Shown here: one piece after another, positions 1-64,000 of the stretch
Position numbering within the stretch: the stretch's first letter is position 1
Layout of the letters: each line of letters starts with the position of its first letter
Origin: Leptospirales bacterium
Lineage (GTDB): Bacteria; Spirochaetota; Leptospiria; Leptospirales; Leptonemataceae
Direction: 5' to 3'
Length of the DNA: 64,000 nt
Assembly: GCA_019694655.1 (NCBI GenBank)
Contig: JAIBBN010000001.1
Location: forward strand, 186,001-250,000
Position numbers and translations under genes: made by a program
Notes under the pieces: model-generated
Told to the model about the DNA's origin: nothing
Seen by the model: only the letters and a program-made list of their open reading frames with translations
The model's database searches: none

Positions 1-522
1 GATGCGGGCTACCTGCGCCACTGGATTGGCGGGCGCATGTCGCCGCCGCAGGCGCAGTTGCCGGTGGTCAATGTTTCCTGGTTTGCGGCCAGAGCCTACT
101 GTCAGGCGCAGGCCAAACGGCTGCCAACTATAGCACAATGGGAACTGGCCGCAGCGGCGCCGGACGCGGCACGCCGTGGCGAGGGCCGTGCGGCGCTCAC
201 CGAGCGGATCCTGGCCTGGTACGGATCGCCCAACCGTTTGCTGCCCGTGGGCAGCGTGTACCGAAATACCTACGGCCTCTATGATATGCATGGCGGCGTC
301 TGGGAGTGGACCGATGACTTTACGCAGGCGGCCGTACAGCGCGACAGCCGCGGCGAAAACGAGCAGAATCAATTTTGCGGCGCAAGCGCTGGCAACGCCA
401 GCAACCGGGAAGACTACGCCGCCTACATGCGCTTTGCCATGCGATCGAGCCTGCGCGCCGCCTCAACCGCCGGCAATCTTGGCTTTCGATGTGTTGCAAC
501 TTCTCATTTACAAGCGAGGTGA
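1..522 (+). CDS. Formylglycine-generating enzyme (SUMF1/EgtB/PvdO) family protein, C-terminal part
   Basis: The frame is already open at base 1, so the N-terminus lies outside the window; about 173 residues are visible. They show the end of an FGE-sulfatase fold: VNVSWFAARAYCQ followed by KRLPTIAQWELAA, then YGLYDMHGGVWEWTDDF, and a terminal RAASTAGNLGFRC. The family holds sulfatase-activating enzymes, ergothioneine synthases and many proteins of unknown substrate, and the visible part does not identify which. The gene ends 4 bases before the SCO gene, so the two are very likely one transcript. FGE-like and SCO genes also sit beside copper nitrite reductase in other bacteria (recalled, not checked), so a role in maturing a copper or periplasmic enzyme is possible. 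Confidence 0.8.
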   Translation, partial: DAGYLRHWIGGRMSPPQAQLPVVNVSWFAARAYCQAQAKRLPTIAQWELAAAAPDAARRGEGRAALTERILAWYGSPNRLLPVGSVYRNTYGLYDMHGGVWEWTDDFTQAAVQRDSRGENEQNQFCGASAGNASNREDYAAYMRFAMRSSLRAASTAGNLGFRCVATSHLQAR

Positions 523-526
523 TCGA

Positions 527-1123
527 ATGAAATACCGCAGCTCACTCTACACAAGCGCCGCGCTACTTGCCGTCGCGCTCCTGTCGATGCTCACACTCTG
601 TAAAGGCGAGCATGATCATGCCTCCTTGCCCGCAAGCGCTTCCTCCGACGGCTCACTGTATGATCTCAACTTGCAATTCAAAGACCAGCGTGGACGGACC
701 ATTGCCTGGCAGGATCTGCGCGGCAAGAAAACAGTGATGGCGCTCTTTTACACGCGCTGCGCTTCGGTCTGCCCGCGCATCATTGCCGACATGAAGCGCG
801 TGCAGGATTCGCTGCCGCCAGCGGCGCGCGCCGAGGTGCGCTTTGTCGCACTGAGCTTTGACGGGCAAGACACGCCGGAAATTTTGGCCGACTATGCCTC
901 CAGAATGCATCTGGATGAGTCGTGGACCTTGCTTGGCGGGACTTCGGATTCAGTGCAGGAGCTCGCGGCGGCTCTGGGCTTTCAATTTCGCAAACACGGC
1001 GACGGCCAGTTCACACACAGCGCAATCATCTATCTGCTGGATGAGGAGGGCGCGGTGGTCAGTCGCAAAGAAGGCGCCGGGCAAAGCATCGAGGACTTCT
1101 CGGCCTCTGTCGCAGAACTCTAG
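527..1123 (+). CDS. SCO1/SenC/PrrC family copper chaperone
   Basis: This 198-residue protein begins with a signal or lipoprotein-like segment (LLAVALLSMLTLCKG), so it is exported and may be membrane-anchored. The thioredoxin-like domain carries the SCO copper ligands: CASVC in FYTRCASVCP and a distal histidine in FTHSAIIYLLD. SCO proteins deliver copper to, or reduce thiols of, copper enzymes such as cytochrome c oxidase CuA and other periplasmic cuproproteins. The ATG is 4 bases after the upstream stop, which supports an operon with the FGE-like gene. A longer open frame starting at 176 runs through the upstream gene and was not used. Confidence 0.88.
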   Translation: MKYRSSLYTSAALLAVALLSMLTLCKGEHDHASLPASASSDGSLYDLNLQFKDQRGRTIAWQDLRGKKTVMALFYTRCASVCPRIIADMKRVQDSLPPAARAEVRFVALSFDGQDTPEILADYASRMHLDESWTLLGGTSDSVQELAAALGFQFRKHGDGQFTHSAIIYLLDEEGAVVSRKEGAGQSIEDFSASVAEL

Positions 1124-1156
1124 CAAAAAAAGCGGCGCCGACAGTACGGCGCCGCT
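1124..1156 (-). terminator. Rho-independent terminator of the YHS gene
   Basis: On the minus strand a perfect 10-bp stem (AGCGGCGCCG paired with CGGCGCCGCT, 6-base loop) is followed by a run of seven T. It sits just after the YHS-domain gene that is read leftward. The rightward SCO gene ends against it, but the T-run is only on the minus strand. Confidence 0.8.
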
Positions 1157-1164
1157 CCGCCCGG

Positions 1165-1608
1165 TCAATGGGCGTTGACGTGACCCTGCCAGTTCGCGTC
1201 GCCCTGGCGGATATAGTTCTGCATATCTTCCAGCCAGTCTTCCTGTACGTCTGAGTCGTAGTTCAGAAAAAGGCGGCCGCCGACAATCTTCCAGGCCGTT
1301 GGATCCACTTCGACCAGCTTGTTGTAATGTCCCATGGCATAGGCGCAATACCCGCCGTAGGCCGGGGCATAGCGCTGTGGATTGGCCTTGAACAGATTGA
1401 GATTCTGCTGGGATGAGAAGCGCCAATTGGCGCCATTCCACTGGTAGCTGAATTGCGCCTGACCGCGCACTGGCCGACCCACGGTGAAATAGGCCACCGG
1501 ATCATAGCCGCGGATTGCTGCGCCATCGGCGACAAAAACGGGCGAGGCTGCAAGCGATCCGCCAAGGATCAGCGAAAGCAGCGCGCCAAAGACAATGCTT
1601 CGATTCAT
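1165..1608 (-). CDS. Exported YHS-domain protein
   Basis: A 147-residue protein with a clear signal peptide (SIVFGALLSLILGGSLAAS). The rest is a YHS-type domain: AIRGYDPVAYFT near the start, a central WRFSSQQNLNLFKANPQRYAPAYGGYCAYAMG, then KLVEVDPTAWKIVGGRLFLNYD. YHS domains occur in metal-handling and copper-ATPase contexts, and this stand-alone exported form is common in proteobacteria and leptospires without a settled function. The ATG at 1608 has AAGGGGA just upstream; a longer frame to 1833 lacks such a site. It converges on the SCO gene. A link to copper handling is an inference from that neighbour. Confidence 0.8.
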   Translation of the reverse strand: MNRSIVFGALLSLILGGSLAASPVFVADGAAIRGYDPVAYFTVGRPVRGQAQFSYQWNGANWRFSSQQNLNLFKANPQRYAPAYGGYCAYAMGHYNKLVEVDPTAWKIVGGRLFLNYDSDVQEDWLEDMQNYIRQGDANWQGHVNAH

Positions 1609-1937
1609 GGGTTCCCCTTTGCAATGCGCGATACCCTGCCGGAGCCTGGCCATCGCGTTCATGCTTGGGATGTTGGACGTTGGCCGCAGGTTACATGGCT
1701 TTCCGGAAAAAGCGCTGACAATCTGCCTTCGCCAGCGCCCAATCCCCGCCCGAGAGCGCGCCTCCAACCTCCGTTCCTGGGGCCTGGGGATAAACAAAAC
1801 GGTTTTCAAAATGAACTGCATTGACTGCAGCAATGGCGAATTTCTCGGAGAATTCGCACGAATGTTTCAACCGATGCGCGTATTCGATTCGTGAATGGCG
1901 CGACCTCCTGTCGTGCGCAGCCGACTTTGGACCGGCG
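1609..1937. other. Intergenic region with one near-palindrome
   Basis: No convincing gene is seen here. It lies upstream of the leftward YHS gene and downstream of the leftward MaoC gene. A short inverted repeat at 1836-1857 (GCGAATT and AATTCGC arms around TCTCGGAG) could be an operator. A promoter for the YHS gene should lie here but none was clear. Confidence 0.4.
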
Positions 1938-2366
1938 CTAATTTGCGATCTCCCCGGCGCGGCGCAAAGCTTGCAGACTCTTGCCGGGACCGGAGGCCTC
2001 CGCTTTGCGCACAATTCCATCGCTGGCGCCGCGCATAACCACTTCATTGCGCTGATTGCGACAGACAAAGCTCAGTTTTAGTTTTTCGTGGCTGCGCCGC
2101 TCTACCGCTTCGTCAATGCAGATCTCGCAAACCACATGGTCGCCCTCGTAAACCGGGCTGACGAACTCAAATCGCATCGAGCGCGCCAGAAAGCTGATCT
2201 GTCCGCCGGCCATGGTGGGCAGACTGGCGACCAGCAATCCGTGCGCAATCAGCGGGCCATCGCTGCGTACATGATGCTCGCCAGTGTCGCCGCTGGCCGC
2301 CGCAAAGTTCAGAATTTCCTGCCGCGTAAAGCTGCGTTCCGTGTACAGAGTTTCTCCTGCTCTCAT
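1938..2366 (-). CDS. MaoC-like (R)-specific enoyl-CoA hydratase/acyl dehydratase
   Basis: A 142-residue single hotdog-fold protein. The hydratase-2 type motif is visible: an aspartate and a histidine in FAAASGDTGEHHVRSDGPL followed by IAHGLLVASL. Such proteins hydrate enoyl-CoA or related acyl thioesters, and the substrate cannot be read from the sequence. The ATG at 2366 follows a GAGAGG ribosome site. A 14-base near-palindrome at 2385-2398 upstream is identical to one at the start of the neighbouring MarR gene, so this gene is probably repressed by that regulator. The MarR gene ends 63 bases upstream on the same strand, so both may also share a transcript. Confidence 0.8.
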   Translation of the reverse strand: MRAGETLYTERSFTRQEILNFAAASGDTGEHHVRSDGPLIAHGLLVASLPTMAGGQISFLARSMRFEFVSPVYEGDHVVCEICIDEAVERRSHEKLKLSFVCRNQRNEVVMRGASDGIVRKAEASGPGKSLQALRRAGEIAN

Positions 2367-2384
2367 AACCCCGCCTCTCTATTG

Positions 2385-2398
2385 GTTTTATACAAAAC
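2385..2398 (-). promoter_or_regulatory. Predicted MarR operator upstream of the MaoC-like gene
   Basis: GTTTTATACAAAAC, symmetric at 12 of 14 positions. It is repeated exactly at 2868-2881 in a 20-base block that is nearly identical at both sites. On the minus strand it includes TATAAA, which could act as a -10, but the matching -35 position is poor (TCGCCA). Confidence 0.6.
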
Positions 2399-2429
2399 TA
2401 AAGTCCATTTGGCGACTACGTTTTTTGAC

Positions 2430-2864
2430 TCATTCCGATTCCAGATTGCGCAAAGCGCGTAGTAGCAGCTCGGAAAGTTGCGTCAACTCCGCCGCGCTGA
2501 ATCCCTGTAACATGCGTCGGTTCATCGCCGCCGAGATTCGCATCAATTCCGGCGCGGCCTTTCGGGCTCGCGCTCCGAGATCAACCACCACTCGCCTGCC
2601 ATCCTCGGCGTCGCGCCGTCGTAAAACAAAACCGCGCGTCGCCAGTTGCTCCACCAGCGCTGACACCGTCGATTTGTCGCGACGCGTACGACGGGCCAGC
2701 TCCATCATCGTTAGCGGTCCGCTGTGCAACAATACGAATAGCAAATCGCCATGAGCCGGCGCCAGATCTTGAAGGCCGCGCCGCGACAGCTCGCGCTCCA
2801 GCAATCGAAAGGCCTCCTGGCGGAGTTTGCTGGCCAGATAGAGGATCGCTGGCCGCTGGCTCAT
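2430..2864 (-). CDS. MarR-family transcriptional regulator
   Basis: A 144-residue winged-helix regulator. The helix-turn-helix is at MMELARRTRRDKSTVSALVEQL, followed by the wing around TRGFVLRRRDAEDGRRVVVDL. MarR dimers bind short palindromes and usually release them on binding a small ligand. The ATG is only 3 bases from a palindrome and there is no ribosome-binding site. The promoter (TTGACG, 17 bases, TATAAA) would start transcription at or next to the ATG, so the mRNA is probably leaderless and self-repressed. The MaoC-like neighbour carries the same operator and is the likely target; the ligand may be an acyl-CoA or fatty acid. Confidence 0.88.
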   Translation of the reverse strand: MSQRPAILYLASKLRQEAFRLLERELSRRGLQDLAPAHGDLLFVLLHSGPLTMMELARRTRRDKSTVSALVEQLATRGFVLRRRDAEDGRRVVVDLGARARKAAPELMRISAAMNRRMLQGFSAAELTQLSELLLRALRNLESE

Positions 2865-2867
2865 CTG

Positions 2868-2898
2868 GTTTTATACAAAACTAAATTGCGTCCGTCAA
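2868..2898 (-). promoter_or_regulatory. Sigma-70 type promoter overlapped by a MarR operator
   Basis: On the minus strand, TTGACG (2898-2893), exactly 17 bases, then TATAAA (2875-2870). The palindrome GTTTTATACAAAAC (2868-2881) covers the -10. The A of the marR ATG lies 5 bases beyond the -10, so the transcript would begin at about the start codon. Confidence 0.7.
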
Positions 2899-3059
2899 TT
2901 CTATTTCAGCGGAGGCGCGCCGCCATCCTCTGAAATAGGGCAACGCGCCTTCATTTGGTGACAGTGCGTCAGGCGCCTGAGCGCGATTGCCGGCTATGTC
3001 GCATGCAGTGCGGCGCATCAGACTTGACCCCCGGCAAATTGCGCTGAATTGTGAATCTT

Positions 3060-3743
3060 ATGGCTGTATCCGCCGAGACATCTCGCGCTGCTGTGTTCTA
3101 CGACATCGACAACACGCTGGTCGATTCGCGCGTAATCTATGCCTACCTCTACTTTGCCTTGCGTATGCCGCGCATCAGCGAACGCGTTGCCCGGCTGACC
3201 CGGACGGCGCTGCTTTCGCCAGTCTACGCCGCGGCCGGCGCACTGAATCGCGCCCTTTTTTACCGCCTGTTCTATGCCAGCTACAAAGGCATGCCGCTGG
3301 AGCGTCTGCGTTTGATGGGGAGCGATGCTGTGCAAAAGGCGATTCTGCCTCATATCTACGAGGAAGCGCGTCGAAGAATTGCAAAGGCGCAAAGCATGGG
3401 TCTGGTGCAGGTCCTGGTTTCCGCCTCGCCGGATTTTATTGTGCAGCCGCTGGCGGAGAGTCTCGGCATTGAACACTCTATTTGCAATGAGCTGGAGTAT
3501 GCTAACGGATTTGCAACCGGCAAGATCGTTCCGCCGCTGCTCTTGGGCGAGGACAAGGCCCGAGCTGTGGCTCGCTTTGCGCGCGAACAGCGCATCGACT
3601 TGCTGAGTTCTTACGCCTTTGCTGATTCGCTTCAAGATCGGCAAATGCTGGAGACCGTAGGGTTTCCCAGTGCAGTGAATGCTCAGCCTGGTCTGGCCGA
3701 GGCGGCCCGCGAACGCGGTTGGCCGCTGCTGCAGTTTATTTGA
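3060..3743 (+). CDS. HAD-IB (SerB-like) phosphatase
   Basis: A 227-residue haloacid-dehalogenase hydrolase. Motif I is YDIDNTLVDS with nucleophile Asp15 and acid/base Asp17; motif II is LVSASPDF; the lysine is in LLGEDKARAVA; motif IV is AFADSLQD. The all-helical cap between motifs I and II fits subfamily IB, which includes phosphoserine phosphatase and phosphatases fused to PlsC acyltransferases. It is the first gene of the ether-lipid operon, so a phospholipid intermediate such as an alkyl-glycerol or lysophosphatidate phosphate is a plausible substrate; this is inference. A GTG at 3051 in the same frame is an alternative start. Confidence 0.75.
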   Translation: MAVSAETSRAAVFYDIDNTLVDSRVIYAYLYFALRMPRISERVARLTRTALLSPVYAAAGALNRALFYRLFYASYKGMPLERLRLMGSDAVQKAILPHIYEEARRRIAKAQSMGLVQVLVSASPDFIVQPLAESLGIEHSICNELEYANGFATGKIVPPLLLGEDKARAVARFAREQRIDLLSSYAFADSLQDRQMLETVGFPSAVNAQPGLAEAARERGWPLLQFI

Positions 3744-3760
3744 AGAATATCGGATTTGTT

Positions 3761-5350
3761 GTGAGCAGACAGCCAGCATATTCCGCGTTAGCGGGCGTCG
3801 TCGGCGAGGACGATCGGGAGGTCGCGATCAGCGATCCGGGCGCCGCCTCGCGTTGCCTGCTCTCCGGCGAGCGACTGATGGATCTGCAACTGCCGGCTGC
3901 GGTGCGCATGATCTATCCGCGCGAACCGATGCGCGAGCTGCGCGATTTGCCGGGCGCGCTGCGCTTCGCCTGCCTTCATCCCGAGCAAAGCGCGCCGTTG
4001 CCGCAGCTGTTGCGACCCGGTATGAAGCTGACGATTGCCGTGGAAGACGCCGGCGCTGTTCTGCCGGCGCTGCCGCGCCCTGATTGGAGGCAAAGCGCAC
4101 TGGAGTGTGTGCTGGATTTTGCTGATCACGCCGCGGTGGAAGACATTCATATTGTATTCGCAACTGCTTGCAATCGTCGCATGAACGCCAAAGAAATGCG
4201 CCGACTGTGCGGAGCGGCGATTTATGAGCGCTTTGCGCCAGACCGGCTCTACAGTCACGACTGCCTGGACGCGTCTCTTCTAGAAGCGCTGCCGACGGAT
4301 GGTCCGGGACCTCAGCTTGAGGTATCGCGTCGGGCCGCCAGCAGCGATCTGATCATTTATCTTTCGCTGCATGCCGGCGCCCAAAATGACCTGCGCAAGT
4401 CCTGGCTCTTTGGCCTGTGTTCGATGCGTTCCGCAGCGCTGCTCCTGGAGATGGATCGCCAGGGCGTCGATCCGCTGGCCAGTAGCGCCGGGCCGCGCAT
4501 TTTTCAAATCGAGGCGGCGATCAACAGTCGCGCCTTTGGCGGGGGCCTGGACTTCTTGCAAAGAAACGAAGATCGCTGGAGTGCGATCGATCGGCGCAAG
4601 AGCCATGCCCTGCAGCGCAGTCTGTCGCGTTTGCGCTCGGACTATACGGGACGCTTGCTGGCGCGCATGCGCGGTGCGCGCCAGTGTGCAGCTGTCTTTG
4701 CCGGCGATCCGATCAGGGTGCGGCGTCGTATTCTGCGCACCAACCAAAAGCAGTACTGCATCCGGACGGCGGGGCCCGCTGATATTCTGATCAGCGCTGC
4801 GCCGCCAATCAGCGCCTTTCATCTGCAGGGAGCCATGAATCCGCTGCTGCTGCACTACGCAGCGGCCGCGATCTGTTCCAATTTTTATGGCGATCAGCCG
4901 CTGCTTCACCCGGGCGGCGATCTGCTGCTGTGCTACAGCGGACGACTGGACTTCGACGGCTTCGCATTTCCTGGATATCAGGAATTCTTTGAAGAGGCCT
5001 TGCCGGAATTGCTGCTGAGCGGGGAGACGGCGCTGCAGACTCCAAAGAGATTGCAGTACTCCAGCGAGGCGCAACAGGCCTACCGTACGGAGGGCGCCTT
5101 GCCGCCCGGGCACGCCATGCTGCTCTGGATCATGGGCAGCCGCGGCCGCCGACTGAACGCGCGCGTAACGCTGGTAGGCGACGCGCCGCCGGAAATCGCC
5201 GACGCCCTGGGCTGGCAAAGCGCAGCCACTGTTGATCAGGCTCTGGCCCAGCTTCAGGCCAACTCCTTTGAGCATTCGATCGTCTATCTGCCACAGCCGT
5301 CGCTGTGTTGCCCGCAAGTTTTGCCGGACATTGCAGCCGAGAAATCTTGA
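3761..5350 (+). CDS. LarA-like (DUF2088 family) protein of the ether-lipid operon
   Basis: About 529 residues. Residues from about 85 to 230 resemble the LarA N-terminal domain: a strand GMKLTIAVEDAG, then ECVLDFADH, VEDIHIVFATACNRR (where LarA has a conserved ATG.HR), and RLYSHDCLD with the HD pair. LarA is a nickel-pincer lactate racemase, and the wider family includes other 2-hydroxyacid racemases and epimerases. Several family residues look changed here, so the activity may be altered or lost. It sits 17 bases from both neighbours in spacing and fits no step of the pathway. Starts are uncertain: GTG 3761 is used, TTG 3740 and 3719 are alternatives that overlap the HAD gene. Confidence 0.5.
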   Translation: MSRQPAYSALAGVVGEDDREVAISDPGAASRCLLSGERLMDLQLPAAVRMIYPREPMRELRDLPGALRFACLHPEQSAPLPQLLRPGMKLTIAVEDAGAVLPALPRPDWRQSALECVLDFADHAAVEDIHIVFATACNRRMNAKEMRRLCGAAIYERFAPDRLYSHDCLDASLLEALPTDGPGPQLEVSRRAASSDLIIYLSLHAGAQNDLRKSWLFGLCSMRSAALLLEMDRQGVDPLASSAGPRIFQIEAAINSRAFGGGLDFLQRNEDRWSAIDRRKSHALQRSLSRLRSDYTGRLLARMRGARQCAAVFAGDPIRVRRRILRTNQKQYCIRTAGPADILISAAPPISAFHLQGAMNPLLLHYAAAAICSNFYGDQPLLHPGGDLLLCYSGRLDFDGFAFPGYQEFFEEALPELLLSGETALQTPKRLQYSSEAQQAYRTEGALPPGHAMLLWIMGSRGRRLNARVTLVGDAPPEIADALGWQSAATVDQALAQLQANSFEHSIVYLPQPSLCCPQVLPDIAAEKS

Positions 5351-5367
5351 ATACCAGGAACAAAACC

Positions 5368-8300
5368 ATGGCTACAGCTCGAAAAAAACGCACAACCGAA
5401 GGCGAGGGGCCGGCGCTTGACTCGATGAGTCTCGATGCACTGCGTTCCTATGTTGCGGAACGCGAGCGGCGCGAAAGCGGCGCGGCGACGCTCGATGGCG
5501 GGCCGCATTTTTCCGGCAGCGAAGCGGCAAAGTCGCTGCGCGGTGCGGCGATGTCTGCGGCGGCCGGCGCATTCAGCGTTCGCCAAACCCTCGACGGCAA
5601 GAAGATCATGATGATCGGCGGCACCGGATTTCTGGGCCGCGTCATGCTCTATATGCTCCTCAAGTATTCGCCAGTCATGGAGCGCATCTATGTGCTGATC
5701 CGTCCTACCCATGGGCGCACCGGACAGGATCGGCTGGAAAAGGAAATCCTGGAGTCTCCGGTGTTTACCACCGTTGAGGGCGATCGCGAATATTTTCGTC
5801 GCCTGGCCGCCGAGAAGATCACAGTGGTGGAGGGCGATGCGGCGCGCACAGGCATGAATTTGAAGCCGGAGGTGCGAGAGCTGCTGCTGGCTGAGGTCGA
5901 TGTTGTGCTCAACACTGCCGGCAATGTCGAATTCAATCCGCCGCTCGATCTTTCGCTCAACGCCAATGCCATCGCCACCCGCGAGGTGCTCGATTTTGTA
6001 GAGGCGACGCAGTCGCGGCGCTACGTCCACATTTCCACCTGCTACGTCGCCGACCGCCAGCGCTATCCCGATCGCGCGCCGGAAGTTGTGGTCAGCGATC
6101 GAGTGGTCAACGCCTCGGGAAACGAAATCGTTATTGATGCGGAGCGGGAACTGGCGGAGGCGGCGCGCGTTGCTGCGCGCCTGAAAGAAAATTTCGAGCG
6201 TCCGGAAAAGATGGACGAGTTTCGCGCTCAGGCCTGGCAAGAATTGAAGCGTTTCGGTCGCGAGGATGTGAGCGATCGACTGGCGGAAAAGACGGCCAAG
6301 AATCTGCGCACCATGGCGCTGCGCGAAGAACTGATCCGCGCCGGCCGCGAGCGCGCCGAGCGCTTGAATCGCCCCAACGTCTACACCTATACCAAGACCC
6401 TGGCAGAGCTGATTGTCAAGGCGCGCGAGGATCGGATTCGTTATACCATCGTGCGCCCGTCGATTGTGGAGACGGCAATCAAGTATCCCTTTGCCGGATG
6501 GAATGAGGGCATTCAGGGTTCTGCGCCTTTGATGTATCTCATATACAAAGGCCACCGGATGTTGCCCAGCATCTCCACCGCGCCGGGCGAACGACAGGAA
6601 GCGCGCCTGGATATCATTCAGGTCGATCTGGTGGCTGCCGGCACGATTCTGGCGATGGCTGCTCTGCTTGCTGATGAGCACAAGCCAGTCTATCAATTGG
6701 CCGCCGGCGGCATCGATACGCCGGTCACGCCCAATCGACTGCTCAACGTGCTGCAGGTAAAACTGCGCGCCATGAATGACCCGGCCTTGCCGCGCTACCA
6801 GCGTTTCATGCACCGTCATCTGGAAACCTATCCGGTGACCAAAAAGCAGTTTCAGAAGTTCTCCAGCCCGCGCATGCTCAAGATTCTCAGCCGCGCCCGC
6901 GACAGTCTGGAGCGTCTTGAGGCGCGCAAGTTGCCCGGTCTGGCGCACGAAATGGTGCAACGCGTGCAGGGCAATGTGGAGCGCTACTACCAGCTGAGCC
7001 ACGTCAAGAATCGCATCTTTGGCGAGTTCATGCCCTTCATGAATCACGGCTTTCCGATTTTCGAAAATCAGAACTGCGTCGACCTCTGGCGACGTCTGCC
7101 TCCCGAAGAGAGCGAGATTTATTTTTTCAACCCTTACCAGATCGATTTCATCGACTACCTGGCGAACTACCACATGGACTCGGTCTTTAAGTGGATCTTT
7201 CCGGTTCTGGACAAACGTTTCAAGTCCATTGATCAGATCGGTCGAAAGAGTCCGGACAAGAGCGAGGGCGCCAACAGCATCGCCTCGCTGCGCGCGGTGT
7301 TTGCCAGCAGCGATATGGATTTCAGCGATCGCGTCCATCTGCTGCGACGAGCTGCAGCCCAGCGTCTGAAAACGGCGCGCGAAAAGCGCAAGGCGGCGCG
7401 CGCTGCGCGTCAGCAGGAAGAGGAACTGGTTTCCTCGGCCTGGATCCGGCAGCATGTGCGACACTTTACCGACGGCGTTGCTGTAAATCAGTACTCAGAA
7501 ATGAGCCCCGAGGCTCGCGATCGTTTCGCCGCCCATGTGTCTCTGATTGGCGGCATTGATGTCGATGGCAAGGGGCTGCTGGACATGGGCGCCCCGGCCA
7601 AGCTGGAGCGTCTGCTGGACCGTCGTCAGGAGGAGTTGGCCGAAAGCAGCGAAGGCGGTCTGTTCTCGCTGCCGGAGGACGGCGTCGAGATTCCGGATTT
7701 CATCCGCGAACCTACCGCGGAGATGCTCTACCGTCTGCAGATGTGGTTCTATCGACGAGTGGTGCGAGCGCGAGTCGCCGGCCGCGACAACATCCCGCTG
7801 AACAATAACAACGTGATCCTGGTGGCCAACCATGCCAGTCACCTGGACTACGGCCTGGTCTGGTACAGCCTGGGCGACTATGCCCGCGATATGGGCATCC
7901 TGGCGGCGCGCGATTACTTCTTTGATCGCTTCTTGAAGTCGACCTTCTTTGGCAATTTCCTGAATCTCATTCCAGTGGAGCGCGCCGACAATTCCAGCTA
8001 CGGCAAGGCGCTGAAACACGGATTGGAATTCTTGCAAAAGGGCGGACCGCTGCTGATCTTTCCGGAGGGCACGCGCTCGCCGGACGGCAAGATGCGCACC
8101 TTCCGTCATGGCCTGGGCTATCTGGTGCAGCATGCCCGCGCCGACGTATTGCCATTGCGGCTCTACAATACGCATGTAGCGCTCCCCAAGGGAAAGACCC
8201 TTGTGCGCCGCGCCGACGTGCGCGTACAGATCGGTAAACTTGTTTCTTACGAAGAACTTGAGGAACAAACACGCGGCTTTTCGCCGACCAAAACCTACGC

Positions 8301-8391
8301 CCATATTGCCCGCAGCCTGGAAGAAGCGGTGCGCTCCATTCACGGCAAGGCGCAAAGCGACGATGACATCGGATCGCAGGGAGAATCCTGA
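5368..8391 (+). CDS. Fatty acyl-CoA reductase fused to a PlsC-type acyltransferase
   Basis: A 1007-residue bifunctional protein. Residues about 76-470 are a reductase of the FAR type: Rossmann motif GGTGFLG, a STCYVAD strand and the catalytic YTYTK (Y-x3-K) near 339, with a helical, charged stretch of about 100 residues between them. Residues about 800-980 are a glycerolipid acyltransferase: NHASHLD (H-x4-D) near 820, IPVERAD, and FPEGTRSPDGK near 897. The first half would make fatty alcohol from acyl-CoA; the second would acylate glycerone phosphate or a lysophospholipid. AGGAA precedes the ATG by 8 bases. The stop overlaps the next ATG (TGATG), so the two proteins are translationally coupled. 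The same frame is open from 5305, but that has no ribosome site. Confidence 0.88.
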   Translation: MATARKKRTTEGEGPALDSMSLDALRSYVAERERRESGAATLDGGPHFSGSEAAKSLRGAAMSAAAGAFSVRQTLDGKKIMMIGGTGFLGRVMLYMLLKYSPVMERIYVLIRPTHGRTGQDRLEKEILESPVFTTVEGDREYFRRLAAEKITVVEGDAARTGMNLKPEVRELLLAEVDVVLNTAGNVEFNPPLDLSLNANAIATREVLDFVEATQSRRYVHISTCYVADRQRYPDRAPEVVVSDRVVNASGNEIVIDAERELAEAARVAARLKENFERPEKMDEFRAQAWQELKRFGREDVSDRLAEKTAKNLRTMALREELIRAGRERAERLNRPNVYTYTKTLAELIVKAREDRIRYTIVRPSIVETAIKYPFAGWNEGIQGSAPLMYLIYKGHRMLPSISTAPGERQEARLDIIQVDLVAAGTILAMAALLADEHKPVYQLAAGGIDTPVTPNRLLNVLQVKLRAMNDPALPRYQRFMHRHLETYPVTKKQFQKFSSPRMLKILSRARDSLERLEARKLPGLAHEMVQRVQGNVERYYQLSHVKNRIFGEFMPFMNHGFPIFENQNCVDLWRRLPPEESEIYFFNPYQIDFIDYLANYHMDSVFKWIFPVLDKRFKSIDQIGRKSPDKSEGANSIASLRAVFASSDMDFSDRVHLLRRAAAQRLKTAREKRKAARAARQQEEELVSSAWIRQHVRHFTDGVAVNQYSEMSPEARDRFAAHVSLIGGIDVDGKGLLDMGAPAKLERLLDRRQEELAESSEGGLFSLPEDGVEIPDFIREPTAEMLYRLQMWFYRRVVRARVAGRDNIPLNNNNVILVANHASHLDYGLVWYSLGDYARDMGILAARDYFFDRFLKSTFFGNFLNLIPVERADNSSYGKALKHGLEFLQKGGPLLIFPEGTRSPDGKMRTFRHGLGYLVQHARADVLPLRLYNTHVALPKGKTLVRRADVRVQIGKLVSYEELEEQTRGFSPTKTYAHIARSLEEAVRSIHGKAQSDDDIGSQGES

Positions 8392-11300
8392 TGAGCGAAA
8401 ACAAACTCAAGAAACTCCAGCGCTGGCGGCGCAATACGCGTCTGGCTGGCGCCGCCGTGGCCGGCCTGCGAGCGCTGGCCAGACGCTACCGCGGCAAAGA
8501 AGCGACCGGCAGCGCTACATTGCCGGCCGGCGCGACCCTGCGCGATGCGCGCTTCAGTCCCGAACCAATGACCTACGATCCGGCCGATCGCGAGAGTCTC
8601 GATGTGTGGGGCTTCAAGGACACGCGTTTTATCATCAATGACCGCGGCCACGTCGAGCTTACCGGCCGCCGCTATGCGCTGTCCGGCAGCGAGCTGACCC
8701 GACTGCTGCCCTGGATTGAGGATGTCCTTGGCCTCAAAGTTGACGCGCGCGATACCAGGCCCTCGCACTATGGCCAGGGAATTCCGGCGCCGCGGCGCAA
8801 TGCGCATTTCGAAGAGGATTTGCGCAAGTTCCTGAGCGAAGACCAGATTACAGCGGACGAGCGAATCCGACAGCGGCACGGACACGGGCACACGCAAGAA
8901 GAGATGTACCTGATCAAGAACGGCTCGCTGCCGCGCGTGCCAGATCGGGTCGTCTATCCGGCGGATGAGTCGCAGGTTGCGAGTCTGGTGGGAGCGGCCA
9001 TTCGGCGCAATGTTTGCTTGATTCCTTACGGCGGCGGTACCAACGTCACGGAAGCGTTGCGTTGCCCTGCGGATGAAGAGCGTCTGATTTGTTCTATTGA
9101 TATGAGTCGGATGAACCGCGTACTCTGGATCGATCCGATCAATCATACGGCCTGTATCCAGGCTGGCGCCGTTGGCCGGCACATCATGACCCATCTTGCG
9201 CGCTATGGCTACACCATGGGCCATGAGCCGGATAGCATCGAGTTCAGCACCCTTGGAGGATGGATTGCCACCCATGCCAGCGGGATGAAAAAGAACAAGT
9301 ATGGAAACATAGAAGATCTAATCGTAGATATGAATGTGGTCGGCCCGCTGGGAATCGTGCGTCGCTTTTCGGCAGGGCCGCGAGAATCCACCGGCATCGA
9401 CCCCAGACTCTGGATGTTTGGATCGGAGGGCAATTTGGGCGTTGTCACCCAGGCGGTGGTAAAGCTCTTTCCGCTGCCGGAAGTAAAGCGCTACGGTTCA
9501 GTGATCTTCCCCAATTTCGAAAGCGGCGTGCAATTCATGTACGAGTTATCTCGCCAGAGTTCCTGGCCAGCCTCGGCGCGCCTGGTAGATAATTTGCAGT
9601 TTCAATTGAGCATGGCGCTCAAGCCCGCCGATCCAAACGAAAGCGCCTGGCACAGGCGCAAGAGTCGCCTGCAGAAGCTCTTCGTAACACAGATCAAGGG
9701 TTTTGATCCGGATCAAATGACAGCCTGCACCCTGGTCTTTGAGGGTCGGGCGGAAGAGGTGCAAGCTCAGGAGCGACAGGTTTACGGCATCGCCCGCCGC
9801 TATGGGGGATTACGAGGCGGCGGAGAGAATGGCGAGCGCGGCTATCAACTAACCTTTGGCATCGCTTATATCCGCGACTTCATGATGAACCACTACTTGA
9901 TGGCGGAGTCCTTTGAGACCTCGATGCCCTGGACTCGCGTTCATGACGTAGTGAACAATGTCAAGCGCCGCGTCGCTGAGGAGCACGCCCGCCGCAATTT
10001 GCCTGGCAAGCCCTTTGTTACCGCGCGATTGACGCAGATCTATGAGACCGGCGCAGTCATATACTTTTACTTTGCGTTTTACGCCAAGGATGTGCCCAAC
10101 CCACACCATGTCTTCAATGAAATTGAGCATGCGGCCCGCGAGGAGATCTTGAAATCGGGCGGTTCGTTGTCGCACCACCACGGAGTCGGCAAGCTGCGTA
10201 CCAGTTTTATGCCACAAATTCTGTCGCCGGCAGGACTGCAGTGGAAGGAGCGCATGAAGGAGGCGCTGGATCCGCAAAATATCTTTGGCGTGCGCAACCA
10301 GTACGGGGCAATTGCTGCGCCGGCAGGGGCGCCCTCGGCAGCGGGGATGGGTTTCTTTCGACGGCTGCGCATGCGTCTGGCCTCGTTCTTTGCACGCGTC
10401 GCAAACTGGCTGGCCGGCGGCGCTCTGCCGGGATCTCAGACCAAGGTTCAGGCTGCGCCATCGCCGGCCTTCATGGGACAGGCATCAACATCCGCAGCGC
10501 CCTCGTTGTTGGTGGAAACTCCAGTAGCCGAGGTGCTTCCGGCGCAACGTGGTCGGCCGTCGCGCGTCGAGCTGCAAGCTCAGAGTTCGATGGAAAACCA
10601 TCGCGCCGCGGAACTTCTGGCGCCCGCGCGTCGCGCAGCAGAGACCACGGCCTCGGCGCGCGGCTACTTCAGCGGGAAGACGGTGCTGGTAACCGGCGCC
10701 AGCTCCGGGATTGGACGCGAGCTGGCGCTGGAGCTGGCTCGTCGCGGGGCCAACGTAGTCGCCATGGCTCGAACCGAAGAGCGACTACGCTCGCTACAGG
10801 CTATCACCGGCCAATGGATGGTGCGCGGCGATGTCAGCGTGGAAGCGGATTGTCGCTTTGCTATTGATGCAGCCCTGAAGCAGTATGGCCGGCTGGATGC
10901 AGTAATCCACAATGCCGGCGTTAGTATGCGCGGCCTGGCTGAAGAGACCGATCTGAGCGTTGTCGATCGGCTGCTGGCTACTAACTTTTATCCAATCATA
11001 TATATGTACCAACATGCGATTGACGCCCTGCGTCGCAGTCGCGGCCACTTTGTAGGCGTATCCAGCATGATGGGTCACTTTTCTACGCAGTTGCGCTCCG
11101 GCTATTGCGCCAGCAAGCACGCCTTGCAGGGATATCTCGATAGCGTCCGTCTGGAAAACGCTGCTCATGGAGTGCACGTCATGTCGGTGGCGCCTGGCTT
11201 TGTCAGTACGGAGATTACGCGCCGCGCACTGAATTCACAGGGCGAGTCGCACGACAAAGAGAGCGACAATACGGCGGCCGGACTGCGCCCGGATTTTGTG

Positions 11301-11441
11301 GCGCGGCGCATTTTGCGCGGCATTGAGCTGCGCCGTCGCGATGTCTATCCCTCGCGCGTCAAAGAGATCATTGGACTGGGTCTCAGTCGCGTGGCCCCGG
11401 CGGTGCTGGACCGCATCATGTTGAAATCGTCAGTTACCTGA
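8391..11441 (+). CDS. Alkylglycerone-phosphate synthase fused to a DHRS7-like SDR reductase
   Basis: A 1016-residue fusion. Residues 1-636 match animal AGPS from memory over nearly the whole length: WGFKDTRFIINDRGHVELTG, the FAD/PCMH motif IPYGGGTNVTEAL, GHEPDSIEFSTLGGWIATHA, then GMKKNKYGNIEDL, the active-site histidines in SLSHHHGVGKLR, and DPQNIFGVRN. AGPS swaps the acyl chain of acyl-DHAP for a fatty alcohol, forming the ether bond. A linker of about 120 residues, rich in Ala/Pro, precedes an SDR domain (762-1016): TGASSGIG, NAG, SSMMG, YCASK and PGFVSTEI. Its YCASKHALQGYLDS resembles DHRS7/DHRS7B, the acyl/alkyl-DHAP reductase of animals. No peroxisomal-type signal is needed or seen. Confidence 0.92.
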   Translation: MSENKLKKLQRWRRNTRLAGAAVAGLRALARRYRGKEATGSATLPAGATLRDARFSPEPMTYDPADRESLDVWGFKDTRFIINDRGHVELTGRRYALSGSELTRLLPWIEDVLGLKVDARDTRPSHYGQGIPAPRRNAHFEEDLRKFLSEDQITADERIRQRHGHGHTQEEMYLIKNGSLPRVPDRVVYPADESQVASLVGAAIRRNVCLIPYGGGTNVTEALRCPADEERLICSIDMSRMNRVLWIDPINHTACIQAGAVGRHIMTHLARYGYTMGHEPDSIEFSTLGGWIATHASGMKKNKYGNIEDLIVDMNVVGPLGIVRRFSAGPRESTGIDPRLWMFGSEGNLGVVTQAVVKLFPLPEVKRYGSVIFPNFESGVQFMYELSRQSSWPASARLVDNLQFQLSMALKPADPNESAWHRRKSRLQKLFVTQIKGFDPDQMTACTLVFEGRAEEVQAQERQVYGIARRYGGLRGGGENGERGYQLTFGIAYIRDFMMNHYLMAESFETSMPWTRVHDVVNNVKRRVAEEHARRNLPGKPFVTARLTQIYETGAVIYFYFAFYAKDVPNPHHVFNEIEHAAREEILKSGGSLSHHHGVGKLRTSFMPQILSPAGLQWKERMKEALDPQNIFGVRNQYGAIAAPAGAPSAAGMGFFRRLRMRLASFFARVANWLAGGALPGSQTKVQAAPSPAFMGQASTSAAPSLLVETPVAEVLPAQRGRPSRVELQAQSSMENHRAAELLAPARRAAETTASARGYFSGKTVLVTGASSGIGRELALELARRGANVVAMARTEERLRSLQAITGQWMVRGDVSVEADCRFAIDAALKQYGRLDAVIHNAGVSMRGLAEETDLSVVDRLLATNFYPIIYMYQHAIDALRRSRGHFVGVSSMMGHFSTQLRSGYCASKHALQGYLDSVRLENAAHGVHVMSVAPGFVSTEITRRALNSQGESHDKESDNTAAGLRPDFVARRILRGIELRRRDVYPSRVKEIIGLGLSRVAPAVLDRIMLKSSVT

Positions 11442-11459
11442 GCTTGCGCTGCGGGCGCT

Positions 11460-12740
11460 TCAGGCGCCCGGAGCATCAAACATGGTGACATTGCCGCCGG
11501 CGCCCTTGGCGGCATAGAGCGCCTGATCGGCGCCGTCCACCAGGCCCCGCGCGTCCTCATGCCCAGGGTAGAAAGCCGCGCCACAGCTGAAGCTGCACTG
11601 AAATTGCGCTGCGCCATAGCGATGGACTATCCGGGCAAAGGATTGCTGCACGCGTTCCAGCGCCTGGCGCGCCAGATTGCGATCGACGCCCGGCAAGATA
11701 ATGCCGAATTCTTCGCCGCCGTGTCGGCCCACCACATCGCTGGATCGCAACTGCAACTTCAAGGCGCGAGCCAGATTCTTGATTACCTGATCGCCTGCCG
11801 AATGACCGTAAGTGTCGTTGACGCGCTTGAATTTATCGAGGTCCGTCATGGCGAAGCACAGGCTGCCGCCCTCGCGAGCGGCGCGGGCCAGCTCAAAATC
11901 CAGGCGCTGTTGCAGGGCGGTATGATTGAGTAGCCCGGTCAGGCTGTCGCGCACCATCAGTTGTCGGACGGAGTGCGAACGCATTACCCTGGCGGTAACG
12001 GAGGAAACCAGATGAGCGGGTTGAATCGGTTGCAGGAGAACGTCATCGCCGCCGCGGCCCATAGCGCTCAATTGGCGTTCGCGATTCTCCTCCCCTGAAA
12101 GAAAAACGATCGGCAGCGACACGTACTGCTGATGCTGACGGATGACCTGGGCCAATTCCCCGCCCAGACACTCATCATAGTACATGTTCAAAAGCAGAAG
12201 TTCCGGATCGAATTCGGCGATGGCTTGCAGCGCTTCCGCCGGGCTGGCCACGGCCTGGACCTGCATGCCGGCTGCGGAGAGAATCGCGGCGTATTTTGTG
12301 CGCGCAGCGGCGTCGTTCTCTACAATCAAGATGCGATACTGCGGCTGGTCTTCGCTGGTGGCCAATCGATCCAGGGTTGCCACCAGTTCATTGAAATCTG
12401 GAGGAGAGGGCAGAAAGGCCACTCCGCCAAAGCGTGCGGCCATCAGACGCAACTGCAACGAATCCTCTTCTGCAAGGAAAACCACCGGAAAGGCTCGCGA
12501 GGATTCAGTTTGTACTTCGGACATGACCATGCCAATGTCCTCGCTCTGGCTTCCTACGGAGGCTACAATGGCCATCGGCGGTCGGACGCGTACTGCATGG
12601 CGCACGGCGTAGAGGTCCGGATAACCGGCTGAAACATAGCCATAGTAGGAAAGTTCGCTGGCGATGGCCTGACGCAGCGCCGGATCCGACTCCACTACGT
12701 AGATAATCCGCGGAGCATCGCTCTCTTCACTTTTTCGCAT
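11460..12740 (-). CDS. Diguanylate cyclase with two degenerate receiver domains (PleD-like layout)
   Basis: A 426-residue protein: receiver 1 (about 10-125), receiver 2 (about 130-250) and a GGDEF domain (about 265-426). The cyclase is intact: DLDKFKRVNDTYGHSAGD, and the GGEEF signature with an RxxD inhibitory site (RSSD) five residues before it, so feedback inhibition by c-di-GMP is expected. Both receivers look unable to be phosphorylated: the second has Asn (LLLLNMYYDE) where the phospho-Asp should be, and the first has no Asp after the third strand (MAIVASVGS). They may act as dimerisation modules. The ATG at 12740 is chosen because the frame upstream is proline/alanine-rich and unlike a receiver; no clear ribosome site is seen. 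Confidence 0.88.
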   Translation of the reverse strand: MRKSEESDAPRIIYVVESDPALRQAIASELSYYGYVSAGYPDLYAVRHAVRVRPPMAIVASVGSQSEDIGMVMSEVQTESSRAFPVVFLAEEDSLQLRLMAARFGGVAFLPSPPDFNELVATLDRLATSEDQPQYRILIVENDAAARTKYAAILSAAGMQVQAVASPAEALQAIAEFDPELLLLNMYYDECLGGELAQVIRQHQQYVSLPIVFLSGEENRERQLSAMGRGGDDVLLQPIQPAHLVSSVTARVMRSHSVRQLMVRDSLTGLLNHTALQQRLDFELARAAREGGSLCFAMTDLDKFKRVNDTYGHSAGDQVIKNLARALKLQLRSSDVVGRHGGEEFGIILPGVDRNLARQALERVQQSFARIVHRYGAAQFQCSFSCGAAFYPGHEDARGLVDGADQALYAAKGAGGNVTMFDAPGA

Positions 12741-12892
12741 GGCTGGCAACGCCGGTAGAGGAGGGAGCGCGGCCCGCCGACAGACTGTCAGCGATGGGCG
12801 TCTATCTTCTCCGGCAGCCAAGCGCGCTGCAATGCAGGGAGTCTGCAAAGAAATAATTTGACTCTCTCCGTCGCAAAGCGAATGTCCACGCC

Positions 12893-14506
12893 GTGCGGAC
12901 CCTGTCCACGCTGCTTTTTGCCTTCCGATTGCTGCTGGTCTCAGCAGTGATATACAACAGCACTCGTTTCCTGCCGGCGGACTGGCGATCGCGCATTCGC
13001 TTCCGGGCCACGCGCAATGGCGCCCAGCAGATCGCCTCTTTCTTTCTGCGGCAGGGCGGCATCTTCCTGAAGGCCGCGCAGTATCTGTCTACGGTCTCCA
13101 ATGTATTCGATGTGGAATTTACCGAAATCTTTGCAGATGTTCCCGATCGCGCCGAGGCGCGGCCCTATGCCGACATTCGCTACCGCTTCCAGGAGGCCTT
13201 TGGCCGCGATGCGCACGAACTCTTCCTGGAATTTCAGGAGCAACCGCTGGCGGCGGCCTCGCTCGGTCAGGTGCACGTTGGACGCATCAGCGATGGTCGC
13301 AAGGTCGCCATCAAATTGCTGCACCCCGATATGGAACGCGCCATCCACCAGGACTTGCGCGCCCTGAATCTGGCCGTGCGCATGATTCTCGTCGTCTACC
13401 CACATCTGGATTTCCGGCCGCACTTCTCCGAATTCGCCAACATGGTGCAACTGGAGATCGACTATCTCAATGAGGCCGAGAGCATGCGGCGGGCGCGCGA
13501 TCAGTGGAAGGATGAGCCGCGCATTGTGGTCCCGGCAGTGATCGATGAACTGAGTCGCAGCACTGTTCTGACTACGGAGTTCGTTGAGGGCGCGTCAATC
13601 ATGGACCTGCCCGCTCTTGACCGCATGGGCCTCGATCGCGGGGCCGTGGCTGAGCTTTTGCTGGAATCTTATGCGCGGATGATTCTTTCGCATCGCTTCT
13701 ATCACGCTGATCCTCATCCGGGGAATATCTTCGTACTTCCAGAGGATGCCATGCATCCGGTACGTCTGGCATTTGTCGATTTTGGCGCAACGCAGGACAT
13801 TACCGAGCGAATGCTTGGCTTTTTTCGGCGTTTTCTGGAGGTCGCTCGCTCGCGCGATGTGCCGGCGCTTGTCGACCTTGCCGTAGAGTCGGGAATGCTT
13901 GCGCCGGACGCCGATCGCGAGCTCTACGCCAATCTCTTTGAGCAAATCACCGCGCGCTACGGCAGTTTCAAGGTAGATTCATTCTATCGAATCAATCCAA
14001 TGCGCTTTGGTCGCGTCATCAAGCTGCGCGATCTTTCCACTGTCGGACTGCGGCTGCGCGATTTGATCGGCCAGTTGCGTTTGCCGCGTCGCTATATCTA
14101 TCTTGGACGATCGCTGACCATGCTGATATCTCTGGCAATGCGCCTGGACGATCGCGTCAACGTTTTCCTCGTCGCCCGTCCGCATATTGATCGATACATC
14201 GGTCTTCCGCGCCGCGGTTTGCTTGGTTTGTTTCGTGGGCGCGGTCTGCGCGGCGCGTTGCAGGAAGCGCTGCATCCGCAACTGCGCAAGAGCGAGTTTC
14301 AGACCGCCTACGATTTGCGCGAGGAACGAAAGCTGCGGCGACTGGTCATACGCGAGAGTATTCTGGCATCAGGCGGCGTGGTTTTCGCGGTGGCCGCCGG
14401 CTGGATGCAAACGCAGCTTCTGGCGCTCTGGTCGCACGGATTTCTGGCCGCGGCGCTTGTCTGTTTTGCTTTGCTCTCCTTAACCTTTTTTCGACGGACG
14501 CGTTAG
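12893..14506 (+). CDS. UbiB/ABC1/AarF family atypical kinase
   Basis: A 537-residue protein with the hallmarks of the family: FLKAAQYLST where the usual KxGQ is KAAQ, the alanine-rich loop LAAASLGQVH, a VAIK strand, catalytic HADPHPGNIF, and VDFG. Two hydrophobic segments at the C-terminus (SILASGGVVFAVAAGWM and HGFLAAALVCFALLSLTFF) anchor it to the membrane. UbiB proteins support ubiquinone or menaquinone synthesis or lipid trafficking, and the variant KxGQ needs checking. The start is GTG. It ends 4 bases inside the convergent membrane-protein gene. Confidence 0.88.
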   Translation: MRTLSTLLFAFRLLLVSAVIYNSTRFLPADWRSRIRFRATRNGAQQIASFFLRQGGIFLKAAQYLSTVSNVFDVEFTEIFADVPDRAEARPYADIRYRFQEAFGRDAHELFLEFQEQPLAAASLGQVHVGRISDGRKVAIKLLHPDMERAIHQDLRALNLAVRMILVVYPHLDFRPHFSEFANMVQLEIDYLNEAESMRRARDQWKDEPRIVVPAVIDELSRSTVLTTEFVEGASIMDLPALDRMGLDRGAVAELLLESYARMILSHRFYHADPHPGNIFVLPEDAMHPVRLAFVDFGATQDITERMLGFFRRFLEVARSRDVPALVDLAVESGMLAPDADRELYANLFEQITARYGSFKVDSFYRINPMRFGRVIKLRDLSTVGLRLRDLIGQLRLPRRYIYLGRSLTMLISLAMRLDDRVNVFLVARPHIDRYIGLPRRGLLGLFRGRGLRGALQEALHPQLRKSEFQTAYDLREERKLRRLVIRESILASGGVVFAVAAGWMQTQLLALWSHGFLAAALVCFALLSLTFFRRTR

Positions 14507-14934
14507 TCCTTCGGCGGCTGAGGCGGGCGCGTTCGATTCTCGATGCTCCATGCTGCGGCCAGCAGCGCCGGGGCGGAAGGCAGAAACATCAGCATCGTCG
14601 CCAGTACTGACAATCGGAGAACGGAATAGCCAAGGCTAAGAGCGCCCAGCTCCGCCGGATATTCGCGAAACACGGCGTAGCCCGGCAGGGCCAGCAACAG
14701 CGCGACTACCGAATAGACCAGCGCAGCATCGGCGAACGCTCCGACAAAACGCAGGCCGCTTCTGTGCATGGAACGATTGGCGACCCAGACGCCGCCCGGC
14801 GCTGCCAGCGGCAATGGCGCCAGCGCCAGCAACCAGTGCAGCCAACCCTCGCCAGGACCGGCAACCAGCAGTAACATGGCGCCGGGAATGGCGGCAAGGA
14901 TGCCGACCAGCGCGCCGTGCAGTTTCAGATTCAT
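14503..14934 (-). CDS. Small multi-pass membrane protein of unknown function
   Basis: 143 residues with about four hydrophobic segments (LVGILAAIPGAMLLLVAG, WLLALAPLPLAAPGGVWV, AALVYSVVALLLALPGYA and a C-terminal one) and a proline-rich tail. No family is recognised. Its ATG overlaps the stop of the acyl-CoA dehydrogenase gene (ATGA), so it is translationally coupled to it. Confidence 0.6.
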   Translation of the reverse strand: MNLKLHGALVGILAAIPGAMLLLVAGPGEGWLHWLLALAPLPLAAPGGVWVANRSMHRSGLRFVGAFADAALVYSVVALLLALPGYAVFREYPAELGALSLGYSVLRLSVLATMLMFLPSAPALLAAAWSIENRTRPPQPPKD

Positions 14935-16115
14935 CCGACGGCGCCTGTCGCGTACAGTCTGCGCAAGTCGCCGACAATATTTTTTTGCATCGCCTCGTTG
15001 GTGCCGCCGCCAATGCTGAGCAGAATTGCATCGCGTAGCATGCGCTCCACGGGATACTCGCGTGTGTAGCCGTAGCCGCCCAGCACCTGGATTGCATTTC
15101 GAGCGACGCGCTCAGCCATCTGTGTTGCGCAAAGCTTGGCCGCCGCCGCCGACAGGGATTGTCGCGCCTGCGGCGTCAACGAGCGCGCTGTCTCGTAAAC
15201 CAGGGCGCGCGCCGCACGATAGTCTGCATAGCTGTCCGCCAGCAAGCGTTGGACCTGGCCAAATTCGGAAAGCGCCTTGCCAAAGGCTCGCCGTTCCTGA
15301 AGTGCGTAGCGGGCCATTTCGTCCATGCAGCGGCTTGCGATCCCCAGAGACTGCGCGGCAAGGCTCACCCGTTCGATCTCAAGATTGCGCATCATTGAGG
15401 TCAGTCCGCCGTTTTCTGCCGATAGCATATTCTCCGCGGGCACTTCCAGATCTTCGAAGAACAACGTGGCCGTCGATGAGGCTTTCATCCCCATCTTCTG
15501 TTCTTTTTTGCCGACGGCGAAGCCCTTCCAGGAGGATTCAACAATGAAGCTGGTAATTTCCCGTCGCTCCGCGTGGTCCAGTTTGGCGTATACGATTAGA
15601 AAATCTGCTTCCGGTCCATTGGTAATGAATTGCTTGGCGCCGTTCAGGATGTAGCGATCCCCCTTCCGGGCCGCCACGGTGCGCAGGCCAAGCACATCTG
15701 TGCCTGCCGAAGGCTCGGTCATGCCCATGGCGCCCACCTTCTCTCCAGAGAGAACGCCTGGCAGGTAGCGTTTCAGTTGCGCGGGCGATGCGTTGACGAA
15801 CAAATTGTTCACGAACAGCACTTCATGCGCCAGATAGCTCAAGGTAAAGGCAGCGTCAAAGCGGCTCATCTCTTCATGAACGATTACTTCAGCTACGGCA
15901 TCCAATCCGGCGCCGCCGTGTTCGGCCGGTACTGTCAGTCCAAAGATGCCGAGTTCAGCGCCCAGCCGTCGGAACAGCGGAAGGTTAAAGCGTTCAGCAT
16001 GGTCATACTCGCTGGCCTGCGGACCAATTTCGCCAACGGCGAATGCGGCAACAGCGTTGCGCAGCTCGCGGTGCTCCTGGCTGGGATTGCAGAGGTCGAA
16101 GGGCTCTTGTTCCAT
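14931..16115 (-). CDS. Acyl-CoA dehydrogenase, isovaleryl-CoA dehydrogenase type
   Basis: 394 residues with the full family signature: MGMTEPSAGTDVLGLR (flavin binding), FITNGPEADFLIVYAK, RRAFGKALSEFGQVQ, and QVLGGYGYTREYPVERMLRD. The catalytic base appears to be the Glu in NLEIERVSLAA, the position used in isovaleryl- and related dehydrogenases. The Glu of medium-chain enzymes is replaced (SIGGGTNEAMQ). So a branched-chain or similar substrate is likely. Electrons would pass to the ETF encoded about 0.6 kb away. The start is uncertain; 16115 gives a typical family length, and ATGs at 16145, 16133 and 16163 are in frame. Confidence 0.85.
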   Translation of the reverse strand: MEQEPFDLCNPSQEHRELRNAVAAFAVGEIGPQASEYDHAERFNLPLFRRLGAELGIFGLTVPAEHGGAGLDAVAEVIVHEEMSRFDAAFTLSYLAHEVLFVNNLFVNASPAQLKRYLPGVLSGEKVGAMGMTEPSAGTDVLGLRTVAARKGDRYILNGAKQFITNGPEADFLIVYAKLDHAERREITSFIVESSWKGFAVGKKEQKMGMKASSTATLFFEDLEVPAENMLSAENGGLTSMMRNLEIERVSLAAQSLGIASRCMDEMARYALQERRAFGKALSEFGQVQRLLADSYADYRAARALVYETARSLTPQARQSLSAAAAKLCATQMAERVARNAIQVLGGYGYTREYPVERMLRDAILLSIGGGTNEAMQKNIVGDLRRLYATGAVG

Positions 16116-16280
16116 CGCCGCGCCCGAATCCATTGCAGCACTCATAGCCGCAACAAACTGCACGCGGCCCTATCCTCACAGCTATTTTCCTCGAACTTCG
16201 CTCAGTGCATTCGGGGATTTTCTCTTTACCCTTCGTCTAAGAAAAGGAACCTGCCCGCGGACGAGGGCGCTGGATATTTC

Positions 16281-16652
16281 ATGTCGCTTCCTTTTTTGAT
16301 CTCTGGTTTGCTTGATGCAGCCCTGGTAATTGGAATATCATGGAGCATGCCGCGTCGCTTTCGCAACGCGCTTACTTCTATTGAAGAAAAGAACTCCGGT
16401 TGGGCTGGCTACTACCGGGCCTCGATCGGACGCCTGCTTGGCGGCAAGGGCGGGCTGGACGAGGCGCTGGCGCTTCTGCACTATGTCGCCCTCCATCTGC
16501 TGACGCCGCTGCTTGGCTTTGGGCTCTTCCTGCACAGTGATGCAAACTTCCTGACGGCCATTGTTGCCATCATTGTCAGTATCCAGCTGGTGCAACGACT
16601 CTATCCTGGCAGCTCTGAGGACGAGGAAGATCTGAGCGAAAGCGAGAGTTGA
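16281..16652 (+). CDS. Small membrane protein of unknown function
   Basis: 123 residues with three likely membrane segments (LISGLLDAALVIGISWSM; HYVALHLLTPLLGFGLFL; FLTAIVAIIVSIQLVQ) and an acidic C-terminal tail (SSEDEEDLSESES). No family recognised. The open frame runs much further upstream, to 15630, but that part only mirrors the opposite-strand dehydrogenase gene. The start is chosen at the first ATG of the hydrophobic part. Confidence 0.5.
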   Translation: MSLPFLISGLLDAALVIGISWSMPRRFRNALTSIEEKNSGWAGYYRASIGRLLGGKGGLDEALALLHYVALHLLTPLLGFGLFLHSDANFLTAIVAIIVSIQLVQRLYPGSSEDEEDLSESES

Positions 16653-16763
16653 GACCGCGCCGCAGACATCGGCGGCCTAATTTCATTGACCGCAGGCCTT
16701 GCTCTGGCGATCCGGTCATGGTTCGCCTACTGAGAGCCCAACACAGAGGAAGGATTCCCTACC

Positions 16764-17525
16764 ATGAATATATTCGTTCTGGTAAAGCAGGTCCCCGATA
16801 CCGAGACCCGCATCAAAACCAAAGAGACCGGAATTGACGAAACTGGAATTAAGTGGATCGTTTCTCCCTTTGATGAGCACGCCCTGGAAGAGGCCCTGCG
16901 CCAGAAAGAAAAGAATGGCGCCACCGTAACGGCCCTGTCGCTGGGGCCGGAGCGCTGCGTGGAAGCGCTGCGCACCGCCTACGCGCTTGGCGTCGATAAG
17001 GCCGTCTTGCTGAAGGACGATAGTTATAACGTATTTGATGTGGCCTATGCCGCCGCTGCAATTGCCAAATATTTGCAGAGCGCCGGCGCCGATGTGATTC
17101 TGGCCGGACATATTGCAATTGATTCGCAGTCGTCGATGACTCCGGCAATGATTGCCGAGCATCTGGGATGCGCTAATATCAACAACGCTATCGAGTTGAG
17201 CATTGAAGGCGGCTCGGTTAAGGTGAAGCGCGAGGTAGAGGGCGGAAGCGGCGTTATGAGTTCGGCGACGCCAGTTGTCATTACCGCTTCCAAGGGCCTG
17301 AACGATCCGCGCTATCCGTCGCTGAAGGGCATCATGGCGTCGAAGAAGAAGCAGATTGAAAGCGTGGATGTGGCGAGCCTCGGCGTGAGCGCCCCCAAAG
17401 TAGCGCTGGCATCCATGGAACCGCCGCCGCCGCGTCCGCCAGGACGAATCATCGAAGGCGACTCCCCGGAAACGAAGGCGCGTGAGCTGGTCAAGGCGCT
17501 GCGCGAAGAAGCCAAAGTCATCTGA
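16764..17525 (+). CDS. etfB: Electron transfer flavoprotein, beta subunit
   Basis: 253 residues, beginning MNIFVLVKQVPDTETRI, the classic ETF-beta start, with SPFDEHALEEALR, LGVDKAVLLKDD and a binding region DVILAGHIAIDSQSSMTP. The motif at MSSATPVVITASKGLNDPRYPSLKGIM is typical. ETF carries electrons from acyl-CoA dehydrogenases to the quinone pool. A GAGGAAGG ribosome site precedes the ATG. etfA follows 24 bases later with its own AGGAG site, the usual pair. Confidence 0.95.
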   Translation: MNIFVLVKQVPDTETRIKTKETGIDETGIKWIVSPFDEHALEEALRQKEKNGATVTALSLGPERCVEALRTAYALGVDKAVLLKDDSYNVFDVAYAAAAIAKYLQSAGADVILAGHIAIDSQSSMTPAMIAEHLGCANINNAIELSIEGGSVKVKREVEGGSGVMSSATPVVITASKGLNDPRYPSLKGIMASKKKQIESVDVASLGVSAPKVALASMEPPPPRPPGRIIEGDSPETKARELVKALREEAKVI

Positions 17526-17549
17526 TCTAGCCATTCAGGAGAAAGCATC

Positions 17550-18485
17550 ATGGCAATACTGACAATCGCAGAATTGAAAGGCGACGAACTCAAGAAGGTA
17601 TCGAAGGAGCTGCTGGCGGCGGCGCGCGGCCTCGGAGGAGAGGTCATAGCCCTCCTGATCAACGGCAATGATACTCATGCCAAAGAACTGCTGGCCGCCG
17701 GGGCCGACGTCGTCGTAAAGAACACGCTGGCCGAGTACAGTCCGCAGGGAGTGGCCAATATCGCCGCTGAAATCGCGCAAAAGAAAGGCGCGAAACTGGC
17801 TCTGGCGCCGCACTCAGTGCAGGGTCGCGACTATGCCGGTCGCCTGGCTGTCAAGCTCGGCGGGGCCCTGGTGGCTGACGTCGTTTCCGTGAAGGGCAGT
17901 GAATCAGCGGTCGAGGTCAAGAAGCCGGTCTATTCCGGTAAAGCCTATGCGAATATCAAGGTGCAGTCGCCTGCCGTGATTACTGTTCGCCCCAACTCAC
18001 AGGAACTGGTTACGCACAGCGGCTCGAAAGTCGAAGATGGCGGCGCCAGCGCCGGCGAAGTGAAGAGCGTTTTGAAAGATCTGGAACTGACCGGCGGAAC
18101 CAAAGTGCAATTGACCGACGCCTCGGTGGTGGTATCAGGCGGGCGTGGCATCAAAGGCCCGGAGAACTGGCCAATCTTGCAAGAGCTGTGCGACGTTGTC
18201 GGCGCTGCGCTTGGCGCCAGCCGGGCGGCCGTAGACGCCGGCTGGATTCCACATGCCCATCAGGTTGGACAGACTGGTAAGACGGTATCTCCAAATTGCT
18301 ACGTGGCTTGCGGCATTTCCGGGGCCATTCAACACCTGGCCGGCATGGGTTCTTCCAAGGTCATTGTGGCCATCAATAAGGATCCAGAAGCGCCTATCTT
18401 TAAGGTTGCCACCTACGGCGTGGTCGACGACCTCTTCACCGTGGTGCCCGCTTTGACGGCGGAGTTCAAGAAGGTCCTTGGATAA
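17550..18485 (+). CDS. etfA: Electron transfer flavoprotein, alpha subunit
   Basis: 311 residues. The C-terminal FAD-binding part is clear: SRAAVDAGWIPHAHQVGQTG then KTVSPNCYVACGISGAIQHLAGM and VIVAINKDPEAPIFKVATYGVVDDL. The N-terminal half follows the family. Together with etfB it forms the soluble heterodimer that takes electrons from the acyl-CoA dehydrogenase. The LolA-like gene starts 1 base after its stop. Confidence 0.95.
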   Translation: MAILTIAELKGDELKKVSKELLAAARGLGGEVIALLINGNDTHAKELLAAGADVVVKNTLAEYSPQGVANIAAEIAQKKGAKLALAPHSVQGRDYAGRLAVKLGGALVADVVSVKGSESAVEVKKPVYSGKAYANIKVQSPAVITVRPNSQELVTHSGSKVEDGGASAGEVKSVLKDLELTGGTKVQLTDASVVVSGGRGIKGPENWPILQELCDVVGAALGASRAAVDAGWIPHAHQVGQTGKTVSPNCYVACGISGAIQHLAGMGSSKVIVAINKDPEAPIFKVATYGVVDDLFTVVPALTAEFKKVLG

Positions 18486-18486
18486 G

Positions 18487-19131
18487 ATGCAAGACAGACT
18501 GCCCTGCCGCCAGGCGGGGCAAAGCTTTGCAGGCCGCCGCCCCCTGGGGCAGGCGGCTTTTGTGCTTTGTGCCCTTTCCCTGACGCTGGTCTTTGGAGCG
18601 CCTGGCGGACTTCAGGCGCAGGCGCCATCGCAGGTGCAACAGGTGGTAGCACGTATGAACAGTCTGCGCAGCTTTCGCGCCAATGTTACCATTGGCGGCG
18701 GAATCAGCGGAACACTGAGTTACCAGGGCGGCCACTTTAACTTTCAGATGAGCGATGGCCGCGTGATTGCGGCCAATGGCAATCGCATGGTGGTCTACAG
18801 TCCTGCTTCGCGCGTTGCCGGCAAACAAACCGCAGGCGGCGCCAGCGGCGGCCTCGGTTGGATCCTCAGCGGTTATGAATACCGCGTCGCCGGTTCCGAG
18901 GCTATTGGCCGAGCGACCGATCCCAACAACCGGATTCGCGAGATCAAGGTCGCCTGGGCCCCTGATTTTACCCTGCGCCGCCTTAGCATTCGCAACGCCG
19001 ACAGTGACAGCTGGTTCACTATCTCCCTTTCCAATGTGCGCGCCGTTAGCGGTTTTTCGGCCTCGCTCTTTTCCTACCGCCCGCCGGCCGGCGCCAGAAC
19101 TGTGGAGAATCCTCTCGACCAGAGTAACTGA
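18487..19131 (+). CDS. LolA-like periplasmic lipoprotein carrier
   Basis: About 214 residues with a signal peptide (LGQAAFVLCALSLTLVFGAP, cleavage near LQAQA) and a LolA-type start VQQVVARMNSLRSFRANVTI. Later strands GTLSYQGGHFNFQMSDGRVI and MVVYSPASR fit the LolA half-barrel. LolA ferries lipoproteins across the periplasm to the outer membrane, which fits a spirochaete with many lipoproteins. An unusually strong terminator-like hairpin lies inside the signal-peptide codons (18533-18561). The ATG is one base after the etfA stop; another start in the same frame is TTG 18478. The distant relative LolA assignment is moderate. Confidence 0.65.
   Translation: MQDRLPCRQAGQSFAGRRPLGQAAFVLCALSLTLVFGAPGGLQAQAPSQVQQVVARMNSLRSFRANVTIGGGISGTLSYQGGHFNFQMSDGRVIAANGNRMVVYSPASRVAGKQTAGGASGGLGWILSGYEYRVAGSEAIGRATDPNNRIREIKVAWAPDFTLRRLSIRNADSDSWFTISLSNVRAVSGFSASLFSYRPPAGARTVENPLDQSN
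18533..18561 (+). terminator. Terminator-like hairpin inside the 5' codons of the lolA-like gene
   Basis: An 11-bp G+C-only stem (GCCGCCGCCCC paired with GGGGC-A-GGCGGC, one bulged A, 2-base loop) followed by TTTT. It lies 47 bases after the etfA stop, within the signal-peptide region of the next gene. Confidence 0.45.
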
Positions 19132-19137
19132 GTCGCG

Positions 19138-20925
19138 ATGGATCCCACGCTGACAGGCGCTCAGGCGCACCAGAAGTTCGGCGAACTGTATCGCAAATCG
19201 CGGCCGCCCGAATTGCAGGAGAAGGTCGATCGTATTGTTGCAGCTACCAGCGACGTCTTTGTGCGCATCCAGCGCATCGAGGAAATCGACGAGCAGGCGG
19301 CGCGTAGCAAGCGAGAAGCGGAAAAGGGCGCGCCGCTGCGCGGCGGACCCGTGCGCGGCGGAGGAGGCGGCGGAGCTCGCGGCGGTGCAAAGGCGCCGCC
19401 AAAGAAGAAAGAAGTACGCGCCGGCTTCTTCGAGCGTCTCTTTGGCGGCGAACTGGCGATCTGGGGTCGCGCCAATGGAACCCTTGCCGGTTCCGGACTT
19501 TTTTCGCTCAATGTCCAGTTGTCTCCGGGCAGCCTGAGCGTCTTCAGCGATCTGCGCGAGGACCTGGTTGTGCCAACGATCAAAGGGTTCCGCGGCGCGG
19601 CGGGATATGCCTGGGAACTGTTCGAACCTGCGCGCTACAATACGATCATTGCCGCCTTCCAGGTTTTCAATGAAATCTCCAAGCTCAAGAATCTGTTTCA
19701 GCGCACTCCTAATCCGGAGGAATGGATTACACAGACGATCAAATTGCAAAAGTACTATGGAATGCTCCTGCTTTTTCCCGAATATGAGAAGACTCTCAAA
19801 GATGATTTGATCGAAGCGCTGGGCAAAAGGGAGCAAATGGTTCCGCTCCAGCCGGCGATGCGCGAGTCGATGGCCTATCTGCTTAACCTGGAGCGACGTC
19901 GACCCACGCTGACCAACATCTTTGCTGCAATCTACAGTCTGGCGCGCAAGAAGGTTGTTGGCTGGGACGACCTCGCGGCCGAACTAAAGCTGGGGCGGCC
20001 GGCGCTCGATAGCTACCGCGGTCCGGATGCTGTTCTCGATGTGATCAACCGTCGCATCAGCGATCTGAAGGGCAAGTTCAACAATCGTCAGTCGCAGATC
20101 AGCGAGATTCGTCGCCTGCGCGAAGAGTATTTGAAGACCGATGCCAACGGTCGACTGATTACGGATTTTCTGGACGAAGTCGTTGCTGATGCTGTGCGCC
20201 GGACCTACGGCGATGTTGCCGTAGGCGAGGCGAACATCGCCGCCTTCAAGCGCGAGCCGCATCGCTTGCTGTACTCGATTCTAAAGGATTTTGACTCAAA
20301 CTGCCTTACGCTCTTTATCGGTGCGGTAAGCTTCCGCTCAGCGGGAGCGCATTCCCATGCTCAGGAGGCGCCGCTCTTTGTTCAGGGTCTCTTCAAGAAA
20401 CATGCCGACGCCTTCACCGCTTCCTTTCGAGAATCAGAGCAGTTCTTGAAGAAGTATCGCGATATCAACTACTCCTTCACCGACTTTATTTCACACACCA
20501 AGACGCCGCCAACTGACGCCATTCACAAGCAGTTCCACGAGATTGTCCGGGCCAGCATCAAAATGTTTAACCTGTTTGCCCGCGACCTCTATACCGTTCT
20601 CTACAATGCGCGTTCCGCTCAGGAGACGGAGCGCAGCTCCGGCGACCTCGAGCGCTTTGCTCGTTCGCGGACGATTCCTGTCGATTCCGTTCAGCCGGGG
20701 GCGCGCCACATCCCCTACGGCCGCGAGGAACTGGTCAGCGCCACTCGCTTGAATGGCATGAAAATCGAAGTCGCCCTCGAACAGGTGTTGCACCACCTGT
20801 ACAACTACCTCTACATCTTTCGCGATCCAGAGCTGATTGATTTGCTCGGTTCCGGCGCGGGCCTTGAAAAGGAGGCTGGCGAATACAAAGAGGAATTGAC
20901 ACGACTTGGGGTGCGACTGCAGTAA
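19138..20925 (+). CDS. Conserved-looking protein of unknown function
   Basis: 595 residues, no family recognised. A charged N-terminus is followed by a glycine-rich low-complexity linker at about residues 65-85 (repeated RGG with PPKKK). The rest is a soluble, mostly helical protein, with possible coiled coil at about residues 305-330 (VINRRISDLKGKFNNRQ). No signal peptide or membrane segment. It starts 6 bases after the LolA-like gene and is followed by the phosphofructokinase gene after 46 bases, so it is in the same rightward operon. It resembles no enzyme; a spirochaete-specific structural role is possible. Confidence 0.75.
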   Translation: MDPTLTGAQAHQKFGELYRKSRPPELQEKVDRIVAATSDVFVRIQRIEEIDEQAARSKREAEKGAPLRGGPVRGGGGGGARGGAKAPPKKKEVRAGFFERLFGGELAIWGRANGTLAGSGLFSLNVQLSPGSLSVFSDLREDLVVPTIKGFRGAAGYAWELFEPARYNTIIAAFQVFNEISKLKNLFQRTPNPEEWITQTIKLQKYYGMLLLFPEYEKTLKDDLIEALGKREQMVPLQPAMRESMAYLLNLERRRPTLTNIFAAIYSLARKKVVGWDDLAAELKLGRPALDSYRGPDAVLDVINRRISDLKGKFNNRQSQISEIRRLREEYLKTDANGRLITDFLDEVVADAVRRTYGDVAVGEANIAAFKREPHRLLYSILKDFDSNCLTLFIGAVSFRSAGAHSHAQEAPLFVQGLFKKHADAFTASFRESEQFLKKYRDINYSFTDFISHTKTPPTDAIHKQFHEIVRASIKMFNLFARDLYTVLYNARSAQETERSSGDLERFARSRTIPVDSVQPGARHIPYGREELVSATRLNGMKIEVALEQVLHHLYNYLYIFRDPELIDLLGSGAGLEKEAGEYKEELTRLGVRLQ

Positions 20926-20971
20926 TGCCCGCCGGACGTCGGATCGAGCGGGCCGGCGCAGGGAAAGGTTT

Positions 20972-22183
20972 ATGGCACTGAAGAAGATAGGCATTCTCAC
21001 ATCAGGCGGAGACTGCGGCGGGCTCAACGGCGTCGTCAAGGGCGCTGCCTGCGTGGCTGAGGCCAATGGCATCGAGGCCTACCTGATTCCCAACGGTTAC
21101 GCCGGTCTGTACAACCTGATCGATTTCGATTCGCTGGTTCGCCTCGATCGGGCAAGGCTGGAAAAGTTTCACGTTTACATGGCTGGCAGCGAAGCGGGAA
21201 ACTCGCGCGTCAAGGTCTCCAAGATCAAAGACGAACAAAAGTATGAGCGCATCAAGCAAGGCCTGCAGAAGTTCGGTCTGGATGCGGTAGTCATTGCCGG
21301 CGGCGATGATACTGGCAGCGTAGTTGTCGATCTGGCCAGCAAAGGCATCCCCTGTTTGCACGCCCCGAAGACCATGGACCTCGATCTGATGACTTACAGC
21401 GTCGGCGGCGATAGCACTATCAATCGCATTGCCGATTTTGCCCGCGACCTGCGCACCACCGGCAATACCCACAATCGAGTCATTGTGATGGAAGTCTTTG
21501 GCCGTTACGCCGGACACACCGCCTTTCGCGGCGGAATTGCCGCCGAAGCCGATGCCATACTGATACCGGAGGTGCTGGTTAACTTCGATCTGCTTTACGA
21601 GCATGTGAAAAGCGTGTTTACCCGTCGCATTCGAGAAAGCGATCATCGCGCTGGATCGGTGATGGTTATCGTGGCAGAGGGCCTAAAAGATGCCTCTGGC
21701 GAGGAGCTTGTCGATAAGAGCGTTGCGCCCGATTCCTTTGGACATTATCCCTTGATGGGCGCTGGCAAGTATGTCGTAAAGGAAATCGAAAGCCGGATGA
21801 AGAAAGACCCGGCAATCAAAGAATTCATGAAGCAGACCGGGCAGTTCGTGGAAAGCGTCTATGAAATCCCCGAGGTGCGCGAGATTCGCCCGAGCCACCT
21901 GGTGCGCTGCGGTCACACCACTGCTGTAGATGCCGTCTTCGGTTTGCAGGTGGGCGCCGGCGCCGTAGAGCTAGCCCGCCAGGGAATCTTTGGCGTGACC
22001 GTAGTCGACTATCGCGAGGGCGAGGTGCGCTACATGGACTGCGCCAGGGCGATCGAACAGCGGCACGTAGATGTCAGCGAAATTGCGCTCTATGAAAGCC
22101 TGGGGATTTCTTTTGGCCGAAAGCCCGTCGCTGCACAACCAAAACTGGTGAAGCAAAGCGAGCGCCCCTGGCGGCCGCACTGA
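20972..22183 (+). CDS. 6-phosphofructokinase with pyrophosphate-type signature
   Basis: 403 residues of the PfkA superfamily, with ILTSGGDCGGLN, AGGDDTGS, PKTMDLDLMTYSVGGDSTI and FGRYAGHTAFRG. The family is split by two positions: ATP enzymes of the E. coli type have GGDGT and GTID, pyrophosphate enzymes have GGDDT and PKTID. This protein has Asp in the first place and Lys in the second, so pyrophosphate is the predicted phosphoryl donor, making the step reversible. The start at 20972 has GGGAAAGG upstream; the frame also extends to 20906, overlapping the previous gene. A second, ATP-type enzyme is encoded at 62141-63412. Confidence 0.88.
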   Translation: MALKKIGILTSGGDCGGLNGVVKGAACVAEANGIEAYLIPNGYAGLYNLIDFDSLVRLDRARLEKFHVYMAGSEAGNSRVKVSKIKDEQKYERIKQGLQKFGLDAVVIAGGDDTGSVVVDLASKGIPCLHAPKTMDLDLMTYSVGGDSTINRIADFARDLRTTGNTHNRVIVMEVFGRYAGHTAFRGGIAAEADAILIPEVLVNFDLLYEHVKSVFTRRIRESDHRAGSVMVIVAEGLKDASGEELVDKSVAPDSFGHYPLMGAGKYVVKEIESRMKKDPAIKEFMKQTGQFVESVYEIPEVREIRPSHLVRCGHTTAVDAVFGLQVGAGAVELARQGIFGVTVVDYREGEVRYMDCARAIEQRHVDVSEIALYESLGISFGRKPVAAQPKLVKQSERPWRPH

Positions 22184-22293
22184 GGCGCGGCTGGGCTAAA
22201 CGCAGCGCACTTGAATCTCAGCTCGGCCGGAAGTGTCCGGATATCCCCTTGAATTCGATTGACCGATTCTTGCGTCTAAACCACTTTTAGCAA

Positions 22294-23142
22294 ATGCGGA
22301 TTAGAGTTCGATTTGGGGCGGTCCTGTCGGTGGCTTTGCTTGGCACAGGCGGATTGCTGGCAGAGGGGGGAACGGGTTCCGTTCCGTCACTGCAGTCGGA
22401 TGCTGAGTCTGGTTTTTATGAGGGAATCATTCTCCTTTCCGGCGGCGGCGGCTCCTTGTTTGATCGTAGCGGCGACCTGATCAGAACAGAGAGCAGCCAA
22501 TGGCAAGAGCGTCGCACGCAGGCGGCCCTGGGTGCAGCTGAGGTACGCGTACTGGGAACGGTTCCTGCGTCTCCCTTGCTCCTTTTGCCGGCCAGATTTT
22601 CTAGCGAATCGTCCGCGACAGGCGTTCTGGAGTACGGCATCTCATCGCAAATAGGCGCCGGCATCAGCATCGCACGCACTTCGATTCACGTGCAACGGCA
22701 AGAGCAGTTCTTGCTTCCAAACGCGAGCAGCTCAAGCGCCCTATTCTTAAGTCGCTATACAGAAGTGACGCCGGTGTCGCGGCGCTTCTATCGTGACACA
22801 ATTTGGATGGCACATTTTTCCTGGCACCCGGTCGAAAAGACGCGAATTGATCCATATCTCTTGCTGCGCGGCGGACTCTTGAAGTTTGAGTCTGCTTTTC
22901 AATCCTCCACAACTTTCATCGCGTTCAATCAGGTTCAATCGCAAAATGGAACTGGGTTTGCCGGCGCGTTGGGCGTTGGGGCCAACCTCTACCTTACGCC
23001 CGAGTTTGGTGTGAAAATTGAAGGGGCATGGACGCGGCGCTTGCTAAGGGGGGACGGAGGTTTCCACAGCGCCTTGAATACAACTGCGCTGGAGGCAGGT
23101 TTCGTACTCAATTTTGATAACATTGCTCGCTATTCGTATTGA
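22294..23142 (+). CDS. Predicted outer-membrane beta-barrel protein
   Basis: 282 residues with a signal peptide (VLSVALLGTGGLLAEGG) and a run of amphipathic strands ending in an aromatic residue (ARYSY), which is the usual last strand of an outer-membrane barrel. No family is recognised. It is the first gene of a stretch of exported proteins. Its stop overlaps the frame of the next gene, whose ATG is 15 bases later. Confidence 0.6.
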   Translation: MRIRVRFGAVLSVALLGTGGLLAEGGTGSVPSLQSDAESGFYEGIILLSGGGGSLFDRSGDLIRTESSQWQERRTQAALGAAEVRVLGTVPASPLLLLPARFSSESSATGVLEYGISSQIGAGISIARTSIHVQRQEQFLLPNASSSSALFLSRYTEVTPVSRRFYRDTIWMAHFSWHPVEKTRIDPYLLLRGGLLKFESAFQSSTTFIAFNQVQSQNGTGFAGALGVGANLYLTPEFGVKIEGAWTRRLLRGDGGFHSALNTTALEAGFVLNFDNIARYSY

Positions 23143-23156
23143 GAGAAGTTTTCAAC

Positions 23157-23477
23157 ATGGTGCGGCAATCATACTGGTTCGCCCCGCTAGCGGCAGTTCT
23201 GATCTGGATGCTTGGCGGTTGTTACGGGTTGGTGTATCGCAAGCATACCGATCCGGCTCGAGTCGGCAATGCTGCAAATCTCTCGGTACAGCGCAGCTGT
23301 TTTCGCTCCTATCTGGGCCTGGTATCGACGGGGGACGCCTCCTTGAGGCCAGCAATCAAGAATGGGAATTTGATCGCGATGCACTCTACCGAACGCGAAT
23401 ATACGCTTGTCCTCGGTTTCCTGTACAGACGCTACTGTGTCATCCTCACTGGAACTCCGGGGCAGAGTGCAGAATGA
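23157..23477 (+). CDS. TRL-like family small lipoprotein (1 of 4)
   Basis: 106 residues. A lipobox-like LIWMLGGC follows a hydrophobic start. The C-terminal half has the TRL-like pattern LGLVSTGDASLRPAIKNGNL, then ending in LVLGFLYRRYCVILTG. TRL-like proteins (Pfam TRL) are small exported lipoproteins of unknown role. GAGAGAAG precedes the ATG. The stop overlaps the next start (ATGA). Confidence 0.7.
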   Translation: MVRQSYWFAPLAAVLIWMLGGCYGLVYRKHTDPARVGNAANLSVQRSCFRSYLGLVSTGDASLRPAIKNGNLIAMHSTEREYTLVLGFLYRRYCVILTGTPGQSAE

Positions 23478-23809
23478 TCGCAATGCCAAATCTAAGAGCA
23501 CTTCCGTTTTTGTTTTCGGTTTCTCTTCTCGCTGGCTGTGTTAATTCGGCGGAAATTCCTAATACTTCGCTCATTTACAATAACTTCCATCTGGATGGGG
23601 AATTCAATCGCAACAATAGTGCTCAACCTGTCGTTCGCGCAAGAGGATGCCTGAAGATGATCGGCATATTTGTCGCGTGGGGGGATGCGGGCGCAGGCCA
23701 CATTGCTAGCGAAAACGGAATTCGCCGTATTGCACGAATTGATTTTAGCTACTTCAGCGTTTTGGGCGTGTATCATGCTTACTGTACAGATGTCTATGGC
23801 GAAAAGTAA
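23474..23809 (+). CDS. TRL-like family small lipoprotein (2 of 4)
   Basis: 111 residues with a lipobox (FSVSLLAGC). The second half has the TRL-like pattern: CLKMIGIFVAWGDAGAGHI, ENGIRRIARIDFSYFSVLG and YCTDVYGE. It overlaps the previous gene by four bases, so it is translationally coupled. The next gene starts inside its last codons. Confidence 0.7.
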   Translation: MIAMPNLRALPFLFSVSLLAGCVNSAEIPNTSLIYNNFHLDGEFNRNNSAQPVVRARGCLKMIGIFVAWGDAGAGHIASENGIRRIARIDFSYFSVLGVYHAYCTDVYGEK

Positions 23810-24146
23810 TCTGTTCCTCGCGCTTTCCCTGTTCGCCGGAATATCCGTTAGCTGCATTCAGCACTACTCGCCTCCGATGAGCGGTTGTCTGTACACCAAC
23901 GTGCATTATTCATCACGCGATACGGCGCGCGGCGAGGCCATTGGGGATGGACAGGCGCTCAGGTCAGGCCGAAACTGCACCTGGGCTCTGGCCTATCTCA
24001 ACTATTTCTGGTACGAAACGGGCGCCAGCATAGCCGAGGCAATGAAGCAAGGCGAGATAACACGAATTGCGGCCGTGGACTATTCCCATGATGAGATTCT
24101 GGGCGCAGGATTTGTTCGCGAATGTGTTATTGTCTGGGGGGAGTAG
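23796..24146 (+). CDS. TRL-like family small lipoprotein (3 of 4)
   Basis: 116 residues with a loose spirochaetal lipobox (FAGISVSC). The second half has the TRL-like pattern: GASIAEAMKQGEITRIAAVD, then EILGAGFVRECVIVWGE. It overlaps the end of the second TRL gene. ATG 23790 is an alternative start. Confidence 0.68.
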   Translation: MAKSNLFLALSLFAGISVSCIQHYSPPMSGCLYTNVHYSSRDTARGEAIGDGQALRSGRNCTWALAYLNYFWYETGASIAEAMKQGEITRIAAVDYSHDEILGAGFVRECVIVWGE

Positions 24147-24167
24147 GCAAGGGCGGCGCTTTGATTT

Positions 24168-24827
24168 TCAAAAAAGTTTGAGGCCGCAATCTTTCAGGAT
24201 TTCCAATAACTCGGCCAGCATCATGGCGCTAGCACCCCAGATTGTCTCTCCGTCGATGCGGAAATGCGGAACCGTCGTTCGAAATCCGCGAACTATCCAC
24301 TCTTCGATCCGAAAATTCTCCGATTTGGCAAAATCCTGTAACTGAAATTCCAGGACCTCAGCTACCTCCTCTTCGTCTGCTCGATACTGGTCCGGAGCAA
24401 GGATCAGGGCAACAAACGGCTCAACATAGAACTGGCTAGGCGCCACATAGAGTGAACTTAGCGCCCCGGCGACGTTGTCCGGCGGAATTGCGAGGCCAAT
24501 TTCTTCGGTTGTTTCGCGCAGAGCAGTTGCCTGTAGATCTGCGTCTGAATCTTCGCGTCGACCTCCGGGGAAGGCTATTTGTCGGCTGTGCGGACCCGAC
24601 TCTTCAGGCCTGCGAATCATGCAGATACGCAGCGCACCGGCTCGATAGAATAAAGGTAGTAGAACGCCCGCTTGTTTGACGGGGGCGGAAGGCCCCGGGT
24701 TCATTTCGGGGCCCGGCCTGTGGGATGGCGCCAGGCGATATTGCGCCTTAGCGCCCGGAAGCGGCTCAAGCATGCGCCGCCGCAGCCGATCAAAAATTTT
24801 TTGTTGTTCTCCTGGGGAGTTAGGCAT
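24168..24827 (-). CDS. Nudix hydrolase, CoA pyrophosphatase type (NudL/YeaB-like)
   Basis: 219 residues. The Nudix box reads GRREDSDADLQATALRETTEEIGL: the RE..EE.G core is intact. The preceding SRQIAFPGG and LLPLFYRAGALRICMIRRP fit the CoA-pyrophosphatase group, which cleaves CoA or acyl-CoA to 3',5'-ADP and phosphopantetheine. It is the only leftward gene among rightward lipoproteins. The frame stays open to 25460, but that part only mirrors the opposite gene; the ATG at 24827 follows a CCCAGGAG site. Confidence 0.85.
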   Translation of the reverse strand: MPNSPGEQQKIFDRLRRRMLEPLPGAKAQYRLAPSHRPGPEMNPGPSAPVKQAGVLLPLFYRAGALRICMIRRPEESGPHSRQIAFPGGRREDSDADLQATALRETTEEIGLAIPPDNVAGALSSLYVAPSQFYVEPFVALILAPDQYRADEEEVAEVLEFQLQDFAKSENFRIEEWIVRGFRTTVPHFRIDGETIWGASAMMLAELLEILKDCGLKLF

Positions 24828-25022
24828 TGCAAACAAAAGCAAATTAAATACGGCGAGCTGGTGCAACGCAAAAAGATAGCAACGCAGGCAATTCTCACAT
24901 TGGCAATTGAGTCGGCGACAAATGCTATTTTTGTATTTGACAGATGCTTTGGATGAATGAATCAACGGATCCACGCTGACCATCCGGGCAGCTGATAACT
25001 GTTTCACTCTGGAGGATACGCT

Positions 25023-25454
25023 GTGAAAAAAATTCTTCTGATTCTGGCGGCGACGGCGCTGCTCGCGCAATGTACGCATTCGCTCCGCGAGGAGGGCGCT
25101 TCTGTTCCTGCTCCGTTGAGCCTGCTGCCCGCAAATTTTGAGGTTTCTGGAGATACGGTTGGGGAAGCGTGTGTTACGCGAGTATTCTTTGTTGCCTGGG
25201 GCCGTTTGTTCAGCTCGGAAAGCGGCAGGGGCGCTTCGCTCTATTCCAATCCGCTGGATTTCTCCAGTGGGCTCCTGACAAGCGAAGCCCGTAGCGAGGC
25301 GATGAACAACGCCCTTGCAAAAGTCGAAGGATCGAGCTATTTTGCAATCGGTCAGGTGCGCGCCGAGGCGAGCGGTCTGTGGCCAGCGTTTGGTAGAGAA
25401 TGCGTAACTGTACACGGTCGCGCTCTCACAATCAAGAATACCGCGCGTCAATAG
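25023..25454 (+). CDS. TRL-related exported lipoprotein (4 of 4)
   Basis: 143 residues, GTG start with GGAGG upstream. The start KKILLILAATALLAQC is a typical lipoprotein signal. The C-terminal ends with GRECVTVHGRAL, matching the C-x2-V-x-G ending of the three upstream TRL-like proteins, and the middle ends ARSEAMNNALAKVEGSSYFA. It is longer than the other three, and family membership is less certain. Confidence 0.65.
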   Translation: MKKILLILAATALLAQCTHSLREEGASVPAPLSLLPANFEVSGDTVGEACVTRVFFVAWGRLFSSESGRGASLYSNPLDFSSGLLTSEARSEAMNNALAKVEGSSYFAIGQVRAEASGLWPAFGRECVTVHGRALTIKNTARQ

Positions 25455-25462
25455 ACTCACAT

Positions 25463-25488
25463 TTGCGGCGCCGCTACCGGCGCCGCAA
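25463..25488. terminator. Strong stem-loop after the fourth TRL-like gene
   Basis: A perfect 10-bp stem (TTGCGGCGCC and GGCGCCGCAA, 6-base loop). No T-run follows, so it may end transcription weakly or protect the 3' end. Confidence 0.4.
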
Positions 25489-25543
25489 TATTGGACCTCC
25501 CAATCGTACTTGCGTAATTCTCCCGGCCGTCTTCAATCAGTCT

Positions 25544-26665
25544 ATGATCCGCGGTTCGCTTCTCGGTTGCGCTTTGGCATCAGTCTTCCTGACAACGATC
25601 GTCAATTGCTCAAGTAATTCGATAGAAATACAACTAGCACGCTTCGGACCAGGCGGTGAGCAGCGACTGCAGCAAATTCTTCAGGGCCGTCGCAGGATTG
25701 GCGTGGTAGCCGTTCAACCTCGCTCGGATGTCGCAGGCAGTCTGAACTTCAGCGGGGACTGGAGTTCGCTCATGGAGGCGAAAACGGAGAGTAGTCTCAA
25801 TTCGGGGGGGTACTTTCAGGTCATCGACATCAGCAATCGTCGAGAACGCTTGCGCGAACTGGCTTACACTCAAAGTGGCATGACCGAACAACAGCTGGCT
25901 GTTGGGCGGGAGTCTGCCGTCGATTTTCTGCTTTTTGTCAGACTGACCAATCAGCCGCGAAGCGAATGCAAAGAAGAAGAAGCAATCAATACCACTCACG
26001 GAATGGGGGCTCTTGTTGGCGGCTTACTGGGTAACGATGCAACCGCTCCGGCGCAGGAAACTGGACTTGCGCTGGCCTGGCGCAAGATGTTGCTTACGCT
26101 TTCTGGAACCAAGCCTGCGGGTGTTCGCTACCTGACATTGTTCGTCCAGGGACGCCTGACGGATGTTCAAACAGGCGATAGCTTTTCCTACGCAACAAGC
26201 GCTCCCTACCGCCTGGTTGGAATTCCAGGTAATCCGGAGTGCCCTTCCGCCCTCGCAGCGCTGGACGGTGCGGCGACTGCGGCCGGCCTTGCGCTGTCCG
26301 AGCGGCTTTCGCCGCAGCTGGCAGATCGGAGCGTACCACTCCTGGATCGTGTGGATGATATCGAAGACTCGGAAGAAGCGAATAGCGTACTGAGTTCATT
26401 GCAATTGGGCATTCGATTTGCCAGGCAGGGTGACATGACAGAGGCGGCAAGGCAATGGGAGCTTGCACTCAGGCATAGCAATGGGCGCTCGCGCGCTGCG
26501 CTCTGGAACTCCGCGATCGCTGCGTGGCGACGCGGCGATTCCGCTACAGCAGCGGATCGCTTTCAGAAGTTTTTTGACCAGGGCGATGGCGACGACTGGA
26601 TCAGCGACGAAATGCTGAGGCTCTGGGCTGACTTCAAGGATACGGCTCATGCGGCAGAGGAGTAG
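25544..26665 (+). CDS. Lipoprotein with CsgG/LpoB-like domain and TPR-like C-terminus
   Basis: 373 residues, lipoprotein signal ending near TTIVNC. Residues about 40-130 fit the CsgG/LpoB fold: RRIGVVAVQPRSD, a TESSLNSGGYFQVIDISNRRERLRELAYTQSG segment and VDFLLFVRLT. The last 90 residues look like a TPR pair (LGIRFARQGDMTEAARQWELAL; WRRGDSATAADRFQKFFDQG). Related proteins build secretion pores or activate peptidoglycan synthases; neither role is established here. The 17-base overlap with the next gene shows they are co-translated. The start ATG has only a weak ribosome site. Confidence 0.65.
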   Translation: MIRGSLLGCALASVFLTTIVNCSSNSIEIQLARFGPGGEQRLQQILQGRRRIGVVAVQPRSDVAGSLNFSGDWSSLMEAKTESSLNSGGYFQVIDISNRRERLRELAYTQSGMTEQQLAVGRESAVDFLLFVRLTNQPRSECKEEEAINTTHGMGALVGGLLGNDATAPAQETGLALAWRKMLLTLSGTKPAGVRYLTLFVQGRLTDVQTGDSFSYATSAPYRLVGIPGNPECPSALAALDGAATAAGLALSERLSPQLADRSVPLLDRVDDIEDSEEANSVLSSLQLGIRFARQGDMTEAARQWELALRHSNGRSRAALWNSAIAAWRRGDSATAADRFQKFFDQGDGDDWISDEMLRLWADFKDTAHAAEE

Positions 26666-27500
26666 CTACCCGGGGAAGCTGTCGGCAATCCTGGTGGTCG
26701 CCTTGCTTCCTGTTGCATTTTTCGCCGGGTGCAGCAGCGTCGATTCGCTTTCGGCCATATATCTGGTTCGGGCTGGTCAAGCGTCTACGGAGGGGCTGGC
26801 TATCGCTCCGGTGCAGTTCATTGCGGATGTACTGGGCGAGCGAAGCCCAAGAAGTCAATATCAGACCAATGTCTATGTTGGCTTGATTTTCTTTCGAGGC
26901 GGCTATGACCGCGCACCCGCTGCAGAAGGCGCCTACATACGGAACAAGACTACCGAGTTTTCCCTGCAGCAAGAGATCCGCGACGATGCCTCCTCCCAGC
27001 TGGCCGGCAAGTTGACGCGGCTATCGGGCAGGGGAATGTTACCGTTGCCCCCCAACCAACGCTTGGCGCTTGAAAACTTCCGCTCCTCCCGAAATTTCGA
27101 GCCATCTCCGAATGAGGGTCGAGAAAATATCAATCTACCGCGGCGTGTTTTTTCAGCGCCCGAGGAGCTTCGTCCAGAAATTCGCGGATACTGGCGACGA
27201 AATGCGCCGCAGGCTTCATCGGTCCTATTTCCGATCATTCTGCAGTACTATGCACATAATGCCGGATGGTTCAATGGGCAGGAACTCGGCTGCCTGGCGG
27301 GCGCCCGTGTTAGCACCAAATTCGTTGTCTACGACCTTGAAACCGGAAAAATCGTCCTCGATCACGACGCAGATGATTTCGCCCTCGGCGGGTCATCGTC
27401 CTTGAACCCTAACGAGCGGCATCGCGGTTTGCAAGCGTTGCTGGAGGCCCAGATTCAGGCGCAATGGGATGCGCTGGGCGCCGGACCCGACCGAAGGTGA
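26649..27500 (+). CDS. Lipoprotein of unknown function, partner of the CsgG/LpoB-like gene
   Basis: 283 residues with lipobox PVAFFAGC. No family recognised. It has a central VYVGLIFFRGGYDRAP and a C-terminal SSVLFPIILQYYAHNAGWFNGQELGC. It overlaps the previous gene by 17 bases, suggesting one complex. Confidence 0.65.
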   Translation: MRQRSSYPGKLSAILVVALLPVAFFAGCSSVDSLSAIYLVRAGQASTEGLAIAPVQFIADVLGERSPRSQYQTNVYVGLIFFRGGYDRAPAAEGAYIRNKTTEFSLQQEIRDDASSQLAGKLTRLSGRGMLPLPPNQRLALENFRSSRNFEPSPNEGRENINLPRRVFSAPEELRPEIRGYWRRNAPQASSVLFPIILQYYAHNAGWFNGQELGCLAGARVSTKFVVYDLETGKIVLDHDADDFALGGSSSLNPNERHRGLQALLEAQIQAQWDALGAGPDRR

Positions 27501-27662
27501 GCGGGAATTGCGCTAACGTTTTTGGTAGCGATTGGATAGTGGCACCCGCTCCAGCTTGAACGGATCCTGCTCCGGCTGGCCATGTGTGTCGCCTCGCAAA
27601 GTGGAACCAGGACAGCATTTGCTGCTTCGGAATCGCGGCCATTGTTAACTTTTTTAAATGTA

Positions 27663-27691
27663 TTGACTATGCTAAAAGGACCAAGCTAAGT
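27663..27691 (+). promoter_or_regulatory. Possible promoter of the tiny-lipoprotein operon
   Basis: TTGACT at 27663-27668, preceded by an A+T-rich stretch, with a weak -10 (CTAAGT) 17 bases on. The 5' leader that follows holds a hairpin. Confidence 0.35.
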
Positions 27692-27692
27692 T

Positions 27693-27711
27693 GCCTGCGC
27701 TGGGCGCAGGC
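27693..27711 (+). other. Leader hairpin before the tiny-lipoprotein operon
   Basis: A perfect 8-bp stem, GCCTGCGC and GCGCAGGC, with a TGG loop, 39 bases upstream of the first ATG. It could stabilise the transcript. Confidence 0.45.
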
Positions 27712-27749
27712 CAAACGGTCGCCTCCAGCGCAAATAAATTGGAGGAACT

Positions 27750-27971
27750 ATGAGCAAACTTATCAAGCTCCTGGCGCTGTCATTCCTGACATTGTCGCTT
27801 GGCTCCGCGTGCCGTTTCATGACCGGGGCCACATATGTCTCGGACGCTGTTTACGTGAGCTACATCAGTAGCGCTCTTTTCGGCACAGAATTTGGAGTGC
27901 AGCGCTGTGAAATTCAAAGCAACGGCGATTTAAAGTGCCGTCGCGTCGCAGTGGAACTGAATAGGAACTGA
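27750..27971 (+). CDS. Tiny cysteine-motif lipoprotein (1 of 3)
   Basis: 73 residues: a signal peptide (LLALSFLTLSLGSAC), then a short strand-rich body and the ending VQRCEIQSNGDLKCRRVAVE. The same C-x-I/V...G-x-L-x-C pattern ends the next two genes. TTGGAGG lies close upstream. No family is recognised. The next gene begins 4 bases after its stop. Confidence 0.6.
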   Translation: MSKLIKLLALSFLTLSLGSACRFMTGATYVSDAVYVSYISSALFGTEFGVQRCEIQSNGDLKCRRVAVELNRN

Positions 27972-27975
27972 AACA

Positions 27976-28221
27976 ATGAATAAAATACTATCAATCGCCT
28001 TCATTGCACTTGCTTTGACTTTCGGCGCCTGCCAGACCACGTATGCGGTTGACCAAGGCGGAAATGGGAATTCCAAGCAACTGGTCCTATACACCCAGCG
28101 CTGTGGATACTTGTGCTTTAACAGGCGGGTCAACCTCTGTAAAGTCGACGCCGCTGGCAATCTGAGTTGTACAGACATGCGCGCATCGTTCCAGGACTGG
28201 CCGGGACTGAATCTTTGGTGA
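27976..28221 (+). CDS. Tiny cysteine-motif lipoprotein (2 of 3)
   Basis: 81 residues with lipobox FIALALTFGAC. The body ends VNLCKVDAAGNLSCTDMRAS, sharing the spacing of the neighbours. An additional cysteine pair (QRCGYLCFNRR) is unique to this copy. Confidence 0.6.
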   Translation: MNKILSIAFIALALTFGACQTTYAVDQGGNGNSKQLVLYTQRCGYLCFNRRVNLCKVDAAGNLSCTDMRASFQDWPGLNLW

Positions 28222-28246
28222 CATGCCAGATCAGGAGACTTTCGAA

Positions 28247-28462
28247 ATGAAAAAAATCATACTGACATTGAATCTAGCAGTCGCCGGGCTGATCGCCGCC
28301 TGTCACCCGACAACCTACGTTGTAGATACTCCAAACGGTACGTATCGCTTCTCGCACGGAGAATACTTGTTTTTCCGTGCTAGCGAACCGAGTGTCGAGC
28401 GATGCAATATCAGCGGAGATTCGGTTACTTGCACCGAAGTGCGGATCCTTTGGGGAGAATAA
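28247..28462 (+). CDS. Tiny cysteine-motif lipoprotein (3 of 3)
   Basis: 71 residues with lipobox LAVAGLIAAC. It ends VERCNISGDSVTCTEVRIL. The ATG at 28247 has AGGAGA upstream; the frame is also open from 28223. Confidence 0.6.
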   Translation: MKKIILTLNLAVAGLIAACHPTTYVVDTPNGTYRFSHGEYLFFRASEPSVERCNISGDSVTCTEVRILWGE

Positions 28463-28464
28463 CC

Positions 28465-28959
28465 TTGCGCTCGTTCTGGCTGGCCTCGTGGCCGGCCAGG
28501 GCAAGCCTGAAGGCGATTCGATGGGAGCGGAAGCTCTGCCTCGGTCTGTTTGTTTTGACGGTTCTGGTCGCAGCATGCGACCAGGGCGATCGGTCGGCCA
28601 GTGAGACCGTTGCCGGAGGTCCGATCGAAAGCCCCGCCCTGCGTCTGATTGATCTACGCGCGGTTCGAACTTCACGTATCATCCCTGCCAGCGTCACAGT
28701 GCAACCTTTGCGCGCGGCTGTGGGTTCACAAGTTTACCTGTTCGCTGCCGCAGAGCAGGTTGACCTATTGCCTCGAGCTCCACGGGCGACCTCTATGCTT
28801 GTTCTCTCCGGGCGCGGACGCCTGGCATTGAGTCCGGAGCATTGGGAGCAAATCGGCCCCGATACTCTAGTCACATTTCCAGAAGCTAAGTCGCTGCGCA
28901 TTGAACCGCTGAATGGGCAGGCGATTCGCGGACTTATCTTCTGCGATTCGCCAAGGTAG
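28465..28959 (+). CDS. Lipoprotein with a possible cupin-like fold
   Basis: 164 residues, TTG start with GGGGAG upstream, only 2 bases after the third tiny lipoprotein. After the lipobox (LTVLVAAC) comes a strand-rich region, TSMLVLSGRGRLALSPEHWE then IGPDTLVTFPEAKSLRIEPL, that has the rhythm of a cupin barrel but lacks recognisable metal histidines. No function is assigned. The ATG at 28402 would overlap the previous gene. Confidence 0.5.
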   Translation: MRSFWLASWPARASLKAIRWERKLCLGLFVLTVLVAACDQGDRSASETVAGGPIESPALRLIDLRAVRTSRIIPASVTVQPLRAAVGSQVYLFAAAEQVDLLPRAPRATSMLVLSGRGRLALSPEHWEQIGPDTLVTFPEAKSLRIEPLNGQAIRGLIFCDSPR

Positions 28960-29025
28960 GGTCTTGCCGATTGCGAGCCTTGCTTTGGGTTTGTAAGCTT
29001 TGAGCTGATTTGGCGGGCGACGCGC

Positions 29026-29061
29026 CATCCGTGTGGCTGCCTCCTGGCAACCCCACGGATG
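29026..29061. other. Stem-loop between convergent genes
   Basis: CATCCGTG and CACGGATG arms, with further pairing inside, sit just after the aldolase stop and beyond the lipoprotein gene. There is no T-run, so it is only a possible bidirectional terminator. Confidence 0.35.
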
Positions 29062-29072
29062 CTCTTTGCCTC

Positions 29073-30125
29073 TCAGGCGATCGTAATCTCTTTGGCCAGA
29101 TAAACGTCCTGAATGGCCTGCAGTAGCGCAGCGCCATCTTTCATTGGCCGTTGGAAGGCCTTGCGACCGGATATCAGTCCCATGCCGCCAGCGCGCTTGT
29201 TGACCACCGCAGTGCGTACTGCTTCGGCCAGGTCGCTTTCTCCGGAAGAGGCGCCGCCGGAATTGATCAGGCCGGCGCGGCCCATGTAGCAGTTCAGCAC
29301 CTGGTAGCGGCAGAGATCGATCGGGTGATCGCTGGACAAGTCGCTGTAAACCTTGGGATGCGTCTTGCCAAACTTGATGGCGTTAAAACCGCCATTGTTC
29401 TCCGGAAGCTTTTGCTTGATGATATCCGCCTGGATCGTAACGCCCAGGTGGTTAGCCTGACCGGTCAGGTCCGCAGAGACATGGTAGTCCTTGTCCTTCT
29501 TGAACTCGTTGTTTCGGGTGTAGCACCAAAGTACTGTAGCCATGCCCAGTTCGTGAGCCAGCTGGAAGGCCTGCGCCACTTCAATGAGCTGACGGCTGGA
29601 CTCGTCCGATCCAAAGTAGATGGTAGCGCCCACGGCGACGGCGCCCATGTTCCAGGCCTCTTCAATGTTGCCAAACATGATCTGATCGAACTTATTGGGA
29701 TAGCTCAACAGTTCGTTGTGATTGATTTTTACCATAAAGGGAATCTTGTGCGCATACTTGCGAGCGACGGTTCCCAGAACGCCGAAAGTCGAGGCTACGG
29801 CGTTGCAGCCGCCTTCGATGGCCAACTTCACAATGTTTTCCGGATCGAAATAGATTGGATTCGGCGCAAAGCTGGCGCCGGCGCTGTGCTCAATCCCCTG
29901 ATCGACGGGCAGAATCGACACGTAGCCGCTATGCGCCAGTCGGCCAGTCCCAAATAGCTGCTGCAGCGAGCGCAGCGTTTGCGGAGTGCGATCGGAAGGC
30001 ATCCACACCCTCTCTACAAAGTCTTCTCCCGGCAAATGCAGCGTCGATTTATCGACCTTTGCTTTGTGATTCAAAAGCGAGTCGCCGTCTTTGCCAAGCA
30101 GCTCTACGATTCGATTGTAACTCAT
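29073..30125 (-). CDS. fbaB: Fructose-bisphosphate aldolase, class I (FbaB/DhnA type)
   Basis: 350 residues, a TIM-barrel of the DhnA group: [32 protein letters not shown] and the Schiff-base region [11 protein letters not shown], with [20 protein letters not shown] and a [12 protein letters not shown] phosphate site near the end. It splits fructose-1,6-bisphosphate. ATG 30125 has GAGGAA upstream and begins [11 protein letters not shown]; the 14 extra residues of the longer frame lack a site. Confidence 0.88.
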
Positions 30126-30197
30126 TTCTGTACATTCCTCACTATCATGATCTTCTTTCCCGGACAATTCAGGACATGGGTTTGGTCGGCCCCTGGA

Positions 30198-30836
30198 TTA
30201 GCGAGCCTCGAAGCCTGCAACGAGGGCCTCGCGGCTGATGCCCTCATTGTACTGGCGTGAATAAATGCGCGCCTCGATACTCGAATTAGGATCATCAGCC
30301 TGCCTGGCCTCAGCAGCAGTAAATCGAGTTTCGTAGAGCGCAATGTAAGCGCTTGCAGTTTCGTAGAGGCTTGTGCGTTCGGCCAGCCGATTTCCGGAGG
30401 CCTGGGCGATTTCCTTTTCCGGCGCGGTCCAGATGGGTTCGCCAGCGCCAAATTCATGCAAAAGCGACTGGCGAAATGCAGTCAGCCTCTGCGTGGAATC
30501 GCGACGTTGCAGGACAACAATTTGCAATTTTTCGCTCTGGCCGAGGAGAGCAAGTTCATAGCGCGGCGGAGCATCGTCGCCCAGGGCAGCAAGGGCCTCA
30601 GCAGCAGGTTCATCTGCTTCAGGAAGGATCAGTCGCAAGCCGCCGTCAGCCGCCCCCTGTGCTTTCCATCCAGCAGCTTCCAGCCGCGCTGCGGTGTCAG
30701 CTTGCGCCTGTCCCCATTGCATCAGGCTGGCAGCTGGCGGGGCGTCGGGCGCTTGCTTTCCGCCTTTGCAGCCAGCAAATGCCGCCACGCCAACGGCGCT
30801 GAGGGCCAGGATGAAAGGGCGCAAGGGCATCAGCAT
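30198..30836 (-). CDS. Lipoprotein of unknown function
   Basis: 212 residues starting MLMPLRPFILALSAVGVAAF with lipobox AFAGC. An alanine-rich helical body follows with no known family. The frame is open to 30980, but the signal peptide fixes the start at 30836 or 30830. The aldolase gene follows after about 70 bases, in the same direction. Confidence 0.65.
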   Translation of the reverse strand: MLMPLRPFILALSAVGVAAFAGCKGGKQAPDAPPAASLMQWGQAQADTAARLEAAGWKAQGAADGGLRLILPEADEPAAEALAALGDDAPPRYELALLGQSEKLQIVVLQRRDSTQRLTAFRQSLLHEFGAGEPIWTAPEKEIAQASGNRLAERTSLYETASAYIALYETRFTAAEARQADDPNSSIEARIYSRQYNEGISREALVAGFEAR

Positions 30837-31059
30837 TACCGCGCTTGCCGCTTGAGCAGTGCGTTCACAAGCAAATTTCCGCGTCCGGCGCGGACAACGA
30901 AGGCGAAGTCTACGCAGAGAAGACCGCATCCCTGCGAGGTTGAAGCGGAAAAATGGAAAACGATTGCCAGGCAGAAGCACAAATGCGACATAATGCAGGA
31001 GGCGAAGCTTTGCCTGTCATTACTTATCATATGTTTACAAACGATCGAGCGGAGCATTC

Positions 31060-32511
31060 ATGAAGTACGGCAAGATCCGCGGTCGAGACGTCTCCGAATG
31101 CTTGATGAAGCTCCGGTCGCAGCACGGGGAGAATGCTATCGTCGTCCAGACGCGAGCCGTGAAGGGCGATGGCCTCTTCGGAGCTGGCATCTTTGGCAAA
31201 AAGGAATATGAGATCGACTATATGGTGGCGGAAGAACGCTCGCCCGGGCGCAGCGCGCTGGCCAGTCGTCTGAATGACCGCGCCGCACTCACCTCGCCGG
31301 AGCGCAATCGCCAGCGCAGAGAATGGATTGACCGAACGTTGCGTCAGACTGCAGGCGAAGGCGATCCTTTGCCTGCTCGCTTCCCGCGCCTGGGCGAAGC
31401 AAGCGTCGACCAATCCGCGCCCAGGCATCGCTCGGCCAGCGATGACGCGGTGAAGCCAGTGCTCGATGCCGGCGATCGAGCAGCCATTGACATGCTTCTC
31501 CAGGGATGGGAAGGGGCGGGGCCCGATGTTCCGGCGAGGCCGCTCTCCTCGCCTGAGCCAATGGTCTCTGACGAGCCTTCTGGGCCGGCAATATCTCGCC
31601 GCCGCGCCGATGCTGCCGCGCCGCGGATTGAGCGTCCAATCTTTGCTGCGGAGCCGGAAGAGGAAGATTCATCCAGTGAGCGGAGCGCAATGCACTTCAA
31701 TCGCTTGCGCGCGCGGCTTGGGGCTCAGGGATTCAGCGAGGACTTCTGTCGGCGCTTCCTGCGCAAGCTCGACAAAGCGCTCTCGGCGGAGGAAAAAGAG
31801 GACCTGCGCATCATTGAAAATCGGGCTATTGCTCGCCTGGCGGACCTGATTCACATCAACTCCGAAATAGCCCCGCCGCGCGGCGAATGTCGCGCCATCT
31901 TCTTCATCGGGCCGGCCGGGGCCGGCAAGACAACCAGTCTGGCCAAAGTGGCGGCCCGCTACCACATTGTGAAGCAGCGCGATGTCTCGCTTTACAGTCT
32001 GGACCACTATCGCCTGGCGGCGACGGAACAGCTGAAGACTTATGCCTCGGTCATGGAGGCCCCCTTTTTTGCGCCCTTCTCGCCGGGTGAGTTTCGGGAA
32101 TGCCTGCGTCGCGACGGCGCCGAACTGATGCTGATTGACACTTCGGGGATCGGGGCGCGCGACCATGAGCGCTTGAATGCCTTGCGGCAGTATATGGAAG
32201 CCTGCGAGGTTCGCTGTGAGCGCCATCTGGTGCTGGCCGCCGACCTGAGCCCCGAGGCCATGGAAAAAATCATGCTTGCCTGCGACCGGATTGGAGCGGA
32301 CAAAATAGTCGTTACAAAGATGGACGAAACGGAAAAAATCGGCCCCCTGGTTGAGCTTGCCGATAAGTACAACAAGCCATTCTCGTTTTTCATGAATGGC
32401 CAGGATGTGCCTGCGGACATCCTCGACCTGAGGCCTGAGGAGCTAGCTCAACGGCTGATCCAGGAGGAGGGCGCCACGGCAGCGCGTGTTCCTGTTGCTC
32501 AGGACCATTGA
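31060..32511 (+). CDS. flhF: FlhF, SRP-type GTPase of flagellar placement
   Basis: 483 residues. Residues 1-60 (KYGKIRGRDVSECLMKLRSQ) are the FlhF B-domain; a variable linker follows. The NG GTPase domain holds G1 GPAGAGKTTS, DTSGIGARD, and TKMDETEKIGP near the G4. FlhF sets flagellar number and position with FlhG, encoded just downstream. The ATG has a GGAG 6 bases upstream. Confidence 0.93.
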   Translation: MKYGKIRGRDVSECLMKLRSQHGENAIVVQTRAVKGDGLFGAGIFGKKEYEIDYMVAEERSPGRSALASRLNDRAALTSPERNRQRREWIDRTLRQTAGEGDPLPARFPRLGEASVDQSAPRHRSASDDAVKPVLDAGDRAAIDMLLQGWEGAGPDVPARPLSSPEPMVSDEPSGPAISRRRADAAAPRIERPIFAAEPEEEDSSSERSAMHFNRLRARLGAQGFSEDFCRRFLRKLDKALSAEEKEDLRIIENRAIARLADLIHINSEIAPPRGECRAIFFIGPAGAGKTTSLAKVAARYHIVKQRDVSLYSLDHYRLAATEQLKTYASVMEAPFFAPFSPGEFRECLRRDGAELMLIDTSGIGARDHERLNALRQYMEACEVRCERHLVLAADLSPEAMEKIMLACDRIGADKIVVTKMDETEKIGPLVELADKYNKPFSFFMNGQDVPADILDLRPEELAQRLIQEEGATAARVPVAQDH

Positions 32512-32527
32512 TAGCAGAGTGCAGCTT

Positions 32528-33484
32528 ATGGATCAGGCAGAGAGTCTTCGAAAGCTGGCGGGCGATCGATCCCGCGCTTCCGCTTTGCTGGAGCCAGCAG
32601 AAAGCGATACGCCAATTGAGACGGACAGCGATGTGCCGGAAATGAGCGAAGAGCAGGGCGAGGTAAAGACCCGGGTCATCTCCGTAACCTCCGGCAAGGG
32701 AGGCGTGGGGAAGTCAACGCTCTCGGTCAATATGGGCATTGCTATTGGAAAACTGGGCAAGCGCGTCCTGCTGCTCGATGGCGACCTTGGCCTCGCTAAT
32801 GTCAACGTCCTGATGGGCATTATCCCCGAGCATAACATCTACGAGGTTATGAAGGGGAAAAAGAAAATCCGCGACATCATCATCCCCACTTCCTTTGGAA
32901 TAGACATCATCGCAGGCGCGAATGGCATTTCGCAGCTGGCCAATCTAAATGATTCGCAGCGCGAACATTTCCTGAGCCAGCTTGGCGAGCTGACTGGCTA
33001 CGACGTGATGCTGATCGATACCGGCGCTGGCGTGGGCGCCAATGTGCTGGGTCTGGTCATGCCTGCCGATGAAATTGTCGTCGTGACCACCCCCGAGCCA
33101 ACAGCTATCACCGACGCTTACGGGATGATCAAGAGTATCGTGGCTAACGGCCAGGAAAAGATCATCAAACTGATCGTGAACCGCGTGCCTTCGGCTATTG
33201 AAGCCAAGCGCGTCGCCGACAGGCTGGCCAGCATATCCGCTCAGTTCCTCAAGACAGAAGTCGATGCTATTGGCTTCATCTTTGAGGAGAGTCTGGTCCA
33301 AAAAAGCGTCAGAAGCCAGCGTCCGCATCTGGTTCAATTCCCCGGTTCCAAGAGTTCGGCCTGCATCAATCACATTGCGGCGCGCTTGATGAATACCAAT
33401 CGCAATGAAGCGCCAGAAGGGATCCTTGGCTTCTTTCGCAAACTGATGGGTCGCAGCGGCGACCGCAACGCAGGCGCGTTCTAA
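32528..33484 (+). CDS. flhG: FlhG/FleN, MinD-like ATPase of flagellar number control
   Basis: 318 residues, starting MDQAESLRKLAG, the short FlhF-activating helix typical of FlhG (DQA..LR). The deviant Walker A is SGKGGVGKSTLSVNMG; a DGDLGLANVNVLMG and IDTGAGVG follow. A C-terminal stretch suits a membrane-targeting helix. It regulates FlhF, counting flagella. Its start lies 16 bases after the flhF stop. Confidence 0.92.
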   Translation: MDQAESLRKLAGDRSRASALLEPAESDTPIETDSDVPEMSEEQGEVKTRVISVTSGKGGVGKSTLSVNMGIAIGKLGKRVLLLDGDLGLANVNVLMGIIPEHNIYEVMKGKKKIRDIIIPTSFGIDIIAGANGISQLANLNDSQREHFLSQLGELTGYDVMLIDTGAGVGANVLGLVMPADEIVVVTTPEPTAITDAYGMIKSIVANGQEKIIKLIVNRVPSAIEAKRVADRLASISAQFLKTEVDAIGFIFEESLVQKSVRSQRPHLVQFPGSKSSACINHIAARLMNTNRNEAPEGILGFFRKLMGRSGDRNAGAF

Positions 33485-33496
33485 GACTCCAATGCT

Positions 33497-33925
33497 ATGG
33501 GACTGCTCATCAGATTTGCCATCGCTTTTGCAGTGCTTGGCCTACTGATCAGCGCTATTGCCGGTTTGATCGGCGGAAATCGCGTTACTCCATTGGTAGT
33601 AACCGCCGTAGTCTGCTCGCTGGTTGCCGGCGGCGCCGGAATTGGCAGTTATATCGTTCTGGAAAAGCGAGTTCCAGAAGTATTTGAACTCTTTGCAGGG
33701 GGCGCCGCGTCCTCCGCTTCGTCAGATGACGAATTGAGCCTCGGCGGCGACGAGGAAGGCGAGCTGGACCTGGGCGAAGAGACGCCGGCGATGGCGTCGG
33801 CCGCCAACGAGGCCAGTTCGGGCAAGTTTGGCGATCATATCATAGTCGATAAGATCAAGATCAAGAATGAGCCAAAATTGATGGCCGAGGCCATCAAAAC
33901 AATGCTGGCTAAAGATAGCGCATAG
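33497..33925 (+). CDS. Conserved-position membrane protein in the flhF-flhG-fliA block
   Basis: 142 residues: two hydrophobic segments (RFAIAFAVLGLLISAIAGLIG; TPLVVTAVVCSLVAGGAGIGSYIVL), an acidic linker (LSLGGDEEGELDLGEE) and a C-terminal charged helix (HIIVDKIKIKNEPKLMAEAI). No family is recognised. It begins 12 bases after flhG and ends 23 bases before fliA, so it is a flagellar-operon gene of unknown role. Confidence 0.65.
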   Translation: MGLLIRFAIAFAVLGLLISAIAGLIGGNRVTPLVVTAVVCSLVAGGAGIGSYIVLEKRVPEVFELFAGGAASSASSDDELSLGGDEEGELDLGEETPAMASAANEASSGKFGDHIIVDKIKIKNEPKLMAEAIKTMLAKDSA

Positions 33926-33948
33926 GTTCAAATTGACGCGAGATAGGC

Positions 33949-34749
33949 ATGTCCACCAGGATCTGGGAAAAGTACAAAGACCGGGATGAGCTGGAGCTCT
34001 GGCGCAACTATCGTCAGACTGCTGATCGGGAAATCCGCGACTATCTGGTGCAGAAGTACTCGCCGCTGGTGAAGTACGTTGCCGGCCGGGTGGCCATTGG
34101 CATGCCTCAAAATGTCGAATTCGACGATCTGGTGAGCTACGGCAGCTTTGGACTGCTGGATGCCATCGAAAAATTTGATCCGGATCGCGACATCAAGTTC
34201 AAAACCTACGCTATGACCCGCATCCGCGGCGCCATCTTCGATGAGTTGCGCAGCATTGACTGGATCCCGCGTTCGATCCGCCAAAAAGCCAAGCAGGTGG
34301 AAGAGACCATTGCCATGCTCGAGAACAAGCTCGGGCATACTGTGGATGACGATGATATCGCTCGCGAGATGGGCATTTCCCAGGATGAGCTGCAAAGCCT
34401 GCTGGCCAAGATCTCCGGCGCCAGCATGATCTCATTGAACGACATCTGGTATCTGGGAGACGACAATGATGAGGTTTCTTTCATGGAAACCCTCGAGTCT
34501 CCGGCGAACCTTAATCCGGATACGCTCATCGAAAAAGAAGAAATCAAGTCGGTGATTGTTGAGGCCATCAAGCATCTGCCGGACAAAGAGAAAAAGGTAA
34601 TCGTTCTTTACTATTACGAGGACCTTACTCTTAAAGAAATCGGCGAAGTGCTGGAAGTGACGGAGAGCCGCATCTCGCAATTGCACACCAAGGCAATTAT
34701 GCGTCTGCGCGGCAAGCTGATGCGTATGAAAAATGCGCTGAAGAAGTAA
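33949..34749 (+). CDS. fliA: Flagellar sigma factor FliA/WhiG (sigma-28)
   Basis: 266 residues. Region 2: [20 protein letters not shown] and [20 protein letters not shown]; region 3: [20 protein letters not shown]; region 4: [20 protein letters not shown]. The order is the FliA/WhiG one, and the region 2.1-2.4 pattern fits sigma-28. It would drive late flagellar genes such as the flagellins at 36.6-38.5 kb. Confidence 0.93.
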
Positions 34750-34827
34750 TTGCTTCGGCGTCGTCAGCTAGCGCCCACCGGCGCGGGATTTTCCGAATGG
34801 CGCCGAATGCAAATTGTCAGTAGTACT

Positions 34828-35274
34828 TCAAGGAAGTTCGCCGTCAACTGCTGAGGAACAGATAATCAGTGCTGGCAAGAAGGCGCTTTGCGCCGCAGAG
34901 CCGGCTGTCGTCTTGCTACTGCAAGGTGTCAGTATGAGCGCCACGATGCAGTCATCGACTGCGCGCGATCCTACGTACTCACGGCGCTGCTCGCAGCTTC
35001 GCAATAGATCGTCATCCCTCGCTGAGCAGTCGCCTTCCAGAATCAGAGGAAAAAGGGATAATTCGGAGTTGTTCGCCAATCCGCATTGCGACAGGCGCAG
35101 GGTGTAGGCTACGCTGATTCTACGTAAGGCCTTGCCGCGAGTTTCCAATGCGGCATCGCCTGAATCATCAAGGTCGTAGACTGTATCCAGACAGGCCGAA
35201 GGCAAGGCAGCGCATACCCCAATGAAAACCAGGAGACCCAGGCGACGACGTAGCACAATCAACAGAAATAGCAT
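34828..35274 (-). CDS. Cysteine-rich lipoprotein of unknown function
   Basis: 148 residues with a signal peptide LGLLVFIGVCAALPSAC. The mature part holds several cysteines (SQCGLANN, EGDCSARDDDLLRSCEQ, DDCIVALILTPCSS, LIICSS). No family recognised. It stands alone on the minus strand between fliA and the FlaG-like gene. Confidence 0.55.
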   Translation of the reverse strand: MLFLLIVLRRRLGLLVFIGVCAALPSACLDTVYDLDDSGDAALETRGKALRRISVAYTLRLSQCGLANNSELSLFPLILEGDCSARDDDLLRSCEQRREYVGSRAVDDCIVALILTPCSSKTTAGSAAQSAFLPALIICSSAVDGELP

Positions 35275-35424
35275 TCTTTCCGGGGATCAACAGAAATATG
35301 CCCGGCGACCATGACCGGCTTGGGTTTGAACGGCGGCACGAGGTCTCCGGGCCTCAATTTTTTTCGTGCAGCCGCCTAAAGCCACATCCTGCCCTCGTCG
35401 ATGGGGTGAATGAGGTGGGCAACT

Positions 35425-35820
35425 ATGGAAAATGTCGCCATTGACAGGGTCCAGTCTGCGCACAGCCAGACCGCCACGGAAGGCATGCGGATCGTCGCCG
35501 CAAGGCGCAGCGAGGAACAGCTGCAAGTTGTTGCAAATCCGCGGGAAAGGCAGTACAGGGATGTACTCGATACGCCGGAAAACCGGGAACGCATCGGTAA
35601 GGCGCTTGGTGCGCTGGAAACCGTTGCCAGTTCGCACGGGACCGACGCTGCAAATACCCGCTATCAATTCAAGATGCATGCCGAATCGGGTCGTCTACAG
35701 GTCGCCCTGGTGAATTTTATGACCGGAGAGACAATCGAAGAGATTCCCTCCGAGAAGGTCCTGGATTTTGCCAACGTACTGGATGAGCTGAGCGGATTGA
35801 TTATCAACAAGGAAGCCTGA
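35425..35820 (+). CDS. FlaG-like flagellar protein
   Basis: 131 residues; the C-terminal half has the FlaG pattern: TRYQFKMHAESGRLQVALVN, FMTGETIEEIPSEKVLDFAN, ending LSGLIINKEA. The N-terminus is disordered. FlaG proteins influence filament length. GAGGTG lies 7 bases upstream of the ATG. Confidence 0.75.
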   Translation: MENVAIDRVQSAHSQTATEGMRIVAARRSEEQLQVVANPRERQYRDVLDTPENRERIGKALGALETVASSHGTDAANTRYQFKMHAESGRLQVALVNFMTGETIEEIPSEKVLDFANVLDELSGLIINKEA

Positions 35821-36580
35821 AAGACTGGACCTCGGTCGACGCCCTGCACGTCGATCGGGGCCAATCTCATGGAGGCGCCTGCCCTGCGGGGAGTGGCGAA
35901 GGGCCGCGCCCAGGCCCTCCGCTGCACAACGCATCTCTCAGCTATGACCGGCGGCCAATGCAGTGCGCTGATCTGCGCCTGCCTCGCGCACGCATTCGCG
36001 GCGTTCGGCCGCCAGCAAGCTTGAACTCACTATCAACGCGGTCAGAATTTACTTCGTCATACGAAATCTATTCTCCTGAATGGATCAGCCATTCATCTAA
36101 AGGACGCACGATCTGATTCGATTCGGCCAAAAAATGGCCAATACAAATGCCGCCGCAAGCGCCGCCTGGATTTGAATTTTTGCCATGTAATTTAACATTG
36201 AACTATTTGGGAGCGGGCGATCCTGTCCTCCGCCATGGGACTGCCCGGGCGCCGCTGAAATTTGCAGGACGGCTATTAAGCCCTGCGGCCTGCGGCCGAT
36301 GGAAGCCTTACCGAGTCTCCGTCCAGATGCCGCCCGGCGCCCCTCCCTGCGCCGGCGGCCTTTGGGCTGGCGGCGTCGCTTTTGTCCGGGGCAATTTTTT
36401 TGTGGCGGCGGGTTTTTTTTCCCGCCGGCCCTTAAGGCGCCCCCCGTCGCCTCCCGATCTGTGACTGGGGCTTTCCGTCTATTGGCGTCCGAAAGGATTC
36501 GGACCTGGACGGGGCCGCCGGATATATAGAAACCGGGCCAACATCCCGGAGACATACGCCGTTTCAGGGAGGAAACGCGA
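35821..36580. other. Long non-coding region before the first flagellin gene
   Basis: 760 bases with no supported gene. Visible elements: hairpins at 36077-36095 (TGAATGG/CCATTCA), 36487-36504 (GTCCGAA, loop AGGA, TTCGGAC) and 36533-36549 (CCGGG/CCCGG); two G+C-rich blocks around T-runs near 36394-36430; a weak sigma-28-like pair at 36098-36124 (TAAA, 15 bases, TTCGATTC); and a GGGAGG ribosome site at the end. It could contain a regulatory leader or small RNA. Confidence 0.45.
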
Positions 36581-37426
36581 ATGATCATCAACCATAACCT
36601 TTCCGCGATCAATTCGAATCGCGTCCTCAAGTTCCAGCATTGGGAAGTGGACCGGAATATGGAGAGGTTGTCTTCGGGCATGCGGATCAACCGCGCCGGA
36701 GATGACGCCTCTGGATTGGCCGTATCTGAAAAGATGCGCGCTCAAATAGCCGGTTTGCGCCAGGCGGAACGTAACACTGAAGACGGGATGAGCATGATCC
36801 AGACCGCCGAAGGCTACATGTCTGGAGTCGCGGACATCTTACAACGAATTCGCGTTCTGGCTGTCCAGGCCTCGAACGGAATCTACACTGCCAGCGACCG
36901 GCAGAACATTCAGGTCGAAGTGTCTCAGCTCGTCGACGAGATTGATCGCGTCGCATCGCAAGCTGAGTTCAACAAGATGAATCTGTTGATGGGCCACTAC
37001 GCACGCGGATCACGCGTGAGCTCAATGTGGTTCCATATTGGACCAAACCAGCATCAGCGCGAGCGGGTATACATCTCTACGATGACCGCCCTGTCGCTGA
37101 ACGTACGACGTGTGGATGGCAGCATTGTTAGCCTCTCCACGCCGGCCATGGCCAACGAGGCGCTGGGAATGGTGGATTCTGCGTTGACGCGTATCAACAA
37201 GCAACGCGCGGACCTGGGCGCTTACTTCAATCGCCTCGAACACGCCGCCAAAGGCTTGATGAACGCCTACGAAAACACGCAGGCGGCGGAAAGCCGCATT
37301 CGCGATACGGATATGGCCGAGGAATCTGTGGCTTTCACCAAGAACCAGATTCTGGTCCAAACCGGAACGGCCATGCTCGCTCAGGCGAATATCCGCCCGC
37401 AGTCAGTATTGCAACTGCTGCGATAA
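36581..37426 (+). CDS. Flagellin, FlaB type (first copy)
   Basis: 281 residues. The N-terminus [17 protein letters not shown] and C-terminus [17 protein letters not shown] are the spirochaetal flagellin D0/D1 ends; between them [20 protein letters not shown] is the conserved block. There is no large D2/D3 insert, as usual for periplasmic flagella. Its twin is 258 bases downstream. GGGAGG precedes the ATG. Confidence 0.95.
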
Positions 37427-37684
37427 GGATTCGATCGAATTGAACTCAGGAGGATGAGAGTATTGCGCTGATTGAACCTTCCTGAATCTCCATTTGCGTT
37501 CTCTCTCCGCCAGGCGCCGCCGGGCGCCTTCCGGGGGGAGGACGCAAGACTGTGCGGGATCGTCGCTCAGGCGGCGAACCGAACAGGCTGCTTTCTCCAT
37601 GACTCTGGCGCGACGCAAGTAGCGCCGCAGTCGCTTCCGGCACGGAAGTCGGAAAAGAGAAAAAGAAAGCAAAAGGAGTGCAGG

Positions 37685-38530
37685 ATGATTATCAATCACA
37701 ACATGAGCGCGGTGAATGCCCATCGCGTTTATAAGTTCAATCAGTGGCAAGTGGACAAGTCCATGGCGCGACTGGCCTCCGGAGAGCGGATCAACCGCGC
37801 CGGAGACGATCCGTCCGGGCTTGCGGTGTCTGAGAAGATGCGGACCCAGGTTCAGGGTTTGCGACAGGCAGAGCGTAATACCGAGGACGGGATGAGCTTC
37901 ATCCAGACCACGGAAGGCTACCTGGGGCAAATTGCTGACATCGTGCAGCGAATCAGGGTACTGGCGGTACAATCCGCTAACGGCATCTACAGCCGGGAAG
38001 ACCGGCAGCTGATACAGGTTGAGGTTTCTCAACTTGTTGACGAAGTCGATCGAGTTGCGTCGCAGGCGGAATTCAATCGCTTCAAGCTGCTGCTCGGCGA
38101 ATATTCGCGAGGATCACGCAGCGGCTCCATGTGGTTTCAGATGGGGGCCAATGCGGCGCAGAGGGAGCGCGTGTTCATCACTACGATGACGGCGCGAGCT
38201 CTGAGTCTCCGCGGCGCGGATTCGCGCGCGGTGACGATCTCTACGCCAGCCGGGGCCAACGATACGATCGGCAGCGCCGATAAGGCTTTGACCAGGCTGA
38301 TGCGTTTGCGGGCTGATCTGGGCGGTTACTATAACCGGCTGGAACATTCTGCAAAGGGGCTGATGAATGCGTATGAAAACGTCATGGCATCAGAATCGCG
38401 AATTAGAGATGCAGATATGGCGGAGGAGATGGTTGAGCTCACCACTCGCCAGATTCTATCTCAGACCTCCGTCGCAATGCTGGCGCAGGCTGGCGTGCGT
38501 CCACAGGGGATTCTATCGCTCTTGCGTTGA
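37685..38530 (+). CDS. Flagellin, FlaB type (second copy)
   Basis: 281 residues, the same length as the upstream copy. It starts [20 protein letters not shown], has [20 protein letters not shown] and ends [17 protein letters not shown]. The copies share most of the ends and differ in the middle. AAAAGGAG precedes the ATG; a frame open from 37472 is not used. A strong terminator follows. Confidence 0.95.
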
Positions 38531-38628
38531 GGCAGCGCCTTCAACCTGAGCGGACGAATCCCGCCGGCGCATAAACGAGAGCGTATTTGTGCGGAGCTCG
38601 CCCAAAGCGCCCGAAAAAGGACCTGCAC

Positions 38629-38657
38629 AACCCGGGGTTTCGCCCCGGGTTTTTTTT
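38629..38657 (+). terminator. Rho-independent terminator after the flagellins
   Basis: A 9-bp stem (AACCCGGGG paired with CCCCGGGTT, loop TTTCG) leading into a run of eight T. Confidence 0.9.
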
Positions 38658-38736
38658 GGCGTCGGCAGGATTCGTCCAGTTCCAGTATCGGTAGTAGACG
38701 AAAAAAGCTGAGCTCTTGCGGCAGGCGGCGGGAAGA

Positions 38737-41163
38737 CTACTGTTCCACGCAGATCAGGTTGCGCGTTGCTCCGTTGCAGCTCGTACTGCCATTGCTCAGT
38801 GCGGTGCCATTGGTTGCAGTAACGCTGCCAAATGCGCCAAAGATGATGGGGCCGGAACTTGCCCACTGTCCGCATTCGAGCAGCACGCCCTGTGCCGTCC
38901 AATTGCTGTTCAGCCCGGTCCAGGCGGTTCCGGCGGCGCCAAAGGCATTGGTAAAGGCGCCAAACACAAAGATCCCATTTGCATCCGTGGTAAAGAGGGC
39001 GGTGGTCAGGTTGGTTCGGTAATATGCCTGATTTGCGGCAAGCACCCAGGCGATGTGTTCGCCAGGTCCGCCGCCGCAATTAGCGGTGGTACAGGCAATG
39101 CGTGTGTTGAGGTTTGACTCCACCATCAACGCGCGCCATACGCCAGGGCCGGCCGGTTTGTTTGCGTCTGCCGCACACTTGGCATCGGCCCCGGCTATGC
39201 CGCCTACGGTTTGTCCATTCCAGGTTCCGGCGGTGACAAAGATCCGTTTCACGTCATTGTCCGTGATATTGGCCGTAATCGACGGCAGCGGGTTGAGCGC
39301 CAGATAGCCTGCCGGTCCTGCTGTTACGCTGTGTGCAATTACGCCGGTGTGGTTGGCTTCGGCGGCGCCATCGTCATTGGCTGTCACGGTAACGGTCTGA
39401 TTCGCACACCAGTTACCCGGCCCCGGACAGGCCCCCGTCGTGAAGGTCAGGTTGATTGCGTTGTCGGCGCCGCCGCCAAGATCGAGCTGTGCATCTGGAT
39501 CAATGTTGATCGTCACATTGACGCCCGGATCCGAGGTCAATTTGATCGTATACGTGTCGGTGGCGCCGCCTTCTGTTACGTTGGTTACGCCGCCGCTCTG
39601 AACCATTAGGACGCCGTCCGAATCGTTGTCGGCGATGTTTACATTTACGTTGGCCAGCGGGTTCAGCGCGAGATAGGCGGCCGGCGAACCAGCTGCGACG
39701 GTGTGAGTGATGACGCCAGTGTGGGGAGTCGCTTCGGCGGCAACATCATCGATGGCAGTAACTGAAACGGTCTGGGCCGTGCACCAGTTGGCCGGCGGAC
39801 AGGCGGCGCCGCCGGTAAAGGTGAGATTGGTTGCCACGCCCGCTCCGCCGCCGTTGACACTGAGCTGCAAATCGGGGTCCACGGTGATGGTGACATTGGA
39901 TTCTGGTCGATAGCCCAGCACGATGGTGTAGGTGTCCGCGGTCGCCGGGGTTAGCTCATCCACATCGACGCTGCCCGCCGTATTGAAAGTAACACTGCCA
40001 CGGTCGTTGTCAGTGATTGTAGCAATGATGTTGACCGGGGCCAGTGCAACATAGGGCGCCGGTCCAGCGATTACAGTACGTGTGATGGTAGTCGTATGAT
40101 CGCCTTCGTCGACGGCATCGTTTACAGCGGTGACAGTGACCGTCTGCGCCGTGCACCAGTTCCCCGGTCCGGGACAGGCGCCGGTCGTAAATACCAGATC
40201 CAGCGGATTGCCGGCGCCGGCGCCAACATCGCCCTGGGCGTCTGGATCGATGCGAACCGTTGTGTTGGAGGAGGGCTGCAGGGTCAGCGATACGTTGATA
40301 GAATCAGTGGCGCCATTCTCTACCAGTACTGTACTTCCGCCGCTTTCCACTAGCGAGACGCCGGCCGCATCATTGTCCGTCAGATTGGCGGTCACGTTCG
40401 ATATCGCCAGGCCGTTGTATTTTGGATCGGCGCTTGTTGCCGCGTTAGTGATCGTGCCCGTGTGGGCGCCCTCGACTACAGTATCATTGACGGCGCTGAC
40501 TGTAATTGTCTGCGGAACGCACCAGTTCCCGGGGCCAGGACAGGCGCCCGCAGTAAATGTTAGCGGCGCTGAGGCTGCGCCGTTGACGCGCGTCTGACTA
40601 TCGGCTGTGGCCGTAACCGTTACACTGGCCGTTGGCGCAAAAGTAAGCACAACGGTGTAGGCGCCAGTGGCGCCGCCCTCGGTTGCCGCCACAGTCGTCG
40701 TGGAAAGGGAGATGCCGGCGCTGTCGTTGTCGGTGATGCCGGCAACCACGATGCCAGGATTCAGGCTCTGGAAAGCCAGATCGCTGGTTGAAACAGAATG
40801 GGTGATGTAGCCAAAGTGGTTGCCCTCGATGATCAGATCGTCAACGGCCGTCACAATCACGCCCTGCGGCGTAGAATAGTTGCTGCTGTTGAAGGTCAGG
40901 CTGGTCGTGGAGACGCTCAATTGGGAATCGGGCACAACCTGGATGGTGACGGGAGCTGTGGGCGCCTGGTTAAGACGGAGCGAGTAGGTGTCCGTTGCAC
41001 CTCCCTCGGTCACGTTCAGCGTGGCCAGCACGGAAACTCCGGGGGTCGGCAGCAGCCCAAGCGCCAGAAAATTTGGCAGCTCCGGCGACTGAGCGCAGGC
41101 AAAGGCGCTGCAGCTAAGGCCGGCAATGCCAAAAAGTCGCAAGAATTTGCGCAAAGTAGCCAT
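38737..41163 (-). CDS. Lipoprotein with five Calx-beta-like repeats and a DUF1554 domain
   Basis: 808 residues. Signal peptide with lipobox AFAC. Residues about 45-650 hold five repeats of roughly 110-120 residues, each ending in a T/A-DND motif (ITDNDSAG, LTDNDAAG, ITDNDRGS, IADNDSDG, ITDNDVKR), which suggests calcium binding in a Calx-beta-like fold. Four repeats carry a cysteine pair, CPGPGNWC or CPPANWC. The last 165 residues (KRIFVTAGTWNGQTVGGIAG; AKCAADANKP; CGQWASSG; RNLICVEQ) match DUF1554, the domain of leptospiral Len proteins, some of which bind host factors. It is presumably surface-exposed. Confidence 0.85.
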   Translation of the reverse strand: MATLRKFLRLFGIAGLSCSAFACAQSPELPNFLALGLLPTPGVSVLATLNVTEGGATDTYSLRLNQAPTAPVTIQVVPDSQLSVSTTSLTFNSSNYSTPQGVIVTAVDDLIIEGNHFGYITHSVSTSDLAFQSLNPGIVVAGITDNDSAGISLSTTTVAATEGGATGAYTVVLTFAPTASVTVTATADSQTRVNGAASAPLTFTAGACPGPGNWCVPQTITVSAVNDTVVEGAHTGTITNAATSADPKYNGLAISNVTANLTDNDAAGVSLVESGGSTVLVENGATDSINVSLTLQPSSNTTVRIDPDAQGDVGAGAGNPLDLVFTTGACPGPGNWCTAQTVTVTAVNDAVDEGDHTTTITRTVIAGPAPYVALAPVNIIATITDNDRGSVTFNTAGSVDVDELTPATADTYTIVLGYRPESNVTITVDPDLQLSVNGGGAGVATNLTFTGGAACPPANWCTAQTVSVTAIDDVAAEATPHTGVITHTVAAGSPAAYLALNPLANVNVNIADNDSDGVLMVQSGGVTNVTEGGATDTYTIKLTSDPGVNVTINIDPDAQLDLGGGADNAINLTFTTGACPGPGNWCANQTVTVTANDDGAAEANHTGVIAHSVTAGPAGYLALNPLPSITANITDNDVKRIFVTAGTWNGQTVGGIAGADAKCAADANKPAGPGVWRALMVESNLNTRIACTTANCGGGPGEHIAWVLAANQAYYRTNLTTALFTTDANGIFVFGAFTNAFGAAGTAWTGLNSNWTAQGVLLECGQWASSGPIIFGAFGSVTATNGTALSNGSTSCNGATRNLICVEQ

Positions 41164-41252
41164 CTCTCTAAATCACAGGCGCAAGTGATTCCCAACTAAG
41201 AATCGGCCTTTTCCAGTCTCCCCCGAAGGCATTCCCTGCTGAGGCGAAGCGC

Positions 41253-41309
41253 GAGCAGATTTGTGCACATCAGGGGGGACTCTGACGCTACGTCAGCCAA
41301 AATCTGCTC
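41253..41309. other. Nested inverted repeats between the Calx-beta and crotonase genes
   Basis: An outer 10-bp pair (GAGCAGATTT and AAATCTGCTC) encloses an inner 6-bp hairpin (CTGACG-CTA-CGTCAG, 41282-41296). The 216-base gap has no gene. It lies upstream of the lipoprotein gene and downstream of the isomerase gene, so it could be a terminator, a leader or an operator. Confidence 0.45.
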
Positions 41310-41379
41310 TGAAGCGGGCGGACCCTGGCCGCACTCTAGATTGGACGGCCCTTACCGCCAATTTCCTGGCCCGGCGCAG

Positions 41380-42192
41380 TCAAGCCGGGCCCTTCCGCGC
41401 GCGCATCGCCGCGACCATTTCCCGCAGCGCCTTGCTGTCGAGCATCCCTGCATTCCATACTGCAAGATAGTCAATGCTGTCGGCAATGCCGTGTTCCTGG
41501 ATAAAATTTAGCGCTTGTTTTGTGCCGCGAACAGCAATGGCGGGGTTGGCGGCAATCTGGGCGGCCAGCTGCAGCGTGGCGGCCTGCATTTCGGCCTGCG
41601 TAGTGTAAACCTGACTGACCAGCTGCATGCGCTGCGCTTCGACGGCTGAAAAGTCGGCGGCGGTCAAAGCCATCAGCCGCGTATTGCTCATGCCAATGAT
41701 TCCCGGCAGGCGATTCAAGCTGCCCATATCGGCGACGATGGCCACCCTGGCTTCGCGCAGCGAAAAGCTGGCGTCGGCGCTGCACAGGCGAAGATCGCAG
41801 GCTGCAATCAGATCCAGGCCGCCGCCAATGCAGTGCCGATGCACGCCAGCAACCCAGATCTTAGGGCTGGCGGCAATGGCATTGAGTCCCTTTTGCATGG
41901 TGCGAATCAACGCCAGCAATCCTTCCCGGCCATCAGCCTCCGGCGACGATATGGTCGTTTCGAAACGCTCAAAAAACTCCGGAATATCAAGTCCGGTGCT
42001 GAACGACTTTCCGCGCGCCAGCAGCGCTACCGCCGACAGCTCGGATCTGGCATTGAGCTCTTCAACAAGCGCCGGCAGATCCCTCCAGAAATCCCAGCTC
42101 ATGGCGTTGCGCGCCTGCGGTCGATTGAGCCAGACCGTAGCCACGCCGGGGGCGGTTCCCAATTCAATTTCAAAAAATGGATAGGAAGTCAT
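41380..42192 (-). CDS. Delta(3,5)-delta(2,4)-dienoyl-CoA isomerase (ECH1-like crotonase)
   Basis: 270 residues of the crotonase fold. The three catalytic acids of ECH1 are in place: the Asp in CIGGGLDLIAACD, the Glu in SLREARVAI and the Asp in VADMGSLNRLP. The oxyanion hole is around KSFSTGLDI. The enzyme lets beta-oxidation handle odd-position double bonds. Its ATG overlaps the stop of the upstream sensor gene by 4 bases. Confidence 0.8.
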   Translation of the reverse strand: MTSYPFFEIELGTAPGVATVWLNRPQARNAMSWDFWRDLPALVEELNARSELSAVALLARGKSFSTGLDIPEFFERFETTISSPEADGREGLLALIRTMQKGLNAIAASPKIWVAGVHRHCIGGGLDLIAACDLRLCSADASFSLREARVAIVADMGSLNRLPGIIGMSNTRLMALTAADFSAVEAQRMQLVSQVYTTQAEMQAATLQLAAQIAANPAIAVRGTKQALNFIQEHGIADSIDYLAVWNAGMLDSKALREMVAAMRARKGPA

Positions 42193-44111
42193 GGCTGCTC
42201 CTCGCTCCGCAGACTGGATTTATCCCAGTAGTACCGGGCCACGTTGTCCTGGGGTTCATCGGACAGTCGAGTCGCAAAAAATTCGCGGGCCTGGCTGAAG
42301 TTGCCGCGCAAATAGCTGCGCACTCCCTCCTCGAATTGCGGCAGGCTGAGGTCTCCCGCCCCGGCCAGGGCGTCGCGTCGATGCAACAGCTCGTAGACTG
42401 AACATTCCGGAGCGCCTGCTTCGAGAATATGGCGCGCAATCATGCGCAACTGGTAGCGCCCGGGATCGCGCAGTTGCGCCAGCACCGGTGCGCTGAGTAC
42501 AATTTCGGCGCCCATTGTTGCTGCTAGCGACTGTAGCTCGCTGACGCTCTGCGTCGCAGCAAGCGCAGGCTGCCGACCGCTTGGTGCGATCGATGTTTCA
42601 ACATGAATGCCCATAGTACAGCGTACCTGCTGCAAAAGAGGCTCGCCACGGTCGCGCATTTCGCGAAGCGCCTCCTTAATATCAAGCGCCGCTTCAGTCG
42701 CTGCCTCCGCAGAATCAAAAAACCGGGCGGCGACCAGCGATTGACTGCTGAACTCAAATCCATTGCGATTCAGAAGCACTGGCCGCAATACCTGATGTAA
42801 GTATTGCCGGCCCCGGGCGTCCGTTACCGCAGTTCCTTCCTCGCTGCCAACCAGATCACAAATCAGGATGATCGCCGGGCGTGAGCGTGTCTGCGCTGGC
42901 GTTTCAAGATCCACGGCGTGGCGCGCGCTGCCTGTGCTGAGCGTTTCGTAGGACTGTACGGTCATCCAGAATAAGAGCCCAAGCGGCGCAACATAACCGG
43001 TATCCAGCAAGCCGCGCGAATAAAGGATGTCATTGAAGACAGCCAGGGCCATCGGCGTTGCGCCGACCAGAGAACGTTGCGCCCCGGATTGGCCGCGGCG
43101 TGCGCAGCGAATCAGAGTAATCAGGAAGTAGATTACGAAAAGACCAATCAGGGCCTGATAGGGCGTCAGAGCGCCGCTGAATTGGCGCACGGAAAAAAAC
43201 AGAGTATGAAGTGCAAAGCCAATGCCGGCTGACCAAACCAGCGCCAGAGCAAATCGCCGCTCTTTACCGCCATAGTTTGCGATTGCATAGGCGGCCACGC
43301 AGGGCAGGGCCAGAATGTGGCTCAGGTATTCAATGCGCACCATCCACTGCCATTCAGCATCGGGCCAGATGGCGTAAGCAAGATATCGGCCCGTAAAGAG
43401 CGTCCTGATCGACATCAGGAATGCAAAACAGCCAAAGGCCAGCGAGTCGATGCTGTTGCGTCGACCAATGAAAACGCTGAATTGATAGATGCCGATCAAT
43501 GCCAGGGCGCCGGCCAGGGCAAAATCTCGAAGCAGCGTTGCGCGCCTCAAAAAATCCAGCCGTGCAGCATCGCCAAATTCCGGGGCAAACCACATCCCGC
43601 CGCTGCGGTGGAAGAAATTGGCAATCAAGCAGCGCAGTCGAAGTGCGCCACGGGCCGCAGGAAGTTGCAGCAGCTCGCTGCGATAAGCTGGGATGCTATC
43701 GGCGGCCCGGTCGGCCACAACGCCAACCGAAGATATAAGCTGACCGTTTACATAGCAGCGACTGGCAACGCCCTGCGGCGGCAGCTCCAGGGCCAATGGC
43801 GGCTGGGGCTCGCCTTCTGGAAGCAGAATCAGCAGCTCGTAGGCGCCAACGCCAATGCCGCCGGAAACTATCGAATTCCAGTTGCCAGGAACTGATTGAT
43901 AGAAGCTTTGCTCTGGCTGACTTTCTGGAGCGGGTAGCTGTTGTGGCCAGAATTTCCAGGCGCCTCGTAGCGAGTAGCTTTCGCTGCGCAGGGAGTGTCC
44001 GCGCAGATCGAGAACGCCGGCTTTCGCCGTCGGCTTACATGCCGCGCCGAAGGCGGAAATCGCCAGGAGAAATCCGACGGCCACGCAACGTCGTTTCCGA
44101 CCGTGCGACAT
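42189..44111 (-). CDS. 7TMR-DISM sensor fused to a degenerate class III cyclase-like domain
   Basis: 640 residues. A lipobox (ISAFGAAC) precedes a carbohydrate-binding-like extracellular domain (VPGNWNSIVSGGIGVGAYEL; CYVNGQLISSVGVV), seven membrane segments (about 215-400), and a cyclase-like domain (about 430-570). One metal Asp remains (LICDLVGSEE), but the second metal site (usual GD) reads SSQS and the usual N-x3-R reads QSVSELQ. So it probably does not make cAMP. About 70 more residues with a TPR-like pattern (YLRGNFSQAREFFATRL) follow. The frame stays open to 44417. The lipobox start at 44111 is preferred. Confidence 0.75.
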   Translation of the reverse strand: MSHGRKRRCVAVGFLLAISAFGAACKPTAKAGVLDLRGHSLRSESYSLRGAWKFWPQQLPAPESQPEQSFYQSVPGNWNSIVSGGIGVGAYELLILLPEGEPQPPLALELPPQGVASRCYVNGQLISSVGVVADRAADSIPAYRSELLQLPAARGALRLRCLIANFFHRSGGMWFAPEFGDAARLDFLRRATLLRDFALAGALALIGIYQFSVFIGRRNSIDSLAFGCFAFLMSIRTLFTGRYLAYAIWPDAEWQWMVRIEYLSHILALPCVAAYAIANYGGKERRFALALVWSAGIGFALHTLFFSVRQFSGALTPYQALIGLFVIYFLITLIRCARRGQSGAQRSLVGATPMALAVFNDILYSRGLLDTGYVAPLGLLFWMTVQSYETLSTGSARHAVDLETPAQTRSRPAIILICDLVGSEEGTAVTDARGRQYLHQVLRPVLLNRNGFEFSSQSLVAARFFDSAEAATEAALDIKEALREMRDRGEPLLQQVRCTMGIHVETSIAPSGRQPALAATQSVSELQSLAATMGAEIVLSAPVLAQLRDPGRYQLRMIARHILEAGAPECSVYELLHRRDALAGAGDLSLPQFEEGVRSYLRGNFSQAREFFATRLSDEPQDNVARYYWDKSSLRSEEQP

Positions 44112-44223
44112 CCATCTACAGCCGCCGCCGGCCAGGCTGGAGGCAACAGCTTTTCGATAACGGGCGCAGCGGCGTTCTCCGGGAGTAGCTTGCCGAATTG
44201 CCAGGGGCGAGGACCGTGCCCCA

Positions 44224-44817
44224 ATGAGGTCGTGGATCCAGAAGCAAATAGAAGACAGCATCGCCGCCAAGCAAATGCTGATCGATCGATCCCTGGGCGA
44301 AATCGAATCCGCCGGCCGCGCGCTGGCCGACTCTTTTCGCCGCGGCGGCAAGACTCTGTTTTGCGGCAATGGCGGCTCCGCCGCCGACGCCCAGCATCTG
44401 GCAACCGAATTCAGCATTCGCTATCGCGCCCGGCCGGAACGTCCCAGCCTGCCTTCGATTTCACTGGCGGCGGACTCCAGCGCCGTCACAGCCTGCGGCA
44501 ATGATTTTGGCTTTGATCAAATCTTTGCCCGTCAGGTTGAGGGCCTTGGCCGCCCGGAAGATGCCATCGTGGGTATTACTACTTCTGGGAACTCGCTCAA
44601 TGTAATTGCCGCACTGCGCGTTGCTCGCCAGCGCGGAATGTGCGTGGTTGCCCTGAGCGGCGGGGACGGCGGTCTGCTGGCCAAAGCCGAACGCGCCAGC
44701 ATCGATCATTTGATTGTAGTTCCAGCTGCGGATACGGCGCGCATCCAGGAGTGTCATATCATGCTGGGACAAATCCTCTGCGCTATTGTGGAGAAAGAGC
44801 TCTACGGCTTTGATTGA
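44224..44817 (+). CDS. gmhA: Phosphoheptose isomerase (SIS domain)
   Basis: 197 residues with the GmhA signature: FCGNGGSAADAQHLATEF, RYRARPERPSLPSISLAADS, VGITTSGNSLNVIAAL and ECHIMLGQILCAIVE. GmhA turns sedoheptulose-7-phosphate into D-glycero-D-manno-heptose-7-phosphate, the first step of heptose for lipopolysaccharide. The ROK gene follows 15 bases later. Confidence 0.9.
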   Translation: MRSWIQKQIEDSIAAKQMLIDRSLGEIESAGRALADSFRRGGKTLFCGNGGSAADAQHLATEFSIRYRARPERPSLPSISLAADSSAVTACGNDFGFDQIFARQVEGLGRPEDAIVGITTSGNSLNVIAALRVARQRGMCVVALSGGDGGLLAKAERASIDHLIVVPAADTARIQECHIMLGQILCAIVEKELYGFD

Positions 44818-44832
44818 TTGCAGGGCAGAACC

Positions 44833-45819
44833 ATGCAAACAGCGCAGGCAGCATACCTGGGCATTGACCTGGGCGGAAGCAACATCTACGGCGTCGCCTT
44901 CAGTCCCGATTTTCAACCTCTGGCTGACGCGAAATGTGATACGGAAGCGCGCCAGGGCTATGAACATGTTCTCGAGCGTATTCGCTCGCAGATCGAACTC
45001 TTGCTGACTGCATCCAGAGAACAGGGCTACGTTCCCGCGGCCATTGGGCTGTGTGTTCCTGGCGTCATTGAAATGGAACAGGACACGGTTCGCACGGCGC
45101 CCAATCTCTCGTGGTCGGAGGTGCGGCCGCTGGAGCAACTGGCCTTGCCGCTTCCGGGCCGCCTGATCAATGATGTCAATGCCGGTCTGCTGGGAGAGCT
45201 TGATGCTATGCAAACTAAGCCGAGTATCGCCGCCGCCTACTTCTGCGGCACCGGTATTGGCGGCGCAATCTGGATTCACGGGAGATTGCTCACCGGCGCA
45301 CATGGCGGCGCGGGCGAAGCGGGACACTGCGTGGTTCGCGTTGGCGGCCGCCGTCCGGAAGGCGGCATCCGAGGATCGCTGGAGGCCTACATTGGCAAGT
45401 GGGCGCTCAATCGGCGCATCCAGGCGCGTCTGGAATCCGGAAAGAAGACGATGTTGCGCGAGCTGATAGACTACAACCTCAATAAGACGCCGGTCAAGTC
45501 GTCCTCGTTGAAGAAGGCCTATGAGGCGGGCGATCGTTATACTCGCGAACTGATGGAGGATTACTACGCTCGCTACCTTGGCGTCGGCATCAGTCAGTGT
45601 GTAAACTTGATCGAGCCGGAAATGGTGGTCTTAGGAGGGGGCATCATGGAAAGTCTTGGTCGCCGCCTGCTGCCTTCCATTGAGCGACACATGCGTCGTC
45701 ATTCGTTGACGTCGGCGCCAGAGTTGCGCCTGGCGGCGCTTGGCGATCTGGCCGGACCGCGTGGCGCGGCGGTCTATGCACGCCAGCTGGCGGAAACAGC
45801 CCAGGATGTTCGACAATGA
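44833..45819 (+). CDS. ROK-family kinase or regulator without the zinc motif
   Basis: 328 residues. It starts GIDLGGSNIYGVAF, has LCVPGVIE, LINDVNAGLLGEL, CGTGIGGAIWIHG and a GEAGH block; MVVLGGGIMESLG is the C-terminal adenosine site. The usual ROK zinc motif CxCGxxGCxE is replaced by RPEGGIRGSLEAY, so no zinc is expected. There is no helix-turn-helix, so it is more likely a sugar kinase. It may act with GmhA. ATG 44833; it overlaps the next gene by four bases. Confidence 0.8.
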   Translation: MQTAQAAYLGIDLGGSNIYGVAFSPDFQPLADAKCDTEARQGYEHVLERIRSQIELLLTASREQGYVPAAIGLCVPGVIEMEQDTVRTAPNLSWSEVRPLEQLALPLPGRLINDVNAGLLGELDAMQTKPSIAAAYFCGTGIGGAIWIHGRLLTGAHGGAGEAGHCVVRVGGRRPEGGIRGSLEAYIGKWALNRRIQARLESGKKTMLRELIDYNLNKTPVKSSSLKKAYEAGDRYTRELMEDYYARYLGVGISQCVNLIEPEMVVLGGGIMESLGRRLLPSIERHMRRHSLTSAPELRLAALGDLAGPRGAAVYARQLAETAQDVRQ

Positions 45820-46106
45820 TCTTTTTTGCGCTCTATGCCGCGGCGGGGATCTACCTGTTGCTGATTGCAGCGGGCCTTCTTCACCGCAGTTTCCTGCTCT
45901 CGCTCGACGGCCACCGGCGATCATCCATTCGCCTGGCCATTGCGATTTTTGGCCTGGGCGTCCTCTTGACCGGCCTGTATTATGTCTGGCTCTACCGCAA
46001 CGATCAGGCTTACCGGCAGGATCTCCGCCGCTATGAGCAACATCGCCCGCCGGCCGAAATTGGACCGCTCCAGTCGCAGCCGCAGTCATTCCCGGCCGAT
46101 AATTAA
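45816..46106 (+). CDS. Small membrane protein of unknown function
   Basis: 96 residues with two membrane segments (FFALYAAAGIYLLLIAAGLL; LAIAIFGLGVLLTGLYYVWL) and a soluble tail. No family recognised. ATGA overlap with the ROK gene. Confidence 0.6.
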   Translation: MIFFALYAAAGIYLLLIAAGLLHRSFLLSLDGHRRSSIRLAIAIFGLGVLLTGLYYVWLYRNDQAYRQDLRRYEQHRPPAEIGPLQSQPQSFPADN

Positions 46107-46183
46107 GGCGTGCCGTCTTGCCCAGGCGGCCAAGAGCCCGAATGGCCTCAGATATTGCGAACACATCTCCCTTGAGTTGCGAC

Positions 46184-47896
46184 ATGTCTGCTGTATCGCG
46201 ACTCCGTATCTGGTTGCGCCTCGCGCTACTGAGCGCGGCAGGCCTCGCTCTCTCTGCAATCAGCCCGTTGCAGGCGGCGCCGGCGCGCATCGAGGCGCTA
46301 CGCATTGAAAACTATCCAGCGGTGCAGCTCCAATTTTATGTGGAACTGGATTCATCGGAGGACGAAATAACGCCGCCTGTTTTCCGTGTTCTGGAAAGTC
46401 GTCGAGGACAGGAATACACTGTCGCGGAGGCCTTGACGCCGGAGCGCAGCGAGGCTGAAGCGCTTCATCTGGCGCTGGTAATAGATGCAACGCGATCCGT
46501 TTCGCCCTCTGCTTTTCGTCGTCTGCGAAAGTTCGGCGAGGCCTTGCTCGATTCGTTAGGCCCACAAGACCGCGCTGCGCTTTACGTAATCGACGCGCAC
46601 CCGCGTGAGTTGCGCGCTTTTTCTCGCGACCACAATAGCCTGCGCAGCGCGCTACAGTCCCTGCAAAGAACCGGCAGGAGAACCCGCATCTATGATGCCC
46701 TGTATCTGGCCATGCGCGCCTGCGCTCGACAGGACGCGCCTGCCGGACAGGTGCGTAGCGCCGTCGTCGTGCTGACCGACGCTCGCGAGGAGGACAGTCT
46801 GCTCAGCGATCGCGATTCTTCCGACTTGAATGCGCTGCGCGGACCGCTGGATCTTGCCGTTTACAGTTATCTCTTCGCCTCGAAGCCTGCGGCGCCGCGC
46901 GGACTGGAGCGACTGGCGCTGAGAACCGGCGGGGCCGTAGTTGCCTCTCCGGTTGGCAGTTCCGCTGGAAGCGAGCTTCGACGTATGCGGCGCCTCAGCG
47001 TTGTGCGCTACCTGGCGCGCTATCAAAGTCCAACCGCGGCGCTTTTCCCGGGCGATTCCATCGCCGTTCGGATCGTCGCCCCTGGCGGGGAAGAAAGCGC
47101 GACGCAGTACAGCGCCCCGTTTGCATTCTGGTTGCGCAGCGTATCGCCGCTGGCAGTCGCACTGTTGATTGGTCTGGCCTGCCTGGTGATTGGACTGAGC
47201 CTGCTGGCTCTACTGCTCTTGATCCAGCGTCGCAACGCTAGAAACCAAGCGTCAACGTCGGTCGTAGACGCGGCGGATCGCGAAGCGAAGCCAGGCGAAG
47301 TAAGCGCTTCATCTTCGCCGCAACCGTCGCCCATGCCGGGCAGTCCCGGTCCGCTTCCATTGGCGGCCGCGCCTGCGCCGCATCCGCTGCCGGACGATGA
47401 ACTTGGCGCCTACCTGGTCAGCGCCGAACAGCGCGCGGAAAGCGGTATGCCAATGTCAGACGAATCGATCGAGCGCGCAGTGCATCCCCAGGCGCGAGAG
47501 ATTGCCGGCGCGCTGCTGGATGATGACCGCAAGCTGTATCTGCGGGAGTACGCCTATCGTTTGACGCAGAGCGCATGGCGCGAAGCGGGCGAATACAAGC
47601 GCGCCCGGTTGGAAATGCAAGCGCAGGGCGGGATGGCGGCGCGCGACTACGACCTGTTTCTGGAGGCAACCGTGCTTGGTTCGGGGCGTTGGTCGCATAT
47701 ACCGCTGCGCGATGCCAGCGCCAGTCCAGTCCATGCTCGTATCAAGCGCCACGATGGCCGCTATATCATTTACGATCTGCTGAGCGCCAGCGGCGTTCTG
47801 ATCAATGGACGCAAGTTGCTGCGCCCCCGCGGATTGGTCGACGGCGATGAACTGCGCCTCGGTCGAAGTCGATTTGTCTTTCGCGGCGAAAATTGA
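46184..47896 (+). CDS. Membrane protein with periplasmic vWA and cytoplasmic FHA domains
   Basis: 570 residues. A signal peptide (LALLSAAGLALSAISPLQAA) precedes a vWA domain (about 95-270) with the metal site start LVIDATRSVSP and VVVLTDAREE. A membrane segment (LAVALLIGLACLVIGLSLLALLLLI, about 325) and a proline-rich linker lead to an FHA domain (about 505-565): SPVHARIKRHDGRYIIYDLL, SASGVLINGRKLL, VDGDELRLGRSRFVF. This would couple a periplasmic protein-binding surface to phosphothreonine recognition in the cytoplasm. Alternative starts are TTG 46118 and ATG 46142. Confidence 0.78.
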   Translation: MSAVSRLRIWLRLALLSAAGLALSAISPLQAAPARIEALRIENYPAVQLQFYVELDSSEDEITPPVFRVLESRRGQEYTVAEALTPERSEAEALHLALVIDATRSVSPSAFRRLRKFGEALLDSLGPQDRAALYVIDAHPRELRAFSRDHNSLRSALQSLQRTGRRTRIYDALYLAMRACARQDAPAGQVRSAVVVLTDAREEDSLLSDRDSSDLNALRGPLDLAVYSYLFASKPAAPRGLERLALRTGGAVVASPVGSSAGSELRRMRRLSVVRYLARYQSPTAALFPGDSIAVRIVAPGGEESATQYSAPFAFWLRSVSPLAVALLIGLACLVIGLSLLALLLLIQRRNARNQASTSVVDAADREAKPGEVSASSSPQPSPMPGSPGPLPLAAAPAPHPLPDDELGAYLVSAEQRAESGMPMSDESIERAVHPQAREIAGALLDDDRKLYLREYAYRLTQSAWREAGEYKRARLEMQAQGGMAARDYDLFLEATVLGSGRWSHIPLRDASASPVHARIKRHDGRYIIYDLLSASGVLINGRKLLRPRGLVDGDELRLGRSRFVFRGEN

Positions 47897-47917
47897 GCAG
47901 TCGCAGCGCCGAGACTT

Positions 47918-48982
47918 TCAGCGAAGGGCATCGCGCCAGGCGCTCAGGTATTCAACGATTCTGTAATCCATCCAGCGCTTGTCCGGCAGCAGCGGGTGGC
48001 GCCGGGCGATCCATCCAAGGTGGCCGCCGGTTGCCGTCAGTTCGGCAAGGATGTGCGGTCGACGGTCCCAATCGGCCTGATGCCAGCCTTCCATGTTGAT
48101 CATCGGGTCGTCTTCGGCGTGCAGCACCAGTCCCGGAGCTTCAATACCCGATAGATAGTTGAGCGATGAACCGGCCTTGTAGTAGTCGATGGCGCTGCGA
48201 AAACCTCCGGCCGGCGCAGTGAAGCAATGATCGAAGTCGAACATCGTGCGTATCTCGCGCAATTCACGCTCCAGATCGGGATGATCAATGAACAATCGTC
48301 GACGGGCGCGTTCCTTGATTTCACGTAAGAACATGTCGCGATAGATTCGACAGGGCGGCTCGTCGAGTTGCTCGCAGGAGCGGGCCAGGTCGAGCGGCGG
48401 ACTGGCAGCCACAAATACATCCGCCGGCGGCGTCCGACGCCGTAGCCGGGCCTTCCCGCCAAAAACGCGCAGCTGGCGCTCTCGTTCCGTGCGGTCTTCC
48501 CCCATCAGTTTCAGCGTCAGATTGGCGCCCAGGGAGAAGCCAACGATGGCAAGGTGCGGGGAGATAGTCCGGCGAACATACTCGGCTGCAGCCAGCAGAT
48601 CGACCGTTAGCGAAGCATTGTAAGCGCGCCTTGCAAAATGCCCTCCGCGTCCGCAACTTCGCAGATTCATTCGAATCACATGAAAGCCGGCGCGCAACAG
48701 GCGCTCCGTGACGCTGATGATATAAACGGAATCGGAATCGCCCTCCAGGCCATGAACCAGCAGCGCCGCCGGCTTGTGCGAGTCGGCAGGGCCCACGAAG
48801 CGATGGATGTCCAGCCAGATGCAATCGCCGCTATCATCCAGCGTGGGCGTCAGCGCCGACTCGTTGATCATGCCGCGCCGCCGGGGATCGTAGCCCCGAA
48901 AACGCGCCAGCAGATTGGCGCCAATGGTCTGCACGTGACGGCCGCGAAACAGGCGCGATGGCTGGAAAGACAGGAAGTGCAT
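47918..48982 (-). CDS. YheT-type alpha/beta hydrolase
   Basis: 354 residues. Family features: [14 protein letters not shown] at the start, [15 protein letters not shown], the Ser in GFSLGAN, the Asp in AEDDPMI and the His in TGGHLGWI. The substrate is unknown, and esterase activity on acyl chains is likely. The convergent vWA gene ends 21 bases away. Confidence 0.85.
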
Positions 48983-49061
48983 CCAGGCTCATCGTTGGCT
49001 ACGGCGCGGGCCGCCGCCAGAAGAATTCATTTCGCTTGAAAGGGCGGCGGCTCAGAGTCTG

Positions 49062-49937
49062 GTGGAACCTGTGAACGGTGCAGGAAATTTCGTGCAGCGC
49101 CAGCAAGCGCTGGCCCAGAGCGATCCTCAGCCGCTGGTCATCGCCGGCCGTAGCTTTCATTCGCGGCTGTTTGTGGGCACTGGCAAGTTTGCCTCCACGG
49201 CAGAGATGCGCGCGGCGATTGATGGCAGCGCTACCGAGATGGTCACCGTTGCTTTGCGCCGCATCGACCTGAGTCGCCCGCTGGAGCAGCAAGACCTCAT
49301 TTCGGCCATCGACCGCAGTCGCATTCAATTGCTGCCCAATACCTCGGGCGCACGCAATGCCTTGGAGGCTGTGCAGCTGGCGCGCCTGGCGCGGGAGTTG
49401 GGCGGAGGAAACTGGATCAAACTGGAGGTAACGCCAGAGCCGCGCTACCTGTTGCCGGACCCCGTGGAAACCCTTGCCGCGACGCAGGAGCTGGTAAAGG
49501 ACGGCTTTGTTGTTCTGCCTTATATGCACGCCGATCCGATTCTTGCCCTTCGCCTGCAAGATGCCGGCGCGGCGACGGTCATGCCGCTGGGATCGCCGAT
49601 TGGTTCCAATCAAGGAATACGCACCGCCGAAAGCATTCGCATTATCATCGAACAGGCGCGGGTGCCGGTCGTGGTAGATGCAGGACTTGGCGCACCGTCG
49701 CATGCCGCCCAGGCCATGGAAATGGGCGCCTCCGCGGTACTTGTCAACACTGCACTGGCAATTGCTCGCGATCCCGCAACGATTGCCGAGGCATTTGCCT
49801 GGGCGGTGCTTGCCGGTCGAAGCGCTCGGCTTTACGGCGATTTGCACAGCTCGGAGCGAATGCCGGCGGCGGCGTCGGCCTCCAGTCCGCTCACCGGTTT
49901 TCTGGGTCGTCCCTCGCAAGACAATTCAGGAAACTGA
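49062..49937 (+). CDS. thiG: Thiazole synthase ThiG
   Basis: 291 residues, a TIM barrel with the Schiff-base Lys in [11 protein letters not shown], then [55 protein letters not shown] and [19 protein letters not shown]. It builds the thiazole of thiamine from ThiS-thiocarboxylate, deoxyxylulose-5-phosphate and dehydroglycine supplied by ThiH. It starts with GTG and has a short N-terminal extension relative to the usual length. No thiS or thiF is next to it. Confidence 0.92.
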
Positions 49938-49964
49938 CGCAATACGCGGTCTGGTAGAGGGACC

Positions 49965-51074
49965 ATGAGCTTTCTCGAAGAATTTCAGCGGTGGTCTTTC
50001 CCTGGCGTCCAGCAGCGAATCGCTTCGAGCAATGGCGCCCGCGTTGAGCAGGCGTTATCACGCTCCGCGGGGCAGCTCGATGCGGACGACCTGATCGCCC
50101 TGTTATCTCCCGCTGCTGATGCGGCGCTGGAGCAAATGGCGCGACAGGCGCAGGCCACGACGCGTCTGCGTTTCGGTAAGACCGTACTGCTCTATGCGCC
50201 TCTGTATCTTTCGAACATTTGCTATTCGCAATGTACCTACTGCGGATTCAGCTATGGCAAAGATATTCGTCGCTTGCAATTGAGTCCCGAACAAGCCGAA
50301 GTCGAAGCCGGACTGCTGCATGCCGCTGGGATTCGTCATATTCTGCTGCTCACCGGCGAGGCCTATCGCGAAAGTTCAATCAACTACATCGGCGACTGCG
50401 TGGAACGAATTGCCAGAAGTTTTGCATCGGTGAGCGTCGAAGTATATCCACTGAAAACGGAGGACTACCTGAGCCTGCGCTGGCGTGGACTGGACGGTTT
50501 GGCAATCTATCAGGAGACTTATGACCCCCGGCGCTATGCTGCAGTGCACCTGAAAGGAATTAAGGCGCGGATGGAGTATCGCCTGGAGTGTCCAGATCGC
50601 GCCGGCGAGGCCGGTATGCGCCGCATTGCCCTGGGCGCGCTGCTGGGTCTTTCTGATGCCGCCAGCGATGTATTTTTTACTGCGTTGCACGCCCGCTATC
50701 TGATGCAGCGCTTCTGGCAAACTCAAATTTCAATTTCGCTGCCTCGTCTGCGTCCGGCGACGGGCGTTGATGATGTAGCCTCAATCGGCGACCGCGACTT
50801 TGCCCGGTTTCTCTTTGCTTTGCGCCTCTTCTTGCCGGACGCGGGCCTGACTTTGTCGACTCGCGAACCGGCCCCATTGCGCGATGAACTGTGTGGAATT
50901 GTCGCCACACAGATAAGCGCAGGCTCGCAAACGTCGCCAGGCGGCTACTCCGACAGCGGCGCCGCCAGGCAATTCGAGATTGAAGATCGACGCACGGTGC
51001 GGCAGGTGGCCGACGCTCTGGCCGCTCGCAATCTTGACCCGGTCTTTACTGACTGGTCGCCGGCGTTGAAATAG
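49965..51074 (+). CDS. thiH: 2-iminoacetate synthase ThiH (radical SAM)
   Basis: 369 residues. The radical-SAM cluster motif is CYSQCTYCGF (CxxxCxxC). YPLKTEDYLSLRWRGLDG and YQETYDPRRY are typical of ThiH. It cleaves tyrosine to dehydroglycine for ThiG. It follows thiG by 27 bases. The C-terminal half is complete (SISLPRLRP, CGIVATQISAGSQTSPGGYS). Confidence 0.92.
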   Translation: MSFLEEFQRWSFPGVQQRIASSNGARVEQALSRSAGQLDADDLIALLSPAADAALEQMARQAQATTRLRFGKTVLLYAPLYLSNICYSQCTYCGFSYGKDIRRLQLSPEQAEVEAGLLHAAGIRHILLLTGEAYRESSINYIGDCVERIARSFASVSVEVYPLKTEDYLSLRWRGLDGLAIYQETYDPRRYAAVHLKGIKARMEYRLECPDRAGEAGMRRIALGALLGLSDAASDVFFTALHARYLMQRFWQTQISISLPRLRPATGVDDVASIGDRDFARFLFALRLFLPDAGLTLSTREPAPLRDELCGIVATQISAGSQTSPGGYSDSGAARQFEIEDRRTVRQVADALAARNLDPVFTDWSPALK

Positions 51075-51102
51075 ACGCGCACAAGCTGGCGGGGGCGAGC
51101 GC

Positions 51103-51210
51103 TCAGAGCAGTCGACTGCCCAACCACAACACCGCAGCATTCAGCAAAAGCAACGCACCAAAAAGCAGAGCGCTGTCCCGCCAGATTACTTTCTCAGTAG
51201 GGTCGGACAT
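51103..51210 (-). CDS. Possible 35-residue single-span membrane protein
   Basis: A short open frame whose ATG lies in the last codons of the O-antigen ligase-like gene, out of frame with it, preceded by AAGGGAT. It encodes a short charged start (MSDPTEKVIWRD) and one membrane span (ALLFGALLLLNAAVLWLGS). The coupling and composition suggest a real small protein; it could also be chance. Confidence 0.4.
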   Translation of the reverse strand: MSDPTEKVIWRDSALLFGALLLLNAAVLWLGSRLL

Positions 51211-53335
51211 ATCCCTTCTCCACCAGTTCAAAGGGGTCGAAGGCCCTGGCCAGCTCCTCCGCCCTGGCAATCGCTGGATCATTGGCCGGTCTGGATAGCT
51301 GCAGCGCCGTCGCAGTCAGACGGTAGCAATAGGCCGGCATTGCGGCGTGCAAAGCACAATGATGCAGGGGTTCGAGCGCCGCCTCGGCGGCGGCGGTCTG
51401 GTCAAAGGCCCCGGCCAGATGAACTAGAATGGCGCCCTGTAGTTGTGCAAACTCTGGATTCAAGGGCGCCAGCCGTCGACCTAGCTGGCTCCACCGTAGC
51501 GCTTGCCGAATTCGCGGCAATTCGGACGGCGCTGGCGGGCCTTCGACCACCCAGGCGCCTGCGGCGCCAAGGTGCGCACGGCTACCCAGTCGATCAATGA
51601 TGCGCCCATGAGCTACGGCCAGCGCCGCAAAATAAATGCTGATCGCCGTTGCCGCCAGAGCCAGACTCAAAACAATTCCGCGTCTAGCGTACAGTGGCGG
51701 GAGTTCCCGCAGCGGAAGCAAAGCAGGCGCGCCCATCTGTATGGAGGCGCCAATTAACGCAGCAACCATAATGACATAGTGCGCATGCATGAAGTGATAG
51801 TTGATCATACCTTGCAGCGGAACGGATAACAAGGCCAGGGCAAGGCCTATGGCAAACGGCTTGCCTGAGGCGCTGCGCCAGGCCAGTGCAATAACCGCGC
51901 AGAGCCCAAGGTAAATTGCCGCTGCAAAGGGCGGCCCGCCATCCAGGGCGCTTTGCAGCAAGAGAGAGTGCACATGAAGATTCAGTCCGCTCTGCTGTAA
52001 CTGTGTGGCCAGAACCTCGCGCGATTCAGCGGAAAGTCCAGGCGCCGCATGCGCGCCAATTGCAGAAAAACTATGGGGCCCCGTCCCGAGGTACGGATAA
52101 CTGTGCAAAAGATCTTTGGCTTGCGTCCATAGCGCGGCGCGTTCTTGCATTGATCGTAGGGCGAGACTCGAATTTTCACTGAAATGCAAAGGGCGAATGC
52201 GTAAGGCTACTGCGCCGAGCATAAGAGCCGCTGCCAGGATTGCCGCTGCTCCAAGAGTACTCTGCAGCAGTCTGGATTGGGGCCGGTAGCGGCGGATGGC
52301 TGCAAAAGCGACGACTGCCAGGAGCAGCGGCAGGATCAGCAAGATGCTGGTTCGCGAGCCAGTGGCGAGCGCCAGAAGTACGGCCAATATCATCGACAGC
52401 AGTGCGGCGAATCGCAGCAATCGATTCGAAGCGTAGATAAGCGTGGCGCAGAAAAGCGGAAGATACAGCAGTACAAAGGCTGATGCATCGTTTGCATTGA
52501 GGCCGGCAATTCCCAATTTCTTGGTCAGGAGCGCGGCGCCTTCGCCGTCCTCGAGCAGCATAATCACCAGAGCAACAAATTGCAGCGCGGCAAAACAAAC
52601 GAAGTGAATCCACAGTGGTCGGATGATTTCTCGCCAGCCTGTATTCTGAACTCGTGCGATGGTGCACAGAACTACCAGGACGCCCAGCGACCAGAGACAA
52701 ACCTGGTTCCAACCCTGGAGTGAATTACTGGAGAAGGCGAACGCAAGGGTGAGAGAAATAGCGGCAATCACTCCGGCGCTTGCCAGCAGGCGATTGCTAC
52801 CGTGCAGAAATAGCAGCGTTTCACGCAGTGTTTTTCGGGATTCAATGGCCGAGCCAGCGACTCCAAGCAACAACGGCATAACTCCGGCCGGATTCCACAC
52901 GCTGGCCCAAAGGTAGGGAAAGCTGCCAAACCAGACGGCAAACTCCAGTATCATTTGCATCCGATCGCGCCCACGCAGAGCGGAGTAGATCATGTACCAC
53001 GCGTAGAAGTGAAACGAAGCGCGAAAAATCAGGCGTAAGGATGGAATGCCCGTTTCGACGTTGCGCGAGAGCGCATGGATGGTGGCGCCGGCGGCGGCCG
53101 TCAGCAGAAAGAGCGCAGTCGCCGGCCCAGGACCGGTGCGGCCCTGTTGCGCCGCCCGCCGTAAGGCTAGAATGATCCAGAAGCCATAGAAGACAAAGGC
53201 AGCGCCAATTTCGCGCGCAGCGACAAACTGTGTATGCGCGCCAAGCGACGCAATTACAAGGGCCGCAAAGAGCGCGCTTTGCACCAGCCGCCATACATGC
53301 CGGCCGTCATTCTGACGGGTCTCACCGATCGTCAT
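51194..53335 (-). CDS. O-antigen ligase/polymerase-like membrane protein
   Basis: 713 residues with about 12 hydrophobic segments over residues 10-510. The Wzy/WaaL-type loop is visible: LLHSYPYLGTGPHSFSAIGA and NLHVHSLLLQSALDGG, with histidines. It ends in a soluble C-terminal part of about 100 residues (LEPLHHCALHAAMPAYC). Such proteins join O-antigen or related polysaccharide to lipid A-core or polymerise it, or ligate glycans to proteins. The C-terminal tail could bind a partner. It sits alone, away from other sugar genes. Confidence 0.75.
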   Translation of the reverse strand: MTIGETRQNDGRHVWRLVQSALFAALVIASLGAHTQFVAAREIGAAFVFYGFWIILALRRAAQQGRTGPGPATALFLLTAAAGATIHALSRNVETGIPSLRLIFRASFHFYAWYMIYSALRGRDRMQMILEFAVWFGSFPYLWASVWNPAGVMPLLLGVAGSAIESRKTLRETLLFLHGSNRLLASAGVIAAISLTLAFAFSSNSLQGWNQVCLWSLGVLVVLCTIARVQNTGWREIIRPLWIHFVCFAALQFVALVIMLLEDGEGAALLTKKLGIAGLNANDASAFVLLYLPLFCATLIYASNRLLRFAALLSMILAVLLALATGSRTSILLILPLLLAVVAFAAIRRYRPQSRLLQSTLGAAAILAAALMLGAVALRIRPLHFSENSSLALRSMQERAALWTQAKDLLHSYPYLGTGPHSFSAIGAHAAPGLSAESREVLATQLQQSGLNLHVHSLLLQSALDGGPPFAAAIYLGLCAVIALAWRSASGKPFAIGLALALLSVPLQGMINYHFMHAHYVIMVAALIGASIQMGAPALLPLRELPPLYARRGIVLSLALAATAISIYFAALAVAHGRIIDRLGSRAHLGAAGAWVVEGPPAPSELPRIRQALRWSQLGRRLAPLNPEFAQLQGAILVHLAGAFDQTAAAEAALEPLHHCALHAAMPAYCYRLTATALQLSRPANDPAIARAEELARAFDPFELVEKGYVRPY

Positions 53336-53404
53336 TGGCCATCCAGAAACCGATGCTGGCGAGCAGCCTGTGGAAGCGCGGGCTCCGCGGCAAGCTTTGT
53401 CGGG

Positions 53405-54760
53405 TTATTTGGCCGCTGTTGCTTCGAAATCGACGGCCGCATCGGTGCGCATGCGATAGAGAGAGTAGAGCGGCGTAAATCCGCGACGCTGCGGTTGTGC
53501 GGCCCTCGCCGTAGTCAGCCAACGCCCAAGCGCCTCATCGGCGCGTTCAAAGCATTCGCGCGAAAAAGCGCTCAACTCTCTGGTGCGGGCCTTTTTCTTC
53601 AAATAGAGTAGTTCCTGGCGCTGGAAGTCGTTTTCCAGGTCCTGCCGCTCGCGATCCAGAATGCCAGAGACGGTCCGATAGTCGCGCAACGCGAGGCGGT
53701 GCAGCTGCTCGTGACGCCACCAGAGCGAATGGTCCGGTCGCGGACCGGGCGCTGCAAATTCCGACTCAATCAAATTGTCGCCAGGGCAGAAGACCGGCTT
53801 GTAGACGGAAAGACAGGGCGCCGCACTTCCGGTGAACCAGAAGCTTGAGCGACCGTCGGGCCTCAGTTCGGCCGCAAGCGAACCGGTGGTTTGACTGGGA
53901 GTGGTCAGCCCGCTGGCATGCAAGCAGAGATGGCCCATATCGCCCGTGGCCGGATCGAAGTTGTTTGGATCGATTTCGCCGTGGCTGCGCAAGATTTGCA
54001 AGGCGTCGCTTAGCTGGAATCGTCCGGTGCGAGCGCTGCCGCCCGCCGTAGAGCGCGCCTGTCGTACTTTGCACTTGCTGAAATAGGTGAAGAAGCCATC
54101 GGAGAAGGCCTCGCGGAAGCTGAACTCCCGGCCGGCAGGCAGCCAGCCTTGCTTGCGTGCGTAGTCAATGACGCCCTTGCTGCAGTAATCGTAGTCCGCG
54201 TCAATCGTCAGGCCATTGGAAATGCTGCGAAAGCCCTGCACCTTTGCCGCCACCCAGTGCCGGCCCGCGCTCTCCAATACATATGCCTCTTCTGGATCGG
54301 CCATGATGAAGCTGTTATGATAGAAGAAACCACGATCCGTATATCCCCCGCAAGCATCCTGTCCGTATTCTTCGATCAGGTCGGTGATATAGGACAGTGC
54401 GTCGGCCGCGGTGCGTTTGCGTTCGAGAGCCAGGCGGATCATATCCATTCCAGTGAGGCCGTCATTCTTCTTTGCAATTCTGACGCGAGTAAAGACCGCC
54501 TCATTGCCAATGGTCAGACCGTGCTCGTTGGCGCCCATCTCGGCGCCCCACATTTGAAAGGGCTTACTCAGAATCACTTCATAAATCGAGGCGGCCTGGG
54601 GAATGGCGATTTGCGTGCAGCGCAGCTCTTTCTCCTGGCACTCTCGCGCCGGGTAGCGCACCAGTTGTTGCGCCTCGTTTGGCTCCCGATCCGAATTTTT
54701 ACCGAAGATCATCCTGCCGCTGGCGGTAAAGCCAGGCGTCGCTACAAAGGTATCGCACAT
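53405..54760 (-). CDS. C69-family (secernin-like) peptidase
   Basis: 451 residues. The N-terminus is MCDTFVATPGFTASGRMIFG, so Cys2 would be the N-terminal nucleophile after removal of Met. FGKNSDREPNEAQ, GANEHGLTIGNEAVF, ACGGYTDRGFFYHNSFIMAD and GHLCLHAS follow secernins. Function unknown; dipeptidase activity is expected from the family. Confidence 0.85.
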   Translation of the reverse strand: MCDTFVATPGFTASGRMIFGKNSDREPNEAQQLVRYPARECQEKELRCTQIAIPQAASIYEVILSKPFQMWGAEMGANEHGLTIGNEAVFTRVRIAKKNDGLTGMDMIRLALERKRTAADALSYITDLIEEYGQDACGGYTDRGFFYHNSFIMADPEEAYVLESAGRHWVAAKVQGFRSISNGLTIDADYDYCSKGVIDYARKQGWLPAGREFSFREAFSDGFFTYFSKCKVRQARSTAGGSARTGRFQLSDALQILRSHGEIDPNNFDPATGDMGHLCLHASGLTTPSQTTGSLAAELRPDGRSSFWFTGSAAPCLSVYKPVFCPGDNLIESEFAAPGPRPDHSLWWRHEQLHRLALRDYRTVSGILDRERQDLENDFQRQELLYLKKKARTRELSAFSRECFERADEALGRWLTTARAAQPQRRGFTPLYSLYRMRTDAAVDFEATAAK

Positions 54761-54810
54761 GCTGCTAGCTTCGCAGGACGTGGAAGGCGGTCAAACAAAG
54801 CGCAGACCGT

Positions 54811-55848
54811 TCAGGGCGCTGGATTTGGCGCCTGTCTATGGATCTCGTCGATCGATTTTTTGACTTCGACGCTGAGGCTCAAGCTGGCGCTGGCCAGATT
54901 ACTGCGCAGCTGATCCATGGTCGTCGCGCCAATGATGACAGAAGCCATGAAGTCCCGGGAACGGGCATAGGCCAGAGCCATTTGCGCCGGATCCAGACCG
55001 TGTTGGGCGGCAAGAGCCACGTATCGTTCCGTAGCTTTTTCCGATTCAGCATTGGTGTAACGCTGGAAGCGCTGGAACAATGTGAGTCGGCCGGCTGGCG
55101 GTTTCTGACCATGGAGGTACTTCCCGGAAAGGTAGCCAAAGGCCAGCGGCGAGTAAGCCAGCAGGCTTATTTTTTCGCGCAGCGCAATTTCAGAAAGCCC
55201 GACTTCAAAGCTGCGATTGAGCAGACTGTAAGGATTCTGGATGCTGATGATTCGCGGCAGGCCCCTTTGCTCGGCCTGGCGCAGATATTCCAGCAGACCC
55301 CAGGGCGTTTCATTGGAAACGCCAATGTTTCGAATCTTTTTTTCAGAGATGAGCTCGGCAAGCGCCTCCAGCGTTTCCGCAATAGGAATTCCGTCCTTTT
55401 CTGGCTTGTGAACATAGCCCAATTGTCCAAAGAAATTGGTAACACGCTCTGGCCAGTGCAATTGGTACAGATCAATGTAGTCGGTTTGTAGCCTGCTCAG
55501 GCTGCCCTCGACAGCCTTTCGCAAGCTCTGCCGATCCAGGCGCGGCCCGCCGCGGATATACTTAACCCAATCGCCGGGGCCAGCCGCTTTGGTGGCCACA
55601 ATGACTTGCGCCCGATTGTTGCGCGCCTTCATCCAACTGCCAATGAATTGTTCAGTGCGTCCTTGTGTTTCCGCCATGGGCGGGACGGGGTACATCTCCG
55701 CGGCGTCCACGAAGTTTACGCCTTCCTGCCAGGCATAGTCCAGTTGCTCGTGAGCCTCGGGCTCGCTATTTTGCTGACCCCAGGTCATAGATCCCAGACA
55801 GATGCGACTTACCTGGAGCGCTGACTTTCCTAACGATACGTATTCCAT
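54811..55848 (-). CDS. Aldo-keto reductase, Tas-like
   Basis: 345 residues: LGLGS-type start SRICLGSMTWGQQN, catalytic FVDAAEMYP, ATKAAGP with the Lys, YQLHWPER with the His and IGATTMDQLRSNLASA at the cofactor site. The Tas-type insertion and PAQMALAYARSRDF support the Tas/YghZ-like group. An NADPH-dependent reductase of unknown substrate. The start at 55848 follows AGGAG. The frame is open to 55899. Confidence 0.88.
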   Translation of the reverse strand: MEYVSLGKSALQVSRICLGSMTWGQQNSEPEAHEQLDYAWQEGVNFVDAAEMYPVPPMAETQGRTEQFIGSWMKARNNRAQVIVATKAAGPGDWVKYIRGGPRLDRQSLRKAVEGSLSRLQTDYIDLYQLHWPERVTNFFGQLGYVHKPEKDGIPIAETLEALAELISEKKIRNIGVSNETPWGLLEYLRQAEQRGLPRIISIQNPYSLLNRSFEVGLSEIALREKISLLAYSPLAFGYLSGKYLHGQKPPAGRLTLFQRFQRYTNAESEKATERYVALAAQHGLDPAQMALAYARSRDFMASVIIGATTMDQLRSNLASASLSLSVEVKKSIDEIHRQAPNPAP

Positions 55849-55888
55849 ATGATATGCAATCTCCTGATTTATTTCGAACCGGCTCCTT

Positions 55889-57415
55889 TCAGCCGGCAAA
55901 TGCCTCGATCGGTTCTTTGCGTCCCTTCAGTCGAATCAAGCCCAGCCGCGGCAATTTGCACTCCTCGTCGCCAAGACGCTGCAGCGCTTCGCGCGAAAGC
56001 AGGATGGGGACGCGCAATCTCTTGGTGGCCGACTCCAGTCGCGACGCTACGTTGACTACGTCGCCAATTACGGTATATTCCATCCGGAAGCTGGAGCCAA
56101 TGTTGCCAGCGACAACCATTCCACTGTGTATGCCGATGCCGTTATCAAGGACGCCAGATTGTTCGGCGCGCAATTCGGCGTTCAACGCTTCCAGCTCGCG
56201 TCGCATCGCTCGCGCCGCACGGAGCGCACGACTGGCGGCGTGCGGTTGGTCGCCCGGCGGGCCAAAGACCGCCAGAATCGCATCGCCAACGTACTTATTG
56301 ATCATTCCGCCCTGCTCGTGGATTGCCAGACTCATCCGCTCGAAATAGCGATTGAGCAGTTGAACCAGCGCCTGCGGGGGGATCGCCTCCGAGAGCGTGG
56401 TGAAACCGCGCAAATCACAAAACAAAACTGTCGCCTCGCGCAACTCGCCGCCGAGTTTCAAGGCGCCGCTAAGCGCCAGGTCGCGCACCGCCGGATCAAC
56501 CATCTTGCCAAAGGCGTCCCGCAACGTTTCCTTTTCCGCGAGTCCGGCGGCCATCTCATTTACGCTTTCGCCCAGGTCCCCCAGTTCATCGCGCGAGACT
56601 ACACTGACTCGGATGTCATAGACGCCGCTTCGAATCGCATCGGTTGCGGCGCGCAACTCTCGAAAGGCGCGATGATCGATGCGCGCCAGCGTTTGAGAGA
56701 GGATCCAGGCTACTGCGGTGGTCAGCGCCGCGACAGTCGCCGCCAGCAGCGGCATATTGCGTGCCGTAAAGGCTTGCAGCGCCGGCATGCTGGTATTGAA
56801 CAACAAGAATACCGGATAAAGGGTGATGGCTACATAAAGAATTGCAGCGCGCGTTTTTGCCGGAAAGCTGATGGCCCCTTCCACGCGCGACAGTCCGCCC
56901 GCGGGAAAGTAGCGCGGTATCAGGAAGCTACGGTTGATCAGCTCGAGACTGAAGTAAACAAAAACGAAGCAAAATAGCGTCGATAGCAATGACTCGATTC
57001 CAAAAAGAGTCATCAGCGTTGCCTTATTGGCGGCTCCGCTTAGCTGAATTTGCACCAGGACCAGAGCGCCGCCAAAGGCCCAGCCAATGCCGCCGATCGC
57101 GGCCGAAAAGAACGGTCCATTCAATATGCGCCGCGCAACGACCGCCGGCATCGTCGCTTCCTGGCTGGAAGAGCCCGGCGGCGGATACCGAAGCACCGGC
57201 AAAAAGTAAGCCATTGCCAGGGTGGTTGGCGTTGCAAAACTGATAATTGCAGCCCACGTCGGAAGCTGGCTGAGATTCTCGGCGACGCCACCCAGTAGCG
57301 CATAGGGAGCAATCAAGTTGTTCGCAACAATTACGATCAGATTGGCGCCGACTGCTGCAGCGGTGTAGATCAACGGCAGAACAAGTCGCGAAAGCGGTCG
57401 ACGATGTGCGCTCAT
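55889..57415 (-). CDS. Membrane adenylate cyclase (class III) with HAMP-like linker
   Basis: 508 residues. Six or so membrane segments (about 10-250) lead to a HAMP-like stretch (AATDAIRSGVYDIRVSVVSRDELGDLGESVNEMA) and a cyclase domain (about 320-500). Both metal Asp are present (VLFCDLRGFTTLSE; KYVGDAILAVFG), as is the transition-state pair GDVVNVASRLES. It should make cAMP in response to a membrane signal. It starts 55 bases before the SET-domain gene's end. An ATG at 57469 is an alternative. Confidence 0.88.
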   Translation of the reverse strand: MSAHRRPLSRLVLPLIYTAAAVGANLIVIVANNLIAPYALLGGVAENLSQLPTWAAIISFATPTTLAMAYFLPVLRYPPPGSSSQEATMPAVVARRILNGPFFSAAIGGIGWAFGGALVLVQIQLSGAANKATLMTLFGIESLLSTLFCFVFVYFSLELINRSFLIPRYFPAGGLSRVEGAISFPAKTRAAILYVAITLYPVFLLFNTSMPALQAFTARNMPLLAATVAALTTAVAWILSQTLARIDHRAFRELRAATDAIRSGVYDIRVSVVSRDELGDLGESVNEMAAGLAEKETLRDAFGKMVDPAVRDLALSGALKLGGELREATVLFCDLRGFTTLSEAIPPQALVQLLNRYFERMSLAIHEQGGMINKYVGDAILAVFGPPGDQPHAASRALRAARAMRRELEALNAELRAEQSGVLDNGIGIHSGMVVAGNIGSSFRMEYTVIGDVVNVASRLESATKRLRVPILLSREALQRLGDEECKLPRLGLIRLKGRKEPIEAFAG

Positions 57416-57470
57416 CCGTCGCTTGCTTGCGAAGGGCCCCGGTTCGTATGTAGAGGGCGCCTGCGGCAAC

Positions 57471-57953
57471 TTAGAGAATGGTCTGGCATCCTGGTCGGCA
57501 CTGGCAATGGATGCCTTCGCGCAATTTAGTGATTCCAGTTTTCAAATAGTCGCAAGTCAGCTCCTCATCAGCGCGAATCTCGCGCAGTGTCACTACGACG
57601 AGGGTTTCGGTGATCGTACAATTAGGTTCGCAGTTGTGATTGATCATGTCCACCCCGTCGTAGTAAACATCAGCCGGCTTGAGAATCGTGACCAGCTTGT
57701 TGTCGCGGATGATCAAATCAATGCACTGGCCAACGGTGCAAGGCGGATAGTCGACGCTGCCATCGCTTTTTATATCCAGCGCCGTTGTGACGCCCGCAGA
57801 GAGCGCGCCGAGCATTTTTCCGGCTGGCAAGTCGACGCGGGCAAAGAGTCCGCGTCCTATCTTCGTTTCCCTGGTATAAACCAGAGCATCGTCAGTGAAG
57901 TTGGGATAAACAGTATGTGCGTTTGCCGCGGCAGCGCCGGAATGAGTGGCCAT
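57471..57953 (-). CDS. Stand-alone SET-domain protein (putative lysine methyltransferase)
   Basis: 160 residues. The SET core is clear: TKIGRGLFARVDLPAGKM, the NHxCxPN block MINHNCEPNCTI, ADEELTCDYLKTG, and a C-terminal cysteine cluster CQCRPGCQTIL that resembles a post-SET zinc motif. SET proteins methylate lysines of proteins such as histone-like or ribosomal proteins. The bacterial target is unknown. The gene is immediately upstream of the cyclase on the same strand. Confidence 0.8.
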   Translation of the reverse strand: MATHSGAAAANAHTVYPNFTDDALVYTRETKIGRGLFARVDLPAGKMLGALSAGVTTALDIKSDGSVDYPPCTVGQCIDLIIRDNKLVTILKPADVYYDGVDMINHNCEPNCTITETLVVVTLREIRADEELTCDYLKTGITKLREGIHCQCRPGCQTIL

Positions 57954-58132
57954 GGAACCTCTGCCGCAGAGGCGGCAATTCAGCCGACCGTCACCGCAAG
58001 GCAGGCTATGTCAGCACAAAAAATGCGCTGAGCCAGTTCGAGTTTAGGGCAGGGACTGAATGCGTTCATATGGCGATCGATTCAAAGGGCGCATTTGCTG
58101 GCGTGATCTGGCGGAGCTAGGAGGTTGACGTT

Positions 58133-58504
58133 GTGGAGGACGGACAATCTCATCGCGCTCGGCTGGTGATCCTCAGCCCCAGGGGTTCGGGCGCGGAGCA
58201 GCGCCTGGCTATCCAGGGGCCGCCTCCACTGAGCCGACTGCTATCGACAGATATCGATCTTTCCCCGCGCAGCCAGAGCGCGCACCCCTTTCACAGCGCG
58301 GCGGATCGAATCTTGCGCCGCATGGCGCAGCTATTTGAGAATGTCGAAAATGGTGAGCTGTACCTGTCCGTCATGGAGTATGCCGAGGCGGAGGGGTCCT
58401 GCCAGTGGTTCAGGATTGCCGCTTCCCTCGGCGAGCCCCCGGAAGCATTGCAAGATGCGCCGAAATTCGGCGCACTACTGTCACTGGACACGGTGCAATG
58501 TTGA
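58133..58504 (+). CDS. Protein of unknown function
   Basis: 123 residues starting at GTG, with AGGAGG 8 bases upstream. No family, signal peptide or membrane segment seen. A helical C-terminal half (AADRILRRMAQLFENVENGE; LYLSVMEYAEAEGS). Confidence 0.5.
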   Translation: MEDGQSHRARLVILSPRGSGAEQRLAIQGPPPLSRLLSTDIDLSPRSQSAHPFHSAADRILRRMAQLFENVENGELYLSVMEYAEAEGSCQWFRIAASLGEPPEALQDAPKFGALLSLDTVQC

Positions 58505-58545
58505 ATCTGATGTCAGTTTGTGGCGTTGACTTCTTTGCTACGAGC

Positions 58546-58588
58546 GTGGTACGTACCACAAGATGTGGATATTCTATCCACATCTTGT
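58546..58588. promoter_or_regulatory. Paired palindromes upstream of glnA
   Basis: A perfect 14-base palindrome GTGGTACGTACCAC (58546-58559) overlaps by 2 bases a perfect 14-bp inverted repeat with a 3-base spacer (58558-58588: ACAAGATGTGGATA, TTC, TATCCACATCTTGT). They look like two operators or one hairpin, with TTGACT at 58526 just upstream as a possible -35. The region to glnA has no other gene except a possible leader. Confidence 0.6.
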
Positions 58589-58604
58589 ACGAAAAGAAGG
58601 CGCC

Positions 58605-58703
58605 ATGAGCCTTTCACTGGCATTTTGCGATAGCCGGGGCGCCGACGCCCGTCGCAGATGGCCGATCAGTCGCAATATTGCAGGTACAGACCTTGCAAAT
58701 TGA
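58605..58703 (+). CDS. Possible 32-residue leader peptide before glnA
   Basis: An ATG with AAGAAGG a few bases upstream opens a frame of 32 codons that ends 34 bases before glnA. It starts MSLSLAFCDSRG. No known family; it may be a leader peptide or chance. Confidence 0.3.
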   Translation: MSLSLAFCDSRGADARRRWPISRNIAGTDLAN

Positions 58704-58737
58704 ACGGCAATCTCTCCAGAGAAGGAGCTATCAAACA

Positions 58738-60165
58738 ATGGCAGGCATCCCACAAGACCCAAAAGAGCTGCTGAAATGGGCCCAGGCGGAAAAAGTCGAG
58801 TACGTCGACATTCGCTTCACAGATCTCTTTGGTCTAACCCACCACTATACTATGCCGCTGGACACCATCAGCGAAGAGGCCTTTAGCTACGGCATTGGTT
58901 TCGACGGATCCTCCGTCCGCTGCTGGAAAGGTATTCAGGAGTCGGACATGTTGAACCGACTCGATCCCCAATCGGCTTTCATCGATCCGTTCTTCGAAAA
59001 GAAGACGCTCAACGTATTCTCGGACATTTACGATCCGAAGACCGAGCAACCGTATGGACGCGATCCGCGCAGTATTTTGAAACGCGCCATCGCTTACATG
59101 AAAAGTACCGGCCTGGCCGATACCGCCTACTTCGGTCCGGAAGCGGAGTTCTTCATCTTCAGCGATGTTCGCTTTGATTCCGACAAGCAACACGGGTTCT
59201 ATCACGTAGATAGCGACAATGCCCGCTGGAACATGGGCCGCGACGAAGGTCCAAACCTCGGCTATAAGATGCGCGACAAGGGCGGCTACTTTCCAGTTCC
59301 GCCGAATGACCACTACCATGACCTTCGTGGCGAAGCGCTATGGCTGATGGAACAGGCCGGAATCGGTACCGAGAAGCACCACCATGAAGTGGCCAGCGCC
59401 GGCCAGGGCGAGATCAACCTGAAGATCGCCGATGCCCTGCAGCAAGCGGACAACATGATCAAGTATAAGTATATACTTAAGAATGTAGCTCGCCGCCGCG
59501 GTTACACTGTAACCTTCATGCCCAAGCCGGTATTTGGCGACAATGGCACCGGCATGCATTGCCACCAATCTTTGTGGAAAGATGGCAAGAACCTGTTTGC
59601 AGGTTCCGGCTATGCGAATATGAGCGACTTTGCCATGAACTATATTGGCGGAATCCTCAGCAACGGACCCTCGATCCTGGCCTTTACCAACCCGACAACC
59701 AATAGCTACAAGCGTCTGGTCCCGGGCTTTGAAGCGCCGGTGAACCTGGTCTATAGCGCTCGCAACCGTTCGGCTTCGATTCGCATTCCGATTGCTGTGA
59801 AGGGCGACAAGGCCCGCCGCATTGAGTTCCGCACTCCGGACGCTTCAAGTTGCGTCTATCTGGCCTTCTCGGCGATGATGATGGCTGGAATTGACGGCGT
59901 GCAGAAAGAGATCAACCCCGGCCCGCCGGCCGACTTTGATCTCTATGAGGCCACGCCAGAGCAAAAGGCGCAGTTGAAAGCCGTTCCGGCCAGCCTGGGC
60001 GAAGTGCTCAACGCTCTGGAAGGCAGCCATGAGTTCCTGAGTAAAGGCGATGTATTCGAGAAGGATCTGATCGAATCCTACATCGAGTACAAGCGCGGCG
60101 AAGTCACAGAGATGCAGAACAAGCGTCCGCATCCCTACGAGTTCGTCCTCTACTACGATTGCTGA
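58738..60165 (+). CDS. glnA: Glutamine synthetase, type I
   Basis: 475 residues. The start EVEYVDIRFTDLFG-like KVEYVDIRFTDLFGLTHHYT and FDGSSVRCWKGIQESDM, with FGPEAEFFIF, HHEVASAGQGEIN, GMHCHQSLW, NPTTNSYKRLVPGFEAP and RIPIAVKGDKARRIEFR are all typical. The adenylylation Tyr is at FDLYEATPEQ. It makes glutamine from glutamate and ammonia. Start ATG 58738 with GAAGGAG upstream. A strong terminator follows 26 bases after the stop. Confidence 0.95.
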   Translation: MAGIPQDPKELLKWAQAEKVEYVDIRFTDLFGLTHHYTMPLDTISEEAFSYGIGFDGSSVRCWKGIQESDMLNRLDPQSAFIDPFFEKKTLNVFSDIYDPKTEQPYGRDPRSILKRAIAYMKSTGLADTAYFGPEAEFFIFSDVRFDSDKQHGFYHVDSDNARWNMGRDEGPNLGYKMRDKGGYFPVPPNDHYHDLRGEALWLMEQAGIGTEKHHHEVASAGQGEINLKIADALQQADNMIKYKYILKNVARRRGYTVTFMPKPVFGDNGTGMHCHQSLWKDGKNLFAGSGYANMSDFAMNYIGGILSNGPSILAFTNPTTNSYKRLVPGFEAPVNLVYSARNRSASIRIPIAVKGDKARRIEFRTPDASSCVYLAFSAMMMAGIDGVQKEINPGPPADFDLYEATPEQKAQLKAVPASLGEVLNALEGSHEFLSKGDVFEKDLIESYIEYKRGEVTEMQNKRPHPYEFVLYYDC

Positions 60166-60191
60166 GAATCATCAGCCTTCGACTTGCGAAG

Positions 60192-60218
60192 ACCCGGCCG
60201 TTACGGCCGGGTTTTTTT
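60192..60218 (+). terminator. Rho-independent terminator of glnA
   Basis: A 9-bp stem (ACCCGGCCG and CGGCCGGGT, loop TTA) followed by a T-run. Confidence 0.9.
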
Positions 60219-60244
60219 GCGCCGTACTGGCGCGCGAAGTTGCG

Positions 60245-61213
60245 CTACTGCCAGGGCAAGGCGGCCCGCGTTTGCCAGTACTGTTCCGCTCGCTGGCCTG
60301 TCGCGGAAGCCAGCGCGCCAAGTTCTGGATCATGGCGAAATTGCAAGGCTTCAAGATTGGAGCGCAGCTGCATCGCAGTTGCCGCCCCCGAGAGCGCTAC
60401 GTCCACCCACGGCTGGCTGAGCACATAGGCCAGACCGATGGCATCGATGCCTGTTTCGCGCTCTGTCGCAAAAGCGCGAAGGTGCTCTATCGCATTTTGA
60501 TCCTCGGTCAACTGGTTTCGAGAGGTTAAGCGTCCGTTGGCGAGCCCCTCTTTGACAATCACCTGCATGCCGGCGGCGTGCGCTTCGGCCAGCGCCGGAC
60601 CGGCGGAGGTCTCAAGCAGATTGTAAGTCGCCTGTACCGAATCGAACAGCGGCCGACCATCAAAAGCAATCTGGCGAGCGCGGCGCAGCGTCTCGCTCTG
60701 TTCGACGCCAGATAGCGAAAGCCCGATGCGCAGCCCGTTCTGCTGCAACCCGCGCAAAAATCCGAGAATCTCCCGGTCTTCAAGAACGCCGCTTTGCAAT
60801 GTCGCCGAATGAATCTGATAGAGCTGCAGCCGGGGTCCCAGCCATGCGTTGCTCTCATTCCACTGCCGCCGCAAATTGTCGATGTTGTGTTCTTTGACTT
60901 CGTGGCGCTCAGGCTGCGGGCGCCAGTTGGCGGTGTAGATGTAACCCCACTTCGAAGAAACCAGGACGTCCGGACGATCGGAGCTCCGCAGCCAGCCGGC
61001 CAGAAATTCTTCAGCCCGGCCATAGGACCGTGCAGCGTCAAAGTGGCGTATGCCAGCCTGCCAGGCCAGGTCAAGCATCTGCCAGCAATGGCGGCGCATG
61101 TCTTCGACGCTGCTGGCGCCGGCAAAATCTTGCGCGTGGCCCAGGTTCATATATTCGGGACGGCCCAGGGCGGCGAGGCCAAGGCCAATGTCTGCGTTCA
61201 CTGCTGAAGGCAT
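60245..61213 (-). CDS. Aldo-keto reductase
   Basis: 322 residues: FDAARSYGRAEEF (catalytic Asp and Tyr), VSSKWGYIYTANW with the Lys, LYQIHSATL with the His, and LSGAATAMQLRSNLEAL. It differs from the Tas-like one at 54.8 kb in length. The start 61213 follows GGGAAG. Confidence 0.85.
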   Translation of the reverse strand: MPSAVNADIGLGLAALGRPEYMNLGHAQDFAGASSVEDMRRHCWQMLDLAWQAGIRHFDAARSYGRAEEFLAGWLRSSDRPDVLVSSKWGYIYTANWRPQPERHEVKEHNIDNLRRQWNESNAWLGPRLQLYQIHSATLQSGVLEDREILGFLRGLQQNGLRIGLSLSGVEQSETLRRARQIAFDGRPLFDSVQATYNLLETSAGPALAEAHAAGMQVIVKEGLANGRLTSRNQLTEDQNAIEHLRAFATERETGIDAIGLAYVLSQPWVDVALSGAATAMQLRSNLEALQFRHDPELGALASATGQRAEQYWQTRAALPWQ

Positions 61214-61271
61214 GAGCTTCCCGTCACGAATGCCGACGATGAGACGGCGCGCGCTCAGAAATTGGAAGTGA

Positions 61272-62060
61272 TCAAGGAAAGCGATCAACAAAGTGCGGCG
61301 CGGGGCCGGCCGCCGATCCCATCTCGATCAATTGAGCGGAGTTCTCCAGGTTTTGCGCGCCGGCTTCGGCCAGCAGAAAAGCGCGCACTGCGGCATCTGC
61401 GGGATTTGTGGGGACGTAGTTCAGAATCACATTGGCCACCCGGGCGGCAGGCAATTCGCTATCCAGCGTGGCTTTGAGCTCCACAATCAAAAACGGGACG
61501 CGACGATGCAGAAACTGAATCTGAGTGCCGGTGGATTGGTAGAAGCCATTGTTGCTCTTGAATGTGAGCAAACGAAACTCGCGAACATGGAACTCCCCGG
61601 CGGGAACGCTGATTTTCTGCGAGTAGATAATGTCGCCGCTTGCATCTTGCGGTCGTTCAATATAGCCAAAGTCGCCAGGACGAGCTACACGAATTCCTTC
61701 TCGGTCTAGCGGGTCGTCGGAATCTACATATTCGGCGCGGAGCACTCGCCCCTCGGCATCGCAATAGACATGGTAAGCGAATCCCTTCAGGCCCTGCGCC
61801 ATAAGCGGCGCGCTGATAAATTGCTGACTGAATTCAACTGTGCCATCGGCCGCAACCGATTCCACCCGGTAACGAATACGGCCGCCTTTAGAAAGCTCGT
61901 GAATGGCGTAATCGCCCGGTTGTGGCGTCGCGTGCACAGGAACCCAGTTAGGAACCGCTGCCGAAGTAATCAATGGGCGCAGCATGAAAGTCGGCAGACA
62001 GGCGCTGAAATGCCATGCCAGGGTGAGGATGATGGGCAACGACAGTGCAGGGCGAGACAT
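61272..62060 (-). CDS. Lipoprotein of unknown function
   Basis: 262 residues with lipobox-like AWHFSAC after a hydrophobic start. Strand-rich body (GGRIRYRVESVAADGTVEFS; VPAGEFHVREFRLLTF), no family. A helical segment ends the protein. It ends 59 bases upstream of the reductase start, so the two may be co-transcribed. Confidence 0.65.
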   Translation of the reverse strand: MSRPALSLPIILTLAWHFSACLPTFMLRPLITSAAVPNWVPVHATPQPGDYAIHELSKGGRIRYRVESVAADGTVEFSQQFISAPLMAQGLKGFAYHVYCDAEGRVLRAEYVDSDDPLDREGIRVARPGDFGYIERPQDASGDIIYSQKISVPAGEFHVREFRLLTFKSNNGFYQSTGTQIQFLHRRVPFLIVELKATLDSELPAARVANVILNYVPTNPADAAVRAFLLAEAGAQNLENSAQLIEMGSAAGPAPHFVDRFP

Positions 62061-62140
62061 GGCCGCTTATCGTCCGCCACGCGCTGCGCGTCGCATACTT
62101 TTTCCGCTGGCCATTGTAACGGCCAGATTCGCGACCTGAC

Positions 62141-63412
62141 TCAGCGCATTTCCGGCTGGCCGGTGCTTTCACGCACAATCGACCAGAGGTAGCCATCGCT
62201 GGCCACGCGCTTGCGCTGGCCATGGATGGCCTCCAAGGGCACATACGTGAAGTACGAGTTCCAGTAGCCGGCAAGAAAGCCGCTGCGGCCGCTCATGGCG
62301 CCATGAACCGCGTTTTGAGCCAGCATGATGCAGTAAACAGCGTCTTCGGCGCCAGCCGGCATGCTGCGTATACTGTAGCTTGGATCGATGTATTTGAGCG
62401 CAATCGGGACGTGCGCGCTGCGAAAGTGTTCGGCGATTTCCTCGCACAATAGTTTTCCAATATCGCCGTAGCGCTTGTTGCCGGAAGCATCGGCGCCCTG
62501 ATCGCTGAAGTGTTCCTGCCCGGCGCCCTCGGCGACGACTACCAGGGCATGGCCCTTGCGTTGCATGCGCGCTTCCAGAGCTTCCAGCAAACCGCCGGCG
62601 CCGTGCAGTCGAAAGGGCGCTTCGGGAATCAGACAGAAATTCACTTCCGTCGATGCAATGGCGGCATAGCTGGCAATGAAACCCGAATCGCGACCCATTA
62701 CCTTGACTACCACGATTCCATTGGGAGCGCCCTTTGCTTCGGCATGGGCGCCGCCCAGCACCTGTGCGGCCAATGTGACTGCCGTAGAAAATCCAAAGGT
62801 GCGACTGACAAAGGCGATGTCATTGTCGATGGTCTTGGGTACGGCGGCGACGGCAATCGACGAGCCGCGACGCCGCAGTTCTTCATCGAGCAGGTGAGCG
62901 CCGCGCAGCGTTCCATCGCCGCCGACCGTAAAAAGAATATTGATGCCGTTTTTCTCCAGAGTATCCGCCATGATACTCACATCCTGATGGCCGCGCGAGG
63001 ATCCCAGAATGGTGCCGCCTTGATTGTGGATGTTTTCCACATCGTGCAGCGTCAGCTCGCCTGGCGGATGCTTGCTGTCCGGAACCAGACCGGCGTAGCC
63101 GTAGCGGATGCCAAGAACCGACGGCAACCCGTATTGCAGGCGCAGCATGCGCACCATGCTTTGAATTACGTTGTTCAGTCCGGGGCACAAGCCGCCGCAG
63201 GTCACGATAGCGGCGCGCGTTCTGGCCGGATCGAAGTAAAGCTTGCGGCGCGGCCCGGCGTTTTCGAAGTACAGGGGACCTGGCTTGCGATCCGGACCGA
63301 GGGCGACTTCCAGCATGACGCCTTCCGCTTCGTCGATGAATTTTTCGATTTCCAGCGGAGAATCATAGCGGCATTCGCCAAGTCTTCGGACAGCCAGTTC
63401 GCTTTGCTCCAT
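62141..63412 (-). CDS. 6-phosphofructokinase with ATP-type signature
   Basis: 423 residues of the PfkA superfamily with TCGGLCPGLN, FTVGGDGTLRGA (Gly where pyrophosphate enzymes have Asp), VPKTIDNDIAF and MGRDSGFIASYAAI. Glycine in GGDGT with a Lys in PKTIDND is the pattern of the plant-, trypanosome- and bacterial long-type ATP enzymes. It would catalyse the committed glycolytic step. Its partner at 21.0 kb has the pyrophosphate pattern. Confidence 0.88.
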   Translation of the reverse strand: MEQSELAVRRLGECRYDSPLEIEKFIDEAEGVMLEVALGPDRKPGPLYFENAGPRRKLYFDPARTRAAIVTCGGLCPGLNNVIQSMVRMLRLQYGLPSVLGIRYGYAGLVPDSKHPPGELTLHDVENIHNQGGTILGSSRGHQDVSIMADTLEKNGINILFTVGGDGTLRGAHLLDEELRRRGSSIAVAAVPKTIDNDIAFVSRTFGFSTAVTLAAQVLGGAHAEAKGAPNGIVVVKVMGRDSGFIASYAAIASTEVNFCLIPEAPFRLHGAGGLLEALEARMQRKGHALVVVAEGAGQEHFSDQGADASGNKRYGDIGKLLCEEIAEHFRSAHVPIALKYIDPSYSIRSMPAGAEDAVYCIMLAQNAVHGAMSGRSGFLAGYWNSYFTYVPLEAIHGQRKRVASDGYLWSIVRESTGQPEMR

Positions 63413-63458
63413 GGTTCATTCTTGTCTTCGGCCTGAGCGGCAGGCAAGCGACATTAGC

Positions 63459-63470
63459 TGAGAGCTCTCA
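63459..63470. promoter_or_regulatory. Palindrome between divergent pfk and RND genes
   Basis: TGAGAGCTCTCA, a perfect 12-base palindrome in the intergenic region of two divergent genes; possible operator. Confidence 0.3.
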
Positions 63471-63596
63471 AGGTTCATAGCGGAAGATCGTCCGGAGCTA
63501 GTAGTTACGCGGACATTCAGCCGTAGGAATTGACAGGCCAAACAAGATAGCTGAACTGGCGCAGTTCAAGCGTTCCATGCGACGCCCCGGCAAGTC

Positions 63597-64000
63597 ATGA
63601 GCTTCATCATAGAGTATTTTTTGCAGCGCAGCATCTTTGTTAACCTGTGCACTTTTTTGATCATTGTGGTCGGAGGTTGGGTGGCCGTTGCCATGAACCG
63701 CGAGGCCTTTCCCAATGTGGACTTCGATCTGGTTACGGTCGCCACCATTTACCCCGGGGCGTCGCCAGAAGAAGTGGAAAAGCTGGTTACCAACGAGCTG
63801 GAAGACAGCATCAAAGAAGTCGATGGCATCGAAGAGTACCGATCCTACTCGGTGGAAAATCGCAGTACGCTGGTCATCAAGATCGATCCCGACGTCAGCG
63901 ATTCGCAAAAAGTCATTGATGACATACGCAGCGCCGTCGACCGCAGCGACGATTTGCCTGCCGATGCTGAGAAGCCGATCATTACCGAGATCACCACGGC
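63597..64000 (+). CDS. RND-family efflux permease, N-terminal part
   Basis: The frame runs off the right edge, giving about 134 residues. It starts [20 protein letters not shown], with one membrane segment, then [20 protein letters not shown] and [20 protein letters not shown], the AcrB-like porter start. It is a proton-driven exporter. No membrane-fusion gene precedes it. Confidence 0.9.

Follow-up and report, generated by a model that had tools for sequence, protein, structure and literature searches.

For the animal-type ether-lipid route (AGPS/CarF), myxobacteria are the main bacterial model; there, most early steps are unproven. CarF/PEDS1 is a family of O2-dependent desaturases. According to the literature, L. 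interrogans possesses AGPS and CarF without FAR1. Since FAR1 is lacking in this species, the literature leaves undecided whether Leptospirales synthesize plasmalogens de novo.

In Myxococcus xanthus, the MXAN_1676-1674 operon encodes AGPS, a fusion of FAR1-like and GNPAT-like domains, and a NAD-dependent epimerase/dehydratase, and disruption of MXAN_1676 lowers ether lipids slightly (PMC9131029). Fusions of FAR with an acyltransferase (FARAT) have been characterized in Dictyostelium and Tetrahymena (PMC7375469, PMC13256971, PMC3143110). Given the very large families of SDRs, it is difficult to identify the alkyl-DHAP reductase from sequence, as noted for Dictyostelium (PMC13256971). In Pontiella, which possesses ElbD homologues, no ether lipids were detected (PMC11868695). 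Thus, the presence of homologues does not guarantee ether lipids.

Organization of the Locus

The window analyzed here is a stretch of 64,000 nucleotides of Leptospirales DNA. Its + strand carries a run of four genes at 3060-11441, encoding a HAD phosphatase, a LarA-like protein, a FAR-PlsC fusion and an AGPS-SDR fusion (Table 1). It is quite probable that this run is an alkyl-ether phospholipid biosynthesis operon, all activities being predicted from sequence. An earlier note on this DNA had described two bifunctional fusions coupled by a TGATG overlap; both open reading frames carry the Pfam domains claimed, and the stop and start codons overlap as described. The spirochaete origin that it stated agrees with our comparison, in which the closest AGPS genes were found in same-family Leptospirales/Spirochaetia MAGs. 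A promoter scan gave no signal above chance.

Table 1. Features of the gene run (positions in the window; residues in the respective protein)
Feature	Position	Strand	Evidence or remark
HAD-IB phosphatase, 227 aa, at the head of the run	3060..3743	+	PF12710 1.1e-34; TIGR01490 138.5 bits (above cut-off 98.3)
LarA-like protein	about 3761..5350	+	Lar_N 1.5e-16; NF052592 321 bits (below cut-off 740)
FAR-PlsC fusion, 1007 aa	5368..8391	+	fatty acyl-CoA reductase and PlsC/LPAAT-type acyltransferase
FAR Rossmann domain, residues 84-424	5617..6639	+	PF07993 (NAD_binding_4) 4.4e-47; GGTGFLG 84-90; Y339xxxK343
FAR C-terminal (Sterile) domain, weak, residues 521-602	6928..7173	+	PF03015 7.6e-8, 32.8 bits (curated cut-off 35.4)
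PlsC/LPAAT-type acyltransferase, residues 801-931	7768..8160	+	PF01553 1e-21; HASHLD 822-827; FPEGTRS 898-904
TGATG stop/start overlap, FAR-PlsC to AGPS-SDR	8389..8393	+	TGA 8389-8391, ATG 8391-8393
AGPS-SDR fusion, 1016 aa	8391..11441	+	Pfam domains, nearest solved structures, frame continuity
AGPS domain, residues 64-636	8580..10298	+	4bby E 5.5e-175; 48% identity to guinea-pig AGPS
Linker, ~120 residues, Ala/Pro-rich, predicted disordered	10299..10667	+	after short predicted helix
Classical SDR domain, residues 760-1013	10668..11429	+	adh_short 3.1e-45; NF004825/PRK06181 222.9 bits (cut-off 215)

The AGPS Domain

The N-terminal half of the AGPS-SDR protein contains FAD_binding_4 (residues 184-326, 1e-31) and FAD-oxidase_C (residues 362-632, 2e-37). 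Since this fold is common to AGPS and 2-hydroxyacid dehydrogenases, and NCBIfam glcD gave 143 bits (cut-off 568), the protein might instead be a GlcD/D-lactate-type dehydrogenase joined to an unrelated SDR. When a placement among lactate and glycolate oxidases was checked, as the earlier note had proposed, the score was 587 bits with AGPS, 92 with glycolate oxidase and 80 with D-lactate dehydrogenase. The E-values were 5.5e-175 for animal AGPS, 2e-84 for Dictyostelium AGPS and 2e-25 for glycolate oxidase. Furthermore, T309, R419, R515, Y578 and H615-H617 of guinea-pig AGPS, which we take to be active-site residues, correspond to T287, R397, R495, Y558 and H595-597. The scores, together with the retained HHH motif, Y558, R495 and R397, make a 2-hydroxyacid dehydrogenase scarcely credible. 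The AGPS motifs quoted earlier, GHEPDSIEFSTLGGW (residues 277-291) and SLSHHHGVGK (residues 592-601), are both present. AlphaFold modeled the AGPS part with confidence. In the tree, guinea-pig AGPS lies on a long branch, so its placement gives no indication on gene transfer between animals and bacteria. By sequence, this half of the protein is a genuine alkylglycerone-phosphate synthase, and acyl/alkyl exchange on DHAP is its predicted reaction.

The SDR Domain and the Fused Frame

The adh_short match in the same protein spans residues 763-946. The motifs TGASSGIG (768-775), HNAG (840-843), the S892 region and YCASK (905-909) constitute the classical-SDR signature (TGxxxGxG, NAG, S, YxxxK), which would also be expected of a DHRS7B/PexRAP counterpart; the DHRS7-like SDR of the earlier note is a possible reading. 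Of the 39 other SDRs in our set, the twelve that matched best were two same-family AGPS-adjacent genes (55-57% identity), a further SDR of the family (54%) and, from other phyla, nine SDRs next to AGPS (30-36%). We infer that the fused SDR is an alkyl-DHAP reductase. The fusion would then be natural evidence for this role in AGPS-adjacent bacterial SDRs.

The two closest pairs, in the Leptospirales MAGs G015 (locus L062) and G003 (locus L063), resemble the fused protein in both halves (AGPS, 66-67%; SDR, 55-57%). However, their AGPS and SDR genes are unfused and adjacent, overlapping by 4 bp in different frames. A single indel could fuse such genes, and the fusion occurs in one genome only; the fused gene might therefore be an assembly or sequencing artefact. 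Against this, the linker is much longer than an overlap would yield. Frame 0 had the best codon log-odds along the whole linker, no stop was found in the fused frame, and the position where unfused SDR homologues begin has no start codon. An artefact is thus very unlikely, and the AGPS-SDR fused frame looks sound. The short predicted helix before the linker is similar to the C-terminal tail of AGPS in G015 and G003, where AGPS is unfused. The AlphaFold models of the SDR part and of the PlsC part of the preceding protein were poor because their homologues were absent from the alignments.

The FAR-PlsC Protein

The fatty acyl-CoA reductase claimed in the earlier note was recovered: NAD_binding_4 (4e-47) with the GxxGFLG and YxxxK motifs is present, Y339 and K343 are near-invariant across 18 homologues, and the best solved relative is the fatty acyl-CoA reductase 7eoz (2e-37). 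The FAR Rossmann part was modeled confidently by AlphaFold. Our survey by whole genome, which covers same-family copies, found full-length FAR-PlsC homologues (43-60%) in G011, G008, G015, G018 and G009; that of G003 is split across two contig ends.

The acyltransferase half did not match the GNPAT counterpart that had been proposed. It possesses the HX4D and FPEGTRS motifs, and its nearest solved family is PlsC. The profile of seven homologues of this type matched PlsC (5kym, 1.4e-19) and gave no GPAT match, which places the domain outside the GPAT/PlsB-type class of GNPAT/DHAPAT. In contrast, where other bacterial AGPS genes have a FAR-acyltransferase partner, it is of the GPAT/GNPAT type (8e4y, 2.8e-23; 9vuq, 4.6e-29). 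Since the domain is PlsC/LPAAT-type and not GNPAT/PlsB-type, the DHAP-acyltransferase step is only putative. From these sequence matches, we regard FAR-LPAAT as a new subtype of FAR-acyltransferase fusion.

The PlsC domain may still acylate DHAP. As a functional analogue of protist FARAT with an acyltransferase of different ancestry, FAR-PlsC would then make the operon self-contained from acyl-CoA and DHAP to alkyl-G3P. The order of FAR and acyltransferase is that of FARAT, whose acyltransferase acylates DHAP (PMC7375469), and the operon contains no other candidate gene for the supply of acyl-DHAP. However, FARAT-like bacterial partners match GPAT whereas this domain matches PlsC, and sn-2 acylation is likewise on the pathway. 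We consider DHAP acylation possible but the less probable role, and prefer sn-2 acylation.

The myxobacterial Elb operon (ElbB, HAD; ElbD, FAR-ACS-ACP-AT; ElbE), which serves ether-lipid synthesis, also combines a HAD-superfamily gene with FAR and acyltransferase. However, the ligase and carrier domains of ElbD are missing here, since Pfam detected neither AMP-binding nor ACP domains in the FAR-PlsC protein, which is thus not an ElbD; moreover, the Elb operon contains no AGPS.

Comparison with Other AGPS Loci

For 80 named bacterial AGPS loci, we counted same-strand neighbors up to three genes away. A FAR-acyltransferase fusion was near AGPS in 32 of them; other neighbors were FAR without a detected acyltransferase (15), SDR (27) and a stand-alone acyltransferase (12). 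An unfused SDR lay directly downstream of AGPS in 20 loci, whereas an AGPS-SDR fusion was found in none of the 80. The fused layout, of which the earlier note knew no other case, is therefore only partly novel: bacterial operons of AGPS with FAR-acyltransferase are already known and common, as in M. xanthus, and FARAT occurs in protists, but the AGPS-SDR fusion looks new.

The M. xanthus operon MXAN_1676-1675-1674 (locus L140), implicated in ether lipids, likewise encodes AGPS (56% identical to the one here), an NAD(P) oxidoreductase and a fusion of FAR with an acyltransferase. However, AGPS comes first and is unfused there, whereas here it is fused to SDR and follows FAR-PlsC. The M. xanthus acyltransferase is GNPAT/GPAT-type, the FAR halves are only about 26% identical, the last gene encodes an extended SDR (Epimerase/3Beta_HSD) in place of a classical one, and HAD and LarA-like genes are lacking. 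Thus, the locus differs from the MXAN_1676-1674 type in order, acyltransferase class and SDR class. In protist FARAT, FAR is also N-terminal to the acyltransferase and acts ahead of AGPS; its acyltransferase is related to GPAT and acylates DHAP, the domain here being PlsC/LPAAT-type, and AGPS and SDR are separate proteins. FARAT and FAR-PlsC have the domain order in common but differ in acyltransferase class. The peroxisomal animal set (FAR1, GNPAT, AGPS and DHRS7B/PexRAP) resembles the locus in the FAR and SDR folds and in AGPS, in which all checked active-site residues are retained, but consists of separate proteins, and GNPAT is not PlsC/LPAAT-type. In Latescibacterota/Poribacteria clusters (L124, L131, L132, L125 and L126), AGPS is followed immediately by a similar SDR (32-35%), and three of the five have FAR upstream. 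In these clusters, however, the genes are unfused, FAR has no acyltransferase, and a large Pfam-less protein lies between FAR and AGPS.

In close relatives, FAR-PlsC and AGPS plus SDR form two separate loci, which are united at 3060-11441. G015 and G003, which also possess CarF, have FAR-PlsC and AGPS on different contigs, and G011, G018, G008 and G009 have FAR-PlsC without animal-like AGPS. An AGPS-like paralogue (26-29%) is present in the same-family FAR-PlsC genomes without linked animal-like AGPS. Thus, FAR-PlsC is not strictly tied to AGPS. It might serve a different lipid (for example free fatty alcohol or wax ester), with the AGPS-SDR adjacency recent and incidental; AGPS-SDR alone would then make ether lipids, using alcohol from elsewhere. 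The family-wide HAD-(LarA)-FAR-PlsC cluster, never adjoining AGPS in the other genomes seen, and the four of seven FAR-PlsC genomes without animal-like AGPS fit this explanation. On the other hand, FAR-PlsC is coupled to AGPS-SDR by TGATG, and FAR is the usual AGPS partner across phyla. WS/DGAT (PF03007) had no match in 23 genomes, a weak negative since the control genomes were also blank. CarF was present in 6/7 FAR-PlsC genomes vs 5/15 others in the family (p about 0.03 in a one-sided hypergeometric test without correction for kinship). We therefore judge a role in another lipid unlikely, and retain the ether-lipid operon. That Leptospirales combine FAR, AGPS and CarF is also new.

Proposed Pathway

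The sequence contains the AGPS, FAR, PlsC-type and SDR domains with retained catalytic residues, their fusions in one operon, and CarF. From these, we infer an order of steps, channeling between fused domains, and action of PlsC at sn-2. The FAR domain would reduce long-chain acyl-CoA to fatty alcohol. Candidates for supplying 1-acyl-DHAP are the PlsC domain and a GpsA-acyltransferase (PlsB-type) fusion elsewhere in the genome, which was recovered with a profile of GNPAT-like bacterial acyltransferase domains. GPAT_C (PF19277) had no match in this genome, and was set aside as a GNPAT test, since it does not match the GNPAT-like FAR-acyltransferase of M. xanthus either. The FAD-bound AGPS domain would replace the acyl chain in acyl-DHAP with the fatty alcohol, yielding 1-alkyl-DHAP, whose keto group would be reduced by the fused SDR to give 1-alkyl-glycerol-3-phosphate. 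The LPAAT-type PlsC domain most likely acylates sn-2, and the resulting alkyl-acyl phosphatidic acid would enter normal phospholipid synthesis.

The oxygen-independent route suggested in the earlier note holds for the alkyl part, as the operon itself encodes no O2-requiring enzyme, but not beyond it: the genome has a CarF/PEDS1 homologue (G000:C1:681126-681623, E 1.7e-43), which could desaturate the alkyl chain, given O2. Plasmalogens are thus plausible. A self-contained factory of two polypeptides, with alcohol and acyl-DHAP from FAR-PlsC, ether formation and reduction by AGPS-SDR, and plasmalogens through CarF, is doubtful; if true, Leptospirales would make plasmalogens de novo. The operon in any case bears on whether they make their own. 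With four catalytic domains on two soluble-looking proteins and CarF in the genome, stepwise reconstitution would be practical.

The First Two Genes of the Run

The HAD and LarA-like genes fall inside the operon as the earlier note had bounded it, and were not named there. The HAD gene also precedes FAR-PlsC in G011, G015, G018 and G003 (44-59% identity). The start of the LarA-like gene is uncertain: the open reading frame opens at TTG 3719, and a GTG lies at 3761. This neighbor is conserved in G011, G018 and G008, and in the homologue alignment the copy in the window has diverged at likely catalytic positions.

Layout of the operon and the AGPS-SDR fusion

In the source genome (G000; 3.9 Mb, 33 contigs, 96% complete), whose C1:186001-250000 is the window, four genes form a run whose bordering genes lie in the opposite orientation. 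As the earlier note described, the run contains two fusion genes, FAR-PlsC and AGPS-SDR, joined by a TGATG stop/start overlap.

Features of the window and related genes of the source genome (L, fetched locus; C, contig of G000)
Feature	Position	Strand	Remark
MarR gene	2430-2864	-	5' border of the run
HAD-IB hydrolase	3060-3743	+	first gene
LarA-like protein	3761-5350	+	second gene; start uncertain
FAR-PlsC	5368-8391	+	third gene
AGPS-SDR	8391-11441	+	fourth gene
GGDEF gene	11460-12848	-	3' border of the run
GpsA + PlsB/GNPAT-type acyltransferase fusion, 805 aa	L153:6403-8820; C2, about 286.4-288.8 kb	-	glycerol-3-phosphate dehydrogenase (GpsA) half
CarF/PEDS1 homologue	C1:681126-681623		Lipid_desat, 1.7e-43
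Second, divergent AGPS-like gene	L058:7202-9603, C11	-	~30% identical

In two genomes of the same family, G015 and G003, AGPS and the SDR are separate genes with a 4-bp overlap; in the window they occupy a single frame with a linker of ~120 residues. Because the fused frame is best by codon log-odds all along, contains no stop codon, and lacks a start codon where the SDR would usually begin, we take AGPS-SDR as a real fusion on the strength of its sequence. It is known from this single genome and was seen at none of the 80 surveyed AGPS loci.

Identity of the AGPS and SDR halves

The earlier note had named lactate and glycolate oxidases as the families to which the 8391 protein might instead belong. 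In a search against all solved structures, residues 64-636 matched guinea-pig AGPS with an E value of 5.5e-175; the protein also matched Dictyostelium AGPS (2e-84), and the next family was glycolate oxidase (2e-25). Identity to the guinea-pig enzyme is 48% (271/568), and the equivalents of T309, R419, R515, Y578 and H615-H617, which we take to be the active-site residues of AGPS structures, are all retained. Thus, the AGPS identification holds. In a tree of 82 AGPS sequences, the window protein grouped with two Leptospirales/Spirochaetia MAGs (SH-aLRT 99), within a bacterial group made up largely of Myxococcota and Acidobacteriota. This placement assigns the gene, as judged by sequence, to a known bacterial AGPS clade; there was no indication of an animal origin in this tree, where the branch of animal AGPS is long and unplaced.

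The SDR half is a classical SDR (TGASSGIG, HNAG and YCASK motifs). Among the SDRs of the 80 AGPS loci and two others, the best matches were SDRs directly 3' of AGPS in two sister genomes (55-57%), followed by one same-family SDR (54%) and nine SDRs directly 3' of AGPS from Latescibacterota, Poribacteria, Marinimicrobia and related genomes (30-36%). SDRs at other positions in these loci had lower scores. An SDR immediately follows AGPS in 20 of the 80 loci. The position of these relatives, together with the fusion, supports a putative alkyl-DHAP reductase role.

FAR-PlsC and the class of its acyltransferase

The 5368 protein has FAR (4e-47), weak Sterile and acyltransferase domains. Five other family members encode full-length homologues (43-60%), and in a sixth the gene is split across contig ends. 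In these genomes FAR-PlsC follows a HAD gene (in three, a LarA-like gene too) but in none does it adjoin AGPS; the window-type AGPS is wholly missing from four of the seven FAR-PlsC genomes. Thus, two modules, HAD-LarA-FAR-PlsC and AGPS-SDR, are joined locally in the window operon. The HAD-IB phosphatase lies directly upstream of FAR in G011, G015, G018 and G003, and outside the family in an Acidobacteria locus (L102:6019-8315, minus strand, 35%), hinting at a functional pair.

The LarA-like protein differs from its relatives (L050, L052, L040) at conserved positions (ATAFHRRMT to ATACNRRMN; MNGGSK to AQNDLRK). LarC had no match in G000, and is present in G011 and G018, both with the undegraded LarA-like form. 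The window protein looks like a nickel-pincer enzyme in course of cofactor loss.

A GNPAT counterpart had also been proposed in the operon. As to the ACYLTRANSFERASE class, eight acyltransferase halves encoded by FAR-acyltransferase genes adjoining bacterial AGPS gave a profile that matched GPAT (9vuq, 4.6e-29; human GPAT1, 2.8e-23), whereas the profile of seven window-type halves matched only PlsC (5kym, 1.4e-19); the two profiles are only remotely related (hhalign, 8e-7). Therefore, the window acyltransferase is not GNPAT by class. Its simplest role would be sn-2 acylation of 1-alkyl-G3P; alternatively, it may acylate DHAP.

Other pathway genes in the genome

The GpsA-acyltransferase fusion is a candidate source of acyl-G3P or acyl-DHAP, and this one protein could act on both DHAP and G3P. 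Open frames of similar size occur in many genomes of the family. PlsY is also encoded in G000. CarF is present in 6/7 FAR-PlsC genomes versus 5/15 other family members, a weak association uncorrected for kinship.

The AGPS-like protein of C11 retains the HHH motif, the tyrosine, both arginines and the threonine. Its gene overlaps the SDR gene that follows by 4 bp, and is divergent from a gene for a YegS/DAGK lipid kinase. Since relatives of this protein are found throughout the class, the capacity for ether lipids may rest on more than the window operon. C3 encodes a protein of DUF3419, the family to which the betaine-lipid enzyme BtaA belongs (L148:2-1045); genes for a CDP-alcohol phosphatidyltransferase and a PlsC lie within a few kb.

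Comparison with known systems

The layout had been thought unfamiliar, but its kind is already known: Myxococcus xanthus MXAN_1676-1674 encodes AGPS, a FAR1-like and GNPAT-like fusion, and an NAD-dependent epimerase/dehydratase, and deleting it has little effect, since ElbD is dominant there (PMC9131029). AGPS homologues occur widely among bacterial MAGs (PMC11868695), and studies of Dictyostelium and Tetrahymena have characterised FAR-acyltransferase fusions (PMC7375469, PMC13256971, PMC3143110). Our survey agrees with this occurrence: such a fusion lies near AGPS in 32 of the 80 loci, and in a further 15, some cut by contig ends, FAR was found with the acyltransferase undetected. Thus, the bacterial ether-lipid operon as such is known and the window layout is a variant; its novelty lies in the fusion of AGPS to the SDR and in the FAR-LPAAT subtype. 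As a pathway, the roles read for FAR, AGPS and the SDR are probably correct; that for the first acylation is putative.

For L. interrogans, CarF and an annotated AGPS are noted without FAR1, and its capacity for plasmalogen synthesis was left open (PMC9131029); genomes such as G000 provide the missing FAR. Latescibacterota-type clusters encode a protein of ~650-800 aa between FAR and AGPS (L124:6593-8983, L131:6824-8845, L132:6847-8805) without a Pfam match, possibly a divergent DHAP acyltransferase. In L115, labelled Comamonas sp. KCTC 72670, AGPS and FAR-acyltransferase are almost identical to those of Myxococcus; a mislabelled or contaminated assembly, or recent transfer, is likely.
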